Source of the DNA: Thermosipho atlanticus DSM 15807
GTDB taxonomy: Bacteria; Thermotogota; Thermotogae; Thermotogales; Fervidobacteriaceae
Direction of reading: 5' to 3'
Assembly (NCBI RefSeq): GCF_900129985.1
Contig: NZ_FQXN01000003.1
Coordinates: 186,001 to 250,000 of the forward strand
Length of the DNA: 64,000 nucleotides
Shown: positions 1-64,000 of the stretch, one piece after another
Position numbering within the stretch: position 1 is the first letter of the stretch
Layout: the number at the start of each line of letters is the position of its first letter
Translations under genes and position numbers: made by a program
Notes under the pieces: generated by a model
Seen by the model: the letters and a program-made list of their open reading frames with translations, nothing else
Told to the model about the DNA's origin: nothing
Databases searched by the model: none

Positions 1-1130
1 TCAGGGGTCATCGAATTGATTATTGCTTCAACTACTTTAATTTCTTTTTCGCTTGAAACAGTATCAATTTTAGGTGCCCCTGGGAGCATTTCAACAATTT
101 TGGATATAGGTCCCAATTTTTTAATTTCTTTAAGTTGTTCTTGGAAATCTTCTAAGGTGAATTCTGCAGTGAACATCTTTTTTCCTAATTTTTTCATCTT
201 TTCTTTGTCAAGTTCTTGTTCTGCTTTTTCAATTAAGCTTAGTACATCACCTAGCCCAAGAATTCTATTTGCAATTCTGTCCGGGAAAAATTCTTCAAAT
301 TCATCAATTTTTTCTCCAACACCTATAAATTTTACTGGTTTGTTTGTGACATACCGGATTGATAAAATTACACCACCTCTGGCATCTCCATCCATCTTCG
401 TGATTACGAAACCAGTTACGTTAAGCCTTTCGTCAAAAATCTTTGCGGAATTGACAGCATCTTGACCTGCCATAGCATCAACAACCATTAAAACTTCATC
501 TGGGTTGACTAAAGATTTTATTTGTTCTAGTTCCTTCATCATTTCTTCATCAATATGAAGTCTTCCAGCAGTATCCAAAATAGCTACATTATATCCACTA
601 TCTTTTATTTCTTTTAATGCCGTTTCAACAATTTTGATGGGATTTTTTCTATCACCAGTAATAACAGGTATGTTAATTTGTTTTCCAAGTGTTACAAGCT
701 GATCAATAGCAGCTGGTCTGTAAGTATCAGCAGCAATTAATATTGGATTTTTTCCTTTCTTTTTCAGTAAATTTGCTAGCTTTGCAGCAGTGGTTGTTTT
801 ACCACTGCCTTGTAAACCAACTAACATTATGAATGATGGTGAATGAACCAAGTTAATGGGTGTTTTCTCGCCCATCAGTTTTATTAGTTCATCTTTCAAA
901 ATTTTTATAAACATTTGATCGGGTGTTAAAGAACTAAGAACATCTTCACCAAGGGCTTTATTTTTTACATCGTCAATGAAACTTTTAACAACTTTATAAT
1001 TAACGTCGGCTTCCAATAAAGAAAGCTTTACGATTTTGATTGCATCTTGAACATTTTTTTCGGAAATTTTTCCCTTGCCAGATAAACTTTTAAATGCTTT
1101 AGTAAGTTTTTCACGAAGACCTTCAAACAA
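1..1130 (-). CDS. ffh: Signal recognition particle GTPase Ffh (3' end outside window)
   Basis: Protein half of the signal recognition particle, which binds 4.5S/SRP RNA and delivers signal-sequence-bearing ribosomes to FtsY at the membrane. About 376 residues are visible: the N-terminal helical bundle, then the G domain with P-loop GLQGSGKTT at residues 105-113, ADTYRPAA, DTAGRLH and TKMDGDARGG, then the start of the methionine-rich M domain, which runs off the window. The start is a TTG at 1130, chosen because the protein then begins MFEGLREKLTKAF as Ffh proteins do and a GGTGGTGAT ribosome site lies just upstream. A sigma-70-like promoter lies at 1160-1187. Identification is secure; only the C-terminal 60 or so residues are missing. 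Confidence 0.97.
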   Translation of the reverse strand, partial: MFEGLREKLTKAFKSLSGKGKISEKNVQDAIKIVKLSLLEADVNYKVVKSFIDDVKNKALGEDVLSSLTPDQMFIKILKDELIKLMGEKTPINLVHSPSFIMLVGLQGSGKTTTAAKLANLLKKKGKNPILIAADTYRPAAIDQLVTLGKQINIPVITGDRKNPIKIVETALKEIKDSGYNVAILDTAGRLHIDEEMMKELEQIKSLVNPDEVLMVVDAMAGQDAVNSAKIFDERLNVTGFVITKMDGDARGGVILSIRYVTNKPVKFIGVGEKIDEFEEFFPDRIANRILGLGDVLSLIEKAEQELDKEKMKKLGKKMFTAEFTLEDFQEQLKEIKKLGPISKIVEMLPGAPKIDTVSSEKEIKVVEAIINSMTP

Positions 1131-1159
1131 CTTAGATCACCACCTTCATTACTACTAAA

Positions 1160-1187
1160 AGTATAATATACTTTTACTGTTTTTCAA
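1160..1187 (-). promoter_or_regulatory. Promoter of ffh overlapping a short palindrome
   Basis: Read on the minus strand, TTGAAA (1182-1187) is followed after 16 nt by TATACT (1160-1165), well placed for ffh. The -10 region lies inside a perfect inverted repeat, AAAAGTATA-t-TATACTTTT, which could be an operator or a chance AT palindrome. The rest of the gap to sfsA (1188-1292) shows nothing else convincing. Confidence 0.6.
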
Positions 1188-1292
1188 TTAAATTAGTCTC
1201 ACAATTGAAAACATGTAGGAAATTATCGGTTACAATTAAGTTACAATAAATATATTCGTTAACTTAACTGAGGGTATTAATGTAATATTTTG

Positions 1293-1997
1293 TTAATATT
1301 TTGACATAGTGGAAGAATTTCTTTGAAAATTATTGTTTGAGAACTGGGGGGAATATTTAAGCTGGATAGGAAATATGTTAATATAATGATTTAAGGATTT
1401 TATAAAATTCTGTGAAAATGTTTTGTCGGTATCAAAATTAGGAGCAAAACATTTTGATTGAGGAAATACCAAAATCACTAAAATTCCTTTAAAACCTAGT
1501 TTTTGTGCTTCGATTAATTCAAGTAAATGTTTATTTCCACGTTTTGTTGGAGCATCTGGAAACAACGCGATATTTTCTTTTCTCAAAGTACATCCTTTAA
1601 CTTCGATTAAAGTGGTTGTTTTACAAGTTTTTACTAAAAAATCAAATCTACTGTTTTTAAATTTAACTTCGGATTTTATTAACTCAATTTTATCAGAAAA
1701 CAGTAAATTATATTTTATAATTTTTTCAGCAATTTTGCTATGGTACATTGAGTTGACTAAAATCCATTCGTTATCATTTTTTGCGGCAATTAAATCAAAA
1801 TGTGTTTTTCGCTTAGGATTATTTACCCGGTTAATTAACACTTCATTTCCGGGGAAAATTAATTCGGTTAATCGCCCAGGATCATGAATATGAATTGTAG
1901 TTGTTTCATTGTTTAATTTTACTAACCCAACATATTTGTTTAATCTTTTTAGAAAAATTGCTTTGTCTGTGAAAGGAATTTTTAAAAGTTTTTTCAT
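1293..1997 (-). CDS. sfsA: SfsA family protein (DNA/RNA nuclease-like)
   Basis: SfsA was named 'sugar fermentation stimulation' in E. coli; the family has an OB-like N-terminal part and a restriction-nuclease-like core, but its physiological role is unsettled. The 234-residue form carries family signatures: HDPGRL near the N terminus, NPKRKT, EVKGCTL with the conserved Glu and Lys, and FPDAPTKRG. I start at the ATG at 1997 (MKKLLKIPF) because family members begin there; an upstream in-frame ATG at 2012 and a longer extension to 2057 are possible but run into the divergent promoter. There is no clear ribosome site before 1997, and a TATAAT (2004-2009) lies only 6 nt upstream, so the mRNA may be leaderless. 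Confidence 0.88.
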   Translation of the reverse strand: MKKLLKIPFTDKAIFLKRLNKYVGLVKLNNETTTIHIHDPGRLTELIFPGNEVLINRVNNPKRKTHFDLIAAKNDNEWILVNSMYHSKIAEKIIKYNLLFSDKIELIKSEVKFKNSRFDFLVKTCKTTTLIEVKGCTLRKENIALFPDAPTKRGNKHLLELIEAQKLGFKGILVILVFPQSKCFAPNFDTDKTFSQNFIKSLNHYINIFPIQLKYSPQFSNNNFQRNSSTMSKY

Positions 1998-2017
1998 GTT
2001 TTTATTATACATTAATT

Positions 2018-2045
2018 TTGAAAAATCGGAAATATGTTGTATAAT
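2018..2045 (+). promoter_or_regulatory. Promoter of the thiamine transport operon
   Basis: TTGAAA (2018-2023), a 16-nt spacer and a perfect TATAAT (2040-2045) lie about 25 nt before the TPP aptamer, the expected position for transcription of the riboswitch leader. It is back to back with the start of sfsA. Confidence 0.75.
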
Positions 2046-2065
2046 TAATATGGACAAATTAATAA

Positions 2066-2165
2066 TGATTCCCGAGGGGAGCTCCTAAATCCGGGGCTGA
2101 GAGGAAGGCGGAAGCCTTCGACCCTTAGAACCTGAACCGGGTAATACCGGCGGAGGGATTGGGAA
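2066..2165 (+). promoter_or_regulatory. TPP riboswitch (THI element) aptamer
   Basis: The leader contains the hallmarks of the thiamine pyrophosphate aptamer in the right order: GGGG then CTGAGA (2097-2102), a side hairpin GGAAGGC-ggaa-GCCTTC, ACCCTTAGAACCTGAACCGG (2121-2140), and GTAATACCGGCGGAGGGA. TCCC at 2070-2073 can pair with GGGA at 2155-2158 to close the P1 stem. TPP binding is expected to lower expression of thiB-thiP downstream. The 9-mer GGAGGGATT in the 3' half of P1 recurs in the terminator and the ribosome site (see findings). Confidence 0.96.
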
Positions 2166-2175
2166 ATATAAAAAT

Positions 2176-2213
2176 GATTTTAATCCCTCCATATGGAGGG
2201 ATTAAAATTTTTA
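2176..2213 (+). terminator. Riboswitch-controlled intrinsic terminator
   Basis: A 12-14 bp hairpin with arms containing AATCCCTCC (2182-2190) and GGAGGGATT (2195-2203), loop ATAT, followed by a T-rich tract. It lies between the TPP aptamer and the thiB ribosome site. The 5' arm could instead pair with the identical GGAGGGATT in the aptamer (2152-2160), which would act as antiterminator when TPP is absent. Confidence 0.9.
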
Positions 2214-2226
2214 AAGGAGGGATTTT

Positions 2227-3201
2227 ATGAGAAAATTTACTATTATCTTTTTAATGACTTTAACTGTATTAATGTTTTCAACTGAATTGGTAGTATATAC
2301 TTACGATAGTTTTGTCTCCGGAATTGGACAAAAAGTTATTCCTATTTTTGAAAAAATGTACGGTGTTAAGGTTAAGTTACTCTCGTTTGGTGATGCGGGC
2401 GCAGTACTTGCGCGATTGATAGCCGAAAAGAATAATCCAAGAGCTGATGTAATTATTGGCTTAGATCAATCTCTATTAAAAGTAGCAATTGAAAAAGGAA
2501 TTTTGGAGAAATATAAACCTGTTAATCTTGGTTTAGTAAAATATCCTGAGCTTTTAAACGATTATGGAGTTCCGTATGATTTTGGTTCTATTGCTATAGT
2601 GTATAATAAAGATAAGATAAAGGATCCTCCAAAGTCATTTGAAGATCTTTTGAATTCTAAATTTAAAGGGAAAATTGTTGTTGAAGATCCGAGAACTTCG
2701 AGTACTGGATTGAGTTTTTTACTATGGACAATTGCTGTTTACGGGGATGATTATTTAGAATTTTGGAAGAATTTTAGAAAAAATATCCTAAGTATTACTC
2801 CAGGTTGGGACGAGGCTTTCGAAATGTTGGAATCAGGTGAAGCAGATATGATGGTAAGTTATGCAACTGATGGTGCATATAGTTTTTATTATTATGGTTC
2901 TATACAGTATGTTCCAGTTATTATGTCCGAGGGAGCTTTTGTCCAAGTTGAATATGCTTCAATAGTTAAAGGAGCTAAAAATATGGAACTTGCAAAGAGA
3001 TTTTTAGAATATGTTCTTATGGAGGACTTTCAAAAAGAAGTACCATTAAATCAGTGGATGCTTCCGGTAACTAATGTAGATATTCCAGAAGCTTTTAAAT
3101 ATGTACCAAAAATAGAAAAAACCTTGCAAATTGATCCTAAAATATATGATAATCTTGAGGAGATTTTAAAGCAATGGTCAAAAGTAATCATTGGCGGTTA
3201 A
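2227..3201 (+). CDS. thiB: Thiamine ABC transporter, periplasmic binding protein ThiB
   Basis: Captures thiamine (or its phosphates) outside the inner membrane and hands it to ThiP. The 324-residue protein starts with a signal peptide (charged MRK, then a hydrophobic stretch to about residue 18), followed by ELVVYTYDSFVSG, the usual mature start of ThiB-type proteins, and family motifs such as FGDAGAVLARL, NPRADVIIGLD, PYDFGSIAIVYN and EDPRTSSTGLSFL. The ATG at 2227 follows a GGAGGGATTTT ribosome site that is itself a copy of a riboswitch element. Position behind a TPP riboswitch supports the substrate. The gene overlaps thiP by 28 nt. Confidence 0.95.
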   Translation: MRKFTIIFLMTLTVLMFSTELVVYTYDSFVSGIGQKVIPIFEKMYGVKVKLLSFGDAGAVLARLIAEKNNPRADVIIGLDQSLLKVAIEKGILEKYKPVNLGLVKYPELLNDYGVPYDFGSIAIVYNKDKIKDPPKSFEDLLNSKFKGKIVVEDPRTSSTGLSFLLWTIAVYGDDYLEFWKNFRKNILSITPGWDEAFEMLESGEADMMVSYATDGAYSFYYYGSIQYVPVIMSEGAFVQVEYASIVKGAKNMELAKRFLEYVLMEDFQKEVPLNQWMLPVTNVDIPEAFKYVPKIEKTLQIDPKIYDNLEEILKQWSKVIIGG

Positions 3202-4712
3202 TACCAGTTGTTTACATAATTGGGGGAATTTTTGTTCCCCTAATTTTTCTTTTTGTTTTTTCAGGTGGAATTGAAATTTCAGCAATTGCTGAAAATAAAA
3301 ATGTGATATTTTTTACAATTAAACAAGCATTAATTTCTTCCATTTTCACCATGTTGTTAGGCCTTCCTGGAGCATATTTGGTTGCCAGAACGAAAATGAA
3401 AAAAATATTAAAATCAATATTTAGGGTTTTGTCTTCGGTACCATTTATTTTACCTGGCGTTACCATGAGTATTGGTTTTTTATTGGCGTTCGGAAAGAAT
3501 GGTTTAATAACGAAAATTTTGAGTTTGTTTGGATATAAAGAGAGAATATTATATACGTTTGTTGCTGTGATATTGGGACATGTTTTTTATAATTTTCCAT
3601 TGTTCATTCGAATTGTCGGGGAAACTTGGGAAAGAATTGATGGAACATTAATTGAAGCTGGAAAAATCGATGGCGCAAATAAATTTAAAATTTTTGTTTT
3701 TGTTGAGCTTCCTAATTTAATTCCTTCAATTTTAAAATCTTTTCTTTTAACCTATGTGTATACTTTTACAAGTTTTGCCGTTGTTTTGATTCTTGGTGGA
3801 ATAAAATATTCGACAATAGAAGTTTCGATATATATGTATACTAGAATTTTATTTGATTTTAAAAGTGCGTTTACTCTGGCAGTTTTTCAAATGTTATTAA
3901 TATCATTTATTGCTTATTTTTTAAATTTGAAGACAAGTGAGTTTATAAGCGGTGTATCTTTAAAAGAAAAATTTCCAATTTGGGGTTACTTTTATTTTGG
4001 AGTTACAGTGTTTTTTATATTTATACCATTAATATATTCACTCTTATCAGGTTTTTTGAATTATGCTGGAGGTTTTGGAGTAGAAAATTTTAAAAGATTG
4101 TTTTCTTTAAATTTATCTCAATTTATTGGTACAAACTTTTATTCTTTGGTATTTTATTCAATATTTCTTCCAGCGATTGCTAGTATTATAACAATATTTA
4201 TTTCTTCTATAGCTTCATATTATTCTGTAAGAGGTAGAAAAATAGATTATTTAATTATAATACCAGCGGCTATTTCACCTGTAACTATAGCCTTTTCATA
4301 TGTGTTAATGCGATTTTCCCCATTATTTTCATTGATTTTGATTTATTCTTTAATTTCAATACCAATAGTTTTTGGTTTTATGGAAAGTGGATGGCGTACA
4401 ATAAATTTTGAAATTGAAGAAGCAGCTGTTTTAGATGGAGCAAATGGCTGGGTAATAAATACCAAGGTTAGATTTCCATTAATAAAGTATCATATATTAA
4501 CAGCGTTTATTTATGCTTTTACAATTGCTTTGGGAGAAATGTCGGCAACTATAACTATTTCTGAACCACCAATATCAACATTTTCAATTGCAATTTATAG
4601 ATTGTTAAGTTCAAGAAGAATACCTGAAGCAAGGGCACTTAATTCAATATATGGATTTATCGTTATTATCCTGTTTTCAACGCTTGAATATTTAAGAAAT
4701 AAAGAAAAATAA
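3174..4712 (+). CDS. thiP: Thiamine ABC transporter, fused permease ThiP
   Basis: Inner-membrane channel of the thiamine importer. The 512 residues form two homologous permease halves of about six membrane segments each; each has the EAA-type loop that docks the ATPase: EAGKIDGANKFKIF in the first half and EEAAVLDGANGWVI in the second. This double-length arrangement is typical of ThiP and of iron permeases of the FbpB type. The ATG at 3174 lies inside the end of thiB, with GAGGAGA upstream, so translation is probably coupled. No ATPase gene (ThiQ) follows; the next gene is on the other strand. A shared or distant ATPase must be assumed. Confidence 0.92.
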   Translation: MVKSNHWRLIPVVYIIGGIFVPLIFLFVFSGGIEISAIAENKNVIFFTIKQALISSIFTMLLGLPGAYLVARTKMKKILKSIFRVLSSVPFILPGVTMSIGFLLAFGKNGLITKILSLFGYKERILYTFVAVILGHVFYNFPLFIRIVGETWERIDGTLIEAGKIDGANKFKIFVFVELPNLIPSILKSFLLTYVYTFTSFAVVLILGGIKYSTIEVSIYMYTRILFDFKSAFTLAVFQMLLISFIAYFLNLKTSEFISGVSLKEKFPIWGYFYFGVTVFFIFIPLIYSLLSGFLNYAGGFGVENFKRLFSLNLSQFIGTNFYSLVFYSIFLPAIASIITIFISSIASYYSVRGRKIDYLIIIPAAISPVTIAFSYVLMRFSPLFSLILIYSLISIPIVFGFMESGWRTINFEIEEAAVLDGANGWVINTKVRFPLIKYHILTAFIYAFTIALGEMSATITISEPPISTFSIAIYRLLSSRRIPEARALNSIYGFIVIILFSTLEYLRNKEK

Positions 4713-4730
4713 ACGGAGCAAACGCTCCGT
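4713..4730 (-). terminator. Terminator between convergent thiP and glgP
   Basis: ACGGAGC-aaac-GCTCCGT, a 7-bp hairpin. Read on the minus strand it is followed by a T-rich tract (TTTATTTTTC), so it should end the glgP transcript. On the plus strand the T-run comes about 10 nt later, so it may also help end thiP mRNA. Confidence 0.75.
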
Positions 4731-4735
4731 AAAGT

Positions 4736-7231
4736 TTAAATTTTTTCGACTTTCCAGATATCTTCAGCGTATTCTTTAATAGTTCTGTCACTGGAGAACA
4801 TTCCAACTCTTGCAACATTAAGCAGTGCTTTTTTGTTCCATTTGAAGGTTTGTCTATATAATTTATCAATTTCTTTATGCTTTGTTTTATAACTATCGAA
4901 ATCAGCAAGAAGCATATATTCATCAGGATATCCACCGTTAATACCAAATAGCAGAGATTGAAAAATATCACTGAATAGTTCAGAATTACCTTTACTAAAA
5001 TAGTCAGAATTTATTAAATCTAAAATTTTTCGAATGGTTTCATTTTTAAGATAAATTTCATATGGATTGTATAACCTACTTTCTTTTAATCTTTGAACTT
5101 GTTCAGCTGTTAACCCAAATATGAAAATATTTTCTTCACCAACACATTCTTTTATTTCGATGTTTGCACCATCTAAAGTACCTATAGTTAAAGCGCCATT
5201 AAGTGCGAATTTCATATTTCCAGTTCCCGATGCTTCTTTTCCAGCGGTTGAAATCTGTTCGCTTACATTTGCAGCTGGGATTATTATTTCTGCTAATGAT
5301 ACATTATAATTAGGAATGAAAACAACCTTAAGTTTTTTATTAACTGTAGTGTCATTGTTAATTACTTCAGCAATACTGTTAATTAATTTAATTATCAATT
5401 TTGCCATTTTGTATCCAGGAGCGGCTTTTGCGCCAAAAATAAATGTTCTAGGAACTATATCATAGTTGGGATCATCTTTTAATTTTAAATATAAATAGAT
5501 AATATGCATTGCGTTTAAGAGTTGTCTTTTGTATTCATGAAGTCTTTTGACTTGAACATCGAAAATTGATTCAGGGTCTACTTTTATATTAAGAGTTTTA
5601 TAAATGTAATTTGAAAGTCTAATCTTATTTTTTTGTTTTACATTGTGAAAATTATTTAAAAATTCCTTATCATCGGCGTATTTTTCAAGCTTTTTTAATT
5701 CATCAAGATCAATGATCCATTTATTTCCAATGTGTTTTGTAATCAAATTTGAAAGTTCGGGATTACATTGAAGGAGCCATCTTCTTTGGGTTATTCCATT
5801 AGTTTTATTATTAAATTTTTCAGGCCATATATCATAAAAGTCTTTGAAAACTTTGTTTTTAAGGATTTCTGTATGTAATTTAGATACACCATTTACTGAG
5901 AATGATCCTATTATAGATAAATTAGCCATTCTTACTTGCTTTACACTTCCTTCTTCGAATATAGATAAATTTCTAATTTTATTTATATCATTGGGATAAA
6001 ATTTTGAAACGTTGTTTAAAAATCTAGAATTTATTTCATATAAAATTTCAAGATGTCTGGGTAGTAGTTTTTCAAATAAGTGTACTTCCCATTTTTCTAG
6101 AGCTTCCGGCATGACTGTGTGGTTTGTATATGCAAAGGTCTTTTTTGTAATTTCCCAAGCCTCTTCCCAACTTAATAACTCTTCATCAAGTAATATTCTC
6201 ATTAGTTCGGGAATTGCAAGTGCAGGGTGGGTGTCATTTAACTGAATTACATTTTTTTCAGGGAAGAGCTTAAAGTTGGTACCAAATTGAGCTTTGAAAC
6301 GACGAATAATATCCTGAATGGATGCTGAAACGAAAAAGTATTCTTGTTTTATTCTCAATTCACGTCCAGCATAAAATGCATCATTTGGATACAACACTTT
6401 TGAAATGGATTCTGAAATTATTTTTGATTCGGATGCTTTTATATAATTCCCTTTTTGGAAATTATCGAAATCAAAATCATTAATGGATTTTGAAGACCAA
6501 AGTCTTAAAGTATTTACTACATTATTACCATACCCAACAATAGGAATGTCATAAGGAACTGCTAAAATGTCGTACGTATCTACCCATCTGAATCTTAAAT
6601 GGCCATTATTATCTTTGTATGGTTCCGATCTTCCATAGAATTTTACTTTTACTGCCCTATCTTTCCTTTCAATTTCCCAGGGATAACCGTTTTTAAGCCA
6701 GTCATCAGGTAGCTCTTTTTGAAAACCATCCTCAAAGATTTGTTTAAAAATGCCATATTCATATCTTAACCCATATCCATATCCTGGGATTCCTAAAGTT
6801 GCGATGGAATCTAGAAAACATGCTGCTAATCTTCCAAGTCCACCATTCCCTAATCCTGCATCTGGTTCAATTTCAGCTAATTCTTCTAATGAAATATTGA
6901 GTTCATTCATCGCATTTTTAATTTCGTCTTCAATTTGCAGATTTAATATGTTGTTATACAATAATCTTCCAATAAGAAATTCGATAGATAAGTAATGTAC
7001 TCTTTTTGTTTTATCATTTTTATAATATTTTTGTTGAGTTTCATGCCATTTTTTAATAATCCTGTCTCTTATTACTAAAGATAAACTATAGAATTTATCC
7101 CAGGGGGTAGAGTTTTTAAAATCTTTACCCAGAGATAAATTTAAATGATCAAGGTAGTTTTGCTTGATGACGTTAGTATCAAGAGAAGTTCTAAGATTGT
7201 TAATCAAATTATTGGACTGCATTGAATCCAT
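4736..7231 (-). CDS. glgP: Alpha-glucan (glycogen/maltodextrin) phosphorylase
   Basis: Cytoplasmic GT35 enzyme that releases glucose-1-phosphate from alpha-1,4-glucans using phosphate and pyridoxal phosphate. The 831-residue length matches bacterial and animal phosphorylases. Visible family motifs include EPDAGLGNGGLGRLAACFLD, YGLRYEYGIF, QLNDTHPALAIPELMR, VQVKRLHEYKRQLLN and the PLP site EASGTGNMKFALNG with the Schiff-base lysine at residue 674. The ATG at 7231 has GGAGG at the usual distance; a second ATG three codons on is possible. Upstream lie a strong promoter and a LacI-type operator candidate, fitting control by a sugar-responsive repressor. The gene stands alone between terminators. 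Confidence 0.97.
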   Translation of the reverse strand: MDSMQSNNLINNLRTSLDTNVIKQNYLDHLNLSLGKDFKNSTPWDKFYSLSLVIRDRIIKKWHETQQKYYKNDKTKRVHYLSIEFLIGRLLYNNILNLQIEDEIKNAMNELNISLEELAEIEPDAGLGNGGLGRLAACFLDSIATLGIPGYGYGLRYEYGIFKQIFEDGFQKELPDDWLKNGYPWEIERKDRAVKVKFYGRSEPYKDNNGHLRFRWVDTYDILAVPYDIPIVGYGNNVVNTLRLWSSKSINDFDFDNFQKGNYIKASESKIISESISKVLYPNDAFYAGRELRIKQEYFFVSASIQDIIRRFKAQFGTNFKLFPEKNVIQLNDTHPALAIPELMRILLDEELLSWEEAWEITKKTFAYTNHTVMPEALEKWEVHLFEKLLPRHLEILYEINSRFLNNVSKFYPNDINKIRNLSIFEEGSVKQVRMANLSIIGSFSVNGVSKLHTEILKNKVFKDFYDIWPEKFNNKTNGITQRRWLLQCNPELSNLITKHIGNKWIIDLDELKKLEKYADDKEFLNNFHNVKQKNKIRLSNYIYKTLNIKVDPESIFDVQVKRLHEYKRQLLNAMHIIYLYLKLKDDPNYDIVPRTFIFGAKAAPGYKMAKLIIKLINSIAEVINNDTTVNKKLKVVFIPNYNVSLAEIIIPAANVSEQISTAGKEASGTGNMKFALNGALTIGTLDGANIEIKECVGEENIFIFGLTAEQVQRLKESRLYNPYEIYLKNETIRKILDLINSDYFSKGNSELFSDIFQSLLFGINGGYPDEYMLLADFDSYKTKHKEIDKLYRQTFKWNKKALLNVARVGMFSSDRTIKEYAEDIWKVEKI

Positions 7232-7249
7232 TTTTTATAACCTCCATTC

Positions 7250-7261
7250 GGAAGCGTTTCC
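7250..7261 (-). promoter_or_regulatory. Candidate LacI-family operator in the glgP leader
   Basis: GGAAGCGTTTCC is a near-perfect 12-bp palindrome centred on CG, the pattern recognised by LacI-family repressors. It lies between the glgP promoter and its ribosome site, at roughly +22 to +33 from the expected transcription start, where a bound repressor would block elongation. Confidence 0.5.
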
Positions 7262-7289
7262 ATTTTTGTATTTTCAAAAACCACTTTTA

Positions 7290-7318
7290 ATTCTACATTT
7301 TTTAACATAAAATGTCAA
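7290..7318 (-). promoter_or_regulatory. Promoter of glgP
   Basis: On the minus strand a consensus TTGACA (7313-7318) and TAGAAT (7290-7295) are separated by 17 nt. This is one of the best sigma-70-type promoters in the window. Confidence 0.72.
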
Positions 7319-7402
7319 GAAAGGACTAAAAATAAAACGAAAAATCTCGTTAAATTTCGTTATTTGTGTTTAGTTATTGTTATTTAGAGATATAAAAATA
7401 AA

Positions 7403-7425
7403 AAACCCGACACAAGGTCGGGTTT
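7403..7425 (-). terminator. Terminator after rubredoxin gene
   Basis: AAACCCGAC-acaag-GTCGGGTTT hairpin; on the minus strand it runs into TTTTTTATTTTTATA. It lies just past the rubredoxin stop codon and isolates that gene from glgP. Confidence 0.88.
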
Positions 7426-7440
7426 ACAGTTTATTTAATC

Positions 7441-7599
7441 CTATTCAATTGGTTCAAACATACTTTTGTCTACTCCACAAACTGGACAAGTCCAATCTTC
7501 TGGTAAATCTTCAAATTGGGTTCCAGGTTTTATACCGCTATCTGGTTCTCCTTCCTCAGGATCGTAAATATATCCGCAGACTGTACATCTGTACTTCAT
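7441..7599 (-). CDS. Rubredoxin
   Basis: A 52-residue mononuclear iron electron carrier of the cytoplasm, used in anaerobes for oxygen and peroxide detoxification (for example with rubrerythrin or flavodiiron proteins). It starts [20 protein letters not shown] and ends with [18 protein letters not shown]: the two CxxCG knuckles at residues 5-9 and 38-42 that bind iron, plus the conserved aromatic Tyr and Trp residues, leave no doubt. The ATG at 7599 follows GGGGAGGGG. It sits downstream of the htrA-like gene with a 56-nt gap containing a TATAAT (7636-7641 read in reverse), so it may have its own promoter. Confidence 0.97.
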
Positions 7600-7655
7600 A
7601 AACGTCCCCTCCCCGAAAAATAGATTTCCACAACAATTATATCATAAAATTTTTA

Positions 7656-9014
7656 TTAATAGCCAAATGAGAAAATACCAGTACCACCTTTATAATAGTA
7701 GAAAATAGCAACATAATCTCCTTTTTTAACCTTGCTAATTATCTCGTTCCAATCTTTTAGATTTTCAATATTATATGTTTCTCCATTTATAGCTATTCTA
7801 AAAATTACGAATCCTTTTGAAATATAATTATTTGAACTTTCGGTAACAATGACTCCTTTTATATTTTCAGGGATTTGGTAAGATTCTCGATCAGCGTTTG
7901 AAATTTCATCAACTTTAATTCCAATGAATTCTTTTGCTTCAATATTATCTTCATTACTTTTAGAAGCTTTGCCAAGAACAACTTCAATTACCTTTATTTT
8001 TCCTTTTCTATCAAATTTAATTTTAACTTTTGAACCGGGGGTGTAATTATGAATGACAGAAGCAAGTTCACTTGCAGAAGTTACTGAAATTCCTTCAACT
8101 TCCAAAATTACATCTCCTTCTTTTAATCCTGCTTTATCAGCAGGAGAGTTTTTAATTATCTGAGCAATATAAACTCCTTTATTAACCTTAAGTCCCAATG
8201 CTTTTTGAAGCTCAGGTGTAACAGTTTGCATGTAAACACCTAAGAATGCTTTTACTGCTTTACCAGTTTCGATTATGCTTTCAATAAATCTTTTTGCAGT
8301 ATTAATTGGAATTGCAAAGCCAATATTCATTGCTTCAGAAGGTGCAATGATTGCAGTGTTAATTCCTATTACTTGTCCATGGATATTTAACAGTGGACCT
8401 CCACTATTTCCAGGATTAATGGCGGCATCTGTTTGAATAAGATTTGTATAATAGCCGCTTCTATCTGGTTTGGGAATTTTTCTTCCAACGGCGGAAATGA
8501 CACCTAAAGTAACTGTATGTTGAAAACCTAGAGGATTGCCAATAGCAATGGCCCATTCTCCTATGTTTAAATTATCAGAGTCTCCAAATTCAAGAACTGG
8601 TAAATCTTTATTTTTAGGATCAATTTTTATTATTGCTATATCTAATTCTTCATCGCCTCCAATATATTCTGCATTAAATTCACTTCCATCTAGAAGAGTA
8701 ACTTTTATTTCTTCAGCTTTTTCTACAACATGGTAATTTGTAAGAATATATCCTTTTTTGTCAAATATAAATCCTGAACCTAAGCTTGTGGCTTTTTGCT
8801 GGTATTGTTTTGGTATGTCTCCAAACCAACGTTTGAAGAAATCTTGAATAAAAGGATCTACATAACTTGTGGAATAAACAACCGCTTCAATTTTTACTAC
8901 TGCTGGTGCACACTCTTTTACAACATTTACTACAGGGCTTTCATAATTTGGGTTTACAAAGCCGTAAATTAGTATGCTTAAAAAAACTAATGTGAAAGCT
9001 ACGTATTTTTTCAT
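7656..9014 (-). CDS. HtrA/DegP-type periplasmic serine protease
   Basis: Exported quality-control protease. The 452-residue protein has an N-terminal signal sequence or anchor (about residues 4-20), then a trypsin-like domain with catalytic His95 (TNYHVV), Asp125 (ELDIAIIK) and Ser204 (GNSGGP), then a PDZ domain around residues 255-350 (GVYIAQIIKNSPADKAGLKEGD). A C-terminal part from about 365 looks like a degenerate second PDZ domain. This is the usual DegP/DegQ/HtrA plan. ATG start with AGGAGGTG upstream. It is transcribed toward the rubredoxin gene and away from the TPR gene. Confidence 0.95.
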   Translation of the reverse strand: MKKYVAFTLVFLSILIYGFVNPNYESPVVNVVKECAPAVVKIEAVVYSTSYVDPFIQDFFKRWFGDIPKQYQQKATSLGSGFIFDKKGYILTNYHVVEKAEEIKVTLLDGSEFNAEYIGGDEELDIAIIKIDPKNKDLPVLEFGDSDNLNIGEWAIAIGNPLGFQHTVTLGVISAVGRKIPKPDRSGYYTNLIQTDAAINPGNSGGPLLNIHGQVIGINTAIIAPSEAMNIGFAIPINTAKRFIESIIETGKAVKAFLGVYMQTVTPELQKALGLKVNKGVYIAQIIKNSPADKAGLKEGDVILEVEGISVTSASELASVIHNYTPGSKVKIKFDRKGKIKVIEVVLGKASKSNEDNIEAKEFIGIKVDEISNADRESYQIPENIKGVIVTESSNNYISKGFVIFRIAINGETYNIENLKDWNEIISKVKKGDYVAIFYYYKGGTGIFSFGY

Positions 9015-9127
9015 TAAGACACCTCCTCTTTATATTAAATGTGGATAAAAATCAAGATTCTACACATTATTTGACTATAAATTTAATTATTGAGTTCTAA
9101 AATAAAGTTTTCAAATTTTACGTAATG

Positions 9128-9136
9128 TGTTATAAT
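9128..9136 (+). promoter_or_regulatory. Extended -10 promoter of the 9-21 kb run
   Basis: TGTTATAAT is an extended -10 element (TGnTATAAT) about 40 nt before the TPR gene start. The -35 region is weak, as is common with extended -10 promoters. Confidence 0.55.
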
Positions 9137-9174
9137 GTAAATGAAAAGTAACAAAGGTATTGGAGGTGATAATT

Positions 9175-10239
9175 ATGAAGGTAGAAATGATAGTAAAAAA
9201 TACACCTGTTGTTATTACAGATGAATCACCTTTTTTTATAATGTTAAGAGATTTATTTTATTCTGGTGACTGGGAAAAATTAAAAAAGGATTTTAAAGAA
9301 GAAAATTTTTTGTTTCATATAAGAAATTTGGAGTTTTTAGAAAAAAACGTTGTTATTTTGGATGAAAATTTTTATGAACCTATTATTTGGTCTGAATTGG
9401 TTTCATTTATGAGCAAAAACTCTATTACTCCAGAGAAGTTTGAACATGCAACGGTGGATGGATTATATGATTTAGCCGTAGAGTATGCTGATAAATCATT
9501 AATTGGTGATGCGAAAAATATTTTGGAATTTGCAATAAAAGCTGACAAAAATTATGCCCCAGCTTACGAATTTTTAGGAAGTTTATTAATCGAAAACGGA
9601 GATATAGAAAGAGCTGTTAAATATCTCGAACGGGCTATTGAAATAGATCCTTGGTTGGTACAAGGTTATTCGACTTTGGGAGAGGTTTATTATAATTTAG
9701 GAAAGTATAATTTAGCAGTAAAGTATTGGGAAAAAGAAATTGAATATGCTCCAAATGATTTATTTACTTATTTTATGTTGGCTGATGCATATACAAGAAT
9801 GAAAGATTATCAAAGTGCAATCGAAATCTTAAATAGATTGTTAGAATTTGATAAAAATAATATTATTGCCATGTATGAGTTGGCTCAATTGTATAGAGAA
9901 ATTGGGAAGGAAGCAGAGGCTAGAACTGTTGAAGAAGAAATTCTAGATTCGGAGCCAATAGATGCTAATGGTATAGAAATTTGGGCAAAAATTCAAATGA
10001 AATATGGTAGATATCAGGAGATAGTTAGGGTAGTTGAGCCGATGTTGAAAACAAAATATAATGCTGTTGATTTGAAAACTTTGCTTATTGTTCCTTATAT
10101 GAAACTTGGAGAAATCGAGAAAGCCAGAAAGTTATTTGAAGAAGTTAAACGAAATGATTTTTGGTACGCTTATAGTAAAAAAGAAATATTTGATCAATTT
10201 TTAACAGAAAGGGAGAAAGAGCTTTGTGGTATATTATAA
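9175..10239 (+). CDS. Tetratricopeptide-repeat protein
   Basis: A 354-residue protein without signal peptide, probably a cytoplasmic scaffold. From about residue 110 it contains consecutive 34-residue TPR units, recognisable by patterns such as ADKNYAPAYEFLGSLLIENG, AIEIDPWLVQGYSTLGEVYY and YAPNDLFTYFMLADAY. The first 100 residues are not TPR and I cannot place them. The start is the ATG at 9175, 4 nt after GGAGGTGAT; a TTG at 9160 is in frame but overlaps that ribosome site. It overlaps the prepilin peptidase gene by 16 nt, but TPR proteins are too general for function to be assigned. Confidence 0.85.
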   Translation: MKVEMIVKNTPVVITDESPFFIMLRDLFYSGDWEKLKKDFKEENFLFHIRNLEFLEKNVVILDENFYEPIIWSELVSFMSKNSITPEKFEHATVDGLYDLAVEYADKSLIGDAKNILEFAIKADKNYAPAYEFLGSLLIENGDIERAVKYLERAIEIDPWLVQGYSTLGEVYYNLGKYNLAVKYWEKEIEYAPNDLFTYFMLADAYTRMKDYQSAIEILNRLLEFDKNNIIAMYELAQLYREIGKEAEARTVEEEILDSEPIDANGIEIWAKIQMKYGRYQEIVRVVEPMLKTKYNAVDLKTLLIVPYMKLGEIEKARKLFEEVKRNDFWYAYSKKEIFDQFLTEREKELCGIL

Positions 10240-10925
10240 ATTTTGTATTTGGAGCGTTATTTGGAAGTTTTCTTAATGTTATAATTTATAGGAGCGTGGA
10301 GGGTATTAGCATAATTAATCCTCCACGTTCTTTTTGCCCGATTTGTAAAACTACTCTGAAATGGTATGATAATATTCCAATTTTAAGTTATATCTTTTTG
10401 CGCGGGAAGTGCAGATATTGTGGTGCTAAAATACCTTTGAGATACCTAATTGTTGAATTAGTACCAGCTTTTGGATTTTTAATTCACTCATTATTTTTTT
10501 CATTGCCAGTTACACTTATATTAAATTCGCTTTTATTTATTACGATTGCTGTTATATATATTGATTTGAAAATCATGATGATTCCTGATTTTGCTTGGCT
10601 AATTGTAGGATTTGCGGCAATTTTAGATATTTTTTTACACGGTGAACTTTTTTTGAGAGTTATTGCTTTTTCTACTGTTTTAATAATTCTTCTTATTTTG
10701 AAATTTAGATATAAAGATGGAATGGGTTCTGGAGATATCTTTTTGATGTCAGCTTTTTCGTTACTTTTATCTATACCACTTGCATTTTACATGATGGTCT
10801 TATCATCAATTTTGGGCATATTATTTGCAATTTTTAAGAAATCAAAAATAATACCTTTTGGACCTTTTATTTCATTAAGTGGGTACTTTTTGTATATGTT
10901 CAGTATAATATTTTTGATGAGATAA
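10224..10925 (+). CDS. pilD: Prepilin peptidase/N-methyltransferase (PilD/ComC type)
   Basis: Inner-membrane aspartyl protease that cleaves the leader of type IV prepilins and pseudopilins and methylates the new N terminus. The 233-residue protein has the N-terminal cytoplasmic methyltransferase-type segment with two zinc-binding pairs, Cys38/Cys41 and Cys63/Cys66, then several membrane helices with the catalytic aspartates Asp114 (YIDLKIMMIPD) and Asp171 in the GxGD motif (GMGSGD). The start is TTG at 10224 after GGGAGAAAGA. It is far from the pilC-pilQ cluster at 38.6-46.5 kb but probably serves it. Confidence 0.95.
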   Translation: MWYIINFVFGALFGSFLNVIIYRSVEGISIINPPRSFCPICKTTLKWYDNIPILSYIFLRGKCRYCGAKIPLRYLIVELVPAFGFLIHSLFFSLPVTLILNSLLFITIAVIYIDLKIMMIPDFAWLIVGFAAILDIFLHGELFLRVIAFSTVLIILLILKFRYKDGMGSGDIFLMSAFSLLLSIPLAFYMMVLSSILGILFAIFKKSKIIPFGPFISLSGYFLYMFSIIFLMR

Positions 10926-10943
10926 ATATATTGAGGTGAAAAA

Positions 10944-11408
10944 TTGAGGTTAATGTTGATAATTGTTAATATAATATTTTTGATGATTTTATATTTTATT
11001 TCACAGTTATATCCTGTGAAGTATTTTGATATTATATCGTCGAAGTACTTTGATAAATTGTTGATTTTGAGTGTTATAAAAGTTGAAAGTAATTTTTTCC
11101 CAAATGCTGAATCTCCCCTAGGCGCTTTCGGTTTAATGCAGCTTATGCCTAATACAGCCGAATGGTTAAATAAAAAATTTTTTGTTCAATATGATTATAG
11201 AAAGCCAGTGGAAAATATAAAATTAGGAGTTTTATATTTGGATTATTTATATGAATTGACGAAAAGCTTTGACAAAAGCTTAATATTTTACAATACTGGT
11301 CCAAACGCAACTGAAGAAACCATAAAAACTTCGGGAAACAAGTATTTGAATAAGATTATGAAAAGTTACTTTATATATAAACTTTTATATTGGAGTGATG
11401 ATTTATGA
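10944..11408 (+). CDS. Lytic transglycosylase, SLT domain
   Basis: Small exported or membrane-anchored muramidase that cleaves peptidoglycan glycan strands. One hydrophobic segment (residues 3-22) precedes a short soluble-lytic-transglycosylase domain with catalytic Glu48 in SVIKVESNFFP, followed by GAFGLMQLMPNTA and the N-terminal-substrate-groove motif YNTGPNA. At 154 residues it is a minimal version, similar to those linked with secretion or pilus systems that need gaps in the wall. TTG start after GAGGTGA. It overlaps nnrDE by 4 nt (ATGA). Confidence 0.9.
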   Translation: MRLMLIIVNIIFLMILYFISQLYPVKYFDIISSKYFDKLLILSVIKVESNFFPNAESPLGAFGLMQLMPNTAEWLNKKFFVQYDYRKPVENIKLGVLYLDYLYELTKSFDKSLIFYNTGPNATEETIKTSGNKYLNKIMKSYFIYKLLYWSDDL

Positions 11409-12949
11409 AAATAGTTTCATCAAATGAAATGAAAATGTTAGATAATAAGACAATTGAAAAGATAGGGATTGATTCATTGGTTTTAATGGAACGTGCAGGA
11501 TTAATGGTGGTGCAGATTTTGAAGAAGTATTTTGATGATCTTTCAGAAAAGAAGATTGTTGTAGTATGTGGTAAAGGAAACAACGGTGGTGATGGGCTAG
11601 TTGTTGCAAGAGAATTAATGAATTATACCAATGATGTGCTAGTAATCTTAATGGATGAATTTTCAACCAAAGAGAGCGAAACAAATTTTAAAGTTTATTT
11701 AAATTCAGGAGGAAAGTATGTAAAATTTGAAAAAAATAATATCGAATTAATTGAAAGAGTTATTGCGGAAAGCGATATCGTAGTTGATGCAATTTTTGGA
11801 ATAGGACTTACAAAGCCAGTAATTGGAGATTACAAAACTGTAATTGAAGTTATTAATAGATTATCAAAATTCACTGTAGCTGTAGATATTGCTTCTGGTT
11901 TATCATCAAATTCTGGGAAAATAATGGGAACATCTGTAAAAGCAGATTTAACTGTTACTTTTGAATTTCCAAAAATTGGTCATTTCATAAATTCTGGGAA
12001 AAAACTAAGTGGAGAATTAGAAGTAGTAAAAATTGGAATTCCAAAAAAGATAATTAATGAGAATATCTTCAATAAGTATGTTATAACTTCATCTTTGATA
12101 ACTATTCCTAAAAGAGAAGTAGAATCGAATAAAGGTACATATGGGAAGGTAATCGTAATAGGGGGTTCTAAAGAATTTTTTGGAGCCCCTCTTTTAAGCA
12201 CTCTTGGAGCACTAAGATCGGGAGTAGGAAAGGCGATAATTTGTGCTCCAAAGACTGTAGTTTTAAATGCAATAAATTATGAACCAGGATTAATACCATG
12301 TGTGATTGATGATGAATATTTTTCTCAAAAACATGTTCTCCAGATACTTTCGTTAGAAGATGAAAAGACAGTTTATGTTTTAGGGCCGGGAATCGGTAGA
12401 AAAAAAGAAACAAAAGAATTTATTGATACTTTTGTTAATAATACAGATAAACCAATTGTTGTTGATGCAGATGCAATTGTTCTTCTTTCGGAAAACAGAG
12501 AAAGTATAAAAGGTAGGGAAAATATTGTACTCACACCTCATCCTGGAGAATTTTCTCAATTTCTTAAATTGCCTCTAGATGAAGTTAAATATAATTATGA
12601 ACTTGTCAAGAAAATTGCTAAAGAATTAAAAGTAATAATTAACTTGAAGGATTCGACGTCTATAATTTCAGATGGAGATAAAATCTTTTTTAATATTTGT
12701 GGTAATAGTTCTCTTTCTAAAGGAGGAAGTGGGGATATTTTATCTGGTTTAATTGCAGGTTTTATAGCTCAAGGTTTAACATTATTAGAAAGTACTATAA
12801 CTGCTTCTTATGTATTAGGAAAGGCAGCAGAATTATATCGTCCTGAAGGAAGAAATTTTATTTCTGAAATAGTAAATTTAATACCTAAGGTAATCGAAGC
12901 AATTTTAAAGGAAAAGGAGGAAATTAATGGTAATATTCCCAGAATATGA
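11405..12949 (+). CDS. nnrDE: Bifunctional NAD(P)HX epimerase / ADP-dependent NAD(P)HX dehydratase
   Basis: Metabolite-repair enzyme that restores hydrated NADH and NADPH, damage that is faster at high temperature. The N-terminal YjeF_N epimerase half (about 1-210) shows LMERAGLMV, CGKGNNGGDGLVVAREL and VDIASGLSSNSG. The C-terminal ribokinase-like dehydratase half (about 235-505) shows VIGGSKEFFGAPLL, LGPGIGRKKET, VDADAIVLL, LTPHPGEFSQFL and GGSGDILSGLIAGF with its nucleotide-binding glycine-rich loop. The 514-residue length is the normal fused form (E. coli YjeF). It overlaps its neighbours on both sides, so it belongs to the operon. Confidence 0.96.
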   Translation: MKIVSSNEMKMLDNKTIEKIGIDSLVLMERAGLMVVQILKKYFDDLSEKKIVVVCGKGNNGGDGLVVARELMNYTNDVLVILMDEFSTKESETNFKVYLNSGGKYVKFEKNNIELIERVIAESDIVVDAIFGIGLTKPVIGDYKTVIEVINRLSKFTVAVDIASGLSSNSGKIMGTSVKADLTVTFEFPKIGHFINSGKKLSGELEVVKIGIPKKIINENIFNKYVITSSLITIPKREVESNKGTYGKVIVIGGSKEFFGAPLLSTLGALRSGVGKAIICAPKTVVLNAINYEPGLIPCVIDDEYFSQKHVLQILSLEDEKTVYVLGPGIGRKKETKEFIDTFVNNTDKPIVVDADAIVLLSENRESIKGRENIVLTPHPGEFSQFLKLPLDEVKYNYELVKKIAKELKVIINLKDSTSIISDGDKIFFNICGNSSLSKGGSGDILSGLIAGFIAQGLTLLESTITASYVLGKAAELYRPEGRNFISEIVNLIPKVIEAILKEKEEINGNIPRI

Positions 12950-13856
12950 GTTGAAACCTCAACAGTTCCACTATTTTCCAATAGATTGGTCGAAGATATT
13001 CGAAAATAGCAATCCTATTCATGTTGAAATAGGTTTTGGAAATGGAGAATATGCTGCGTATTACTGTAAACAATATCCTGAAATTAACTATATCGGTTTT
13101 GAACTATCAATAACCTCCATGATTAAAGCCCAAAAAAAATTAAAAAAAGATAATATAAAAAACGCTAAATTAATACTTGTTGATGGTAAATTTGCATTAA
13201 GAGAGTTTTTTGATGAGGAAACTATTGAAAAAGTAATTATGAATTTCCCTGTTCCGTGGTATAAAAATTCACAATCACATCGACGAATTATATTGAAAGA
13301 ATTTTTTGAAATATTGTCTGTTGTATTAAAGAATGGAGGTTGTTTTGAATTAGTTAGTGATCAAGAATGGTATGTAAAAGAAGCAAAAGAAAATGCTCAA
13401 AGTACAGGGTATTTTGAAGTTTTTCAAATTGAAAAGAATCCTCCGAGGGAATTTTATACTAGATATGAAAAAAAATGGATTAAGTTTGGTAGGGATATAT
13501 TTAAACTAAGAATAAAGAAAATAAAAAGCGGAAGAATTGAAAGATTAATTGGAGGTGTTCAAGAAATGCCACATGCGAAGGGTAAAATAGACATAACTAA
13601 AATTAACAGTCTTAAAGAAGCTGTATTTAAAGAATCGGATAAAATTTTTATAGTAAAAGGTATATATAAAGATATAAATAGTGAAAGTTATGTTATCAAA
13701 ATAATTTCAACTGATAAGGATTTTGTTCAACATTATTTTTTGTGTTTATATAGGAAAGATAATGAATGGATATTAAAGTTAGATAGTGAATCAAACCCAT
13801 ATAGAACTCCTGCCGTAAAATGGTCAGTAAAAAAGATTATGGAGGTGTTGAGTTGA
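12927..13856 (+). CDS. trmB: tRNA (guanine-46-N7)-methyltransferase with C-terminal extension
   Basis: Methylates G46 in the tRNA variable loop using S-adenosylmethionine. The methyltransferase fold occupies about residues 1-205: HVEIGFGNGEY (SAM loop), YIGFELS, and NFPVPWYKNSQSHRRI, equivalent to the family motif FPDPWpKxxHxKRR, then EFYTRYEKKW. Residues 210-309 form an extra C-terminal domain absent from the E. coli enzyme; longer TrmB proteins of this kind are, to my knowledge, seen in Thermotogales and some other thermophiles. ATG start with AAAGGAGG inside the end of nnrDE, a 23-nt overlap. Confidence 0.92.
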   Translation: MVIFPEYELKPQQFHYFPIDWSKIFENSNPIHVEIGFGNGEYAAYYCKQYPEINYIGFELSITSMIKAQKKLKKDNIKNAKLILVDGKFALREFFDEETIEKVIMNFPVPWYKNSQSHRRIILKEFFEILSVVLKNGGCFELVSDQEWYVKEAKENAQSTGYFEVFQIEKNPPREFYTRYEKKWIKFGRDIFKLRIKKIKSGRIERLIGGVQEMPHAKGKIDITKINSLKEAVFKESDKIFIVKGIYKDINSESYVIKIISTDKDFVQHYFLCLYRKDNEWILKLDSESNPYRTPAVKWSVKKIMEVLS

Positions 13857-14827
13857 ACTTTGGAATATTAGGTGCAGGAAGTTGGGGGATAGCATTCGGG
13901 AATTTGTTAAGAGATAATTCTCAAAATGTTTTAATATGGGGAAGGAGAAAAGAGTATGTTAATGAAGTGAATCAAACAAAAAGGACACCTTACCTTAAAA
14001 ATATAAGAGTCAATGTACCTCTTACTCATGACCTTAATGAGTTTTTAAATTTTACAGATATTCTAGTTATAGCTGTTCCTGTTCAATTTATTAGGGAAGT
14101 ATTTGAAAAGATAAAACAATTTGAACATAAAATTTTTTTGATTTTAAATTTGTCAAAAGGGATTGAGATAAAAACACAAAAGCGCGTTTCAGAAATAGTT
14201 TCAGAGTTTTTTAATGTACCTTATTCTGTTTTATCAGGACCTTCACACGCCGAAGAAGTTGCAAGTAAAATTCCCACTGCAGTTACTCTTGCGGGAGAAC
14301 ACTACGAGTTTTTGCAGAAAATAATTAGTAATGATTATTTTAGAGTTTACATTTCTAACGATGTTGTAGGTGTTGAAATAGCTGGAGCCCTTAAAAATGT
14401 CATGGCAATTGCTGCAGGAATTTTAGACGGTTTAGGGGGATGGGATAATTCAAAAGCTGCTTTAATGACGAGGGCTTTGTATGAAATGATAAAATTTGGT
14501 CAATATTTTGGAGCTAAAAAGGAAACTTTTTTTGGTTTAGCTGGAGTTGGTGATTTAATGGTTACTTGTAATAGTAAACATAGTAGGAATAGAAAATTAG
14601 GTGAATTAATAGTGAAAGAGAAAGATTTAAGTAAGATTCTAACTAATTCAAAAATGGTTGCTGAAGGAATGTATACTGTCAAAGCTGTAGTTGATTTCTC
14701 GAAAAAAGTTGGGATTGAAATGCCAATTTCAAATGAGGTATACGAAATCTTGTATAATGGTAAAGATCCAAAATTATCAATGTTGGAATTGATGAATAGA
14801 CCTTTGAAAAATGAGTGGTATATATGA
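13853..14827 (+). CDS. gpsA: Glycerol-3-phosphate dehydrogenase [NAD(P)+]
   Basis: Reduces dihydroxyacetone phosphate to sn-glycerol-3-phosphate for lipid synthesis. The 324-residue protein opens MNFGILGAGSWGIAFG, the Rossmann GxGxxG, and shows NLSKGIE, LSGPSHAEEV, the catalytic-lysine segment GALKNVMAIAAG, and GLAGVGDLMVTC with SRNRKLGE, all GpsA signatures. The start is a TTG at 13853 that overlaps the trmB stop codon (TTGA), with GGAGGTG 6 nt upstream. An upstream in-frame start at 13820 would add a tail that reads through trmB and is unlikely. Confidence 0.97.
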   Translation: MNFGILGAGSWGIAFGNLLRDNSQNVLIWGRRKEYVNEVNQTKRTPYLKNIRVNVPLTHDLNEFLNFTDILVIAVPVQFIREVFEKIKQFEHKIFLILNLSKGIEIKTQKRVSEIVSEFFNVPYSVLSGPSHAEEVASKIPTAVTLAGEHYEFLQKIISNDYFRVYISNDVVGVEIAGALKNVMAIAAGILDGLGGWDNSKAALMTRALYEMIKFGQYFGAKKETFFGLAGVGDLMVTCNSKHSRNRKLGELIVKEKDLSKILTNSKMVAEGMYTVKAVVDFSKKVGIEMPISNEVYEILYNGKDPKLSMLELMNRPLKNEWYI

Positions 14828-15174
14828 TTAATGAAATTATTAATTTATTGTTGGGTTCTCTTTTTTTAAGTACTTTATTAGGTTACGACAAATTTTTATT
14901 GAGTTTGTTAATTTCATTCTTAACTTGGATAGTAATTTTTCCAGGAAAGTATAATTTTTTGCTGTTAATTCTGGAAATTTTGAAAAATATTCCTAAGGTA
15001 ATTATTGAAGCTGTCGCAATCCTATTTTTAAAAAATGAGAAAATATCTATGGAAAAATATAAGGACGATTTCGAAATGTTAAGAAAAATAATTGTTATAA
15101 CTCTAACTCCAAAAACAATAGTTTTTGAACACGACGAAGATTACATTTATATTCATAAAATAGACAAGGGTTGA
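14824..15174 (+). CDS. Mrp/Mnh-type Na+/H+ antiporter subunit E-like protein
   Basis: A 116-residue membrane protein. Hydrophobic segments cover about residues 3-60, then a cytoplasmic tail contains VITLTPKTIVFEHDEDYIYIHKID, which matches the conserved TLTPGT-type motif and C-terminal region of MrpE. In Mrp complexes E is a small accessory subunit of the cation/proton antiporter. The ATG overlaps the gpsA stop (ATGA). Genes for F- and G-like subunits follow directly, which strengthens the call, but no large ion-translocating subunit (MrpA or MrpD) is nearby. Confidence 0.83.
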   Translation: MINEIINLLLGSLFLSTLLGYDKFLLSLLISFLTWIVIFPGKYNFLLLILEILKNIPKVIIEAVAILFLKNEKISMEKYKDDFEMLRKIIVITLTPKTIVFEHDEDYIYIHKIDKG

Positions 15175-15178
15175 TAAG

Positions 15179-15427
15179 ATGTTGGCAGTTATTGGAATAA
15201 TTTTATCTATTATTATTTCAATTTATATGACGTTTAAATGTAAAAATATTTATGAAAAGTTGATTCCTTTATTATCAATATCAACTAAAATATCTTTGTT
15301 GATTATGTTATTGTCGTATTTTTATAATTTACCTTATTTTTTTGAGGTCGGTTTACTCTATTTGTTATTATCAATTGGAGGCTCTTTTATAATTACATCG
15401 TTTGTTTCACGGAGTGATTTTCAATGA
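15179..15427 (+). CDS. Mrp/Mnh-type antiporter subunit F-like protein
   Basis: An 82-residue protein with three predicted membrane segments, the size and layout of MrpF. Sequence similarity is modest; the call rests mainly on size, topology and position between E-like and G-like genes, the normal E-F-G order. It starts 4 nt after the E-like gene and overlaps the G-like gene by 4 nt. Its partner large subunits are not in the window. Confidence 0.75.
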   Translation: MLAVIGIILSIIISIYMTFKCKNIYEKLIPLLSISTKISLLIMLLSYFYNLPYFFEVGLLYLLLSIGGSFIITSFVSRSDFQ

Positions 15428-15705
15428 CGTTATCTCAGACTATACTTATATATATAGGTGTATTCTTTATGATTGTAGGAAATTTTATAGCTTTAAAATC
15501 AAAATTTATTTTAAAAAAAATTCACTATCTTAGTGCAGGAGATACGGTTGGGGGAATTTTCATATTAATCGCTATAATGATGTCTAGTACATATTTTTCA
15601 AAAAGTTTATTGGCGTTAATAATTCTCTTGTTAGGTTCTCCTTCCATAACTTATTTCATTGCAAATACTCTTTCGAAGAGAGGTAGAAATATTGGAGATA
15701 GTTAG
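15424..15705 (+). CDS. Mrp/Mnh-type antiporter subunit G-like protein
   Basis: A 93-residue membrane protein with three hydrophobic segments. The stretch FMIVGNFIALKSKFILKKIHYLSAGDTVGG corresponds to the MrpG signature in which a short charged loop (R-x-H-a or K-I-H-y-x-S/A) is followed by T-x-G; ALIILLLGSPSITYFIA matches the conserved Pro-containing third helix. Shown here in pieces, these features give a better match than for the F-like neighbour. It overlaps the next gene by about 14 nt. Confidence 0.82.
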   Translation: MTLSQTILIYIGVFFMIVGNFIALKSKFILKKIHYLSAGDTVGGIFILIAIMMSSTYFSKSLLALIILLLGSPSITYFIANTLSKRGRNIGDS

Positions 15706-16354
15706 ATTTTTTTTATTAGTTTTAATGGTTTTAATAGCTGGGGTAGCTATTTTTTCACGTAAACCTTTTAATTCATTTATATTCAGAACTATTCTCAGCA
15801 TTTTGGCTGTTGGTTTATATGTTGTTTATCTTGCACCGGATGTTGCTTTGGCTGAAGCAATGTTGGGAGCACTTTTAACGACTTTTATTTATCTATTGGC
15901 ATTTAAAATTCATTCAGAAGTGAAAGTTGGAATTTTGATCTTACCAATTTTTTGTGAAAAATACCAATCAATGTATAAAGGAATTGTTCCTGAAATACTT
16001 GAACTTTTTGCTAAACAGCAAAATTACAAAATAAAATACATTGAGTTGAAAAATATGGATGAAATGCTTGAATATTTGAATGAATCACGGATAGATATTG
16101 GTATTTGTTATAATGGAGATTTTGAAATTTTAGAAGTTCCGGTATATGATTATAATGGAGATGAAAAAAATTATTTTGAAGTTTTAGAGTTAATGAAAAG
16201 TGAAAATAATCTTTCTGAATTAAAAAAATTAAAACATTTTAATTTGTCCTTTTGTTTTTCAGATAAAAATTCAATAATTTATGAGGAATTTGAACAATTC
16301 TATTCGAAAAGAACAATTGATGAAATAATCAATAAATATTTAGGGAGGTTATAG
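15692..16354 (+). CDS. DUF4040/MbhD-like membrane segment fused to a solute-binding-protein-like domain
   Basis: A 220-residue chimera. Residues 1-73 form three membrane helices with VVYLAPDVALAEAMLGALL, the DUF4040 signature of MrpA/MrpB-type and MbhD subunits of antiporters and membrane hydrogenases. From residue 77 the sequence turns soluble and resembles family-3 amino-acid binding proteins: VGILILPIF, YKGIVPEILELFAKQ, LEYLNESRIDIGIC, and a closing IDEIINKYLGRL like the family's last helix. The second lobe seems shortened. TTG at 15692 is chosen (GAGAGG upstream, protein starts MEIVRFF); the longer form from 15659 is possible. Role unknown; the binding-domain call is inference from pattern alone. 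Confidence 0.6.
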   Translation: MEIVRFFLLVLMVLIAGVAIFSRKPFNSFIFRTILSILAVGLYVVYLAPDVALAEAMLGALLTTFIYLLAFKIHSEVKVGILILPIFCEKYQSMYKGIVPEILELFAKQQNYKIKYIELKNMDEMLEYLNESRIDIGICYNGDFEILEVPVYDYNGDEKNYFEVLELMKSENNLSELKKLKHFNLSFCFSDKNSIIYEEFEQFYSKRTIDEIINKYLGRL

Positions 16355-16355
16355 C

Positions 16356-17387
16356 ATGTCATACGTCCAATACAGTATTGAAAAAATTTTAGATCTTTGT
16401 GCAATTCCTAGTCCGACTGGCTTTACACAAAAAGCTTTAAAATACCTAATTGAAGAGTTCAAAAAGTTGGGATTTAGCTACACAGTAACGAACAAGAATA
16501 GTTTATTAGTTGATTTAGGACATGGTGAAACAAATGCTTTAATGTTAGTTGCTCATGTCGATACGCTAGGAGCGATGGTAAAAACAATAAAAAGTAATGG
16601 AAGATTAAGTATCTCACGTATTGGTTCATATCCTTTTAATCTTATAGAAAATGAAAATTGTATTATTCATACTAGAGAAGGTAAAGAATATACAGGAACA
16701 ATATATTTGACAAAACCATCTGTACATGTGTACAAAGATGTAGGAAAATTAGAAAGAAATGAGGAAAATATTGAAGTTGTATTAGATCAAAAGGTTTTTA
16801 GTGAGGAAGATGTAAAGGATTTAGGAATAAGCCCTGGAGATTATATTTCATTTGATCCACGAACTATATTAACGAAGACTGGATTTATAAAAAGTAGACA
16901 TTTAGATGACAAAGCAGGAGTAGGAATATTATTAGGTTTAGCAAAAGCAATAAGGGATTATACTACTGAACCAAAAAGAAAAATATATATGATGTTTACT
17001 AGCTATGAAGAAGTTGGTCATGGAGCAGCAAGTTCAATTCCTGAAGAAGTTACTGAAATAGTTTCTGTTGATATGGGCGCCGTAGGTGAAGGATTGAATT
17101 CGAATGTGTATTCTGTTTCTATTTGTGCTAAGGATTCAGGAGGTCCTTACGATTATGAAATAGTTTCAAAACTTATAAAAGCGGCAAACTTATCTCAAGT
17201 TAGTTATACTGTTGATGTTTATCCGTTTTATGGTTCAGATGTTGAAAGTAGCTTATTTGCAGGCCATGATATAAAACATGGTTTAGTTGGTCCTGGAGTT
17301 TACGCTTCACATGGATATGAAAGAACGCACATTGATGCAATTGAAGCAACTTTAAAATTATTACAGACATTTGTTGAGATGGATTAA
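16356..17387 (+). CDS. M42 family metallo-aminopeptidase
   Basis: Cytoplasmic dinuclear-metal peptidase of the glutamyl-aminopeptidase/TET group, which trims peptides to amino acids; members have often been mislabelled endoglucanase. The 343 residues show the full metal-binding set: His67 and Asp69 (VAHVDTLG), Asp184 (RHLDDKAG), catalytic Glu218 followed by Glu219 (TSYEEVGHG), Asp239 (VDMGAV) and the late His in ASHGYERTHID. ATG start after GGGAGG, 2 nt past the DUF4040 gene, so it is co-transcribed. The enzyme fits peptide fermentation together with the peptide transporter at 58-62 kb. Confidence 0.95.
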   Translation: MSYVQYSIEKILDLCAIPSPTGFTQKALKYLIEEFKKLGFSYTVTNKNSLLVDLGHGETNALMLVAHVDTLGAMVKTIKSNGRLSISRIGSYPFNLIENENCIIHTREGKEYTGTIYLTKPSVHVYKDVGKLERNEENIEVVLDQKVFSEEDVKDLGISPGDYISFDPRTILTKTGFIKSRHLDDKAGVGILLGLAKAIRDYTTEPKRKIYMMFTSYEEVGHGAASSIPEEVTEIVSVDMGAVGEGLNSNVYSVSICAKDSGGPYDYEIVSKLIKAANLSQVSYTVDVYPFYGSDVESSLFAGHDIKHGLVGPGVYASHGYERTHIDAIEATLKLLQTFVEMD

Positions 17388-17414
17388 AAGTGAATTTATA
17401 GACTAAAGTATATA

Positions 17415-17423
17415 TGGTATAAT
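17415..17423 (+). promoter_or_regulatory. Extended -10 promoter of the regulator gene
   Basis: TGGTATAAT (TGnTATAAT) lies 37 nt before the DtxR-type gene in a 72-nt gap. GACTA (17401-17405) upstream and TAGTC downstream flank it as an imperfect inverted pair, which might be an autoregulatory site, but the match is weak. Confidence 0.5.
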
Positions 17424-17459
17424 TTAATTAGTATAGTCTTATTTTAGGAGGTTTTTAAA

Positions 17460-17942
17460 ATGTTTTATTTAACTCCCGCAGAGCGGAAATATTTATTAAT
17501 TGTATTTTTAACATTGAATGAAATGGGATGGACTAGATTAAAAAAAATATCAGATTATGCCAAAGTGAAAATGCCTTCTGCAAAGCAATCACTTGATTCG
17601 TTAGCTAAAAAGGGTCTTATTTACTACGAAAAAAGAGGTGCTATTACCTTAACAAAGGAAGGTAAAAAAATTGCAGTTAAAGAAAATGAAAATATTCAGG
17701 CTGTAAAAAAATTTTTTACTGAAATAATGTTGATACCTTCGGATAAAGCTGATGAAGCGGTGTGGAAAATTTATTTTGAAATGGCTGAAGAAGTTGTGGA
17801 AAAGTTTGTCTTATTTGCCAAATTCATGAACCAATGCCCTATGGAAAAGCCAGTTTTTATTGGTCATTTCAAAGAGTTTCTTAACAGTGGTAATGTTTCT
17901 ACAGAATGTCCATTTTTAAATAAAGGACAGGGAGGAAATTAA
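17460..17942 (+). CDS. DtxR/MntR-type metal-dependent regulator, atypical
   Basis: A 160-residue DNA-binding protein. Residues 5-70 form a winged helix with the DtxR pattern: a sensor helix, KISDYAKVKMPSAKQSLDSL as recognition region, GLIYYEKRGAITLTKEGKKIA as the wing. Residues 85-125 correspond to the metal-binding and dimerisation helices (DKADEAVWKIYFEMAEEVVE) ending FMNQCP. The Glu-His pair that binds metal in MntR/IdeR helices is not present where expected, so its signal may differ. ATG start with AGGAGG. It heads a six-gene run; the regulated genes cannot be deduced. Confidence 0.7.
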   Translation: MFYLTPAERKYLLIVFLTLNEMGWTRLKKISDYAKVKMPSAKQSLDSLAKKGLIYYEKRGAITLTKEGKKIAVKENENIQAVKKFFTEIMLIPSDKADEAVWKIYFEMAEEVVEKFVLFAKFMNQCPMEKPVFIGHFKEFLNSGNVSTECPFLNKGQGGN

Positions 17943-17943
17943 A

Positions 17944-18174
17944 GTGGAATTTGATATTTTGATAAAAATTGAAAAGGAAAAAGTGCATTTGTTAAGTTAT
18001 ATATTGGAAGCAGAGGATAACTTTCTGAATATAAGAAAATATGAGGATGGAATTTTAAGAATAATTGTTCCTGAAGATTTAAAGGAAGATGCTCAAAAAT
18101 TGCTCGAGAGTTTAAAGGAGAAAATTGGATTTGAAATTTATGATATTAGAAAAAATTCAGGGAGTGCCGATTAA
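17944..18174 (+). CDS. Conserved small protein (DUF4911-like)
   Basis: A 76-residue soluble protein beginning MEFDILIKIEKEKVHLLSYILEAEDNF when read in two pieces; it alternates short beta strands and helices, with a hydrophobic pattern like a ferredoxin-fold ACT-type domain. From memory it resembles the small DUF4911 family, for which no function is known; I cannot confirm that here. GTG start after GGAGGAAATT, 1 nt past the regulator gene, and a 1-nt overlap with the phosphoesterase, so the three genes are co-translated. Confidence 0.65.
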   Translation: MEFDILIKIEKEKVHLLSYILEAEDNFLNIRKYEDGILRIIVPEDLKEDAQKLLESLKEKIGFEIYDIRKNSGSAD

Positions 18175-19019
18175 TGAAAAAAGTTGTTTTTTTAATTTTA
18201 ATTTTCCTTTCTCTAATATCATTTTCAAGTACAGTATATATGAAGATTGGTCAAACTATTATGATTAAGAATATATCTGAGAATTTTGAATTTACATTTC
18301 CTGAATTATCTAAAAACTTCATAGTAGCAATATATGGGGATAGTAGATGGGGAAACAAAACACATGAGAAGGTTGTAAAAAAAATAATGGAATTTTCACC
18401 TGCAGTTGTGGTTCACTTAGGTGATATGGTAAACAAAGGAGATAATCTAGATGATTGGAATTCTTTTTTTAAAATCACAAAGCCGTTAAGACAAAAAGCT
18501 TATTTCCAACCAGTGAAGGGAAACCATGAGAATCCTGATAAGTATTTCAGACAGTATTTTGGTGTCTACAATTATTACTCAGATTTTAATGATTTTAGAT
18601 TTATTTATATTGATTTAGGTCAAGGTCTTGAAGCAGCAATTAATTTTTTAAAAGAATATGCAACAAATAAAACAATTGTATTTATGCATTATCCAATATT
18701 TACTGTTGGCGCTTATTGTAATAATCCTTTTGTGAAATCTCTAGAGTCGTTACATGGAGTTTTTAAAAGTTTAGGTATTAAATTAGTATTCTCAGCACAT
18801 GAACATAATTATCAAAGATTTTTTGTTGAAGGCATTAATTATGTAATAAGTGGTGGTGGAGGTGCTGCATTATATTCTAAAAAATGCGATAGTAAGTTTT
18901 TAGTTGAATTTTTTAAAGGATATAATTTTGTAATTTTAAGTATTGAAAAAAATGTGTTGAAAATTACGGCTTACGATGTAAGTAAAAATATAATTGATAG
19001 ATTTGATATTTCATATTAA
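18174..19019 (+). CDS. Exported calcineurin-like metallophosphoesterase
   Basis: A 281-residue protein with an N-terminal signal peptide (about residues 1-20), so it should act outside the cytoplasm. Dinuclear-metal motifs are in order: GDSR (Asp56, Arg58 in place of the commoner His), HLGDMV (Asp84), KGNHEN (Asn117, His118), FMHYP (His172) and SAHEHNYQR (His209, His211). The Asp-x-Arg variation and GNHE/HEHNYQR pattern recall purple-acid-phosphatase-like enzymes. The substrate is unknown. It begins by overlapping the previous stop by 1 nt and may be governed by the upstream DtxR-type regulator. Confidence 0.9.
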   Translation: MKKVVFLILIFLSLISFSSTVYMKIGQTIMIKNISENFEFTFPELSKNFIVAIYGDSRWGNKTHEKVVKKIMEFSPAVVVHLGDMVNKGDNLDDWNSFFKITKPLRQKAYFQPVKGNHENPDKYFRQYFGVYNYYSDFNDFRFIYIDLGQGLEAAINFLKEYATNKTIVFMHYPIFTVGAYCNNPFVKSLESLHGVFKSLGIKLVFSAHEHNYQRFFVEGINYVISGGGGAALYSKKCDSKFLVEFFKGYNFVILSIEKNVLKITAYDVSKNIIDRFDISY

Positions 19020-19042
19020 ATATATTTGGGAAGGGATAGAAA

Positions 19043-19690
19043 ATGAGAAAAATTTTACTATTTGTAATAGCAATTATATTATTTATATTTCCTTTTGTTC
19101 TTTATTCGATTGATAGATACCAAACAATTAATGAATTTAAAAGTATGAAGTCAATTTTGGATACCGAAATTAAAAATTATGATTTATTAATTAAGGAATT
19201 GATTAAATATAAAGAACCGGACGGGTATGTAATTGAGGGAAATAAGATATATTACAAGGGAAATCTTTATGAGAAAAGTTTAGAAGTTGGCGGATATGTA
19301 ATTTTAGAATTGGATGACGCATCGAATTTATTTTACGTTAGTAATTCGAAGTTGTTTTCAATTCCTAGAATTACTTCAGAATTCATTATATATGATCTAA
19401 ATGGAAAGATCATTACTGAAAATAATTTTTCTATTCCAGTATATAAAATTTTCCCATCTGTGAAAGAAAATATAACTTTTTACAAAGGAAGAAGAATTTA
19501 TTACGAAAAAATTTCGTATAAAAACGGGTTAAATGCAATTGTGTATATTAAAGTTCCAGTTCACCATTTGCTTTTGTATTTTGTTTTCATACCTTTTGGG
19601 ATTTTTTTACTGTATGAAATTGCATATATTAACAAAATGGATAAAAAAGAAATAGGGAGGAATAAAAATGATTTCGACAAAAACAGGTGA
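19043..19690 (+). CDS. Membrane protein with extracytoplasmic domain, unknown function
   Basis: I do not recognise this 215-residue protein. It has a hydrophobic helix at residues 4-22, a mostly beta-strand extracytoplasmic domain of about 150 residues, a second helix around 176-196 (HHLLLYFVFIPFGIFLLYEI) and a short basic cytoplasmic tail. That topology is like a sensor domain without a signalling output, but no such domain is attached. ATG start after GGGAAGGGATAG. It overlaps the adenosyltransferase gene by 23 nt, suggesting tight co-expression. Confidence 0.75.
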   Translation: MRKILLFVIAIILFIFPFVLYSIDRYQTINEFKSMKSILDTEIKNYDLLIKELIKYKEPDGYVIEGNKIYYKGNLYEKSLEVGGYVILELDDASNLFYVSNSKLFSIPRITSEFIIYDLNGKIITENNFSIPVYKIFPSVKENITFYKGRRIYYEKISYKNGLNAIVYIKVPVHHLLLYFVFIPFGIFLLYEIAYINKMDKKEIGRNKNDFDKNR

Positions 19691-20174
19691 TAACGGAAAA
19701 ACAAGTTTAGCTAATGGAGAAAGAGTTGATAAAGATAATTTGCGTGTGGAAGTTTATGGAGTATTAGATGAATTAAATTCTTATCTTGGGTTAGCAAAGC
19801 AATATTTAGATGAGAAGGAAAAAGATGTTATAGAAGACATTCAAAGAACGATTTTTAGACTTTCTTCAGAACTGGCGAAAGGTGAAAGATTTGTTAAACT
19901 TATTGATATTAATGAAATAGAAAAATTAACGATTTTAGTAGAAAAATATGAAAAAACTTTAAATTTAAAAGGTTTTATATTACCAGGTTCAAATTTTGCA
20001 AGTGCAATATTAGATATTTGTCGAACAATTGCAAGGAGAGCTGAAAGAAGAATAGTATCTTTATCTAAAAACGAAAATGTAAGAAAAGAAATTCTAGCAT
20101 ATATTAATAGACTTTCCGATTTGTTGTTTGTGATTGCTAGATACGTTGAAAAAGATAATATTAAATATGTGTAA
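19668..20174 (+). CDS. PduO-type ATP:cob(I)alamin adenosyltransferase
   Basis: Transfers the adenosyl group of ATP to cob(I)alamin to make coenzyme B12. The 168-residue protein matches the PduO/MMAB class: N-terminal TKTGDNGKTSL with the ATP-binding loop, VEVYGVLDELNSYLG, and the C-terminal arginine-rich helix DICRTIARRAERRIVSL, then NRLSDLLFVIAR. ATG at 19668 with AGGGAGG upstream. It lies between a membrane protein and hutH; the link to histidine breakdown is unclear, but Thermosipho-type bacteria are known to make B12. Confidence 0.95.
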   Translation: MISTKTGDNGKTSLANGERVDKDNLRVEVYGVLDELNSYLGLAKQYLDEKEKDVIEDIQRTIFRLSSELAKGERFVKLIDINEIEKLTILVEKYEKTLNLKGFILPGSNFASAILDICRTIARRAERRIVSLSKNENVRKEILAYINRLSDLLFVIARYVEKDNIKYV

Positions 20175-20189
20175 AGGAGTGAGTAATAA

Positions 20190-21671
20190 TTGGTTAGAAT
20201 AGATGGCAATAACTTAAATTTAGAGGAAGTACATCTGGTTGCAAGAAAAGGTGAAAAAGTTTCATTAAATGAAAATGCTAAAAAAAAGATAGAATATTCT
20301 AGAAAAGAAATTGAAAAAATTTTAGAATCTGAAAAACCTTTATATGGTATTAACACAGGTTTTGGTGCGTTAGTAAAAGTAAGAATTTCTGAAGATAAAT
20401 TAGAAAAACTGCAAAGAAATATTGTTTTATCACATTCAGCGGGTGTTGGAGAACCTTTAAGAAAAGATATTGTTCGTGCTATGATGCTTTTGCGGGCAAA
20501 TTCTTTAGCTAAAGGTTATTCAGGGGTAAGAGTAGAAGTAATAGAGAAAATTCTCGAATTTTTAAATAAAGATGTATATCCTTACGTTCCTGAGAAAGGG
20601 AGCGTGGGTGCAAGTGGTGATTTGACACCTCTTGCTCATGTCGCTATGGCACTTATAGGTGAAGGCTATGTGCTTGAAAATGGAAAAAAGAGAAAAACAA
20701 ACGAAATATTGAAATTAAAGAAAATAAAACCTTTAATATTGAAAGAAAAAGAGGGATTAAGCTTATTAAATGGGACACAGTATATAACGTCCATTTTATC
20801 ATTAGTAATACGTGATTCAATTAAACTTTTAGAAATTGCTACTATTATAGCTGCAGGTTCAGTAGATGTTTTATTTGGAACTCCCAAAGCATATGATCCA
20901 AGATTACAAGCTGCAAGAAATCACAAAGGGCAGAAAATAATAGCTGATTTACTTAGAAAATATCTTGAAGGAAGTAAAGTGAGAACTTCTCATTTAAATT
21001 GTAATCGTGTTCAAGATGCATATTCTTTGAGAGCAATTCCACAGGTTTATGGAGCTGTGTGGGATACGTTAATGTATGCAAAAAGTGTTACTTTAAATGA
21101 GATTAATGCTTCAACAGATAATCCATTAGTTTTTGATAGTGATATTATTAGCGGTGGAAATTTTCACGGAGAACCTGTAGCCTTAGTTGCTGATTTTGTC
21201 GCAATTGCTTTAACAGATTTAGGTAATATGATTGAAAGACGGATTGATAGATTAGTTAATCCAATGATAAACGAAAAACTTCCTCCTTTTTTAGCTTCTG
21301 GAGAAGAAGGATTGAATTCTGGTTACATGATATGGCAGTATACTGCTGCTGCACTTTGTAACGAAAATAAAGTTCTCTCTCACCCAGCATCGGTTGATTC
21401 AATACCAACCTCGGCATATCAAGAGGATCATGTAAGTATGGGAGCAACTTCAGCTAGAAAATTATTGAAAATATATGAAAATTTGTTGATGTTGGTTTCA
21501 ATTGAAGCAATGTTGACAAAAGTAGCTTTGGAAAATAGAAGACCATTGAGAAGTTCACCAAAAATAGAGGAGTTTTTCTCAAAATTTGATGTTGAACTTA
21601 CCGGGGATAGATATTTTGGGGATGATTTTGAAAAAATAATGAAAATATTAGATTCAGAGATAAATAAGTAA
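20190..21671 (+). CDS. hutH: Histidine ammonia-lyase
   Basis: Removes ammonia from histidine to give urocanate, the first step of histidine fermentation to glutamate. The 493-residue protein carries the self-forming MIO cofactor triad Ala141-Ser142-Gly143 in GSVGASGDLTPLAH, the catalytic Tyr52 in LYGINTGFG, His82 in LSHSAGVGEPL (the residue type that marks histidine or tyrosine enzymes rather than phenylalanine), and AYQEDHVSMGATSARK. TTG start after AAAGGAGTGAG. It is the last gene of its run; no hutU, hutI or hutG is in the window. Confidence 0.95.
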   Translation: MVRIDGNNLNLEEVHLVARKGEKVSLNENAKKKIEYSRKEIEKILESEKPLYGINTGFGALVKVRISEDKLEKLQRNIVLSHSAGVGEPLRKDIVRAMMLLRANSLAKGYSGVRVEVIEKILEFLNKDVYPYVPEKGSVGASGDLTPLAHVAMALIGEGYVLENGKKRKTNEILKLKKIKPLILKEKEGLSLLNGTQYITSILSLVIRDSIKLLEIATIIAAGSVDVLFGTPKAYDPRLQAARNHKGQKIIADLLRKYLEGSKVRTSHLNCNRVQDAYSLRAIPQVYGAVWDTLMYAKSVTLNEINASTDNPLVFDSDIISGGNFHGEPVALVADFVAIALTDLGNMIERRIDRLVNPMINEKLPPFLASGEEGLNSGYMIWQYTAAALCNENKVLSHPASVDSIPTSAYQEDHVSMGATSARKLLKIYENLLMLVSIEAMLTKVALENRRPLRSSPKIEEFFSKFDVELTGDRYFGDDFEKIMKILDSEINK

Positions 21672-21702
21672 AAAATGGCTCCCTTCGTTGGGAGCCATTT
21701 TT
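21671..21702. terminator. Bidirectional terminator between hutH and the rng-rpsT run
   Basis: AAAAATGGCTCCC-ttcgttg-type loop-GGGAGCCATTTTT: a 13-bp hairpin with T-runs on both strands, placed between two convergent operons. It should stop transcripts from both sides. Confidence 0.95.
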
Positions 21703-21718
21703 TTTATATAATGAGCAA

Positions 21719-22120
21719 TTATTCTTCGTCTTCATTGTAATTCAGAAAATCTTCGAGATCGTCATCAATATGGACAGTTTCATCTTCTTCTAAACTTTCA
21801 ATTGTTCTCTCAGAAATGTCATCTTTTGCTCGACCAAAAGGGTTTTTTGGATCTAAAGTTCCATTAAAAATTTCGATGCGCGATTTTCCATCAATTAAAT
21901 ATGCTTTGGCTTTAACAGCACCTTTTAAAGTTGCGAGTATTTTCTTTACTAGTTCTTCGTCCAAATCTTGATTTTCAGCACATATAAGTCTTAGTTTGTT
22001 GTCTTCATATTCTAAAATAGTATTATTTTTATTAGCTAGCTCTTTAATAACAGGGTTGTGTAGTATGTTTTTTGCTTTTATTTCATTTACGAAAATTTCG
22101 ATTGTATAGTGGAAAGGCAT
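21719..22120 (-). CDS. Hypothetical protein with acidic C terminus
   Basis: A 133-residue protein that I do not recognise. The first 90 residues alternate strands and helices; the last 45 are very acidic (ESLEEDETVHIDDDLEDFLN and on), probably disordered or a binding tail. The region GTLDPKNPFGRAKDD looks like a conserved turn. ATG start with CGGAGGTG, adjoining the rpsT stop, so it is co-transcribed with ribosomal protein S20 as the last gene of the long run. No function can be proposed. Confidence 0.7.
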   Translation of the reverse strand: MPFHYTIEIFVNEIKAKNILHNPVIKELANKNNTILEYEDNKLRLICAENQDLDEELVKKILATLKGAVKAKAYLIDGKSRIEIFNGTLDPKNPFGRAKDDISERTIESLEEDETVHIDDDLEDFLNYNEDEE

Positions 22121-22413
22121 TATTGCACCTCCGAATTATTCTCCTTTGAAAGATATTTGTTAACTTTGTCCATTAATCTTGATTTTCTTCTAGAAGCTTC
22201 ATTTTTATGTATTGCACCTATTTTGGCAGCTTTGTCAATAAAACTTTGAGCTTCTCTTAAAAGAACTTTTATTTCATCTACTGGTTTGTTTTCTTCAATT
22301 GCTTTTAAAACTTTCTTTATTGAATTTTTCATTCTTGTTCTATATGCTTTGTTTATTAATCTATTTCTTTCAGACACCTTTACTCGCTTTTTTGCAGATT
22401 TTATATTTGGCAT
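22120..22413 (-). CDS. rpsT: 30S ribosomal protein S20
   Basis: Primary 16S rRNA-binding protein of the small subunit body. The 97-residue, highly basic helical protein starts [19 protein letters not shown] and has the usual S20 pattern of lysine-rich helices with [12 protein letters not shown] and [20 protein letters not shown]. The C-terminal ten residues are an ordinary variable tail. ATG start after GGAGGTTGATG. It sits just downstream of metK. Confidence 0.98.
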
Positions 22414-22428
22414 ATCACATCAACCTCC

Positions 22429-23616
22429 CTATATTATCCTTTTTAGCTCATCAACCATATCTAATTTTTCCCATGTAAATTCAGGTTCATTTCTTCCAAA
22501 GTGACCATATGCAGCAGTTTTTTTGTAAATTGGTCTTAAAAGATCAAGTTTTTTGATAATAGCACCTGGTCTGAAATCAAATAATTCTGTTATTGCTTTT
22601 AAGATTTTTTCTTCATCAACTTTTGCAGTTCCAAAAGTGTTAATCATTATTGAAACTGGATGTGCAACACCAATTGCATATGCAACTTGAACCATAAATT
22701 TATCGGCAAGTCCTGCGGCAACAACATTTTTAGCAACATAACGTGCAAAATAATGAGCTGATCTATCAACTTTTGTTGGATCTTTTCCACTGAAAGCTCC
22801 ACCACCATGTGGGATTGCTCCACCGTAAGTATCCACAATGATTTTTCTTCCTGTAAGACCTGTATCTGCTGAAGGGCCTCCTAAAACAAATCTTCCAGTT
22901 GGATTAACAAAGATTCTCATGTTATCATCTCTTAAATTTTCAGGAATTATTGGATCAATTACGTATTTAACCAAGGCTTCCCTTATTTCTGGAATAGTAA
23001 CATCAGGTTCATGTTGAGTGGAAATTAAGACTGTGTCAACTCTTAATGGTTTTCTATTTTCATCATATTCGATAGTTACTTGTGTTTTTCCATCTGGTCT
23101 TAAAAATGGGACTGTTTTATTTTTTCTTACTTCACTTAATTTTAATGCCAGCTTATGAGCAAGCATTATTGGAAGAGGCATATATTCTTCTGTTTCATTT
23201 GTAGCATAACCAAACATCATACCTTGGTCACCAGCACCAACTTTTTCTAAATCATCTTCGGATTCCAACTCGCCTTCTTTTGCTTCAAGAGCGTTATCAA
23301 CGCCAAGCGCAATATCTGGAGATTGGCTGTGAATGGATGAAACTACGGAACAGGATTCACCATCAAATCCATACTTTGCTCGAGTGTATCCAATTTCAAG
23401 TATGGTTTTTCTTACAATATCCTGAATATCAACATACGCTCTTGTAGTTACCTCACCAGAAACAAAAGCTATACCTGTGGTAACTAAGGTTTCAACAGCT
23501 ACTCTTGACTTGGGGTCTTGTTCTAAAATCGCGTCCAAGATGGCATCACTTATCTGATCTGCCACCTTGTCAGGATGTCCTTCTGTTACGCTTTCACTTG
23601 TAAATAATCTCTTCAT
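22429..23616 (-). CDS. metK: S-adenosylmethionine synthetase
   Basis: Makes S-adenosylmethionine from ATP and methionine. The 395-residue protein begins [20 protein letters not shown] and includes the signatures [12 protein letters not shown] and [16 protein letters not shown] (P-loop-like), and the metal- and phosphate-binding residues of the family. ATG start after AAAGGAGG and a 4-nt overlap with the small zinc-ribbon gene. No SAM riboswitch is visible, consistent with its position inside a long operon rather than behind its own promoter. Confidence 0.98.
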
Positions 23617-23930
23617 TCCTCAACCTCCTTTTCGAAGTCTTCTTTGCTAATAAACTTCGCACCGTTTATTTCAATACTCACTGGTTTGTAAGAACCAGTG
23701 AATTGAGCTTTTAATTCAATTTTATTTGGACATTTTGAACCAACATATATTTTTTCAATTTTGTATGGTATATTTGGATTATCATAATTTATTAAAAAAT
23801 CATAACCTTTTCTCAAATGGCTTCTGAAAACTTCTCCACATTTTTCACATTTTAAATATACAACTAAGCAATTTCCATCTTTGTAAAAAGGATTCAGGTT
23901 AACATTCTTCTTTTTCTTTCTAAAGAACAT
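23613..23930 (-). CDS. Small cysteine-containing protein, possible zinc ribbon
   Basis: A 105-residue basic protein with Cys28-x-x-Cys31 (KCEKCGEVF), preceded by Cys21 and followed by Cys67 ([10 protein letters not shown]). The pattern suggests a zinc ribbon, though the second pair is incomplete. No transport signal. I do not know the family. ATG start after AAGGAG, 1 nt past the peptidase gene and overlapping metK by 4 nt. Confidence 0.7.
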
Positions 23931-23931
23931 T

Positions 23932-24900
23932 CTAATTACTCCTTCTCAGGTTAAAATTAAAAGTTTTCTTTCTTTCCCACGGATCATATAATTCAATTGT
24001 TACTGGGAAAAAGTCCAAATTTTGATTTAACGTTGGAAAATTATTGACTTTTACTGAGTAACCAATTGTATCTGGATACAATTTATAATATGCTTTATAT
24101 ATATACCCAGCGGCTATAGAATCTTTAGTGTACACAGTAAATGGCTTGTACATTTCTTCCATTGGTATCTCATCGAACATAATATGATACACCAATTTAT
24201 TTGAAAAATAAAGTTTTATTTCTTTCAATCCTATTATATTTTTGTTAACTTGAAGAAACGCATTAATTGAAAGACGGGGATACTTGCCTTTGAATTCATA
24301 CGTTTTTCCTTCTACAAAATCATATTTTTGACCATCAATTACTAATTCTTTGAGAACAATCTCACCATTTAAAGGTTTTGGTTTAATAAATCCCATAGGA
24401 TCAAAAATCATAGTTTCTTTCGAATTTCTTATTTCTACGTGGACGTGTGGTTGAATTGCTTCACCTGTTTTACCGGTATATGCTACGACTTCACCTTGCG
24501 AGAAGATAATTTCATTTTCTGGAAAATTAACTATTATTTTATTCGTCCCAAATTCACTTATTAAATCGTCAACAATGGGTTGGATTTTGTATGAAAAAGA
24601 ACTCAAATGAGCATATACTGATCTGTAACCATTAGGATGTTGCAATACAACTACGTTTCCGTAAATACTGTCGTTTATCTCTATTCTGACAAGATACCCA
24701 TCATATACAGCTTTAATTGGAATCCCTTCTTTAAGGAATGAACTGAAATCAATTCCACCATGGAAATGTGGTGAATCGCCGGTACTTCTAAATTCAGCGA
24801 ATGCAGAAGTTAAATAACTATTATCAATTGGTGGAATAAAATTTGAAAAAAATGTCAATGATAAAATGAAGGTAAGAAATACAATAACTAATTTTTTCAT
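23932..24900 (-). CDS. Exported M23 family peptidase (LytM-type)
   Basis: Cell-wall endopeptidase or regulator. The 322 residues begin with a signal peptide (about 1-19). The metallopeptidase domain follows at once: HFHGGIDFS supplies the HxxxD zinc ligands and HVHVEIR the HxH motif, with GNVVVLQHPNGYRSVYAHLS and AYTGKTGEA between them, so the active site looks complete. Residues 190-322 form an extra beta-rich domain of unknown role. ATG start after AAAGGAGG; overlaps hflX by 4 nt. Confidence 0.9.
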   Translation of the reverse strand: MKKLVIVFLTFILSLTFFSNFIPPIDNSYLTSAFAEFRSTGDSPHFHGGIDFSSFLKEGIPIKAVYDGYLVRIEINDSIYGNVVVLQHPNGYRSVYAHLSSFSYKIQPIVDDLISEFGTNKIIVNFPENEIIFSQGEVVAYTGKTGEAIQPHVHVEIRNSKETMIFDPMGFIKPKPLNGEIVLKELVIDGQKYDFVEGKTYEFKGKYPRLSINAFLQVNKNIIGLKEIKLYFSNKLVYHIMFDEIPMEEMYKPFTVYTKDSIAAGYIYKAYYKLYPDTIGYSVKVNNFPTLNQNLDFFPVTIELYDPWERKKTFNFNLRRSN

Positions 24901-26129
24901 TTATTTGCCTCCTTTAGAATTTTTGATATTATTTCTTCAGGACCAAAAATTTCAACTTTGAAGTCGTTATTTACAGTCTCTTTCATGGAAAAACGAATCA
25001 GACGTTTATACTTAAATAAAATATTTAATTTTTCAGGTTTTAAATATAAAACTTTCTTTTTTGATATTTTATCAATAAGTTTGTCGATTTTCAAGAGTAA
25101 TTCTTTAATATTTAAATCTTTTGTTACCGATATATATGAAGCATTTGGAAATTTCGAATGAACAGTTTTTAAATATTCATTACTAACAAGATCAATTTTA
25201 TTAAAAACTAATAAATATGGTTTATTATAAACTCCAATGTTTTCTAGAGTTTCAAAAACAGTATTTAATTTTTTTTCGTAATCAAGATCAGAGATATCAA
25301 TTAAGATTAGTACAATGTCTGAATAATTGATTTCCTCTAAAGTTGAATGAAAAGCTTCAATAATTTTCGGATGCAGATCTTTTATAAATCCAACCGTATC
25401 ACTAAAGATTGCAATTCTGTTAGAAGGCAATTTTACTCTTCTTGTATAAGTAGTAAGTGTAGTGAACATTTCGTTTTTTGATAAAAACCTTTCACCAGAA
25501 AGCTTTGATAACAAGCTACTTTTACCAGCATTAGTATATCCAACTATTGAAATTTTTGTTAATTTACTTTCTAATCTTTTTTTTCTTCTAAGTGTTCTTT
25601 CTTTTTTAATAACTGCTAATTGATTTTTTAATGACTTTATCCTGTTGTTTATATAACGCTTCGAATATTCAAGTTCTTTTTCTCCTGGGCCTCTTGTACC
25701 TATTCCTCCACCAAGACGCGATAAATCTTTTCCAATTCCCACAAGATATGGTAATAAATATTGTAATTTAGCAATTTCTACTTGTAATTTTCCTTCTTGT
25801 GTCTTAGCATGTCTAGAAAAAATTTCTAAAATAATCTCAGTTCTGTCAAAAAGTTTAATATTAAGAAACTTTTCAATATTTTTTCTCTGTGTGGCTGTTA
25901 CGTTATCATTTATAACTATAAAATTTATTTTATTTCTATCACAAAAATCCTTTATTTTTTTGAGTTTTCCTTTGCCAATATAATATGCAGAATCTGGTTT
26001 TGTCCTTTTTTGATAAATTTTATCAACAACAAAAAAGTTTAAAGTTTTGCATAATTGCTCTAGCTCACCGAATGTTTCTAAAAATTTATTTAAATAACCT
26101 GTAATACTTACAAGCAAACATTTATTCAT
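24897..26129 (-). CDS. hflX: GTPase HflX
   Basis: Ribosome-associated GTPase that splits stalled or heat-damaged ribosomes. The 410-residue protein has an N-terminal HflX domain (PDSAYYIGKGKLKKI, GGGIGTRGPGEKELE) and a G domain with VGYTNAGKSSLL (P-loop), TTYTRRVKLP, DTVGFIKDLH and NKIDL. A short C-terminal domain follows. I choose the ATG at 26129, which overlaps the hfq stop; a TTG at 26141 is in frame but only 2 nt from the AAGGA. Being directly after hfq reproduces the hfq-hflX order of proteobacteria. Confidence 0.95.
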   Translation of the reverse strand: MNKCLLVSITGYLNKFLETFGELEQLCKTLNFFVVDKIYQKRTKPDSAYYIGKGKLKKIKDFCDRNKINFIVINDNVTATQRKNIEKFLNIKLFDRTEIILEIFSRHAKTQEGKLQVEIAKLQYLLPYLVGIGKDLSRLGGGIGTRGPGEKELEYSKRYINNRIKSLKNQLAVIKKERTLRRKKRLESKLTKISIVGYTNAGKSSLLSKLSGERFLSKNEMFTTLTTYTRRVKLPSNRIAIFSDTVGFIKDLHPKIIEAFHSTLEEINYSDIVLILIDISDLDYEKKLNTVFETLENIGVYNKPYLLVFNKIDLVSNEYLKTVHSKFPNASYISVTKDLNIKELLLKIDKLIDKISKKKVLYLKPEKLNILFKYKRLIRFSMKETVNNDFKVEIFGPEEIISKILKEANK

Positions 26130-26400
26130 TGTTATTTTCAATTTCCTTCTCGTTGTTTCCTTGATTTTCGTCAGATTGAGTTCTGATAAGTTTTACAAAG
26201 CTTTCAGGCATAATTGTACTTATTGCATGTTTATAGATTAAATTTTGTTGATCTCCATTTTCAAGAAGCATTGTATAACTGTCAAATGAGCGAATAATCC
26301 CTTTTGTTTGAAAACCATTGACAAGATAGACTTTAATCGGTATTTTATTTGTTCTCAAAATATTTAAAAACCTATCCTGTAAGTTAAATTTTTCTGCCAT
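26122..26400 (-). CDS. hfq: RNA chaperone Hfq
   Basis: Sm-like hexameric protein that helps small RNAs pair with mRNA. The 92-residue protein starts MAEKFNLQDRFLNILRTNKI, with the Sm1 region VYLVNGFQTKGIIRSFDSYTML (given in part) and the Sm2 signature YKHAISTIMP. The last 20 residues are a short acidic tail rich in Glu and Asn. ATG start after GGGGGAAAC. It is flanked by a GerMN-type secreted protein and hflX. Confidence 0.97.
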   Translation of the reverse strand: MAEKFNLQDRFLNILRTNKIPIKVYLVNGFQTKGIIRSFDSYTMLLENGDQQNLIYKHAISTIMPESFVKLIRTQSDENQGNNEKEIENNNE

Positions 26401-26413
26401 AAAGTTTCCCCCT

Positions 26414-26836
26414 TTAATCTGGAATTTTATATAATTCTCTAGGAAAAGAAAAATAAATATTAATGTATTTTACCAATAAATTTGTTTGTTTTCCATCTAC
26501 AATTATATAAATTCTATCTATTCCTTTTACATTTTCAAATAAAGTATACAGAATTTGTAATAAAAACAACACTTCATCTTCGGCAGAAAAATTCTGAATT
26601 AATGATGAATTAAGATCTATAATTAAAGAAGTGTCAACGAAATAATAAGCATTCAATACATCTTTTGGAACTAAAGAATTTTCAAAAGAACTTAGAAATT
26701 CAAATAAATATTCTACAGATGAATTTTTGAGTTCGACTTCTTTAAAAATTATATCATTATTTTCTATTAATGCAATTTTTTCTCCAAAATTTAATAGACT
26801 TAAAAATATAAAGGTTATAAACAAAAATTTTTTCAT
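26414..26836 (-). CDS. Exported GerMN-domain-like protein
   Basis: A 140-residue protein with a signal peptide (about residues 1-18) and one domain. The pattern DLNSSLIQNFSAEDEVLFLL, TLFENVKGIDRIYIIVDGKQ matches GerMN domains, which occur in spore germination lipoproteins and in wall-associated proteins of non-sporulating bacteria. No lipobox cysteine is seen. It overlaps the preceding secreted protein gene by 4 nt and precedes hfq. The function in this organism is unknown, probably at the cell envelope. Confidence 0.65.
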   Translation of the reverse strand: MKKFLFITFIFLSLLNFGEKIALIENNDIIFKEVELKNSSVEYLFEFLSSFENSLVPKDVLNAYYFVDTSLIIDLNSSLIQNFSAEDEVLFLLQILYTLFENVKGIDRIYIIVDGKQTNLLVKYINIYFSFPRELYKIPD

Positions 26837-27726
26837 TTTACCTCACCTTCCAATATTTTTTTAATCTCATTCCAAGTTTCTGGTGGGGAAAATATTACAA
26901 GTCCAGGACTATCAAGTGGTAATTGTATGAAAGGAATATAGTAAATTTTTAGATTCAATTTATTTGCTACTTTTTGAGCAATATCGTTTGAAATTGAAAA
27001 TCTTTCCCAATCATTTCCATTGAAATCTGGAGAGTAATTTTGAACAAAAATCAAATTCATATTTGAGTTTTTAAAGATTACAATAAATGTGTTTGTGCTG
27101 TCTTGTGTGACTTTTTCATCAAAAGTGAAATATTTAATGTTTCCAATTTTATAAGTTTTAAGTAGTTGAATAATTATTTTATTGGGCAATTCATTTACTT
27201 CAATATTTTTAGTATTATCCACTTCTTTGCTTAAAATTACTTCGTTTGGAGAATAGAGCCTGTCAAAAACAACATAATTAGTGGTAATTATGTATAGCTT
27301 ATTGTTTTCAATTAATGGCGAAATTGAATTTTTTCCCAAAAAATCAATTTGTAAATAATTTCCAAAATCTTTTAGATTATTTATAATCATAGTTGGTAAA
27401 TAGTAATTATCATCCTGTTTAAAATATTTTATTTCCAAAAAATCAAAGATATCTTCAAATGTAACATTACTTTTTACTTCGTTGTTTAACACTATAACTT
27501 CTTTGGAAAATGCAAGTAGATTTTCTTTCCATTCAATATATTTAAATGTTCCAATATTTCCGTATTTTAGTTCTTCGTCTTTTAAAAATGATGAATAAGT
27601 TTCTAAAATATGCTTTATGCTAGAAAAATTTATTTCTGTCGCCTCAATAGTGATGTTGTCTATAATTATATTAACTGAAAAAGTTATCAATGGCAAAAAC
27701 AAAATAAAGAATATTATTTTTTTCAA
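26833..27726 (-). CDS. Exported protein of unknown function
   Basis: I do not recognise this 297-residue protein. It has a signal peptide (MKKIIFFILFLPLITFS) and a mixed alpha/beta mature part. DIFDFLEIKYFKQDDNYYLP resembles the short copper-amine-oxidase-N or STN-like units seen in cell-wall proteins, and the rest may include a degenerate amidase-like region, but I see no catalytic motif. TTG start after AAGGAGCG. Tight linkage to the GerMN gene suggests a common envelope job. Confidence 0.7.
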   Translation of the reverse strand: MKKIIFFILFLPLITFSVNIIIDNITIEATEINFSSIKHILETYSSFLKDEELKYGNIGTFKYIEWKENLLAFSKEVIVLNNEVKSNVTFEDIFDFLEIKYFKQDDNYYLPTMIINNLKDFGNYLQIDFLGKNSISPLIENNKLYIITTNYVVFDRLYSPNEVILSKEVDNTKNIEVNELPNKIIIQLLKTYKIGNIKYFTFDEKVTQDSTNTFIVIFKNSNMNLIFVQNYSPDFNGNDWERFSISNDIAQKVANKLNLKIYYIPFIQLPLDSPGLVIFSPPETWNEIKKILEGEVK

Positions 27727-29399
27727 TATTTAAACACGCTCCTTCCTATAAATTCTCTTATAAGTGATGTTCTTGGAATATCTTCGATATTGGTTATAGG
27801 TAAGAAATAATCTAAAATTTTCAAAAGCCTTGTTGCTTCAGAAGTTTCTGGTAGATTATCAGGTACGGTGATCAAAAGTTGTTCAGCAAAAATTTTTAAA
27901 ACAGGTATTTCATATACTAATGCACTGTTAAACATAATATCAGCATTTTCTTGGAATGGGAATATATTTTTTTCTTCTCCTTTTCTTACATTAGGCCACA
28001 TTTTTAAAGTCTGAAGAGCATTATGATTTCTAAATTTGCTATCTCTAACGATTCTTCGTAATAACCTTGTGTCAGTGGTATGAATTCTATTTGTATTGTC
28101 CAAATTTATTTGAGTTAATGCACTAGCATAAATCTTAAATTTTAATTCTTCTGGAATTAAACTTGTTAATTTAGGATTTAATCCATGAATTCCTTCCACA
28201 ATAATTGGTTGATCTTTTTCAATTTTCAAACGTTGTCCTGTTGACTTCCTTTTGCCAGTTGCAAAATCAAATTTAGGAATTTCTACTTCTTTCCCTTCAA
28301 AAAGTTCCAATAAATTTTTATTAAAAAGCTCAATATCAATAGCTTCAAGAGCTTCAAAATCATATTCACCTTTTTCATTTTTTGGAGTTTTTTCTCTGTC
28401 GACGAAATAATCATCTAAAGAAATTGTAACAGGTCTTAAACCACTAGCTCTAAGTTGTATCATTAAGCGTTTTGAAAAAGTGGTTTTTCCACTAGAAGAT
28501 GGCCCAGCTATAAGAATTAATCTTACATGTTTTCTTTTTTTGATTTCCTCAGCTATAAACGCAATTCTTTTTTCATGTAATGCTTCTGACATGATTATTA
28601 AGTCAGTTACGTTTCTTTCGCCACTGGCAATTATATCATTTAAATCTCCAACGCTATCAATATCCATAATTTCTAGCCATTTTTGATATTCAAGAAAAAC
28701 AGCTGATAATTTTGGTAAAGGTTTAAATTCCAAAATAGGGTTATTATTTTTGAATTCAGGTAATATTAGCACAAAACCTTCAGAATATTTTTTTAAATCG
28801 TAATATTTCAAAATACCTGTACTTGGTGGCATGTACCCATAAAAGTAATCATGAAAATCATCTAATTGATATACTTTTACAGTTTTCTTTTTGCGATATT
28901 TTAAAAGTTTTACTTTATCATAGTAACCAAGGTTTTTGAAAAGTTCCATTGCTTCAGTTTTTAAAAGTTCATGTTTTTTAAATGGCTTATTTTCAAGTAT
29001 CAATTTATCCATTTCACTTTTGATATTTTTAATATCTTCATCTGAAAGATTCAGCTTGGAACGTTCATTTTTTAATTCACAATAGATAGCTTTTCCAACA
29101 CTGTGTGAAACTTTTAAAGTAAATTCTGGGAATAATTTTTTTAATGTTATTTTTAAAATAAATAACAAGCCTCTCTGAAAAATTCTAAAACCATCAACAG
29201 AGTTAATATCTAAAAATTCCAAAGTACCAGCTTTAAAAATTGGTCTGAACAATTCGACAATCGTGTTATTTATTTTTGCTGCAACAATTGGTGAATCATA
29301 ATACTTTTGAAATTTCTCAACAAGTTGGAATAAAGTTGCACCTTTGTCAATATAAACTTTTTCATTGGTAATTTTAAATGTTAATTCTATCTTTTCCAA
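27723..29399 (-). CDS. Uridine kinase-family P-loop protein with N-terminal TGS-like domain
   Basis: A 558-residue fusion. The first 60 residues look like a TGS domain (VYIDKGATLFQLVEKFQ), residues 60-180 resemble the second additional domain of threonyl-tRNA synthetase (FPEFTLKVSHSVGKAIYCEL), and residues 285-500 form a uridine kinase/phosphoribulokinase domain with LIAGPSSSGKTTFSKRL (P-loop), SLDDYF and VEGIHGLNP. Members occur widely in Thermotogae and Firmicutes; the substrate is unproven. I choose the TTG at 29399 because GGGGG sits at the right distance; the ATG at 29426 has no ribosome site and lies inside rng. Confidence 0.88.
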   Translation of the reverse strand: MEKIELTFKITNEKVYIDKGATLFQLVEKFQKYYDSPIVAAKINNTIVELFRPIFKAGTLEFLDINSVDGFRIFQRGLLFILKITLKKLFPEFTLKVSHSVGKAIYCELKNERSKLNLSDEDIKNIKSEMDKLILENKPFKKHELLKTEAMELFKNLGYYDKVKLLKYRKKKTVKVYQLDDFHDYFYGYMPPSTGILKYYDLKKYSEGFVLILPEFKNNNPILEFKPLPKLSAVFLEYQKWLEIMDIDSVGDLNDIIASGERNVTDLIIMSEALHEKRIAFIAEEIKKRKHVRLILIAGPSSSGKTTFSKRLMIQLRASGLRPVTISLDDYFVDREKTPKNEKGEYDFEALEAIDIELFNKNLLELFEGKEVEIPKFDFATGKRKSTGQRLKIEKDQPIIVEGIHGLNPKLTSLIPEELKFKIYASALTQINLDNTNRIHTTDTRLLRRIVRDSKFRNHNALQTLKMWPNVRKGEEKNIFPFQENADIMFNSALVYEIPVLKIFAEQLLITVPDNLPETSEATRLLKILDYFLPITNIEDIPRTSLIREFIGRSVFKY

Positions 29400-29413
29400 T
29401 TTTAATACCCCCT

Positions 29414-30814
29414 TTAAATTTTCCATGTTATTTCGTAAGATTTTGGATCAAAATATGTGTAATGAATGTGTACATTTATTTTAAAAGTTTTTTTGATTTC
29501 ATTTTTGTTTATTTTTCCCTTGAGATATGGATGAACTTTAATGATAACTTCTTTTGCAGCTTCCGGTTTATTATTTAATTCACTGTATATTTCTTTTATA
29601 AGAGTGTTAGGTGAAGTTATAATTCCTGTACCATTGCAAATTGGGCAACGAGAAGTGGATATATCAAAGAAAGATCTAACAGTTCTTTTTCTTGAAAGTT
29701 CTAATAGCCCTAATTTAGTAAAGCCATATATTTCAATTTTACTTTTATCTTTCTTTATTTCAGTGTTAACTTTTTCAAGCACTTTTGCTTTGTCAGATTC
29801 ATTATTCATGTCAATAAAATCAATAACTATTATTCCGCCAATATTTCTCAGTCTTAATTGTCTAAAAATTTCTTCAACAGCTTCTAAATTTGTTATTAAT
29901 GCTGTTTCTTGTTGGTTTTCTGTGGAAGTAAGGTGTTTAGAATTAACGTCTATAACCGTTAAGGCTTCGGTTTTATCAATGATTATTTCGCCACCAGAAG
30001 GTAAATTAATTTTTCTTTTAAATAATTCTTTATAAAGTTTGTATATCTCTTTATATTCAAACGGATCAGAATCGATTATTTCTATTTTTGGTTTTTTTGG
30101 AAAACTTTTAAAATATTTACTAATATAATGTACATGTTCCGTATTATTAGTAATAATTAAAGTGACATCTTTTGTTAATTTTTCTCTTAATATATAATCA
30201 ATTGAACTTTCTTCATAATGAAGCAATTTGGCTTTTTTGCCTCTTTTGAATTTGTTAAAAATTTGATTCCATTTTTCTAGTAAATTCTCAATTTCTTCAT
30301 AAAGATATTTTTCGTCAATTCCTTCAGCTGCCGTTCGTAAGACAACTCCTATATTATACTCTTTAGAAATATTATTAGCAATTTCATATAATCTTTGTTT
30401 TTCAGTTAAATTTTCGATTTTTTTAGAAACACCAGATATATTAGTGAACGGAAAAATTACGAGAAATCGCCCTGCTAAACTTATATTTGCAGTTAATTGA
30501 GGCCCTTTATTTGCAATAGGGTCTTTTTTTACCTGAACTAAAATTTTTGATTTGGGTTTAAAAATATCATAATTGATCATTTTAATAAATTTTTCTGGAA
30601 TGTCCTTTTTCCTAAGGAATCCATTTTTGCTTTCTCCAATATTCACAAACACTGCATCTAGAGCATTGACTATTCGATCAACTCTTCCTAAATAAATGTT
30701 GCCAGTTAGTTTTTCATCTTCATCGGAAAAAATTTCTACAAGTTTATTGTTTTCGATTATTGCACAATGGAGACTATCGTTTTCAGAAGTTTTTAGAACA
30801 ATAGTTTTTTCCAT
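29414..30814 (-). CDS. rng: Ribonuclease G/E
   Basis: Endoribonuclease of the RNase E/G family, which starts mRNA decay and matures rRNA. The 466 residues hold an S1 domain near 35-115 (NIYLGRVDRIVNALDAVFVN), the DNase-I-like catalytic region with magnesium ligands Asp289 (LTVIDVNSK) and Asp332 (IIVIDFIDM), and a zinc-link motif CPICNGTG near 400. It lacks the long scaffold tail of E. coli RNase E. ATG start after GAAAGGA. It is the first gene of the eleven-gene run that also encodes Hfq and HflX. Confidence 0.95.
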   Translation of the reverse strand: MEKTIVLKTSENDSLHCAIIENNKLVEIFSDEDEKLTGNIYLGRVDRIVNALDAVFVNIGESKNGFLRKKDIPEKFIKMINYDIFKPKSKILVQVKKDPIANKGPQLTANISLAGRFLVIFPFTNISGVSKKIENLTEKQRLYEIANNISKEYNIGVVLRTAAEGIDEKYLYEEIENLLEKWNQIFNKFKRGKKAKLLHYEESSIDYILREKLTKDVTLIITNNTEHVHYISKYFKSFPKKPKIEIIDSDPFEYKEIYKLYKELFKRKINLPSGGEIIIDKTEALTVIDVNSKHLTSTENQQETALITNLEAVEEIFRQLRLRNIGGIIVIDFIDMNNESDKAKVLEKVNTEIKKDKSKIEIYGFTKLGLLELSRKRTVRSFFDISTSRCPICNGTGIITSPNTLIKEIYSELNNKPEAAKEVIIKVHPYLKGKINKNEIKKTFKINVHIHYTYFDPKSYEITWKI

Positions 30815-31213
30815 ACTATCATTTTCCTTTCAAATATTTTTCTAATTTTACGATAACTTTCAATTTAGTTTGATATTATATCAATTTTAATATCATTTGA
30901 GTTAGCAATTTTTTGTTCTGGTAGGTAATATTATAATATTAATTCTAATAAATTCAACAGTTTTTTAGTTTTTTTCTATATAATATGAATATTACAACCT
31001 GTAATTATAACATTTTTACTTATAAATTTAGTTTTTAATGTTGAAATATTGTTTTTTCTTCAACAATTTTAACATATTAAGAATAAAAGTGTATTTTTGA
31101 TTTTTTTTAATTATAATCCTTTTTTTTGTGGTAAACTAAATGTAGAGTGACTTGCTTTTATTTTATTATATATTAAAATCTTAAAACGGGAAGAGGAAAT
31201 TGAAGGTGAAAAG
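30815..31213. other. AT-rich gene-free divergent region
   Basis: 399 nt between divergent rng and the dCMP deaminase gene, the largest gap in the window. No ORF of note. It holds several short AT palindromes, such as TTGATATtATATCAA near 30870, and an interrupted inverted repeat at 31039-31074 (TGTTGAAATATTGTT / AACAATTTTAACA). The plus-strand promoter candidate is listed separately; the rng promoter is not clear. Confidence 0.6.
31152..31179 (+). promoter_or_regulatory. Candidate promoter of the dCMP deaminase-kor run
   Basis: TTGCTT (31152-31157), 16 nt, TAAAAT (31174-31179), ending 35 nt before the start codon. Matches are moderate. Confidence 0.45.
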
Positions 31214-31726
31214 GTGGATATAAAAGATTATTTAGATAATTTAGAAATACAACAAAAAAGGGATAACAGAGAAACTTGGGATGAATATTTTTCAAAAATC
31301 GCAAAATTGATTGCTTCAAGATCAACATGTTTTCATAGAAAAGTAGGAGCAGTTATTGTAAAAGATAAAAGAATTTTAGCGACTGGATATAATCAACCTC
31401 CATCTGGCTTTCCTCATTGTGACTCTATCGGATGTATAAGAGATGATATGGGAATTGAATCTGGTAAAAACCAAGAAATTTGTTATGCTTTACATGCAGA
31501 ACAAAATGCTTTGATGCAAGCCGCAAAATTTGGAATTTCTACAAATGGTGCTACTATATATGTAACTCACAAACCATGTTCTGTTTGTGCCCGCCTTTTA
31601 ATTAATGCCGGAATTAAAAAGGTTGTATATTTGAAAGATTATCCTGATCCATTAACCGATTTTTTATTTAAAGTTACAAATGTTGAGATTAAATATTTTG
31701 GAGGTGGATCTATTGAAAAGGGATAA
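31214..31726 (+). CDS. comEB: dCMP deaminase (ComEB type)
   Basis: Zinc enzyme that converts dCMP to dUMP, feeding thymidylate synthesis. The 170-residue protein has the deaminase zinc motifs LHAEQNAL (His and catalytic Glu) and KPCSVCARLL (two Cys), with CFHRKVGAVIVKD and ATGYNQPPSGFPHC, which fit the dCMP/ComEB subfamily. GTG start after GAAGGTGAAAAG. The name comEB comes from the B. subtilis comE operon, but the enzyme is not itself part of DNA uptake. The next gene begins inside its end. Confidence 0.93.
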   Translation: MDIKDYLDNLEIQQKRDNRETWDEYFSKIAKLIASRSTCFHRKVGAVIVKDKRILATGYNQPPSGFPHCDSIGCIRDDMGIESGKNQEICYALHAEQNALMQAAKFGISTNGATIYVTHKPCSVCARLLINAGIKKVVYLKDYPDPLTDFLFKVTNVEIKYFGGGSIEKG

Positions 31727-32531
31727 ATTAGTGAATTATTTGAGAATTGATAGATGGCCAACTGTCTGGTGTCCAGGATGCGGTAATGGGATTATAATGA
31801 AAGCATTTATTGAAGCAGTCGATCAATTGAAATTGGAAAAAGACAGAGTTGCAGTTGTATCCGGAAGAGGATGTTCATCGAGAGCAACTGGATATTTAGA
31901 TTTTAATACTATGCACACTTTGCATGGGAGAGCAATTGCATTTGCGACTGGGGTAAAATTAGCAAGACCAGATTTTAAGGTAATTGTTTTAGGTGGGGAT
32001 GGCGACCTTACAGCAATTGGTGGTAATCATTTTATTCATGCTGCAAGACGTAATATAGATTTAACGGTAGTTTTGTTTAATAATATGATTTATGGTATGA
32101 CTGGTGGTCAGCATTCACCAACAACACCCCATGATAAAATTGCAAGCACTATGCCGTATGGAAATATTGAAAATTCATTTGATATTGTCAATCTTGCTTT
32201 GTCATCGGGTGCAACATATGTTGCAAGATCCACTATATATCATTATCCTCTTACAATTAAATTCATTAAAGAAGGTATTAAACACAGAGGGTTTAGTGTA
32301 ATTGAAGTTTTAACAAATTGTCATACTTACTATGGAAGATATAATGGGATGAGAAATTCATGGGAGTTATTAGAGTTTTTTAAAAATAATTCAATATCGA
32401 AGGAAAAGGCTGAAAGCATGGAACAAGATGAAATTAAGGGAAAGATTATAATTGGAGAGTTTAAAAAAGAGGAAAAACCAGATTTTTATCAAAACTATAA
32501 AAATATTTTCCCTAAATCGTCGGAGGTGTAA
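31713..32531 (+). CDS. korB: 2-oxoacid:ferredoxin oxidoreductase, beta subunit (KorB type)
   Basis: TPP- and iron-sulphur-binding subunit that oxidatively decarboxylates 2-oxoacids, most likely 2-oxoglutarate, and reduces ferredoxin. The 272-residue form shows YLRIDRWPTVWCPGCGNG (cysteines 20 and 23), SGRGCSSR, the TPP-magnesium motif GGDGDLTAIGGN with VVLFNNMIYGMTGGQHSPTT (given in part), and a fourth Cys in LTNCHTYYGR: four cysteines for a [4Fe-4S] cluster. TTG start at 31713 after GGAGGTGG; it overlaps the deaminase gene by 14 nt. The gamma subunit follows, but no alpha or delta gene is nearby. Confidence 0.93.
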   Translation: MKRDKLVNYLRIDRWPTVWCPGCGNGIIMKAFIEAVDQLKLEKDRVAVVSGRGCSSRATGYLDFNTMHTLHGRAIAFATGVKLARPDFKVIVLGGDGDLTAIGGNHFIHAARRNIDLTVVLFNNMIYGMTGGQHSPTTPHDKIASTMPYGNIENSFDIVNLALSSGATYVARSTIYHYPLTIKFIKEGIKHRGFSVIEVLTNCHTYYGRYNGMRNSWELLEFFKNNSISKEKAESMEQDEIKGKIIIGEFKKEEKPDFYQNYKNIFPKSSEV

Positions 32532-32534
32532 TCA

Positions 32535-33137
32535 ATGAATTTGACAAGACCATTTTCCATAAGAATAGCAGGTATAGGTGGCCAAGGAAATATTATTGCA
32601 GGTTTAGTTCTTGCAAAATCGTTAGTAAATGCTGGTAAATATGTTATACAAACTCAAAATTATACTGCACAAGTTAGAGGGGGGCCAAGTTATTGTGATC
32701 TTTTAATTTCGGATAATCCTATTGATTTTCCAAAAGCAACAATTTTTGATATATTGATGATTTTACACCCTTCAATGATTAAGCAATGTAAATACGTTAA
32801 AAATAATGGTATAATTATAATCGATGATTCTTATTTGGAGGATTTACCATATAACGTGTTTCGAATGACAAAAAGGGTTATACATATACCAGCCTCAAAG
32901 TTTTCATTTGAAAAATTTTCCACTGAGATTTATGCGAATATGATTTTACTTGGTGTAATGATTAAGGCAACTTCATTAGTAAAAATGGATTATGTATTTA
33001 ATTCACTAAAAGAGAATGTTAATCTTAAACATTTAGAAAACAATATTGAGGCGGTGAAGTATGGAACAACACTCACGGAAAAAGTCTATAAACCAAGAAT
33101 CGAAAGAAAACATCAAAGAACAATTGGGTTCGAATAA
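32535..33137 (+). CDS. korC: 2-oxoacid:ferredoxin oxidoreductase, gamma subunit (KorC type)
   Basis: The small subunit that contacts the CoA-binding part of the enzyme. The 200-residue protein starts with the family pattern IRIAGIGGQGNIIAGLVLAK and has YTAQVRGGPSYCDLLIS, both typical of gamma subunits of KorC/VorC enzymes. ATG start with TCGGAGGTG, 3 nt after korB. Its last 77 nt overlap the start of the diacylglycerol kinase gene, an unusually long overlap. Confidence 0.93.
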   Translation: MNLTRPFSIRIAGIGGQGNIIAGLVLAKSLVNAGKYVIQTQNYTAQVRGGPSYCDLLISDNPIDFPKATIFDILMILHPSMIKQCKYVKNNGIIIIDDSYLEDLPYNVFRMTKRVIHIPASKFSFEKFSTEIYANMILLGVMIKATSLVKMDYVFNSLKENVNLKHLENNIEAVKYGTTLTEKVYKPRIERKHQRTIGFE

Positions 33138-33591
33138 TTTAAAAGAATCATTTTCTCATGCTGTTGACGGAATAGTTTTTTCAATACTTCAGGAAAGAAA
33201 TTTACGAATCCACTTTTTAATAGGATTCTTGGTACTACTCTTTTCACTCTTTCTGCCAATTGACAAAAATGATTTTATTTGGATTTTTTTTGCTGTTTTC
33301 TTTGTAATTTTATCTGAATTAATTAACACACTAATTGAAAATTTTTTGGATCTGTTTATTCCAGAATATCATCCAATAGTGAAAATAATTAAAGATATAA
33401 GTTCGGGGGTTGTTTTGTGGTCAAGTATGTTTTCTGTAATCGTAGGTGTCGCAGTATTCGGAACGTACTTATTTTCATGGAATATTTTACCTATTAAAAT
33501 TTTAGGATTTATTTTTCTCTCGATATTTCCTTTTATTACAATTATTTGGGGTTATAAAAAATGGAAAAATTTAATTAACGATAAAAGATAA
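33061..33591 (+). CDS. Diacylglycerol/undecaprenol kinase family membrane protein
   Basis: A 176-residue protein of the DgkA family. After a polar 28-residue N terminus comes SFSHAVDGIVFSILQERNLRIHF, then membrane helices and the signature ELINTLIENFLDLF, in which the Glu and Asn residues form the active site (E-x-x-N-T-x-x-E), then HPIVKIIKDISSGVVL. Two extra helices at the C terminus follow, as in Gram-positive undecaprenol kinases or longer relatives. The ATG at 33061 has a strong GAGGCGGTGAAG site, so the 77-nt overlap with korC is probably real. Confidence 0.88.
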   Translation: MEQHSRKKSINQESKENIKEQLGSNNLKESFSHAVDGIVFSILQERNLRIHFLIGFLVLLFSLFLPIDKNDFIWIFFAVFFVILSELINTLIENFLDLFIPEYHPIVKIIKDISSGVVLWSSMFSVIVGVAVFGTYLFSWNILPIKILGFIFLSIFPFITIIWGYKKWKNLINDKR

Positions 33592-33618
33592 TAAATACAA
33601 ATTTGAGGAGGTGTAAGC

Positions 33619-34785
33619 ATGAAAAAATTATTGGTGATTTTGTCATTATTGGTTTTTTCGGTTTTTATATTTGCAGCATTTAAAGATGTACCTGTGAATC
33701 ATTGGGCATATGATGCGGTCAATGAATTAAGTAAACTAGGTATAGTTAGTGGAATGCCAGATGGAACATTTCAAGGTAATCAAGCAATGACAAGATATCA
33801 AGTTGCTGTTGCACTGTACAGGTTATTGGAGAATATCCAAGACAGGATTGATAAAGCAATTTCTGGTTCAGCAAATGTTGAAAAGGTCAGAGAGCAAGTT
33901 TTAACCCTTTCAGATTTAGTAAGCACTGCATTGAATAAAATTGATGCTTTGAGTTCATTAAATAACTCTGTACAAGTTATTTCAAATGATGTAAGTGAGT
34001 TGAAAACTTCCTTGGTAAATATTAAGGATGATTTAAAAAATTTGACGTTTGAAATAGCACAAATAAGAAAACTATCAAACGATAATTTAGAGAAAATTAA
34101 AGAACTTGAAGGCAAAATGAATAATTTAGCTATGAATCAGGATATTGAATCCATTAAAACTGAAATAAAAACTTTAAATTCTTCATTACAATTAAAAGCT
34201 GATAGCTCTTTGGTTACTGAAATTCAAAATCTAGTAACAAAAAATTCAAATCAGATTGCAGCTTTGAGCGGAGATATTAGTGTTTTAAAAACTGATCTTA
34301 GTTCTTTAGAGAAAAAGTTTGAGTCTCAAATTGGTAATTTGAATGATACTGTAAAAACTCTTCAACAAACTCTGGATAAAACTACACTTAAAATTACTTC
34401 CCTTGAAGAATATGTAGCTTCTAATAATAAGAAGATTGATTCGAGATTAGCAACTATATCAGGCGATTATTCACAGTTGAAGGTTGATTTTGATTCATTT
34501 TCAGTTAACACAACTAATAAGTTGAATAGTTTGACAAAAACAATTAATGACCTAGAAACAAAGTTGAACGCTTATGAAACTAAAATTGCAGAATTTGAAA
34601 AACTTAAATCAGACTATGAGGTTTTTAGAAATAACACCGCATCAAGTATAACTGAAATAAATAACAAGGTGCAAAACTTGGAAGATATAACATCAAAACC
34701 TGATAGTTTATCAATGATTTCATTAATTCTTTCAGTAATTGCTACGGGTGTTTCTGTTTTTGTACTGTTTAATTCTTTACCATAA
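33619..34785 (+). CDS. Toga outer-membrane anchor protein of Omp-alpha type (SLH domain plus coiled coil)
   Basis: Rod-shaped spacer that links the Thermotogales outer sheath (toga) to the cell wall. The 388 residues comprise a signal peptide (1-19), one SLH domain (about 20-72: FKDVPVNHWAYDAVNELSKL, GMPDGTFQGN, MTRYQVAVALYRLL), a coiled coil of nearly 280 residues with heptad repeats rich in Leu, Ile, Lys and Ser, and a C-terminal hydrophobic segment (LSMISLILSVIATGVSVFVL) that anchors in the outer membrane. This is the Omp-alpha plan known from Thermotoga maritima. ATG start after GAGGAGGTG; a strong terminator follows. Confidence 0.93.
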   Translation: MKKLLVILSLLVFSVFIFAAFKDVPVNHWAYDAVNELSKLGIVSGMPDGTFQGNQAMTRYQVAVALYRLLENIQDRIDKAISGSANVEKVREQVLTLSDLVSTALNKIDALSSLNNSVQVISNDVSELKTSLVNIKDDLKNLTFEIAQIRKLSNDNLEKIKELEGKMNNLAMNQDIESIKTEIKTLNSSLQLKADSSLVTEIQNLVTKNSNQIAALSGDISVLKTDLSSLEKKFESQIGNLNDTVKTLQQTLDKTTLKITSLEEYVASNNKKIDSRLATISGDYSQLKVDFDSFSVNTTNKLNSLTKTINDLETKLNAYETKIAEFEKLKSDYEVFRNNTASSITEINNKVQNLEDITSKPDSLSMISLILSVIATGVSVFVLFNSLP

Positions 34786-34806
34786 TAGAATTTGTTTAAT
34801 TTTTAT

Positions 34807-34836
34807 AAAAAAGGGAGCTTTAAAGCTCCCTTTTTT
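34807..34836. terminator. Bidirectional terminator between toga protein and transketolase
   Basis: Perfect palindrome with arms AAAAAAGGGAGCTTT and AAAGCTCCCTTTTTT. A- and T-runs on both sides make it work in both directions; it separates two convergent genes and includes the last bases of tkt. Confidence 0.95.
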
Positions 34837-36700
34837 ATTCTTCAAATAAAATTTTAATATTTTTTATAATTCCTTCTTTATCTAATCCAAACAATTTAAA
34901 CAGGTATTTGTAATCTCCTGAAACTGGGAATCTATCAATTCCAACTTTTAAGAATTTTTCAGGTAAAATTCTCATTTCAAATAATTTGGCTTCAATCATT
35001 TTTCCTAAACCATTAAATACGTTATGATCTTCGAGAACTAGTATTTTGGTTCTTGAATATCTTGCAAGAGTTTCTTCATCAAGATCTAACGGACATGAAA
35101 CGTTAAGTAATGCAACATCAATTCCTTCCCTTTTTAGTTCATCTACGGCCTTAATAGCATGAGGAATTATTGAACCCATTGTAATAATTACTGCATCGTT
35201 TCCTTCTCTTAATACATCAATCTTTCCATATTTGAATTCGTAATTTTCATCGAAGAAAATTGTTCCATCTTCTTTTTTAATTGGTTCTAACTTGCTTCTT
35301 CCCATAGCTACAACAAAGTTTCCATACCTTGATGCAACGTATCTTACAACTCTATCAGTCTGATTAGGATCAACGGGGACTATTACCTTGAAACCGAACC
35401 ATGAAGTTGGAGCAGAAATATAATTCAATGCATGATGAGTTTTACCATCTTCACCCACATCAATACCACAATGTGTTACAACAACTTTCAAGTTGGTATG
35501 ATTAATTGCATTAAGTCTATGTTGGTTAAAAGTTTCATCAATACCAAAAACGCCGAAATCAGCAAAGAATGTTACAAAACCTTCAACGCTCAAAGCACCA
35601 GCAAGTGCCGCAGCATTGTGTTCCTGAACACCAATCTCAATGATTCTATCAGGTCTTTCTTTATCAAGTATATTTAGTTTGACTGAACCTTTTAAATCGC
35701 AGTCTACTGCAACAACATTATTGTTGTTTATTGCCAAATCTGCAATTGCTCTTCCTAATGCTGTTCTATTATCTGTTTTTTCTGTATAAATTCTTGGTTT
35801 ACCTGTGTTAATTTTGACGTCATACTCAAGTTTGATCTTTTCGTGTTCAACAATTGGTAAACTATCTCTTATTTTAATAAATTTTTCAATATCATTTTCA
35901 ATATTTAATTCATTAAGAGCATGTTCAAGCTCTTCTCTATTAAGTGGTTTTCCGTGGTAATCCGGTTTATCTTCCATAAATGAAACACCTTTTCCAATAA
36001 TTGTATGTGCAATTATGACCGTTGGAGAATTGTCTTTTTTGGCTATTTTTAATGCTGAAAGTATCTGTTCGTAATCATGTCCATCAATTTCTATTGTTTT
36101 CCAACCTGCAGCTTCATATTCTTTTTTTAAATCAACGTACATTATATCTTTTGCCCTTCCACTTATTTGGATATCATTGTAATCGACAATTACAGTGAGA
36201 TTATTTAATTTGTATTTTGAAGCAGTTCGTCTTGCTTCAGTAACTTGTCCTTTTGCACTTTCGCCATCGCTCATTAAAACATAGACGTGATAATCTTTGT
36301 TTTTAAATTTAGCAGCTAAAGCCATTCCTACGCCGGCAGATAGGCCCTGACCTAAATTTCCTGTCGTCCACTCTACACCAGGTATTCCTCTTGTAATATG
36401 GCCTTCAAATATACTTGATGGGTGCCTAAAACCACTAATCACTTTTTCTCTGTCTACAAAACCGTAAGCTGCTAGTGTACTGTAAACTGCAGGCGAGATA
36501 TGTCCATGACTAATGATAATTCTATCTCGATTTTCATTCCAAGGGTCATTTGGAAAGACATTTGCAAAAGAATATAATGTTACCAGTAAATCAATCGATG
36601 ACATTGAACCACCGGGATGTCCGGAGTTAGCAACGGAAGTCATTTTTAAAATGTCACCTCTACAATTTGTTGCTAGTTCTTTAAGATGTTCAATTGTCAA
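34835..36700 (-). CDS. tkt: Transketolase
   Basis: TPP enzyme of the pentose phosphate pathway that moves two-carbon units between sugar phosphates. The single 621-residue chain holds the pyrophosphate-binding half (NSGHPGGSMSSIDLL, SHGHISPAVYSTLA, TGNLGQGLSAGVGMA, MSDGESAKGQVTEARR) and the pyrimidine-binding half (VDCDLKGSVKLN, RIIEIGVQEHNAAALAGALS with the catalytic Glu). Many archaea and some anaerobes split these halves; here they are joined. TTG at 36700 is chosen for its GGAGGTGGTGA site; a GTG at 36709 lies inside that site. It is a single-gene unit. Confidence 0.96.
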   Translation of the reverse strand: MTIEHLKELATNCRGDILKMTSVANSGHPGGSMSSIDLLVTLYSFANVFPNDPWNENRDRIIISHGHISPAVYSTLAAYGFVDREKVISGFRHPSSIFEGHITRGIPGVEWTTGNLGQGLSAGVGMALAAKFKNKDYHVYVLMSDGESAKGQVTEARRTASKYKLNNLTVIVDYNDIQISGRAKDIMYVDLKKEYEAAGWKTIEIDGHDYEQILSALKIAKKDNSPTVIIAHTIIGKGVSFMEDKPDYHGKPLNREELEHALNELNIENDIEKFIKIRDSLPIVEHEKIKLEYDVKINTGKPRIYTEKTDNRTALGRAIADLAINNNNVVAVDCDLKGSVKLNILDKERPDRIIEIGVQEHNAAALAGALSVEGFVTFFADFGVFGIDETFNQHRLNAINHTNLKVVVTHCGIDVGEDGKTHHALNYISAPTSWFGFKVIVPVDPNQTDRVVRYVASRYGNFVVAMGRSKLEPIKKEDGTIFFDENYEFKYGKIDVLREGNDAVIITMGSIIPHAIKAVDELKREGIDVALLNVSCPLDLDEETLARYSRTKILVLEDHNVFNGLGKMIEAKLFEMRILPEKFLKVGIDRFPVSGDYKYLFKLFGLDKEGIIKNIKILFEE

Positions 36701-36724
36701 AATCACCACCTCCTTATCAAAATT

Positions 36725-36733
36725 ATTATATCA
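36725..36733 (-). promoter_or_regulatory. Extended -10 promoter of tkt
   Basis: TGATATAAT (TGnTATAAT) on the minus strand, 25 nt before the tkt start codon; no strong -35. Confidence 0.5.
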
Positions 36734-36815
36734 TCTTAAAATTACGATTGGTTAAAAATTATTATTCGAAAAATGTTAAATATATAATTATATTTGGGAT
36801 AAAAATTTTGTAATG

Positions 36816-36824
36816 TGATATAAT
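36816..36824 (+). promoter_or_regulatory. Extended -10 promoter of the flavin reductase-pilus run
   Basis: TGATATAAT (TGnTATAAT), 30 nt before the flavin reductase start. Genes from here to 47927 follow with overlaps or small gaps, so this may drive the whole pilus cluster. Confidence 0.5.
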
Positions 36825-36854
36825 ACTATAATGTAATTTAAGCGAGGTGATTGT

Positions 36855-37316
36855 ATGGATGCACTTGGTAAATTGTATTCTTCAGTAGCTGTTGTAAGTA
36901 TGAATTTAAATGGGAAAATTAATGGAATAACAGTTGCATGGATTGTTCGTGTTTCCATTAAACCAAAATTGATTGTTATTTCTATTGGAAAAACAAGGTA
37001 TAGTCATGAATTATTAAACAAAGTAGAATATTATGGTGTTTCTGTTTTGTCCTGTAAACAAAAAGAGATTGCAAAAATTTTTGGAACATATTCAGGAAGA
37101 AATTATGACAAGTTCAAAAATGTTGAATATACTTTTTCAAAAAGGGGATTACCGATAATAAATGGTTCAGTCGCTTACTTGGAATGTAAAATTATAGATA
37201 AATTTGATGTTGGAGATCATACTTTGTTTGTCGGTGAGGTTGTTGATGAAAAAGTTTTATCCAATGAGAAACCATTAATATATGGGGAACACAAAATTTT
37301 GGAGGTGCTTGACTAG
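36855..37316 (+). CDS. Flavin reductase-like FMN-binding protein
   Basis: A 153-residue split-barrel protein of the flavin reductase/flavoredoxin family. The pattern MDALGKLYSSVAVVS, NGITVAWIVRVSIKPKLIVISI, SGRNYDKF and a late AYLECKIIDKFDVGDHTLFVGEV (in part) is typical: the His in GDHTLFVGEV is a conserved position. It likely carries FMN and passes electrons to an unknown partner. ATG start with GCGAGGTGA; it touches the next gene by 1 nt. Confidence 0.88.
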   Translation: MDALGKLYSSVAVVSMNLNGKINGITVAWIVRVSIKPKLIVISIGKTRYSHELLNKVEYYGVSVLSCKQKEIAKIFGTYSGRNYDKFKNVEYTFSKRGLPIINGSVAYLECKIIDKFDVGDHTLFVGEVVDEKVLSNEKPLIYGEHKILEVLD

Positions 37317-37912
37317 TGTTTGAACACTATTACACTGAAAATCCTACAAGTCAATTACGAGTAAAAGAAGTTGAACTAAAATTGTCAAATGGGCATATAT
37401 ACAAGTTTAAAACTCCTTCAGGGGTATATTCATTTGGGAAAATAGACAAAGCTTCCAAAATTTTGATTGAGTATACATCAATAAAGACAGGTAAGGTTTT
37501 AGATATAGGTTGTGGGTATGGATTAATAGGGATTACATTAAAAAAAGAATATCCCGAGATTGAATTGTATATGAGTGATATTAATAAACGAGCTGTGGAA
37601 TTTGCAAAAATCAATGCCAAAGAGAATAATATTGAAGCGATTATAAAACAAGGAAATTTGTATGACGTTTGGGAAAATTTTATTTTTGATCATATAATTT
37701 CCAATCCTCCTATAGTAGCTGGTAAAGAAGTGTGGATGGAATTGATAACAAATGCTTATACACATCTGAAAAAAAGCGGCTCATTAGAACTTGTTGCTTA
37801 TCATAATAAGGGTGGGAGAAGAATAAAAGAATTTATGAAAGAAATTTTCGGAAATGTGGAAGAGTTATGTAAAAAAGGAGGCATTAGAGTATATAAATCT
37901 ATAAGATTATGA
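37316..37912 (+). CDS. RsmC-like class I methyltransferase
   Basis: A 198-residue SAM-dependent methyltransferase of the MTS ('methyltransferase small') family. SAM-binding DIGCGYGLIGITL, acidic loop MSDINKRAVEFAKINA and the catalytic NPPI motif (IISNPPIVAGKE) point to N2-guanine methylation of rRNA, as by RsmC/RlmG, but the target is not proven. The protein has only the catalytic half of the E. coli enzymes. GTG start with GGAGGTG upstream; overlaps both neighbours. Confidence 0.88.
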   Translation: MFEHYYTENPTSQLRVKEVELKLSNGHIYKFKTPSGVYSFGKIDKASKILIEYTSIKTGKVLDIGCGYGLIGITLKKEYPEIELYMSDINKRAVEFAKINAKENNIEAIIKQGNLYDVWENFIFDHIISNPPIVAGKEVWMELITNAYTHLKKSGSLELVAYHNKGGRRIKEFMKEIFGNVEELCKKGGIRVYKSIRL

Positions 37913-38586
37913 CAATAAGTTTAGTAAATGTCTCATATGTTTACAACAAAAATACTCCGATTGAAAAAAAAGTATTAAAAAGAGTAAATTTAGAAATAAA
38001 CTTAAACGAAGTGATTTATATTGTCGGAAAGACAGGCTCTGGTAAAACTACGTTATTGTATTTAATTGATTTTTTAATTAAACCTACATCTGGTATAATA
38101 TATGTTGATGGTAAAAGTCCATATGATAATCCGGATAAATATAGAAAAAATATAGGATTTGCATTCCAGTTTCCTGAAAGGCAGTTTTTTTCAGAAACGG
38201 TTAAAGATGAAATTACATTTTCTTTGAAAAATCTTAACATAGATAATGTTGATAAAAGATTAGAGTATGTTCAAAGAATTTTAGATATTGATGATGAAAT
38301 GTTAACGAAAAATCCTTTCAAATTATCCGGTGGTGAACAAAGAAGAGTAGCTATTGCTTCGGCCATTGTGCATGATCCAGAAATATTGATTCTTGATGAA
38401 CCTACGGTAAGTTTGGATTATATTAATGAAGCAAGAATAATAACGTTTTTGAAGGAATGGAGTAATATAAAAAACAAAACTTTGGTAATTGTAACGCATG
38501 ATATAGAAAAGTTTAAAGAAATACCAGGGAAGGTATATTATCTTAAAAAAGGCAAATTAATAAGGAGTGATTCCATTGGTATATAG
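37909..38586 (+). CDS. ABC transporter ATPase, energy-coupling-factor (EcfA/CbiO) type
   Basis: A 225-residue nucleotide-binding subunit. Walker A GKTGSGKTT at about residues 40-48, the signature LSGGEQRRVAIASAI, Walker B ILILDEP and switch His in VTHD are complete. The segment IGFAFQFPERQFFSETV is characteristic of EcfA proteins, which drive vitamin uptake with EcfT and an S component. None of those is nearby, so it may serve unlinked ECF transporters. It starts by overlapping the methyltransferase stop (ATGA) and overlaps pilC by 11 nt. Confidence 0.9.
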   Translation: MTISLVNVSYVYNKNTPIEKKVLKRVNLEINLNEVIYIVGKTGSGKTTLLYLIDFLIKPTSGIIYVDGKSPYDNPDKYRKNIGFAFQFPERQFFSETVKDEITFSLKNLNIDNVDKRLEYVQRILDIDDEMLTKNPFKLSGGEQRRVAIASAIVHDPEILILDEPTVSLDYINEARIITFLKEWSNIKNKTLVIVTHDIEKFKEIPGKVYYLKKGKLIRSDSIGI

Positions 38587-39775
38587 ATATGTGGCTGTTA
38601 ACAAAGAAAAGAAGAAAGTTTCGGGAACAATTGAGGCTGATAATGTAAAAGAAGCAATATTTAGACTCCGGTCTAATGGATTTGCAGTTTTAGAAATTAG
38701 GGAAGCAAGAGTGTTTAATTTTAGTTTGAAAAATTTATTTGGAATTCCATTGAATGATATTGTTTTGTTTTCAAGGCAGTTTGAAACGATGATAAGTGCG
38801 GGAATCAGAATTAGAGATGCACTTTCGGTATTAACTGAACAGGAAATTTTTTCGAAAAGATTTAGAAATGTAATAAAAAAGGTAATAAATGAAATTGATG
38901 GTGGGAGTTCTTTGTCCGAAGCATTTGAAAAACAAGAAGTTTTTGATGAAGTTTTTATAAACATGATAAAAGCAGGTGAAGAGGGAGGAGTATTAGACGT
39001 CACTTTAAAGAAACTTGCTGTGTATTATGAAAATGTATATAAAATGCAACAACAAGTAAAATCAGCAATGGTATATCCTACGTTTATTTTAACTTTTGCT
39101 GTAATTGTTGTGATGGTAATAAGTGTGTTTATTTTACCCAAATTATTTAGTGCATTTGGAAGTAACATTCCAAGTACAGGTATGATAGCTTTTTTAATGA
39201 ACTTAAATCAATTTCTCAGAAACAACTGGCTTTTAGCAATTTTAATTGTTATAACTGCGTTTGTTGGGATATTTATTTTTCTCAAAACAAAATATGGTGT
39301 AATTACTAAGGAATTTATTGGAAAGATAATTCCTCCCGTAAGAAAGTTAAGAGAGAAAATAACTCAGGAAAGATTTTGCCGAACTTTTGGTGTTTTAGTT
39401 GGTAGTGGTGTATCAATAATTGAATCTCTAGGAATGGCTGCAAACGCTTCTAACAATAGACAATTTATTAACAAAATAAAAAATGTCCAAGAAAAAGTTA
39501 AGTCAGGAAGCACATTAAAAAATGCTTTAAAATCTGAGAAAGTATTTCCTCAGATTATTTATGAAATGGTAGGTACTGGTGAAGAAACTGGACAATTGGA
39601 TGTTGTGATGGAAAAAGTTGCCGACTTTTTTGATGATCAAATTCAGCAAGATACCAAAAAGCTATTATCACTTATTGAACCACTGATGATAGCTTTTGTT
39701 GGCTTATTTATTGCATTTTTGGCTTACACCATGTATTCGACTATTTTCTCAATGCAGTCCACAATTGGTGTATGA
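38576..39775 (+). CDS. pilC: Type IV pilus inner-membrane platform protein PilC
   Basis: Inner-membrane protein of the GspF/PilC family, around which the assembly ATPase builds the pilus. The 399 residues contain two homologous GspF domains, each with cytoplasmic helices and membrane segments: GGSSLSEAFEKQEVFDEVFI, MIKAGEEGGVLDVTL in the first, and SGSTLKNALKSEKVFPQIIY, MVGTGEETGQLDVVMEKVAD (in part) in the second. TTG start at 38576 after AAGGAGTGA; the in-frame GTG at 38567 lies within that site. It begins the pilC-pilQ block; no PilB ATPase gene is in the window. Confidence 0.95.
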   Translation: MVYRYVAVNKEKKKVSGTIEADNVKEAIFRLRSNGFAVLEIREARVFNFSLKNLFGIPLNDIVLFSRQFETMISAGIRIRDALSVLTEQEIFSKRFRNVIKKVINEIDGGSSLSEAFEKQEVFDEVFINMIKAGEEGGVLDVTLKKLAVYYENVYKMQQQVKSAMVYPTFILTFAVIVVMVISVFILPKLFSAFGSNIPSTGMIAFLMNLNQFLRNNWLLAILIVITAFVGIFIFLKTKYGVITKEFIGKIIPPVRKLREKITQERFCRTFGVLVGSGVSIIESLGMAANASNNRQFINKIKNVQEKVKSGSTLKNALKSEKVFPQIIYEMVGTGEETGQLDVVMEKVADFFDDQIQQDTKKLLSLIEPLMIAFVGLFIAFLAYTMYSTIFSMQSTIGV

Positions 39776-39776
39776 T

Positions 39777-40124
39777 ATGACGTATTTAGAGATTTTAATT
39801 ATCATGATTATTTCAGTGTTAATTTTTTCTATTTCAATGTTTGGAATTTTAAATATTTTGAATAAAAATTTATTTAAAGAGGAAATGCTAGAAACTTATA
39901 TTTATTCTGGCCTTTGGAAATCAAAAGGAAATTATTTAAAATATAGTAAGTTTAGATTTACTATATACTATTCTCAAAGTGATTTAACAATATCTAAGCT
40001 ACTTGAAACAAACAATTTGTTTTCAATTACTGATTTAAGAATTGTCCCTTTTAAATGGGTAAATGGCGGGAATTTTGGTGGGGTAACTATTGAACCTATA
40101 ACATTTGAGGTTAACACGAAATAA
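39777..40124 (+). CDS. Pilin-like small membrane protein of the pilus cluster
   Basis: A 115-residue protein between pilC and pilM. It opens MTYLEILIIMIISVLIFSIS, which resembles the mature N terminus of type IV pilins (F-T-L-I-E) with Glu at position 5 and a long hydrophobic helix, yet there is no Gly-ended leader before it. The rest is soluble and mostly beta strand. The ATG lies 1 nt after the pilC stop with no clear ribosome site, so translation is probably coupled. It could be an uncleaved pilin-like protein or simply a single-helix accessory protein. Confidence 0.6.
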   Translation: MTYLEILIIMIISVLIFSISMFGILNILNKNLFKEEMLETYIYSGLWKSKGNYLKYSKFRFTIYYSQSDLTISKLLETNNLFSITDLRIVPFKWVNGGNFGGVTIEPITFEVNTK

Positions 40125-40136
40125 GGGGGGATTAAT

Positions 40137-41075
40137 TTGAGCATTATTGGAAGAAAAATAATATCATTTGATGTTAAAAATAATCATATAAATTATGGGA
40201 TTGGAAATTACTTATTTGGTAGGGTTAGGGTTAAAAAATTTGGGGAGTATAAATCGAATATAAAATTTGAAATAGATGACTTAATTGTTGTTAACTTACC
40301 TTGGGATCTTATTCTTCATTTGTCGATAGAAACTCCTGGAATTGTAAATGAAAAACAATTAAGAGAATATTTATCAATTGAAATATCACAGAATTTAGGT
40401 ATTGATTCTTCCGAATTATATTTTGATTATGTTAAACCAATTTCTGACAAAATAAATGTTTTTGTAGTAAAAGAAGCAGATTTAAAAGTATACTTAGAAA
40501 AAATTAAATCTCAAGGTATTCCCGAACCAGATGTTGCATATCCCGATATTTTGAAAGAAGTATTAGTTTTGCAAAAGTATGTGGGTTTAAACTTGTATTT
40601 CATAGTTACAAATGATTACTCAGGAACATTGATTTTAATGGATAAGAATTTACGACATATGAGATTTTCGTATTTAACTCTTGAATATTTAAACAAGGTT
40701 GTTACAGATGAGTTTGGAATTAATATCTATGAAACAGAAAAATCTGATGATATTAATTTAAAATAAAAAATCAAACTGTTTTTAAAGCCTTTAGTAATTG
40801 ATTTGATTTCTGAGATTGAGAGGGAAATTTTAATTTCAGTGAATTCAACAGAGGGACAAATTACAACAGATTTATTAAATGGAATAACAATATTAACTGA
40901 TTCTGTGTTATTAAATGAATTAATTGAAGAAAATTACACATTGGGTGAAATATTGAATAAAAAATACTTAAGGCCAATTTTAAGCTTCCCCATTGATGAT
41001 TTTTCTTATTTAGGTTGTACAGGGCTGCTTATAAGAGGGGGGATTGAATTTGGAAAAGTTAAATTTGTACACTGA
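40137..41075 (+). pseudogene. pilM: PilM-like pilus assembly protein, interrupted by an in-frame TAA
   Basis: Actin-like cytoplasmic protein of the PilMNOP platform. The frame from the TTG at 40137 (after AAGGGGGG) encodes 209 residues with PilM-like features (IISFDVKNN, ETPGIVNEKQLREYLSIEI, IPEPDVAYPDILKEV) and then meets TAA at 40764-40766. The same frame continues without a break for another 102 codons (KIKLFLKPLVIDLISEIERE and on) to 41075, the part where PilM normally has its C-terminal helices. There is no ribosome site to restart translation. A single AAA-to-TAA change would explain it; sequencing error or readthrough are alternatives. Confidence 0.78.
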
Positions 41076-41622
41076 TAAGGTTCAAGTGATATCTTTAAAA
41101 AAATTTATAATATATTTGTTAATTGCTTTAGTACCATTTATTTCTATGATGTTTTATTCATATATCTGGAATCAATGGGAAGTTAGTAAAATAGCGGTGG
41201 AATATCCTAAAATTTTGAATGTAATTGAATTTTTTGATTTAAAAAATACTCCGAAACTTATAAAAAGTGAAATGAATAATTTTAATAGCAAAATATTTGA
41301 AATTTCAAATGAAATAAATAAATATCGCAACTATTTTAATGATGTTTTGAGATCAAAATATTTTTTGCAAATTTTGTTTAATGAGCTTGATGAAACTTTT
41401 AAAAAGTATAGAACTAACTTTTTCGTTGAGAATATTGAAATAACATCAAAGAGTTTTTTTGTAAAATTTTATGAATTTTCAAGAAACCAGTATATGGATC
41501 TTGAAAATCTTCGAAAGAAATTATCTGCAGTATATAAAGATTTTAAAATAGAACTAGTTTCAACAAAAAATCTTTATAAGGATTTTAAGGTATATGAATA
41601 CGTTTTGGAGGGAAGTTTATGA
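41044..41622 (+). CDS. pilN: PilN-like pilus assembly protein
   Basis: A 192-residue inner-membrane protein with a short cytoplasmic N terminus (MNLEKLNLYTDKVQ), one membrane helix at about 20-40 and a periplasmic domain with coiled coil, the PilN layout; in other species the N-terminal PilN motif INLLP-like binds PilM. Recognition rests on order (M-N-O-P-Q) and topology more than on sequence. TTG start after GAGGGGGGA, overlapping pilM by 32 nt, so it should be translated even if pilM is broken. Confidence 0.75.
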   Translation: MNLEKLNLYTDKVQVISLKKFIIYLLIALVPFISMMFYSYIWNQWEVSKIAVEYPKILNVIEFFDLKNTPKLIKSEMNNFNSKIFEISNEINKYRNYFNDVLRSKYFLQILFNELDETFKKYRTNFFVENIEITSKSFFVKFYEFSRNQYMDLENLRKKLSAVYKDFKIELVSTKNLYKDFKVYEYVLEGSL

Positions 41623-42050
41623 AATTGAATAGGAGAGTTGCTTTTTTTATTGTTATGTTAGTTTTTAGCTTAAGTATCTTGTTTGGATTATACAATTTAT
41701 TTATAATTCAAAAAGATTTCATTGAAAAATTAAAAAGTGATATTATAGAACTGAACGCTTTAATTTTAAAACGTGATTATTTGAACGAGGAGTTAAAAAC
41801 TATAAAGCAGGAAATTGAAGATGAAAAAGTTAAGAAAGATTTGGAAAACTATTATAATAATGGAAATACCATTGAAGGTGTATTTGAAAAAACAGTGGTA
41901 GAAAATATACTCAAGATAATTTTGAACTCAAGGTCATTAAAAATTGATAGCCTTCGGATGAATGTTAGGACAAAATTTCCTTTTGTATTTGAAAAGCCTG
42001 ATAAAGTTCTTGTAAGCTTTTTTGTTAAGGTTGGTGATTTAAATGAATAA
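41619..42050 (+). CDS. pilO: PilO-like pilus assembly protein
   Basis: A 143-residue protein with one membrane helix at about 7-27, a coiled-coil stretch (residues 30-75) and a short C-terminal fold, the topology of PilO, which pairs with PilN in the periplasm. Shorter than usual PilO (about 200). Assigned by position and topology. It overlaps pilN by 4 nt (ATGA) and the next gene by 8 nt. Confidence 0.7.
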   Translation: MKLNRRVAFFIVMLVFSLSILFGLYNLFIIQKDFIEKLKSDIIELNALILKRDYLNEELKTIKQEIEDEKVKKDLENYYNNGNTIEGVFEKTVVENILKIILNSRSLKIDSLRMNVRTKFPFVFEKPDKVLVSFFVKVGDLNE

Positions 42051-42501
42051 AAAATTATTACTGATATTGATTTTTGTAATAATAATTTTTGTAATAATTT
42101 TTGTAATATTAGTTTTTTTAAATAAATCGAATTCAGTGATAACAAGTACGAAAACAAATGTAAGAGTAACTAGTATAAAGGATATAACATATATGTTTGA
42201 ACCTGTGGGAAATGTTTCATTTTTTGAACCGTATTTTCTTAATATAAATTTTAACGATGTGAAAAGTGGGGACTATCAAATAGTTAATGAGCTTAGATAT
42301 TTGGGTTTTTATTCTTATGATAATAGGAAAGAAGTATATATTGTTGAGAATGGAAAAATTATCAAATATAATATTAAAGATTTAATTTCTCAACGTTACT
42401 ATGTTTTAAGTATTTCGAAAGCACATTTAGTTGTTTTGGATACGTTTGAAGGTACAATAAAGTTAATAATTTCAAACACTATTGGGGGGTTTGAATCATG
42501 A
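42043..42501 (+). CDS. PilP-like pilus assembly protein
   Basis: A 152-residue protein with an N-terminal membrane helix (residues 4-28, very Ile- and Val-rich) and a small periplasmic beta domain that includes ELRYLGFYSYDNRKEVYIVE and a closing IKLIISNTIGG. This is like the C-terminal domain of PilP/GspC, which links the inner platform to the secretin. It lacks the lipobox seen in many PilP proteins. Position directly before the secretin supports the call. Confidence 0.65.
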   Translation: MNKKLLLILIFVIIIFVIIFVILVFLNKSNSVITSTKTNVRVTSIKDITYMFEPVGNVSFFEPYFLNINFNDVKSGDYQIVNELRYLGFYSYDNRKEVYIVENGKIIKYNIKDLISQRYYVLSISKAHLVVLDTFEGTIKLIISNTIGGFES

Positions 42502-45500
42502 AAAAATACCTAATTTTTTTAATGCTGGTTTTATTTGTTGTGGCTGTTTTTTCAAAAGTCGTAAATATCACTTATTACGTTGAAGAGGAAAAATTGGTTG
42601 TTTTAGTTGAACTTGACCATGAAGCGCAACCTACAGAAGTAAATTTTGGTTGGAATGAATCTCAAACTGTTTATTACTTAGAATTATCAGAAAATTATGT
42701 TTCTTCAAATTCGTTTTTGCCTGTTTCGAAAGGACCATTAGAGGGTATACAAATTATTAATACTTCTGAAGGAATAAATGTATTTTTATTTATGCTTTTA
42801 CCTACAAAACTTAATTGGTATGTTTTGAATAATAAAATTTTTATTGAAATGCCTCTTAGCATTTCTGATAAAACTGTTGATTATTCTTTTATTAATGCTC
42901 CACTTGATGTTGTAGCAAGGGAACTGTCAAGTACAATAGGAGTAGATGTTTCTCTTTATGAAAGTGTTAGAAACATGACTGTGAATCTTGATGTATCAAA
43001 CGCTACTATTGAAGAAGCATTTAGACAGTTTCTTTTGAACAATCCTGATATTAGTTATGCTTTTACACCTGATAAGAAGTTATTTTTAGGTACTCCAGAA
43101 GAAATAAGTAAAAATTTTGCAAGGTACTGGTATGTTTATGATGGGAAGGTAAATGTAGATAAAATAAAAACTCTCTTAGGTTCAGGAACTTTTATACATT
43201 ATCTAAAAGATAAAGCTAAAATTTTTGTATATGGTGGAGTTAGAGAACACAGAATGATTGCTGATGCTATTTCTCTTACTCCAACCGAAAGTTGGCATTA
43301 CTTTTCTTATTTAGTTGATGAAAATACACTTCAAGAATTTTTAAATAATATTATGCAAATTTACGAATTTAAATTTGTAATTTTAAAAAGTTTAAAACAG
43401 GTTGCTATTTATTCTGATAATGAAGTTGCTAATATGGTAGGATACTATATTTCTATTTTAAAAACTGAAGAAATGGTAGATGAAATGAATCTAGAAAAAA
43501 TAAAAGTGGGTTATCCTGAGAGGATAAAGACTATTCTTGATAATTTAGGAATTAAAAATAATTTAATAGGCGAATATGTAGAAGTTCCTAAAAAGTATAC
43601 ACCGTTAGTTCTGGAAATGAATAAAGATAGAGTAATTGGAAACCCGTATAGATTGGTTTTGGAAGATGTTTATTTTGATACTGTAAAAAATGCATTAGAT
43701 TATTTGAATATTTCTGCCGAAAACAGTAAAGTTACAGAAAATAACGGTAAAGTATTTGTGACGTTGTTTGTTACTGAGGAAAAATATAACAGATTTTTAC
43801 AGTTTATTGATATTGCTTCAACAAAAACAATAAAGGTCAAAGTAGAAAGGAATTTGATTAGTGATTTTGATATTAAGATTTTAAGTGAAGATGAAAATGG
43901 ATTATTAATAGAAGGAAAGGAAAAAGTAATTGATGAAGTCCTGAAATTTGTTAAAGAATATAATTTAAAAGTTTCTGCTGAACAAAAGCAAAAAGAAAAA
44001 GAGAATATAGTAAATTATACATTGAATTTGTTGCCGACTGATCCAAATATAGAAGTATTTGAAGTTTTACTAAATGCTACTCCAACCTACTATACAAAGG
44101 AATACGCGATATTTGAAATAAATAAAGATGAACTTGAAAGTTTTAAAAATGCTGTTGATAACATTAGACAAGAATTCGGTAAGAAAATTCAGTTCATTGA
44201 TGGATTTGTGATAGATGAGTCATTAAAAACTTTAGTAAAAGAATTATATGATGTTGATGTACTTGATTTGCAAAACGGTTATTTATTAAAGGGAATCAAA
44301 GTTGACCAAGCAATTAATTTTATTACAAATTATGCAAGAAGAGAAGATGAAATAAAAGAAGTTACCAAGTTATTAGAAATTACCCTGGAAAATTCAGATG
44401 AGATTGTTAAGATTTTAAAAGAAATTTATAATATTGATTCAATTTACTTCCCTGGAATTAGATATTTATATATGAAGGGTAAAAGTGAGGCAATAGAAAA
44501 AGCTATACAATTTGTTCAATCAATTGAACAACAGAAGGTAAAATCAAAGATAAAAATTTTGAATTTGAGTGCAACTGAACAGTTGAAAAATGTTTTATCG
44601 GAAGTTGCAGACTTGCAAATTTATACCTATCAAAATAAGACGATTCTTTATGGAACCGAAGAATCAATAAATAAAGCTGAAGAAATAATTGACAATTTAA
44701 TTTCAAAAACATATGTGACGAAAATTGAAACTAATTTAGATTTTGAAAAAATTAAAGAATTAGTTAATTTCTTGTATGGAGATGAAGTGAGCGTAATAAG
44801 TATAGGAAATAAAGTTTATTTTAAAGGTCCAAAAATTTATATTGATGATATTATTAATCAAATAAACATGATAAGTGAAAGTGAAAAAACAGAAATGGAA
44901 CAAAATAAGGATATCTATGTTGAAAATGGCCTGATATATGTTGATGTTAAAGATTATCAAATTGATAGCCTTATAGATTTGGTATTTAAAAAATTAAATA
45001 AAGCAATTGTTTTTAAAGAATATTTAGATAAACAAGTTTCATTAAATTTAAATGGTGTTACTTTTGAAAAATTTGTTAAAGTTTTAGAAAAATTTGGGAT
45101 TGTTTTAAAGGAAGAAAATGGCATATACTATGTTTCTAACGAAAATGCTAAAAATATTTATATTTCAGATGGGAAAATTTTTATCGATGTTGTTGATGCT
45201 CCTCTAACAGATGTAGCCAAGACTGTATATAGTGATTTAGGGTTTTCAATCATTATTGATGGAGTTGATGAGAAATTAACATTGAAGTTGGATAATGCCA
45301 CATTGGAAGATTTCGAAAATGTTATTAAAGAAAAAGTTGATATAGTTAAAGAAGGCCAGGTTGTATTTATAAAGCCAAAGGTAATAGGAGGAACGGTAGA
45401 AGGTGCACCGAAATACAAAGCGTTGGTCGAGTATAGTAATGGATTGTTTTCAATTGATGCTGAAGATGTGCCAATGGATGAGTTAATCAAAGAAGTAATG

Positions 45501-46544
45501 AAAAAAATAGGATATTCAGCAATTATTTCGAAAAATATTGATATCCAATCAAATATTTATGCTAAAAACATTACTTTTGATAACTTTATAAACATATTGA
45601 ACAATTATAATATTTCAGTTAATCAAAAAGAAGATATTTATTTCTTTGAAAAAGCTACAGTGGATGCTACACAGAATACTAATATGTTTGTTTTTAGCGT
45701 ACCAAGGGGTTCAGAAAAGGTGAAAGAGCTTGTGAGTTTTTATGGTGGGCAGTCATTTGTAGACACTGAAAGTGGCATGGTTATTGCCACGGGAATAAGT
45801 GCCAAAAACGCGGCAGAGATAAAAGATTACATAAATAACTTAATGGAGGTAAAATTAGCAGCGATTGAAGTAAGAGTAATTGACGAAGATATGAGTGATA
45901 ACATAGAAATTGATCTTGGTAAATTAAGTACAGGTCTAGGTGAAATTTCAAGTGGTGGTTTGAATATAAACCTTGCATTAAGTGATTTGTCATTTGAAAA
46001 AATTGCCGAAAAAATATTGAATTCTGGAAATTCATCTTTAGATTTGACAAATAGTAGTCTTTCTAAAAGTCTTGCAAATTCAAATGTTGTGGCTAATCCA
46101 AATGTTGTAGCGAAAAGCGGGGAAACTGCAAATATAGTAATTGGTGATAAATTACCGATAATTTTAACTGATGCAGAAGGAAATGAAACAATTCAATATT
46201 TACAGTCAGGTGTTATATTAGAAATCACACCGTTTATTAATGCTGACGATACAATTGATTTAAAGTTAAGGATAGAAGTTAGTACATTTGATTGGGAATT
46301 AGGTGCAACGTCAATTTCAAAATTACCTGTTGAAAGAACAAGGGAATTTACTTCAACTTTGACATTAAAGGATGGTCAAACTTTGATTATAGGCGGACTT
46401 ACAAGAGATGAGAAAATTGTTTCAACAAATAAATTACCAATTTTGGGTGACTTGCCTATTATTGGTAAGTTCTTTAGCAGACAAGTGGAGAAATTTACTA
46501 AAAGAAATCTTATAATATTTATAACGGCAAAGGTAGTGAAGTAG
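42498..46544 (+). CDS. pilQ: Giant PilQ-type secretin
   Basis: Outer-membrane channel for type IV pili or DNA uptake. At 1348 residues it is about twice the usual length. After a signal peptide (1-20) comes an N-terminal beta domain, then many repeated periplasmic units: at least four STN-like repeats (near 127-190, 811-870, 892-955, 982-1040), for example FINAPLDVVARELSSTIG and VVDAPLTDVAKTVYSDLG, with six or more N1-like repeats between. The secretin core starts near 1118 (KLAAIEVRVIDEDMSDN) and ends with GQTLIIGGLTRDE and LPILGDLPIIGKFFS. The ATG overlaps pilP by 4 nt. Confidence 0.95.
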   Translation: MKKYLIFLMLVLFVVAVFSKVVNITYYVEEEKLVVLVELDHEAQPTEVNFGWNESQTVYYLELSENYVSSNSFLPVSKGPLEGIQIINTSEGINVFLFMLLPTKLNWYVLNNKIFIEMPLSISDKTVDYSFINAPLDVVARELSSTIGVDVSLYESVRNMTVNLDVSNATIEEAFRQFLLNNPDISYAFTPDKKLFLGTPEEISKNFARYWYVYDGKVNVDKIKTLLGSGTFIHYLKDKAKIFVYGGVREHRMIADAISLTPTESWHYFSYLVDENTLQEFLNNIMQIYEFKFVILKSLKQVAIYSDNEVANMVGYYISILKTEEMVDEMNLEKIKVGYPERIKTILDNLGIKNNLIGEYVEVPKKYTPLVLEMNKDRVIGNPYRLVLEDVYFDTVKNALDYLNISAENSKVTENNGKVFVTLFVTEEKYNRFLQFIDIASTKTIKVKVERNLISDFDIKILSEDENGLLIEGKEKVIDEVLKFVKEYNLKVSAEQKQKEKENIVNYTLNLLPTDPNIEVFEVLLNATPTYYTKEYAIFEINKDELESFKNAVDNIRQEFGKKIQFIDGFVIDESLKTLVKELYDVDVLDLQNGYLLKGIKVDQAINFITNYARREDEIKEVTKLLEITLENSDEIVKILKEIYNIDSIYFPGIRYLYMKGKSEAIEKAIQFVQSIEQQKVKSKIKILNLSATEQLKNVLSEVADLQIYTYQNKTILYGTEESINKAEEIIDNLISKTYVTKIETNLDFEKIKELVNFLYGDEVSVISIGNKVYFKGPKIYIDDIINQINMISESEKTEMEQNKDIYVENGLIYVDVKDYQIDSLIDLVFKKLNKAIVFKEYLDKQVSLNLNGVTFEKFVKVLEKFGIVLKEENGIYYVSNENAKNIYISDGKIFIDVVDAPLTDVAKTVYSDLGFSIIIDGVDEKLTLKLDNATLEDFENVIKEKVDIVKEGQVVFIKPKVIGGTVEGAPKYKALVEYSNGLFSIDAEDVPMDELIKEVMKKIGYSAIISKNIDIQSNIYAKNITFDNFINILNNYNISVNQKEDIYFFEKATVDATQNTNMFVFSVPRGSEKVKELVSFYGGQSFVDTESGMVIATGISAKNAAEIKDYINNLMEVKLAAIEVRVIDEDMSDNIEIDLGKLSTGLGEISSGGLNINLALSDLSFEKIAEKILNSGNSSLDLTNSSLSKSLANSNVVANPNVVAKSGETANIVIGDKLPIILTDAEGNETIQYLQSGVILEITPFINADDTIDLKLRIEVSTFDWELGATSISKLPVERTREFTSTLTLKDGQTLIIGGLTRDEKIVSTNKLPILGDLPIIGKFFSRQVEKFTKRNLIIFITAKVVK

Positions 46545-46547
46545 CAA

Positions 46548-47351
46548 GTGGTTAGAAAAGCAATTTTTTCGGGGAAATTTTATCCTGAGAAAGAAGAAGA
46601 TTTGATAAAGTTTATAAAACAACATACAAATGGGAATGCTGAATATAGTGAAGGATATTTTAAAAGGTTGGGATTAATACTTCCCCATGCTGGATATATT
46701 TTTAGTGGAAAAACAGCAATTAAAGCCGTTGAAAAGGCAAGAAATATTGGAAAACCAAAAACAATAGTTATATTTGGGACAAATCACACAGGATATGGTG
46801 AGGGAATTTGCTCAGTATGGGATCATGGATATTGGGAAACACCATTGGGTGAGATAGAAATAGATGAAGATTTCGCAAGTAGATTAGTTGATAATTCTAA
46901 TCTATTTAAGGTTGATTATACAGCACATTTCTATGAGCACTCTATAGAAGTTCTTTTACCAATTTTAAAATATTTCTTTGGTGATTTTAGAATGGTTCCT
47001 GTGGTCTATAATTTTCAAAGTCTGGAAAACAGCATTCAAATTATTGAAAAATTAATGAGTATATATGTTGAAAAGGTTTTATTTGTAGCATCTTCAGATT
47101 TGAATCATTTTGAAAATGATAAAGTTACTCGAGAAAAGGACTTATTATTAATTAAACAAATATTAAACAGGGACATAGAAGGGATCTTTGAAATTGTGAA
47201 ATTACACAATATTTCTGCTTGTGGAATTGGCCCAATTTCGATATTAGTTGGTATGTTCGAAAAGATACAATTAATTGAACATACTACAAGTGCAGAAGCG
47301 ACAGGGGATTATTCATATACTGTTGGCTATGCGAGCTTTCTATTAAGGTGA
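46548..47351 (+). CDS. MEMO1 family protein (AmmeMemoRadiSam system protein B type)
   Basis: A 267-residue protein of the MEMO family, related to class III nonheme-iron dioxygenases. It shows RKAIFSGKFYPEKEEDLIKF, LGLILPHAGYIFSGKTAIKA (His of the putative metal site), IFGTNHTGYG, EHSIEVLLPIL and SSDLNHF, all family marks. Genes of this family often sit with AMMECR1 and radical-SAM genes, not seen here. GTG start 3 nt past pilQ. Its role next to pilus genes is unknown. Confidence 0.92.
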   Translation: MVRKAIFSGKFYPEKEEDLIKFIKQHTNGNAEYSEGYFKRLGLILPHAGYIFSGKTAIKAVEKARNIGKPKTIVIFGTNHTGYGEGICSVWDHGYWETPLGEIEIDEDFASRLVDNSNLFKVDYTAHFYEHSIEVLLPILKYFFGDFRMVPVVYNFQSLENSIQIIEKLMSIYVEKVLFVASSDLNHFENDKVTREKDLLLIKQILNRDIEGIFEIVKLHNISACGIGPISILVGMFEKIQLIEHTTSAEATGDYSYTVGYASFLLR

Positions 47352-47357
47352 GATTAT

Positions 47358-47927
47358 ATGAGACTGTTCATAGAGAAAGTAAAAGATAAATTACCAGTAG
47401 TTGTGGTTATTGTAATTTTTATTATTTTAAGTGGAACAATTTTCCAAGAGAAATTTTTTAAAAATGAAATTCAGCAAAATACTAGTGTAAAAAGAAACTA
47501 TGGAAGCCAAGTAATTGATATTAATAAAGCAGGTTATGAAGAATTAATTTCGTTATCGGGAATTGGTCCGGCAAAAGCAAAAGCTATAATTAATTATCGC
47601 GAGGAAAATGGAACATTTAAAAGTAAAGAAGAAATTATGAAAGTATCAGGAATTGGTAATTCAATTTATGAAAAAATAAAGGAAAGAATCAAAGTAGAAA
47701 ACACTACTTTTCAGAAAGAGGCTTCAAAAGAAATTAAAAAAGTCAATGTTAATACTGCGGAAAAGGAACAGCTTGAGGAGTTGCCAGGAATAGGAAAAGT
47801 AAAAGCACTAGAAATAATAAAATACAGAGAGCAACACGGACCATTTAATACTTATGAAGATTTATTAAGTGTAAAAGGTATCGGTACAAAAACGTTAGAA
47901 AAAATAAAATTATTAATTGAATTTTAA
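47358..47927 (+). CDS. comEA: ComEA-like membrane-anchored DNA-binding protein with two HhH units
   Basis: A 189-residue protein with an N-terminal membrane helix (12-30) and two tandem helix-hairpin-helix units: VIDINKAGYEELISLSGIG to about residue 110, and VNVNTAEKEQLEELPGIG to the end. In competent bacteria ComEA binds incoming double-stranded DNA in the periplasm; usually only one such unit is present, so the duplication is notable. Placement after pilQ supports a DNA-uptake role. ATG start 6 nt past the MEMO gene. Its stop overlaps the convergent stop of the penicillin-binding-protein gene. Confidence 0.9.
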   Translation: MRLFIEKVKDKLPVVVVIVIFIILSGTIFQEKFFKNEIQQNTSVKRNYGSQVIDINKAGYEELISLSGIGPAKAKAIINYREENGTFKSKEEIMKVSGIGNSIYEKIKERIKVENTTFQKEASKEIKKVNVNTAEKEQLEELPGIGKVKALEIIKYREQHGPFNTYEDLLSVKGIGTKTLEKIKLLIEF

Positions 47928-49666
47928 AATCCTAGCGTTACTTGAATTTCGTTTGAAATTGTATTAGGTGTAGGATTTTGATCAATTACATATAATCCTA
48001 CACCTTTAATTTTTATATCAAAAACTTTGTCAATTTTTCCGAGTTGGTATAAATTCCAGCCTAACAAATTAGGAACAACACCAGGTGTAATAACTTCAGC
48101 CTTTTTTTTCTTTTTGTTGATTATATCAACTATTGTTTTTACAACATCCTTAAAAATTGGTGCAGAAACAAAGCTTGAGAGTTCATATCCTTTTGGATTA
48201 TCCACCCATACTAGAATAGTAAATTTTTGTTTTTTATATTCAAAAAAACCTTCAAAGGTCATGATGTATTCATTGGTACCAGGTTTTTTTTCTGCAGTTC
48301 CAGTCTTCCCATAAATTGTTAAGTTTGGAATTTTTGCAAGAATTCCTGTGCCATTTTCTACAACTTTTTTAAGTGCTTTTTTAAGAATTTGAGAAGTTTT
48401 TAATGTTATAACACGATAGGTTTTAGGTTTAGAATTTTCAATGATTGTCGGAGAAACATAAATTCCATTATTTACAACAGAATTAAATGCTGAAATCAAT
48501 TGTAAAGGGGTTACACCGATGGAATAACCGATTGGAAGATATGCCCAATCAATTTTAGACCACTCTTCGCTTTTTTTTAAGATTCCTTTAATTTCTCCAG
48601 GTAATTCAATTCCAGTTTTTTCACCAAACCCAAATGTTTTAAATATTTCATAAAGTTTTTTTGTATCATAATCATCAACTAATAATTTTGCAGTTTTCAC
48701 AGCGGCGACATTGCATGATTTAGCAATTGCATCATAAAAATCAATCAAACCATGAGTATGTATATCAGAAATTTTGATATCAAGTGAAGGATCAGGTTTA
48801 ATATAACCATTGCAAATGAAGGTAGCGTCATCGGTGATCACACCTAGGTCTAATGCAGCTGCGTAAAAAACGGGTTTAATTGCTGAACCAGGTTCTATAT
48901 AACCCATAATAAAATCTGGCCAATTTCGTGTTGTAATTAAGCTTTTAATTTTTCCTGTGTTTGTTTCCATTACAATAATTCCAACAGCGTCAGCTGAGTA
49001 TTTCTCTTTTTCAAACAATGCAAGATCGTATAAAGCAGTTTGAAATCTAGAATCTATTGTGAGTTTTATTGAATTTCCATTTTTTGGTGGAATGTAAGAT
49101 GAGATAGTAGCATTAGATGTGAAAAAACCTGAATACTTGATTTTGATTTTTCCGTTACTTTTATTATCTAAATAACTATCAAAATATTTTTCAACACCGG
49201 AAATACCCTTTCCGTCCCTGTAAATACCTATTATATTTTCAAATCCAAAATTTTTTATCGAATTTCTTTTTTCTAAAATATTAAAACTAACAAACGGAAG
49301 AAGATCAGGTGGAATTTTATTTTGTAATATTTCTTTGTCAAATGCTTCACCAAGTTTTATAAATTTTTGTTTAAAATTTATTTTTAGATTAAAATTTTTT
49401 GCTAGAATTTTTAAATCAATTTCGTAAGAAGGTTGGAAATATTTTTTTAGGAATTCAACATCAAGATATGCAACATAATAAGGATAACTTGTTGCTAAAA
49501 TTTGATTATTACAATCAAAAATATTACCTCTTAATGCAGGTATTTCCTTTGTAAAAATTTTATCACTTTTTAATTCATTTAAAGAAAATAACTTTAGCAT
49601 TACAATTAAAAGAAAAAAGCTAAAAATAAAAATTCCAAAATAAACTCTAGGATTTTTTTTCATCAT
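47924..49666 (-). CDS. ftsI: Division-type penicillin-binding protein (FtsI/PBP2-like) with PASTA domain
   Basis: Peptidoglycan transpeptidase for septum or wall synthesis. The 580 residues contain a membrane anchor (8-28), a dimerisation domain beginning EIPALRGNIFDCNNQILA, and the transpeptidase domain with Ser261-x-x-Lys264 (GSAIKPVF), SCN at 317-319 and KTGTAEKK from Lys454, so all three active-site motifs are intact. A C-terminal PASTA domain starts at GVVPNLLGWNLYQLG. Its place after rsmH and an ftsL-like gene is the dcw cluster order, which supports FtsI. It overlaps the ftsL-like gene by 4 nt. Confidence 0.93.
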   Translation of the reverse strand: MMKKNPRVYFGIFIFSFFLLIVMLKLFSLNELKSDKIFTKEIPALRGNIFDCNNQILATSYPYYVAYLDVEFLKKYFQPSYEIDLKILAKNFNLKINFKQKFIKLGEAFDKEILQNKIPPDLLPFVSFNILEKRNSIKNFGFENIIGIYRDGKGISGVEKYFDSYLDNKSNGKIKIKYSGFFTSNATISSYIPPKNGNSIKLTIDSRFQTALYDLALFEKEKYSADAVGIIVMETNTGKIKSLITTRNWPDFIMGYIEPGSAIKPVFYAAALDLGVITDDATFICNGYIKPDPSLDIKISDIHTHGLIDFYDAIAKSCNVAAVKTAKLLVDDYDTKKLYEIFKTFGFGEKTGIELPGEIKGILKKSEEWSKIDWAYLPIGYSIGVTPLQLISAFNSVVNNGIYVSPTIIENSKPKTYRVITLKTSQILKKALKKVVENGTGILAKIPNLTIYGKTGTAEKKPGTNEYIMTFEGFFEYKKQKFTILVWVDNPKGYELSSFVSAPIFKDVVKTIVDIINKKKKKAEVITPGVVPNLLGWNLYQLGKIDKVFDIKIKGVGLYVIDQNPTPNTISNEIQVTLGF

Positions 49667-49926
49667 TTAATAATTTCAGAACCTATCATTAGACTTTCAA
49701 TATTTTTGTCTAAATCAACTAATTTACGATGAATTTCAATAATTTGATTTTCAAAAAACTTTTTTTGATTCAATAATTTGAGATTTTGCTGAGAATAGAA
49801 AGAAGATAATAAGAAAATTGTTAGAAATAAAACCACAGGTAGTGTTAGTTTGAGTGTCATACTTAATACGTGAGTTATTTTATAACTTAATGTTCGTTTC
49901 CGCTTCGCTTGAACACTAACAGCCAT
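49663..49926 (-). CDS. ftsL: FtsL-like division protein
   Basis: An 87-residue protein with a basic cytoplasmic N terminus, one membrane helix (about 30-46) and a coiled coil (50-85). FtsL proteins are too variable for sequence recognition; the call rests on size, topology and position between rsmH and ftsI, the standard place for ftsL. It would join FtsB and FtsQ to activate septal synthesis. ATG start after GGGGGGAAG; 17 nt past rsmH. Confidence 0.72.
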   Translation of the reverse strand: MAVSVQAKRKRTLSYKITHVLSMTLKLTLPVVLFLTIFLLSSFYSQQNLKLLNQKKFFENQIIEIHRKLVDLDKNIESLMIGSEIIK

Positions 49927-49943
49927 TTGACTTCCCCCCCTTT

Positions 49944-50837
<894 letters not shown>

Positions 50838-50905
50838 TTAAAATTCATCATTCTAAGTGTATCATATAAGGTAATTTCAAAAAAAATTTTCTAATAAAAA
50901 ATTAA

Positions 50906-50941
50906 GGGATAGAAAAGCCTTTATTTAAGCCTTTCTATCCC
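50906..50941 (-). terminator. Terminator of the purine-catabolism operon
   Basis: GGGATAGAAA (50906-50915) and TTTCTATCCC (50932-50941) form a 10-bp stem with a 16-nt loop. On the minus strand it is followed by TTAATTTTTT, just past the amidohydrolase stop. Confidence 0.8.
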
Positions 50942-50989
50942 ATTTAAGCAATTATAAACAAAAGTATATTAATTTGTTACAAAACAATT

Positions 50990-52348
50990 TCATCCGTTCA
51001 TTGCTTTGCTAATTATTCTTTTTGAAATTTCATTATGTTTTTGAATAAATTCCTTGATATCAAAGTCGGTAAATATTCCATCGAATATTTTTATTTTTCC
51101 ATTAATTACTGAAAGATCTACCTGTTTTGCATCACATAATACTATTGCATTTATTGGCTCATGTAATGCTCCAGCAAATTCAGGTTTATCAAGTTTGAAG
51201 CCAATAAAATCTGCAGCCATGTTAGGTGAAATTTTACCAATATAATCATCCATTCTTAGTACTTTTGCACCACCGATGGTACCAAAGTTTAAAGCTTCAC
51301 GTACAGTAATTGCATCTGAACCAAATTTTACTCTTTGAAGAAGCAAAGTATTTCTAACTTCTAAAATCATGTTGTTGGTATCGTTACTAGCACTTCCATC
51401 AACTGCTAATCCAATTCTTATTTTGTCCTTTAATTTTGTTACTGGGGCAATTCCAGAGCCTAATCTCATATTTGATGAAGGACAATGGGCCATTCCAACG
51501 TCATTTTCTTTTAATTTTTCAATATCGTTGTCATTTAACCATACCATATGTGCAAACCATACTCTAGGATTCAACCATCCAAGTTCTTCCATATAATCAA
51601 CTGGTCTTTTTCCAAATTTTTCCAAACAGTATTCTTCTTCATCTTTTGTTTCGGCAAGATGAGTGTGGAGTAATACATCATATTTTTCAGCAATTTTAAC
51701 GGTTTCTTTCATTAAGTATGGAGTTACCGAGAAAGGAGAGCATGGTGCAAGTGCTATTCTAATCATTGAGTATTTTGAAGGATCATGAAATTTTTTGATA
51801 ACATTTACGCTTTCTTCCAAAATTTCGTCATCCTTTTGAACTACGGTATCAGGTGGTAACCCACCATCTTTCCTGCTAAGAGACATACTTCCGCGTGTTG
51901 GGTGAAATCTTATTCCAATTTTTTTTGCGGCTTCGATTTCGGCATAAAATATATTATTATTTCCAAAAGGATATAAATAAAGATGATCAGTTGTAGTTGT
52001 AACACCAGTTTTAATCATCTCATATGTAGCAATTATTGTACTTACATATACAGCTTCTTCATCAATATATTTCCAGATTTCATAAAGATATACAAGCCAA
52101 TCAAAAAGTTTTTTATTTGCTGCTAATCCTCTAGTGAGCGATTGATAAAGATGATGATGGGTATTTACAAAACCGGGGATTATCATATATCCATCCATAT
52201 CATACACTTCATCTGCAGTAATATTTTCCCAATTTTTTCCCACTTCTTTAATGACGTTGTCTTCAACTAAAATATATCCATTTTCTATATCTCCTAGTTC
52301 ATCATCAAAAGTATATAGAAAAGAGATATTTTTGAATAATTTGGTCAT
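50990..52348 (-). CDS. Amidohydrolase, 8-oxoguanine deaminase / SsnA-like
   Basis: A 452-residue cytoplasmic hydrolase of the guanine deaminase-like group. Metal ligands are visible: NTHHHLYQS (HxH), LHTHLAETKDEEEY (late His), WFAHMVWL (His) and VGLAVDGSASND-type sequence LAVDGSASNDT (Asp). HHLYQSLTRGLA is characteristic of 8-oxoguanine deaminase and of SsnA in anaerobic purine-degradation clusters. Being last in an operon with adenine deaminase and a molybdenum hydroxylase fits purine breakdown. ATG start with GAGGTGAG. Exact substrate uncertain among guanine, 8-oxoguanine and related purines. Confidence 0.85.
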   Translation of the reverse strand: MTKLFKNISFLYTFDDELGDIENGYILVEDNVIKEVGKNWENITADEVYDMDGYMIIPGFVNTHHHLYQSLTRGLAANKKLFDWLVYLYEIWKYIDEEAVYVSTIIATYEMIKTGVTTTTDHLYLYPFGNNNIFYAEIEAAKKIGIRFHPTRGSMSLSRKDGGLPPDTVVQKDDEILEESVNVIKKFHDPSKYSMIRIALAPCSPFSVTPYLMKETVKIAEKYDVLLHTHLAETKDEEEYCLEKFGKRPVDYMEELGWLNPRVWFAHMVWLNDNDIEKLKENDVGMAHCPSSNMRLGSGIAPVTKLKDKIRIGLAVDGSASNDTNNMILEVRNTLLLQRVKFGSDAITVREALNFGTIGGAKVLRMDDYIGKISPNMAADFIGFKLDKPEFAGALHEPINAIVLCDAKQVDLSVINGKIKIFDGIFTDFDIKEFIQKHNEISKRIISKAMNG

Positions 52349-52357
52349 ATTCTCACC

Positions 52358-53776
52358 TCAATCAGAGAAGTAAATATCCATCAATATTTCTTCATGTTTT
52401 TTACGATAATCAAGAATTTTTTGATTTGTATCTTTCACTTTTTCTTGTTGTTTTTCCCAATATTCTTGAGACTTTTGTGCATTTAACTCTTCAACAGTTT
52501 TTCCTTGTTGTTCAACCCAAGTATAATATTTTAAGTTGTGCCATCTTTCTCGGCTAAATTTATCTCCTTCAAAGATCCATGATGGTTCTTGATATAAAAG
52601 AATTCTTTCAGTTCTTGATTTTGCTTCACTTCTGTCTAACTTTCCAAATTGTTTAGTTAGTTCTTCCATAACAGATCTATATCTTTCAATTGAGTCAGTT
52701 GCGACAATGAATATATTATCATCACTACCAAAATCATAGAATTTTGCCATTTTAATAGCACCTATTAAATTTGCAACACCGGAAATTCCAAATTTATCTG
52801 AAATAAAATCAACAGCATCACTTGGAACAAATTCTTTAAGGAATTTAATACCTTCAGGATCGCTTAAAACTTGTAACATTTTCTTTGAATCCATATCATC
52901 AACTAGGACGACAGCATCATTGTTCATAACGTTATGAATCCAAGTTACGTGTTTATCACCAATACCTTGAATATCATGACCACCATAACCATTTAATGCA
53001 ATTGTTGGACATTGTAAAGGTTCAACAGTTACAACTTTTGCTTCAGGAAATTCCTGCTTCACTCTATCTCCGGATGCAATAGTACCAGCAGATCCAACAC
53101 CTAAAACAACTGCAGAAATTCTTTGATTTCCAATTTTCTTTTCTTTAACTAGTTCAATCATAGTGTTTCCAGTTACATAATAATGGAATCTATAGTTTCC
53201 AAACTCTTCAAATTGGTTCAAAATTCTTACATGTTCAGGATCTTTGCTATATAGTTCTTTGGCTTTATCGTATATTTCTTTTACGTTTGACTCACATCCA
53301 GGAGTTGCAATTACTTCAGAACCATATTTTTTAATTAATTCAAATCTTTCTTTACTCATTAATTCTGGAAGTAAAACAATTGATTTATAATTCATTCTTG
53401 AAGATACCCAAGCACCACCAATTCCGTAATTTCCTGTTGACGGCCAGACTAATGTGTGCTTAAGTGGATCAACTTCTCCATTAACAGTTTTTTCAGCTAA
53501 CACTGAATAAGTTGCTCCAACTTTGTGGCTTCCAGATGGAAATTCTTTTGCATAAAGTACAATTATATTTGCTTTTACTCCAGTTAATTCTTTAGGCATT
53601 ACAAAGTAGTAATAATCATCATTTTCATTCTTCCAAGTAATATTAAATAGATTTACCGGATGCATTGGATCTTTTTTCTTCATTTCAATGGCTCTTTTCC
53701 TAATCTTTGGATCAATTTTTTCAGGGTGAAGCATTTCCTCAAAAGTTGGACCTAATACAGGCACTTTTTTATTCAT
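52358..53776 (-). CDS. PLP-dependent enzyme, cysteine synthase/tryptophan synthase beta fold
   Basis: A 472-residue fold-type-II pyridoxal phosphate enzyme. The Schiff-base lysine is probably in PSGSHKVGATYS, the substrate loop is PSTGNYGIG, and the phosphate loop GVGSAGTIASG. The nearest named relatives are diaminopropionate ammonia-lyase and cysteine synthase, but length and motifs differ from both. Similar genes are, as far as I recall, found with xanthine dehydrogenase-like genes in clostridia, so a lyase step late in purine degradation is my inference. ATG at 53776 (or GTG at 53779) after GGGAGGG, within the end of the preceding gene. Confidence 0.8.
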   Translation of the reverse strand: MNKKVPVLGPTFEEMLHPEKIDPKIRKRAIEMKKKDPMHPVNLFNITWKNENDDYYYFVMPKELTGVKANIIVLYAKEFPSGSHKVGATYSVLAEKTVNGEVDPLKHTLVWPSTGNYGIGGAWVSSRMNYKSIVLLPELMSKERFELIKKYGSEVIATPGCESNVKEIYDKAKELYSKDPEHVRILNQFEEFGNYRFHYYVTGNTMIELVKEKKIGNQRISAVVLGVGSAGTIASGDRVKQEFPEAKVVTVEPLQCPTIALNGYGGHDIQGIGDKHVTWIHNVMNNDAVVLVDDMDSKKMLQVLSDPEGIKFLKEFVPSDAVDFISDKFGISGVANLIGAIKMAKFYDFGSDDNIFIVATDSIERYRSVMEELTKQFGKLDRSEAKSRTERILLYQEPSWIFEGDKFSRERWHNLKYYTWVEQQGKTVEELNAQKSQEYWEKQQEKVKDTNQKILDYRKKHEEILMDIYFSD

Positions 53777-56057
53777 CACTTTTCCCTCCCGTTTGAATTT
53801 TGATTATATCTTCCATAGAAATGGGTATTCTATTAATTCTTTTGTTTATAGCATTTGAGACGGCATTTGCAATTGATGGTGGAGAACTCATTAAAGAAGG
53901 TTCTCCCAGACCTTTTGCCCCAAATGGACCTTCAGAAAATTCATCTTCGACAAAATCAACATGTATTTTTTCTGGAATATCTTTAATTGAAGGAATAATA
54001 TAATTATTGAAATTATCTGTTAAAATTTTTCCGTTTTCTTGTTTAATTTCTTCCATTATTGCATATCCCATACCTTGAATGACTCCGCCGTGAACTTGCC
54101 CAACAGCTCCATCATAGTTAATAACCTTACCAATGTCATGACATACCCACGCTTCTTTAAGGTCAATTTTTCCAGTTAAAAGATCGACCTCTACCAAAGA
54201 AAGTTGAGTACTGAAAGTATAAGTAATATAAGCCTCACCAACTCCATTTTCTTGATCAAAATGCAATTTTGGTGACTTATACCAACCGACTTCTGATAAT
54301 TTGACGTTGTGTTTGTTACATAATTCTGCAACTTCATCAAAAGAAATTATTTTATCTCTTATGTAAACTTTTCCATCAGCAAATTTTATCTCAGTTTTTC
54401 CAACACCATAAAAGTCAGTTAAAAATTCAATAATATTATTTCTGATTTTTTCAGTTGCGATTTTAACAGCATTTCCACTGAAAAAGGTTGTTCTTGATGC
54501 AACAGTTGGACCACTATCTTGTATTACTAAGGTTTGCGGTTGTAGTACAGTAATTTTATCAACATGTTGTCCAAGAATCTCTGAAGCAATGATAGCCATT
54601 GTAGTTTTTGCACCTTGGCCCATTTCGGTATTTCCAATCATAATGTTTATTGTACCATCTGGATGTACTAAAACTTCAGCACTTGCTCCGTCTAAATGTT
54701 GCCCACCAGAACCTAGACTTACACCGTAGAAGATATGTGACCAGCCTAGTCCACGCTTTTTATATTTATTGTTTTTGTTAAATTCTTCAACTTTTCTCTT
54801 TAATTCCGAATAATTTGACATTGTGAAGACTTTCTGTAAAGTTTTCTTTGCGCCAACAGATTGAGTTAATTTATGACCGGTTGCTGTTTCATCTCCTATG
54901 TCAAGAGTATTTTTTAATCTGATTTCGTATGGGTCAATTCCCAGTTTTTTAGCAGCTTCATCAATTACTGATTCCATTGCAAATAAGACTTGGGGTGATC
55001 CAAAACCACGAAAAGCGCCACAAGGTACTTTATTAGTATATACTCCATATACATCTACGTGAACATTGGGAACTTTGTATGTACTGCATGAATGTACTGT
55101 GGTACGATACATTACTATAGGCGAAAGAGTTGAATATGCGCCCATGTCTAAATAAGTACTAGATTTTACCCCTAAAATTGTTCCATCTTTTTTAAAAGCA
55201 ACCTTGTAATACGATTTACTGGGGTGTCTTTTACTTGTTTCTTTAATATCCATTTCACGTGTATAAATTAATTTTACAGGTCTTCTGGTGAGATAGGATA
55301 AAAGAGCAGGTTTAGATGCAATATATGATGGAACATCTTCTTTTCCCCCGAACCCTCCGCCAGTTTCTGTCTGGATAACGTTTATTTTGTTTAATGGAAT
55401 GTTTAAAATATTTGCAACATCTTCATGAACATAAAATGGACATTGAGCACTGACATATATTTCTAAAATGTTGTCTGGAGTATAATATGCTACTGCACCT
55501 TGTGGTTCAAGGTATGCATGTTCTTGATAACCTGTTTCAAATTCCATCTCAATAACTAAATCTGCGTTACTAAAAGCTTCATTGATATCTCCTCTTCTAA
55601 TTTTTCGATGAAAACCGATATTAGAGCTTCCATTTACAATTACCTGGTCTTTAATTGCGTCGTCAATAGTTAAAACAGGTGGAAGTTCTTCAATTTCAAA
55701 CTCAACGAGTTTTGCAGCTTGTTCAGCAATTTCTTTTGATTCTGCCGCAATCAATGCAATTACATCACCTTCAAATCGAATTTTGTCACCAACAGGTACC
55801 AAAAAATTCATATCTTTAATGATGTGTCCAAATTTATTTGAACCTGGAACATCTTTGTAAGTTGCTACATATACAACACCTGGAAGCTCATACGCTTTTG
55901 ATGTATCAATGCTTTTCAGTATTCCATGAGGAACATTTGCATATACTACACTTGCATACAACATGTTGTGAAAATAATAATCTGAAGCGTATTTTGCACT
56001 TCCGTATGCTTTTTGAAGACCGTCTATCCTTTGAACTTTTTTTCCTATTACTTTCAC
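53769..56057 (-). CDS. Xanthine dehydrogenase-family molybdopterin-binding subunit
   Basis: A 762-residue large subunit of a molybdenum hydroxylase, which oxidises purines such as hypoxanthine or xanthine by inserting a hydroxyl from water. Family motifs: GSAKYASDYYF, TGYQEHAYLEPQGAVAYY, TETGGGFGGKEDV (molybdopterin dinucleotide contact), PCGAFRGFGSPQ and the catalytic Glu in GAKGLGEPSLM. The [2Fe-2S] and FAD subunits, usually adjacent, are missing from this operon. GTG start after AAAGGAGGG. Specificity cannot be read from sequence alone, but neighbours argue for a purine. Confidence 0.92.
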   Translation of the reverse strand: MKVIGKKVQRIDGLQKAYGSAKYASDYYFHNMLYASVVYANVPHGILKSIDTSKAYELPGVVYVATYKDVPGSNKFGHIIKDMNFLVPVGDKIRFEGDVIALIAAESKEIAEQAAKLVEFEIEELPPVLTIDDAIKDQVIVNGSSNIGFHRKIRRGDINEAFSNADLVIEMEFETGYQEHAYLEPQGAVAYYTPDNILEIYVSAQCPFYVHEDVANILNIPLNKINVIQTETGGGFGGKEDVPSYIASKPALLSYLTRRPVKLIYTREMDIKETSKRHPSKSYYKVAFKKDGTILGVKSSTYLDMGAYSTLSPIVMYRTTVHSCSTYKVPNVHVDVYGVYTNKVPCGAFRGFGSPQVLFAMESVIDEAAKKLGIDPYEIRLKNTLDIGDETATGHKLTQSVGAKKTLQKVFTMSNYSELKRKVEEFNKNNKYKKRGLGWSHIFYGVSLGSGGQHLDGASAEVLVHPDGTINIMIGNTEMGQGAKTTMAIIASEILGQHVDKITVLQPQTLVIQDSGPTVASRTTFFSGNAVKIATEKIRNNIIEFLTDFYGVGKTEIKFADGKVYIRDKIISFDEVAELCNKHNVKLSEVGWYKSPKLHFDQENGVGEAYITYTFSTQLSLVEVDLLTGKIDLKEAWVCHDIGKVINYDGAVGQVHGGVIQGMGYAIMEEIKQENGKILTDNFNNYIIPSIKDIPEKIHVDFVEDEFSEGPFGAKGLGEPSLMSSPPSIANAVSNAINKRINRIPISMEDIIKIQTGGKSDE

Positions 56058-56069
56058 GTTGTCCCTCCT

Positions 56070-57797
56070 TTACTCTAAGTATAAGCTAAGAATTTTTTGT
56101 TGTGAAATGTCAATCAAACCTTTATCCGTAATTTTCAACTTTGGAATAACAGCAAGTTGCAAGAAATGGATATGCATTAAAATATCTTCACTTGTTCCAA
56201 GTTTTTCAATCGCATCTTTAAGATGATTTACTTCTTTAATTACTTCTTTTAATGGTTTATCAGACATTAATCCAGCAATTGGTAATGGCATTTCAGAAAG
56301 AATATTACCATTTTGCACAGCAACTATTCCACCTTTTATTTCCTGAATTCTTTTAATTGCTAGCAGAATATCTTCATCATTGTTTCCAACAACTGCAAGA
56401 TTATGAGAATCATGTCCAATTGTAGTTGCAATTGCGCCTTGTTTAATATTTAGTCCTTTTACAAAACCGATACTATATCCACTTGCCTTGTGTCTATCAA
56501 TAACAACTATTTTAGAAATATCATTTATTGGATCACATACAATATACCCATTTTTTACTTTTGGTTCAATATGAAGTTCATCTGTTAATAAAGTACCTTT
56601 TTTCAAATGGATTACCCTAATTTTTTTATTCATATCTCTAACTTTTAAATTGATTTTTTCTGGAGGTACAATATTAATCGCACCAATTGTTTCGGGAACA
56701 TTTTTGTAAATGCTAGAAATTTTTACAACTAGGTTACCATCTTGAGCAACTATTTTTGAGTCTTTTATAACGTACAAAACATTAAAATTCTTTAGATCAT
56801 CAACTACAACAAAGTCGGCTTTGTAACCTGGAGCTATTGCTCCCATACTTCGTAAATTAAAGTAACGTGCGGTATTTATTGTCGCCATTCTAATAGCAAT
56901 AATAGGATCAATTCCTTTACTTATTGCTGTTTTTACAATACCATTAATATGACCTCTTTTTTGAATATCTAAAGGATCTCTGTCATCGGTACAGAAAGAA
57001 AAGAAATGATGATTAATTATATCGACCGCAGGTAATAAGGAATCTAGATTTCTTGCTGCTGTTCCTTCACGAATAAAAATTTGCATTCCTTTAGAAAGTT
57101 TTTCTAATGCTTCATTAGCAGTTTCACATTCATGATCTGATCTTACAAAGGCGTCAATGTATGCATTAAGTTCCTTTCCAGATAGTCCAGGAGCATGACC
57201 ATCAATCTTTTTATATTTATGCCTTAAAATTTCAATTTTAGCAATTAATTCTCTATCACAATTTAAGACACCTGGAAAATTCATGACCTCACCAAGTGCA
57301 ATGATACGAAAAGGATATTTATCTACCAGGCTGACCATATCTTCGGGGCCAAGGGTTGACCCGGATGTTTCAAACTTCGTGGCAGGAACAGCAGAAGGAA
57401 TAGCAAAATAAACGTTCAAAGGAATTCCTTCAGTTGATTTAATCATATATTCTATTCCTTCAACTCCCAAAACATTGGCAATTTCGTGAGGATCAGCAAT
57501 TATAGTAGTTGTACCGAATGGTAAAATTGACTTAGCAAATTCAACAGGTGATAATATTGAACTTTCAATATGAACATGAGCGTCTATTAAACCCGGTAAG
57601 ATATATGCACCTTTCAGATCAATAACCTCTTTTCCATCGTTATATTCATTTCCTATTCCTGCAATTCGTTTTTTAAATAGTGCAATATTGGTTCTTTCAA
57701 TTTTTCCTGAGAAAACGTTAACCAAGTTTGCATTTTTAATTAATACGTCTGGTAATTTCTTCCCCAATGCAACTGGAACAATTTCATAAATTTTCAT
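56070..57797 (-). CDS. ade: Adenine deaminase
   Basis: Converts adenine to hypoxanthine and ammonia. The 575-residue protein is a metal-dependent amidohydrolase with GLIDAHVHIESSILSPVEFA (HxH), ADPHEIANVLG, the adenine deaminase-specific IPSAVPATKFETSG, GHAPGLSG, and CTDDRDPLDI. The C-terminal 200 residues are the domain typical of Ade rather than of adenosine deaminase. ATG start after AAAAGGAGG. First gene of the purine operon; its product hypoxanthine would be a substrate of the molybdenum enzyme next in line. Confidence 0.96.
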   Translation of the reverse strand: MKIYEIVPVALGKKLPDVLIKNANLVNVFSGKIERTNIALFKKRIAGIGNEYNDGKEVIDLKGAYILPGLIDAHVHIESSILSPVEFAKSILPFGTTTIIADPHEIANVLGVEGIEYMIKSTEGIPLNVYFAIPSAVPATKFETSGSTLGPEDMVSLVDKYPFRIIALGEVMNFPGVLNCDRELIAKIEILRHKYKKIDGHAPGLSGKELNAYIDAFVRSDHECETANEALEKLSKGMQIFIREGTAARNLDSLLPAVDIINHHFFSFCTDDRDPLDIQKRGHINGIVKTAISKGIDPIIAIRMATINTARYFNLRSMGAIAPGYKADFVVVDDLKNFNVLYVIKDSKIVAQDGNLVVKISSIYKNVPETIGAINIVPPEKINLKVRDMNKKIRVIHLKKGTLLTDELHIEPKVKNGYIVCDPINDISKIVVIDRHKASGYSIGFVKGLNIKQGAIATTIGHDSHNLAVVGNNDEDILLAIKRIQEIKGGIVAVQNGNILSEMPLPIAGLMSDKPLKEVIKEVNHLKDAIEKLGTSEDILMHIHFLQLAVIPKLKITDKGLIDISQQKILSLYLE

Positions 57798-57930
57798 TTT
57801 TTCATCCTCCTTTTGTAGAGATTATATATGAAAATTCATTTGGTAAAAAAAGGAGATTTTTGAATGTATTTGCAATTATTGGAAAAATATTGAACAAAAT
57901 GCGGGAAAATTGGAGATATAGAAAAAAAAT

Positions 57931-57952
57931 AAAGGGCCCAAATGGGCCCTTT
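57931..57952 (-). terminator. Terminator of the peptide transporter operon
   Basis: AAAGGGCCC-aaat-GGGCCCTTT, a 9-bp stem. On the minus strand it is followed by ATTTTTTTTC, 17 nt past the last gene of the oligopeptide operon, and it separates it from ade. Confidence 0.93.
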
Positions 57953-57968
57953 AAAATGTGAGTTTAAA

Positions 57969-59111
57969 TTACTTTAGAGAACCAGGAAAGTGACAAGCCA
58001 CCTTATGTCCGGGAGTAATTTCTCTTAATTGAGGTTCTTCTTTTGCACAGATTTCTTTTGCCACTGGACATCTAGGATGGAATCTACATCCTGACGGTGG
58101 ATTAACAGGACTTGGCACATCACCTTTAAGTATAATTCTTTTCTTTTTGTATTCAGGATTTGGAACAGGTATTGCACTCATTAATGCGCGAGTATATGGA
58201 TGCAATGGTTCATCGAATAAATCTTTCTTAGATGCATCTTCGACGATTTTTCCCAAATACATAACAATAATTCTATCTGAGATATATTTGATAACTGAAA
58301 GGTCGTGAGATATAAAAAGATAAGTTAGATTATGTTTCTTTTGCAAATCAAGCATCAAGTTTATTACTTGTGATCTGATAGAAACGTCCAAAGCAGCAAC
58401 TGCTTCATCTGCAACTATTAATTTTGGATTCATTAAAAGTGCTCTTGCAATTCCGATTCTTTGCCTTTGTCCTCCAGAAAATTGATGTGGAAATCTGTAC
58501 ATATGATCCCCGTGAATTCCAACTTCTTCAAGAGCAGATTTTACTTTTTCAATTATTTCTGATTTTTTGATTACTTTGTGCATTACTGGTCCTTCAGAAA
58601 CAATTGTTTTTATTCTAATTCTTGGATTTAATGAACTATAAGGATCTTGGAAAACAATTTGCATTGTTTTCCTAAATTCAGATCTTTTTTCATTTAAATT
58701 TGATAATAATACGTCATAAAATCCTTTTTCACCAGAATCTTTATATATTTCGTAATATTTTTTATCAATACCTGTGAATGTTTCAGGATTTTCAGTTTTG
58801 AATTTTCTGATATAGGTTTTTTTAAGATATTGTTTTGCTTTAAAACGGGGCATAAAGTAGAAGGTTGTATCTTCATTGTCAACAATTATTCTTCCAGAAG
58901 TTGGTTCATAAAGTCTTAATAACGTCATACCTGCGGTTGTCTTCCCACAACCAGATTCTCCAACCATTCCTAAAGTTTCACCTTCGTAAATTTCAAAGCT
59001 TATATCGTCAACAGCTCTAACCCATGCTACTATTCTCTTAAAGACTCCGGCTCTAATAGGGAAATGTTTAACAAGATTATCAACTTTTACAAGTACTTTT
59101 TTTTCGCTCAT
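57969..59111 (-). CDS. Oligopeptide/dipeptide ABC transporter ATPase (OppF/DppF type) with internal insertion
   Basis: Second ATPase of a peptide (or oligosaccharide) importer. The 380 residues show Walker [10 protein letters not shown] at 51-59, the signature [16 protein letters not shown], Walker [13 protein letters not shown], and the C-terminal zinc-finger-like region [20 protein letters not shown] of this subfamily. Between Walker A and the Q-loop ([12 protein letters not shown]) there is an extra segment of about 60 residues (roughly 80-143, rich in Lys, Tyr and Glu), not present in E. coli OppF. ATG start; overlaps the OppD-type gene by 4 nt. Confidence 0.93.
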
Positions 59112-60124
59112 GCACTTTCACCAGCCTTTTTAAGTTTCTGGAGTTCCTCGACTTTTTTGTAATAGAAACATCTAGAATAATGTCCTTTTGATATCTCGTA
59201 TAAAGGTGGTATTTCTTTTTTACATCTTTCGTCAGCAAATTCACATCTTGTATTAAATCTACAACCTGGTGGAAAATGTAATGGATCTGGTACAATCCCC
59301 GGGATGTTATACAATCTGTCTTGTTCAATGTCAAGTCTTGGAATTGAGTTTAGTAGTCCCCAAGTATACGGATGTCTCATTTCTTTGAATAATTCTTTAA
59401 CATCAGCTGTTTCCATTACCATTCCACCATACATAACAACAACTCTATCTGCATTTTCGGCAATTACACCTACATCGTGAGTGATGAGTATAATTGCCAT
59501 TCCATATTCTTTTTGAAGTTCTCTCATCAATTCAAGAATTTGCGCCTGAATTGTAACATCTAAAGCTGTTGTAGGTTCATCGGCGATTAGTAGCTTAGGG
59601 CGGCATGATAAAGCCATTGCGATCATTGCTCTTTGTCGCATACCACCGGATAATTCATGTGGATATTCATCAACACGCTTTTCTGGCTCAGGAATTCCAA
59701 CTTTTTTAAGCATTTCAATAGCCATTTTTCTAGCTTCAGTTTTACTAACATCTTGGTGTAACATAATGGCCTCTATTATTTGTTCTCCAATTGTAAAAAC
59801 AGGGTTAAGTGCCACCATTGGTTCTTGGAAAATCATTGCAATGTCATTTCCTCTAATTTTTCTCATTTCATCTTCTGAAAGTTCTAATAAATTTTTTCCT
59901 TCAAAAATTATTTGTGAATCTTTTAAAATTTCACCATTTGGATCTAATAATCTTAAAATTGAGAGTGATGTAACACTTTTTCCACTACCAGATTCACCAA
60001 CGATTCCTAAAGTTTCACCAGGATAAACTTCAAAATCAACCCCATCAACTGCTTTCACTATTCCATCTTCTGTATAAAAATATGTCTTTAGATTTTTAAC
60101 TTCTAATAATGGTTTCTTCTCCAA
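59108..60124 (-). CDS. Oligopeptide/dipeptide ABC transporter ATPase (OppD/DppD type)
   Basis: First ATPase of the importer. The 338-residue protein has Walker [15 protein letters not shown]-loop [14 protein letters not shown], signature [15 protein letters not shown], Walker [16 protein letters not shown] and the C-terminal oligopeptide-ATPase domain with [21 protein letters not shown] choose the TTG at 60124, 8 nt after AAAGGAG; a GTG nine bases upstream overlaps that site. Gene order B-C-D-F is the standard one for Opp/Dpp systems. Confidence 0.94.
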
Positions 60125-60137
60125 CTCAATCACTCCT

Positions 60138-61052
60138 TTATTTCAATTTCGGATCAAAGACATCTCTAAGGGCATCGCCGACAAGATTCCACGAAAGCAC
60201 AAAGAGGACCATTGCCATACCTGGATAAAAAACTGTGTACCAATATGCAAGTGCCTGTCCACTTGCTCCTAAAATATAATTTCGAGTATAGTTGAGCATG
60301 GAACCCCAATCGGCATATCCAATAGGTGCACCTAATCCTAGGAACGATAGTGCTGCTGCTGTTATAACAAGTGATCCGAGCCTCATAGTTGCTTGAACTA
60401 AAACAGGAAAAATAGTGTTTGGTAAAATGTGTCTTATAATTATAATAAAGTTTCTAATTCCAAGTGCTTTAGCTGCAAGTACAAATTGTTCTTCTTTAAC
60501 TTGTAAGATATTTGCTCTGATCAATCTTGCAGTAGCCATCCATCCAAAGATAATCATCGCAATCATTACTTTATCGAGTCCACTTCCAAGAATTGTGGTT
60601 AAAACCATTGCGGCAAGGAGAAACGGGATTGAAAGAAAAACGTCAGTAAGCCTCATTAAAACTTCATCGATCCAACCTCCAAAATATCCAGCAATAGAAC
60701 CAATAATTATACCAATTAAAGTTGACGCAGAAACAACAATTAAACCTATTTTAAAGGCTGTCCTAGTGCCCCAAACTACTCCGTAGAAAATATCTCTACC
60801 AGCTATCATTCCAAACGGATGATCTTTACTTGGAGGCACTGGATCAGAACTCCAAGATAATATAGGCATAATGTATGGATTATCCAATTTCATAGGATTA
60901 CCATTTTCGTCAGGAAACATAGGGTTGATTGGTGGAGCAATCAAAGGTGCAAATACTGCGACTAAAATGAAAAATAACAATAGCGAAAATCCTAAAATTG
61001 CAGATGGGTTTTTAAATAACTTTCTTAATGTTCTTTTAAACTCAGTATTCAT
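60138..61052 (-). CDS. Oligopeptide/dipeptide ABC transporter permease (OppC/DppC type)
   Basis: A 304-residue inner-membrane permease with six predicted helices. The N-terminal [20 protein letters not shown] is the OppC_N motif, and the ATPase-docking EAA-type loop reads [20 protein letters not shown]. Between helices 1 and 2 is a longer extracytoplasmic loop ([19 protein letters not shown]) typical of this subfamily. ATG start after AAGGAGGTG. It pairs with the OppB-type permease just upstream. Confidence 0.94.
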
Positions 61053-61065
61053 CCACTACACCTCC

Positions 61066-62103
61066 TTAACCGAGTCTTATTCTTGGATCTATAGCTGCAT
61101 ATAAAATATCTATAATTAAATTCCCTAATATTAAAACTGTCGAATAGAAAAGAACACTTCCAAGAACAGCAGCATAATCTAATTGTGTTGCAGCTTGTGC
61201 AGTAAATCTTCCCATACCAATTCTATTGAAAATAACTTCAACAATTACTGTACCAGAAAGAAGTCCAATTACCATTGCACCAGCAACAGTAACTACTGGG
61301 ATCATTGCGTTTTTCCTTGCATGTTTATTTATAACATCTTTTTCTGGAACACCTTTTGCTCTTGCAGTTCTAACATATTCTTTTCCCAAAACTTCTAACA
61401 TGCTTGAACGTGTAATTCTAAGCAAATAAGCCCACCAAAGCCATGAAATTGTTAGAATTGGTCCGATTAGATGTCTGAGAGCATCCCAAAATATATCAAG
61501 TCTACCGTTTAATAGTGCATCAATTGAAAGGATATGAGTTATACGTTTGAATTCTGGAGATTTTACAATTTCTTCTGCCCAACCACTCATTGTACCGGGT
61601 GGAAACCAACCAAGAACTGAGTAGAAAATCATTAGTACAATCAAACCGAAAACAAAGTCAGGTAACGACCATCCTACAATAGCAAAAATTCTAATAAAAT
61701 GATCTAAAAATTTATCTCTTTTAACTGCGGCAGCTACTCCGAGCCATATTCCAACTCCTATAACAGGAATCATGGCATAAAGCGCCAATTCAATAGTATA
61801 TGGTATCCTTTCCTTTATAGCTTTAGCAACTGGTTCTTTTGCAGTAACTGACCAGCCAAGATCGCCTCTAAAGACACCACTGATCCATTTAAAATATCTT
61901 GTCCACATAGGATCATTGAGTCCATATTTTTCAATTAATTTGTCTAATTCTTCATTTGAAAGTTTGTCAAAAACATTTGGATTTACATATGCTGACAGAA
62001 GTTTCTCGGGACCAAGTACTTCAGTAAAGCTAAAAATTATCAGTGTTACTCCAAAAAGTATTAGTGGGAGTAACAGAAGTCTACGAATAATATAAGCCGT
62101 CAA
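61066..62103 (-). CDS. Oligopeptide/dipeptide ABC transporter permease (OppB/DppB type)
   Basis: A 345-residue inner-membrane permease that opens the operon. It starts LTAYIIRRLLLLPLILFGVT, as OppB proteins do, and has the docking loop EYVRTARAKGVPEKDVINKH and the late motif IEVIFNRIGMGRF. TTG at 62103 is chosen, 8 nt after GGAGG; the GTG at 62112 is part of that ribosome region. No substrate-binding protein gene is adjacent, so peptide versus oligosaccharide specificity is open. Confidence 0.94.
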   Translation of the reverse strand: MTAYIIRRLLLLPLILFGVTLIIFSFTEVLGPEKLLSAYVNPNVFDKLSNEELDKLIEKYGLNDPMWTRYFKWISGVFRGDLGWSVTAKEPVAKAIKERIPYTIELALYAMIPVIGVGIWLGVAAAVKRDKFLDHFIRIFAIVGWSLPDFVFGLIVLMIFYSVLGWFPPGTMSGWAEEIVKSPEFKRITHILSIDALLNGRLDIFWDALRHLIGPILTISWLWWAYLLRITRSSMLEVLGKEYVRTARAKGVPEKDVINKHARKNAMIPVVTVAGAMVIGLLSGTVIVEVIFNRIGMGRFTAQAATQLDYAAVLGSVLFYSTVLILGNLIIDILYAAIDPRIRLG

Positions 62104-62144
62104 CTGTAACACCTCCTAAATATATTTTTCAATATGTCAATACT

Positions 62145-62172
62145 ATTATAACAGTTGTAAAAAATGTTTCAA
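62145..62172 (-). promoter_or_regulatory. Promoter of the peptide transporter operon
   Basis: On the minus strand TTGAAA (62167-62172), 16 nt, TATAAT (62145-62150), with TG one base before the -10. It lies about 42 nt before the first permease gene. Confidence 0.75.
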
Positions 62173-62226
62173 TACTGTATATTACATCAATTATTTATCA
62201 AAAGACAAATAAATAAATTTAATTAG

Positions 62227-63876
62227 CTATAATTCTTCTTTTAAACGTTTGGCAAGTTTTTTACCAATTAATTTTTCCAGTTCTTCAAGAGGTGCATTTT
62301 TAATATTTTCAATAGAACCGTAGTTTTTTAATAAGAGTTTTTTACGTTTTGGTCCTATTCCAGGAATTTCATCTAAAATTTTTGTGCGATAATTTTTTAA
62401 ATATAAATTATTACTAAACGCATTTGCGACTCTGTGAGTTTCATCTCTGATTTTAACAAACATTCTCAAAATCGGATGTTCAAAGGGTAGAACAAATTCT
62501 TTTTCCTTTGTAATAATTATTTCATTTTCTTTTGCAAGTCCAACAACTACAGGAGAAAATCCTAATTCTTTGAAGGCTTCTAAAGCAGCGTTAACTTGTC
62601 CACGTCCACCATCAACGAAAAAGAGATCAGGTAGTTTGTGTTTGGTATATCTTTTTTTGATCAGCAGTTTTATACTTTTAAAATCATCTAAGATATTCCC
62701 CAATTTATATTTTCTATATAAATCTTTTCTTGGTTTTCCATTTTCAAAGACTATTAAAGAAGCTACAGTATATTTTCCGCTGCGATGTGAAATATCAGTT
62801 CCTTCAATTAGTTTTGGGATTTTTTTTAGTTTTAATAATTCTTTTAGTTCTTTAAGAGTTTCAATATCAAAAGCATTATTGTAAATTTTATCAAGTAAAT
62901 TTTCATAAGCAATTTTTAAAAGCCCTTCATCATCTGAATCAATAGGTGTTGAAATTGTAATGTCAAAATCAAATGAAAGTTTGTTGTCAATTACTATTCT
63001 ATCGGGTCTTTCACTTGAAATTCCATAATAAAAATGATAAAGAAATTCTTCGATATCAAAATCACCTTCATAAATTAATTTTGAAATTAGAACACCACCT
63101 CTAACTTTCAAAATTACAAATATATTATGATCAAAAGCAATATAATCAACATTACGCTTATCACTTAAAATAACCCCCTGAGAATTCAAAAGCTTTTCAA
63201 AAGAGTAAAGTAGGTCTCTATATTTAATTGCATTTTCGAAATCTAACATTTTTGCATGATGTTCCATTTTATCTCTTATAAAATTTCTTACAAAATCGAA
63301 GTCCCCTTTAAGAATTGAATAAAGTTTTGAAATACTAGTTTGATAAGATTTTTTATCAATATTTTCTATACATGGAGCTGTACATGTATTTAAATGAAAG
63401 AGTATACATGGTTTTTTGATTTTTGATAATTCTTTTTTACAAGTTCTAAATTTTAATATTTTTTGAAGAATTTCTACAAGAACTTTTGTAAATCTTATGT
63501 TAGTATATGGTCCAAAATAAATACCGTCTTTTTTCCTGCTTCTTACAACTTCAATATATGGAAATTTATCATTGGAAATTCTAATGTAAGGATAAAATTC
63601 ATTTCCCTTCAACATTACATTGTATTTTGGTTGATATTTATTTATTAATGTTGCTTCTAATAAGAGTGCTTCCTTTTCATTTGTGACGATGATTGTTTCT
63701 AAACTTGTTGCCTCATTAATAATTAATTTACTTTTTTCTTCTTTCAAATTAAAGTGAGAAGCCAGACGTTTTTTCAAATTTTTGGCTTTTCCAATATAAA
63801 TGTATTCTTTATTTCTTTTAAATAAATATACTCCAGGTTTATTTGAGACTTTTTCTATTAATTTTTTTTCAAGCAT
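62227..63876 (-). CDS. uvrC: Excinuclease ABC subunit C
   Basis: Nuclease of nucleotide excision repair that cuts on both sides of a DNA lesion marked by UvrAB. The 549-residue protein has the N-terminal GIY-YIG domain (NKPGVYLFKRNKEYIYIGKA, ATLINKYQPKYN), a cysteine cluster (CKKEL, CILFHLNTCTAPC), the UVR-type segment AKMLDFENAIKYRDLL, the RNase-H-like 3' nuclease domain with DISHRSG and VDGGRGQVNAA, and a C-terminal helix-hairpin-helix (LDEIPGIGPKRKKLLLKNYG). ATG start after AGGTGATAA. It has no obvious own terminator. Confidence 0.97.
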   Translation of the reverse strand: MLEKKLIEKVSNKPGVYLFKRNKEYIYIGKAKNLKKRLASHFNLKEEKSKLIINEATSLETIIVTNEKEALLLEATLINKYQPKYNVMLKGNEFYPYIRISNDKFPYIEVVRSRKKDGIYFGPYTNIRFTKVLVEILQKILKFRTCKKELSKIKKPCILFHLNTCTAPCIENIDKKSYQTSISKLYSILKGDFDFVRNFIRDKMEHHAKMLDFENAIKYRDLLYSFEKLLNSQGVILSDKRNVDYIAFDHNIFVILKVRGGVLISKLIYEGDFDIEEFLYHFYYGISSERPDRIVIDNKLSFDFDITISTPIDSDDEGLLKIAYENLLDKIYNNAFDIETLKELKELLKLKKIPKLIEGTDISHRSGKYTVASLIVFENGKPRKDLYRKYKLGNILDDFKSIKLLIKKRYTKHKLPDLFFVDGGRGQVNAALEAFKELGFSPVVVGLAKENEIIITKEKEFVLPFEHPILRMFVKIRDETHRVANAFSNNLYLKNYRTKILDEIPGIGPKRKKLLLKNYGSIENIKNAPLEELEKLIGKKLAKRLKEEL

Positions 63877-63900
63877 AATTTATCACCTAAAAAATAAAAA

Positions 63901-63918
63901 GTGGGGAGTTTCCCCCAC
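63901..63918 (-). terminator. Terminator of the gene upstream of uvrC
   Basis: GTGGGG-agtttc-CCCCAC hairpin; on the minus strand it runs into TTTTTATTTTTTAG just before the uvrC ribosome site. It should end the transcript of the partial gene at the window edge. Confidence 0.85.
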
Positions 63919-63940
63919 CAAAGGCTATTTATTAGAAAAA

Positions 63941-64000
63941 TTATTTAATGTTTCTATTTTTAATTCCGACAATCAAAGTTATAATATAAGCCCAACCAAT
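63941..64000 (-). CDS. C-terminal end of a membrane protein (5' part outside window)
   Basis: The last 19 codons of a minus-strand gene ending IGWAYIITLIVGIKNRNIK and TAA at 63941-63943. The hydrophobic stretch followed by a short basic tail suggests a final transmembrane helix, but the family cannot be told from so little. That it is coding is supported by the open frame to the window edge and by the terminator right after it. Confidence 0.55.
   Translation of the reverse strand: MGWAYIITLIVGIKNRNIK

Follow-up and report, generated by a model that had tools for sequence, protein, structure and literature searches.

The window, a 64,000-nucleotide stretch of a Thermosipho atlanticus DSM 15807 contig, contains genes for E-, F- and G-like subunits of an Mrp-type antiporter, followed by a gene that joins a DUF4040 (MbhD) membrane segment to a soluble domain with features of family-3 solute-binding proteins (SBPs). 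The arrangement raises two questions: whether the block encodes a small complex in its own right or part of a larger one, and what a binding-protein-derived domain would do there. The ORFs, their order and their Pfam matches agree with the first-pass annotation, which had described E-, F- and G-like genes followed by a 220-residue fusion:

14824..15174, + strand: MrpE/MbhA-like subunit, 116 aa (PF01899 (MNHE), 18 bits, below cut-off; synteny)
15179..15427, + strand: MrpF/MbhB-like subunit, 82 aa (PF04066, 21.6 bits, below cut-off; synteny)
15424..15705, + strand: MrpG/MbhC-like subunit, 93 aa (PF03334 (PhaG), 42.6 bits)
15692..16354, + strand: fusion protein, 220 aa, DUF4040/MbhD plus an SBP-derived soluble lobe (ORF, Pfam, AlphaFold model)
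15692..15910, + strand: DUF4040/MbhD part of the fusion, residues 1-73 (MbhD Pfam, 50.6 bits; three TM helices)
15917..16351, + strand: reduced SBP_bac_3-type domain (type II binding fold), residues 76-220, predicted cytoplasmic

The block is flanked by gpsA and an M42 peptidase gene. The ATG of the MrpE-like gene overlaps the gpsA stop codon as ATGA, and the fusion gene starts with TTG, about 8 nt downstream of AGAGAGG. The Pfam scores of the E- and F-like proteins are weak, and their identity is secured by synteny in relatives.

We surveyed 84 Thermotogota genomes with completeness of at least 90%, calling presence by bit-score thresholds set for this analysis. The fusion is present in 57 of them, and in none of these 57 are the DUF4040 and SBP halves separate genes. 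In-frame TGA codons in some relatives were found to be the native stop codon. The fusion and an MrpD ortholog occur together in 55 genomes and are both missing from 27; two genomes have only the fusion, with the locus at a contig edge in both, and none has only D.

The first-pass annotation had also noted that no ion-translocating subunit is nearby, which holds locally but not genome-wide. An orphan MrpD-like gene and one for an MrpC-like subunit are found on contig C4 of the window genome, and an MbhE/MrpB gene is located at C1:227916-228542, such that B, C, D, E, F and G are all encoded across the window, C4 and C1. The genome also has a complete Mbx-type operon, around C1:151.7-162 kb, which is distinct from these genes and includes Mrp-like subunits of its own. 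The genome has only three Proton_antipo_M genes, of which two belong to the Mbx operon and one is the orphan D; with all three accounted for, there is no NuoL-like N-terminal half of MrpA. Nine Thermosipho-type genomes have the D/C and B genes away from the fusion, and in the two that are single contigs the three loci are hundreds of kilobases apart, so the dispersal is not an assembly effect. The recurrence of the same split, together with the presence of the fusion in most of the genomes surveyed, rules out an assembly artefact. Relatives outside the Thermosipho-type family have one seven-gene operon wherever the contig spans the region, in the order C-D-E-F-G-fusion-B or E-F-G-fusion-B-C-D. 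The earlier suggestion of a stand-alone small complex is ruled out by these operons and by the co-occurrence of the fusion with D, the orthologs of D, C and MbhE/B being encoded at two other loci in the window genome. Thus, the "missing" Mrp subunits of Thermosipho-type genomes are dispersed rather than absent, and we infer that they assemble into one complex.

An AlphaFold2 model of the fusion (19 sequences, mean pLDDT 82; the alignments behind the two structure models in this work are thin, at 19 and 12 rows) places TM helices at residues 2-21, 25-46 and 51-73 and an alpha/beta domain beyond the third. Glu55 is the counterpart of the cation-site residue known as E69 in MbhD and E706 in MrpA (PMC7419157), and its helix runs straight into the soluble domain. 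The window protein has Glu here, as do 31 of 45 orthologs, and the other 14 have Gln; the cation site thus varies within the fusion group, the Gln forms belonging to the families of loci L042, L044, L184-L194 and L197. The mean number of Lys and Arg residues per sequence is 2.53 in loop 1, 0.03 in loop 2 and 2.94 in the flank after TM3. From this positive-inside charge distribution, from homology and from its position after the third TM helix, the SBP-derived domain is predicted to be cytoplasmic, not in the extracytoplasmic location typical of SBP_bac_3 proteins.

The SBP_bac_3 Pfam match in the window fusion covers residues 94-138 and, at 21 bits, is under the cut-off. However, SBP_bac_3 is matched by 31 of 32 fusion orthologs (best E 2e-10), and a Foldseek search with the AlphaFold model retrieved type II binding folds, including GluR0, LysR effector domains and MltF (best E 7e-5, TM-score ~0.42). 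The match is thus genuine as judged from the orthologs and the modeled fold, and the family-3 SBP features recognized in the first pass are borne out: the C-terminal part has a periplasmic-binding-type fold, though a reduced one. In a profile search against the PDB, fusion residues 69-142 aligned with MltF 8-81 and residues 182-221 with MltF 195-235, and the gap between them means that the fusion has just 39 residues in place of the 113 of lobe 2. The domain is therefore not a two-lobed type II fold; lobe 2 is reduced to about 39 residues and the usual ligand residues are absent, the canonical ligand-binding Thr and Arg not being conserved in alignment A1 as read by eye. A longer and apparently complete SBP domain is present in Bipolaricaulota and in one Caldisericota relative (Pfam residues 84-258, profile positions 11-130 of 132). 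The Bipolaricaulota model matches glutamine-binding protein with an E value of 7e-13 and a TM-score of 0.66 by target length, and the Bipolaricaulota profile has Glu opposite the Arg of 4i62. On sequence and model, Bipolaricaulota apparently keep both lobes, whereas the second lobe has been largely lost in Thermotogota.

The length of the DUF4040 tail varies greatly between lineages, from about 88 to 199 aa. Profile comparison relates the cyanobacterial tail to the SBP lobe (HHalign 95.6% over 65 columns). Clostridial tails were ruled out as SBP lobes, as the profile similarity is not significant (10.5%). The clostridial and spirochaetal DUF4040 tails (L087, L093, L102-L104, L106, L110 and similar) are about 110 aa long and uncharacterised, have no significant SBP similarity and are accompanied by the same F/G charge signature as the fusion.

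This signature concerns two neighboring subunits. The essential MrpF residue Asp35 is a key one in the model of the Na+ path (PMC7419157). The window MrpF-like subunit has Leu at this position and Lys five residues downstream, and the MrpG-like subunit has SAGDTVG in place of the canonical TKATTLG motif, with the Lys lost and Thr replaced by Asp. Asp35 is lost in 45 of 45 genuine fusion-associated F orthologs, with Lys or Arg five residues on, and the Thr-to-Asp change in MrpG is likewise found in 45 of 45. Across named genomes, clusters with a tailed DUF4040 (n=45) lack Asp35 without exception, have Lys or Arg downstream in 43 cases and have Asp or Glu in MrpG in all 45, whereas intact clusters with a bare DUF4040 (n=29) never have the Lys or Arg and keep Asp35 in 24 cases; these counts come from related sequences and hence are not independent events. 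Locus L170 was excluded from the F counts because of a spurious F match, and L115 from the bare clusters because its contig ends inside the gene. The signature therefore separates tailed from bare DUF4040 clusters in Cyanobacteria, Bacillota, Spirochaetota, Bipolaricaulota and Thermotogota. It also occurs in three of four proteobacterial clusters in which DUF4040 is fused to MbhE and has no soluble tail (L141, L147, L153, L157), and so marks more than the tail. That the new Lys in F and the Asp in G pair with each other is our guess. MrpC H37 and H40 are also not retained in the fusion-associated subunits. Residues equivalent to MrpA D792/E796 and MrpE P114/H131 are nearly always kept, the latter Pro and His also in the window MrpE-like subunit, and the TM5 Glu, TM7 Lys/Arg and TM12 Lys/Glu of the D subunit are kept almost throughout. 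With MrpF Asp35 placed on the proposed path, the tailed complexes offer natural tests of the Na+ path model.

Gene order, charge signature and the D tree identify the cyanobacterial group 3 Mrp systems as the closest relatives. Their order (C-D-E-F-G-A-B) is as in Thermotogaceae, the genes being contiguous in contrast to the dispersed Thermosipho loci; they share the F/G signature, and their DUF4040 subunit (NCBIfam PRK07377) has a C-terminal soluble tail, mostly 99-120 aa and under Pfam SBP_bac_3 detection, that is related to the SBP lobe. Reported group 3 clusters have two D genes as opposed to the single D here. In the D tree, most Thermotogota sets, including the D of the window genome, fall with Cyanobacteria in one clade (support 99/96); the tailed clusters do not form a single clade, and the D of some Thermotogota families lies outside the Thermotogota/cyanobacteria group. 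We found no description of a DUF4040-SBP fusion in the open literature, to which the search was confined. However, the earlier statement that no protein of this architecture has been described needs amending, because PRK07377 combines DUF4040 with a related tail, although it is annotated only as a hypothetical protein. Relationships to better-known systems are more distant. (i) The canonical seven-subunit Mrp complexes (6z16, 7qru) have homologous B, C, D, E, F and G subunits and a homologous C-terminal part of MrpA, and share E P114/H131, MrpA D792/E796 and the D-subunit Glu/Lys residues; here the N-terminal half of MrpA is absent, MrpF Asp35 and MrpC H37/H40 are lost, and the SBP lobe is added. 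(ii) MBS and MBH (6u8y, 6cfw) have homologous MbhD, F, G and C subunits, with MbhD E69 at the position of Glu55, but also a NuoH-like subunit and a redox arm that are absent here; their MbhD lacks a soluble domain, and MrpF Asp35 is lost in the fusion-associated complex. (iii) Family-3 SBPs such as GlnBP and the SBP domain of MltF share with the fusion the strands and helices of lobe 1 and the C-terminal segment; in the fusion, most of lobe 2 is gone, the ligand residues are not conserved, and the lobe is membrane-attached and predicted to be cytoplasmic.

We consider it probable that the four window genes supply E, F, G and MbhD to a seven-subunit complex that is a single-D relative of group 3 Mrp, and we propose that the cytoplasmic lobe serves as a structural or gating cap. 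The fused domain, predicted to be cytoplasmic, derived from a binding protein and largely devoid of its second lobe, follows directly on the Glu55 helix. There it could cap the cytoplasmic mouth of the path that cations take among MbhD, F and G, at the point where the charges of F and G are rearranged. The capping or gating role, taken alone, is speculative. The fusion shows the recruitment of a binding-protein fold to a complex of the cation/proton-antiporter type, apparently at its cytoplasmic face. A broader picture, in which an SBP-derived lobe gates Mrp-type transport from the cytoplasmic side, Bipolaricaulota retain a two-lobed and possibly ligand-responsive form, and the F/G signature marks a rewired cation entry, seems unlikely as a whole. 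One cyanobacterial group 3 Mrp has been reported to have Na+/H+ antiporter activity in E. coli (PMC5703873), and by analogy the fusion-associated complex may also be an antiporter. Given the place of Asp35 in the Na+ path model, its loss calls for caution as to which ion is moved. The Na+ path looks altered through the absence of Asp35, the loss of MrpC H37/H40 and the occurrence of Gln at position 55 in 14 of 45 orthologs (not the window's), and the complex may therefore have some activity other than Na+/H+ antiport.

Three other explanations were weighed against the cap. The lobe could be a passive structural remnant that stabilizes the E/F/G/MbhD side and has no part in transport, as suggested by how much the tails differ in length between lineages and by the lack of significant similarity between the clostridial tail and the SBP lobe; we regard this as rather doubtful, given that the halves are never separate genes in fusion-bearing Thermotogota genomes and that the tails accompany the F/G charge change, suggesting some part in transport. 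The solute sensor of the first-pass annotation is unlikely in the form proposed, for what remains is essentially one lobe that lacks the usual ligand Thr and Arg and is predicted to be cytoplasmic. A ligand-gated antiporter of the kind outlined there, in which the domain binds a cytosolic solute and thereby switches ion flow, is consistent with the resemblance of the fold to GluR0, LysR effector domains and MltF and with the two-lobed versions in Bipolaricaulota, yet it appears quite improbable in view of the nearly complete loss of the second lobe in Thermotogota and the unconserved Thr and Arg, even the Bipolaricaulota profile having Glu against the Arg of 4i62. Finally, the genes could encode the membrane arm of an unrecognised redox complex that is not an antiporter, with a soluble partner docking on the SBP lobe. 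The best PDB match of both the C and MbhD subunits is the redox-driven MBS complex 6u8y, and D retains its proton-path residues despite the changes in the cation path. However, in the operons examined we noticed neither redox genes nor a subunit like NuoH, and the closest relatives with a reported function are antiporters (PMC5703873), which makes a redox arm very unlikely.

Some features of the D subunits and their surroundings in the window genome are also of note. At L036:7978-8124 on contig C4, the orphan MrpD begins about 30 residues after the start of MrpD in relatives; the upstream frame is open, with no ATG, GTG or TTG before the TTG at 8089/8092, and the gene may use an unusual start codon or encode a shortened N-terminus. 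A 2-phosphosulpholactate-phosphatase-like gene lies between D and C on contig C4 (L036:9283-9963); it is present at this position in genera g1 and g4 and absent in g5. In the Mbx operon, the first D subunit (L037:8071-9420) has Glu in the column of the expected TM7 Lys.
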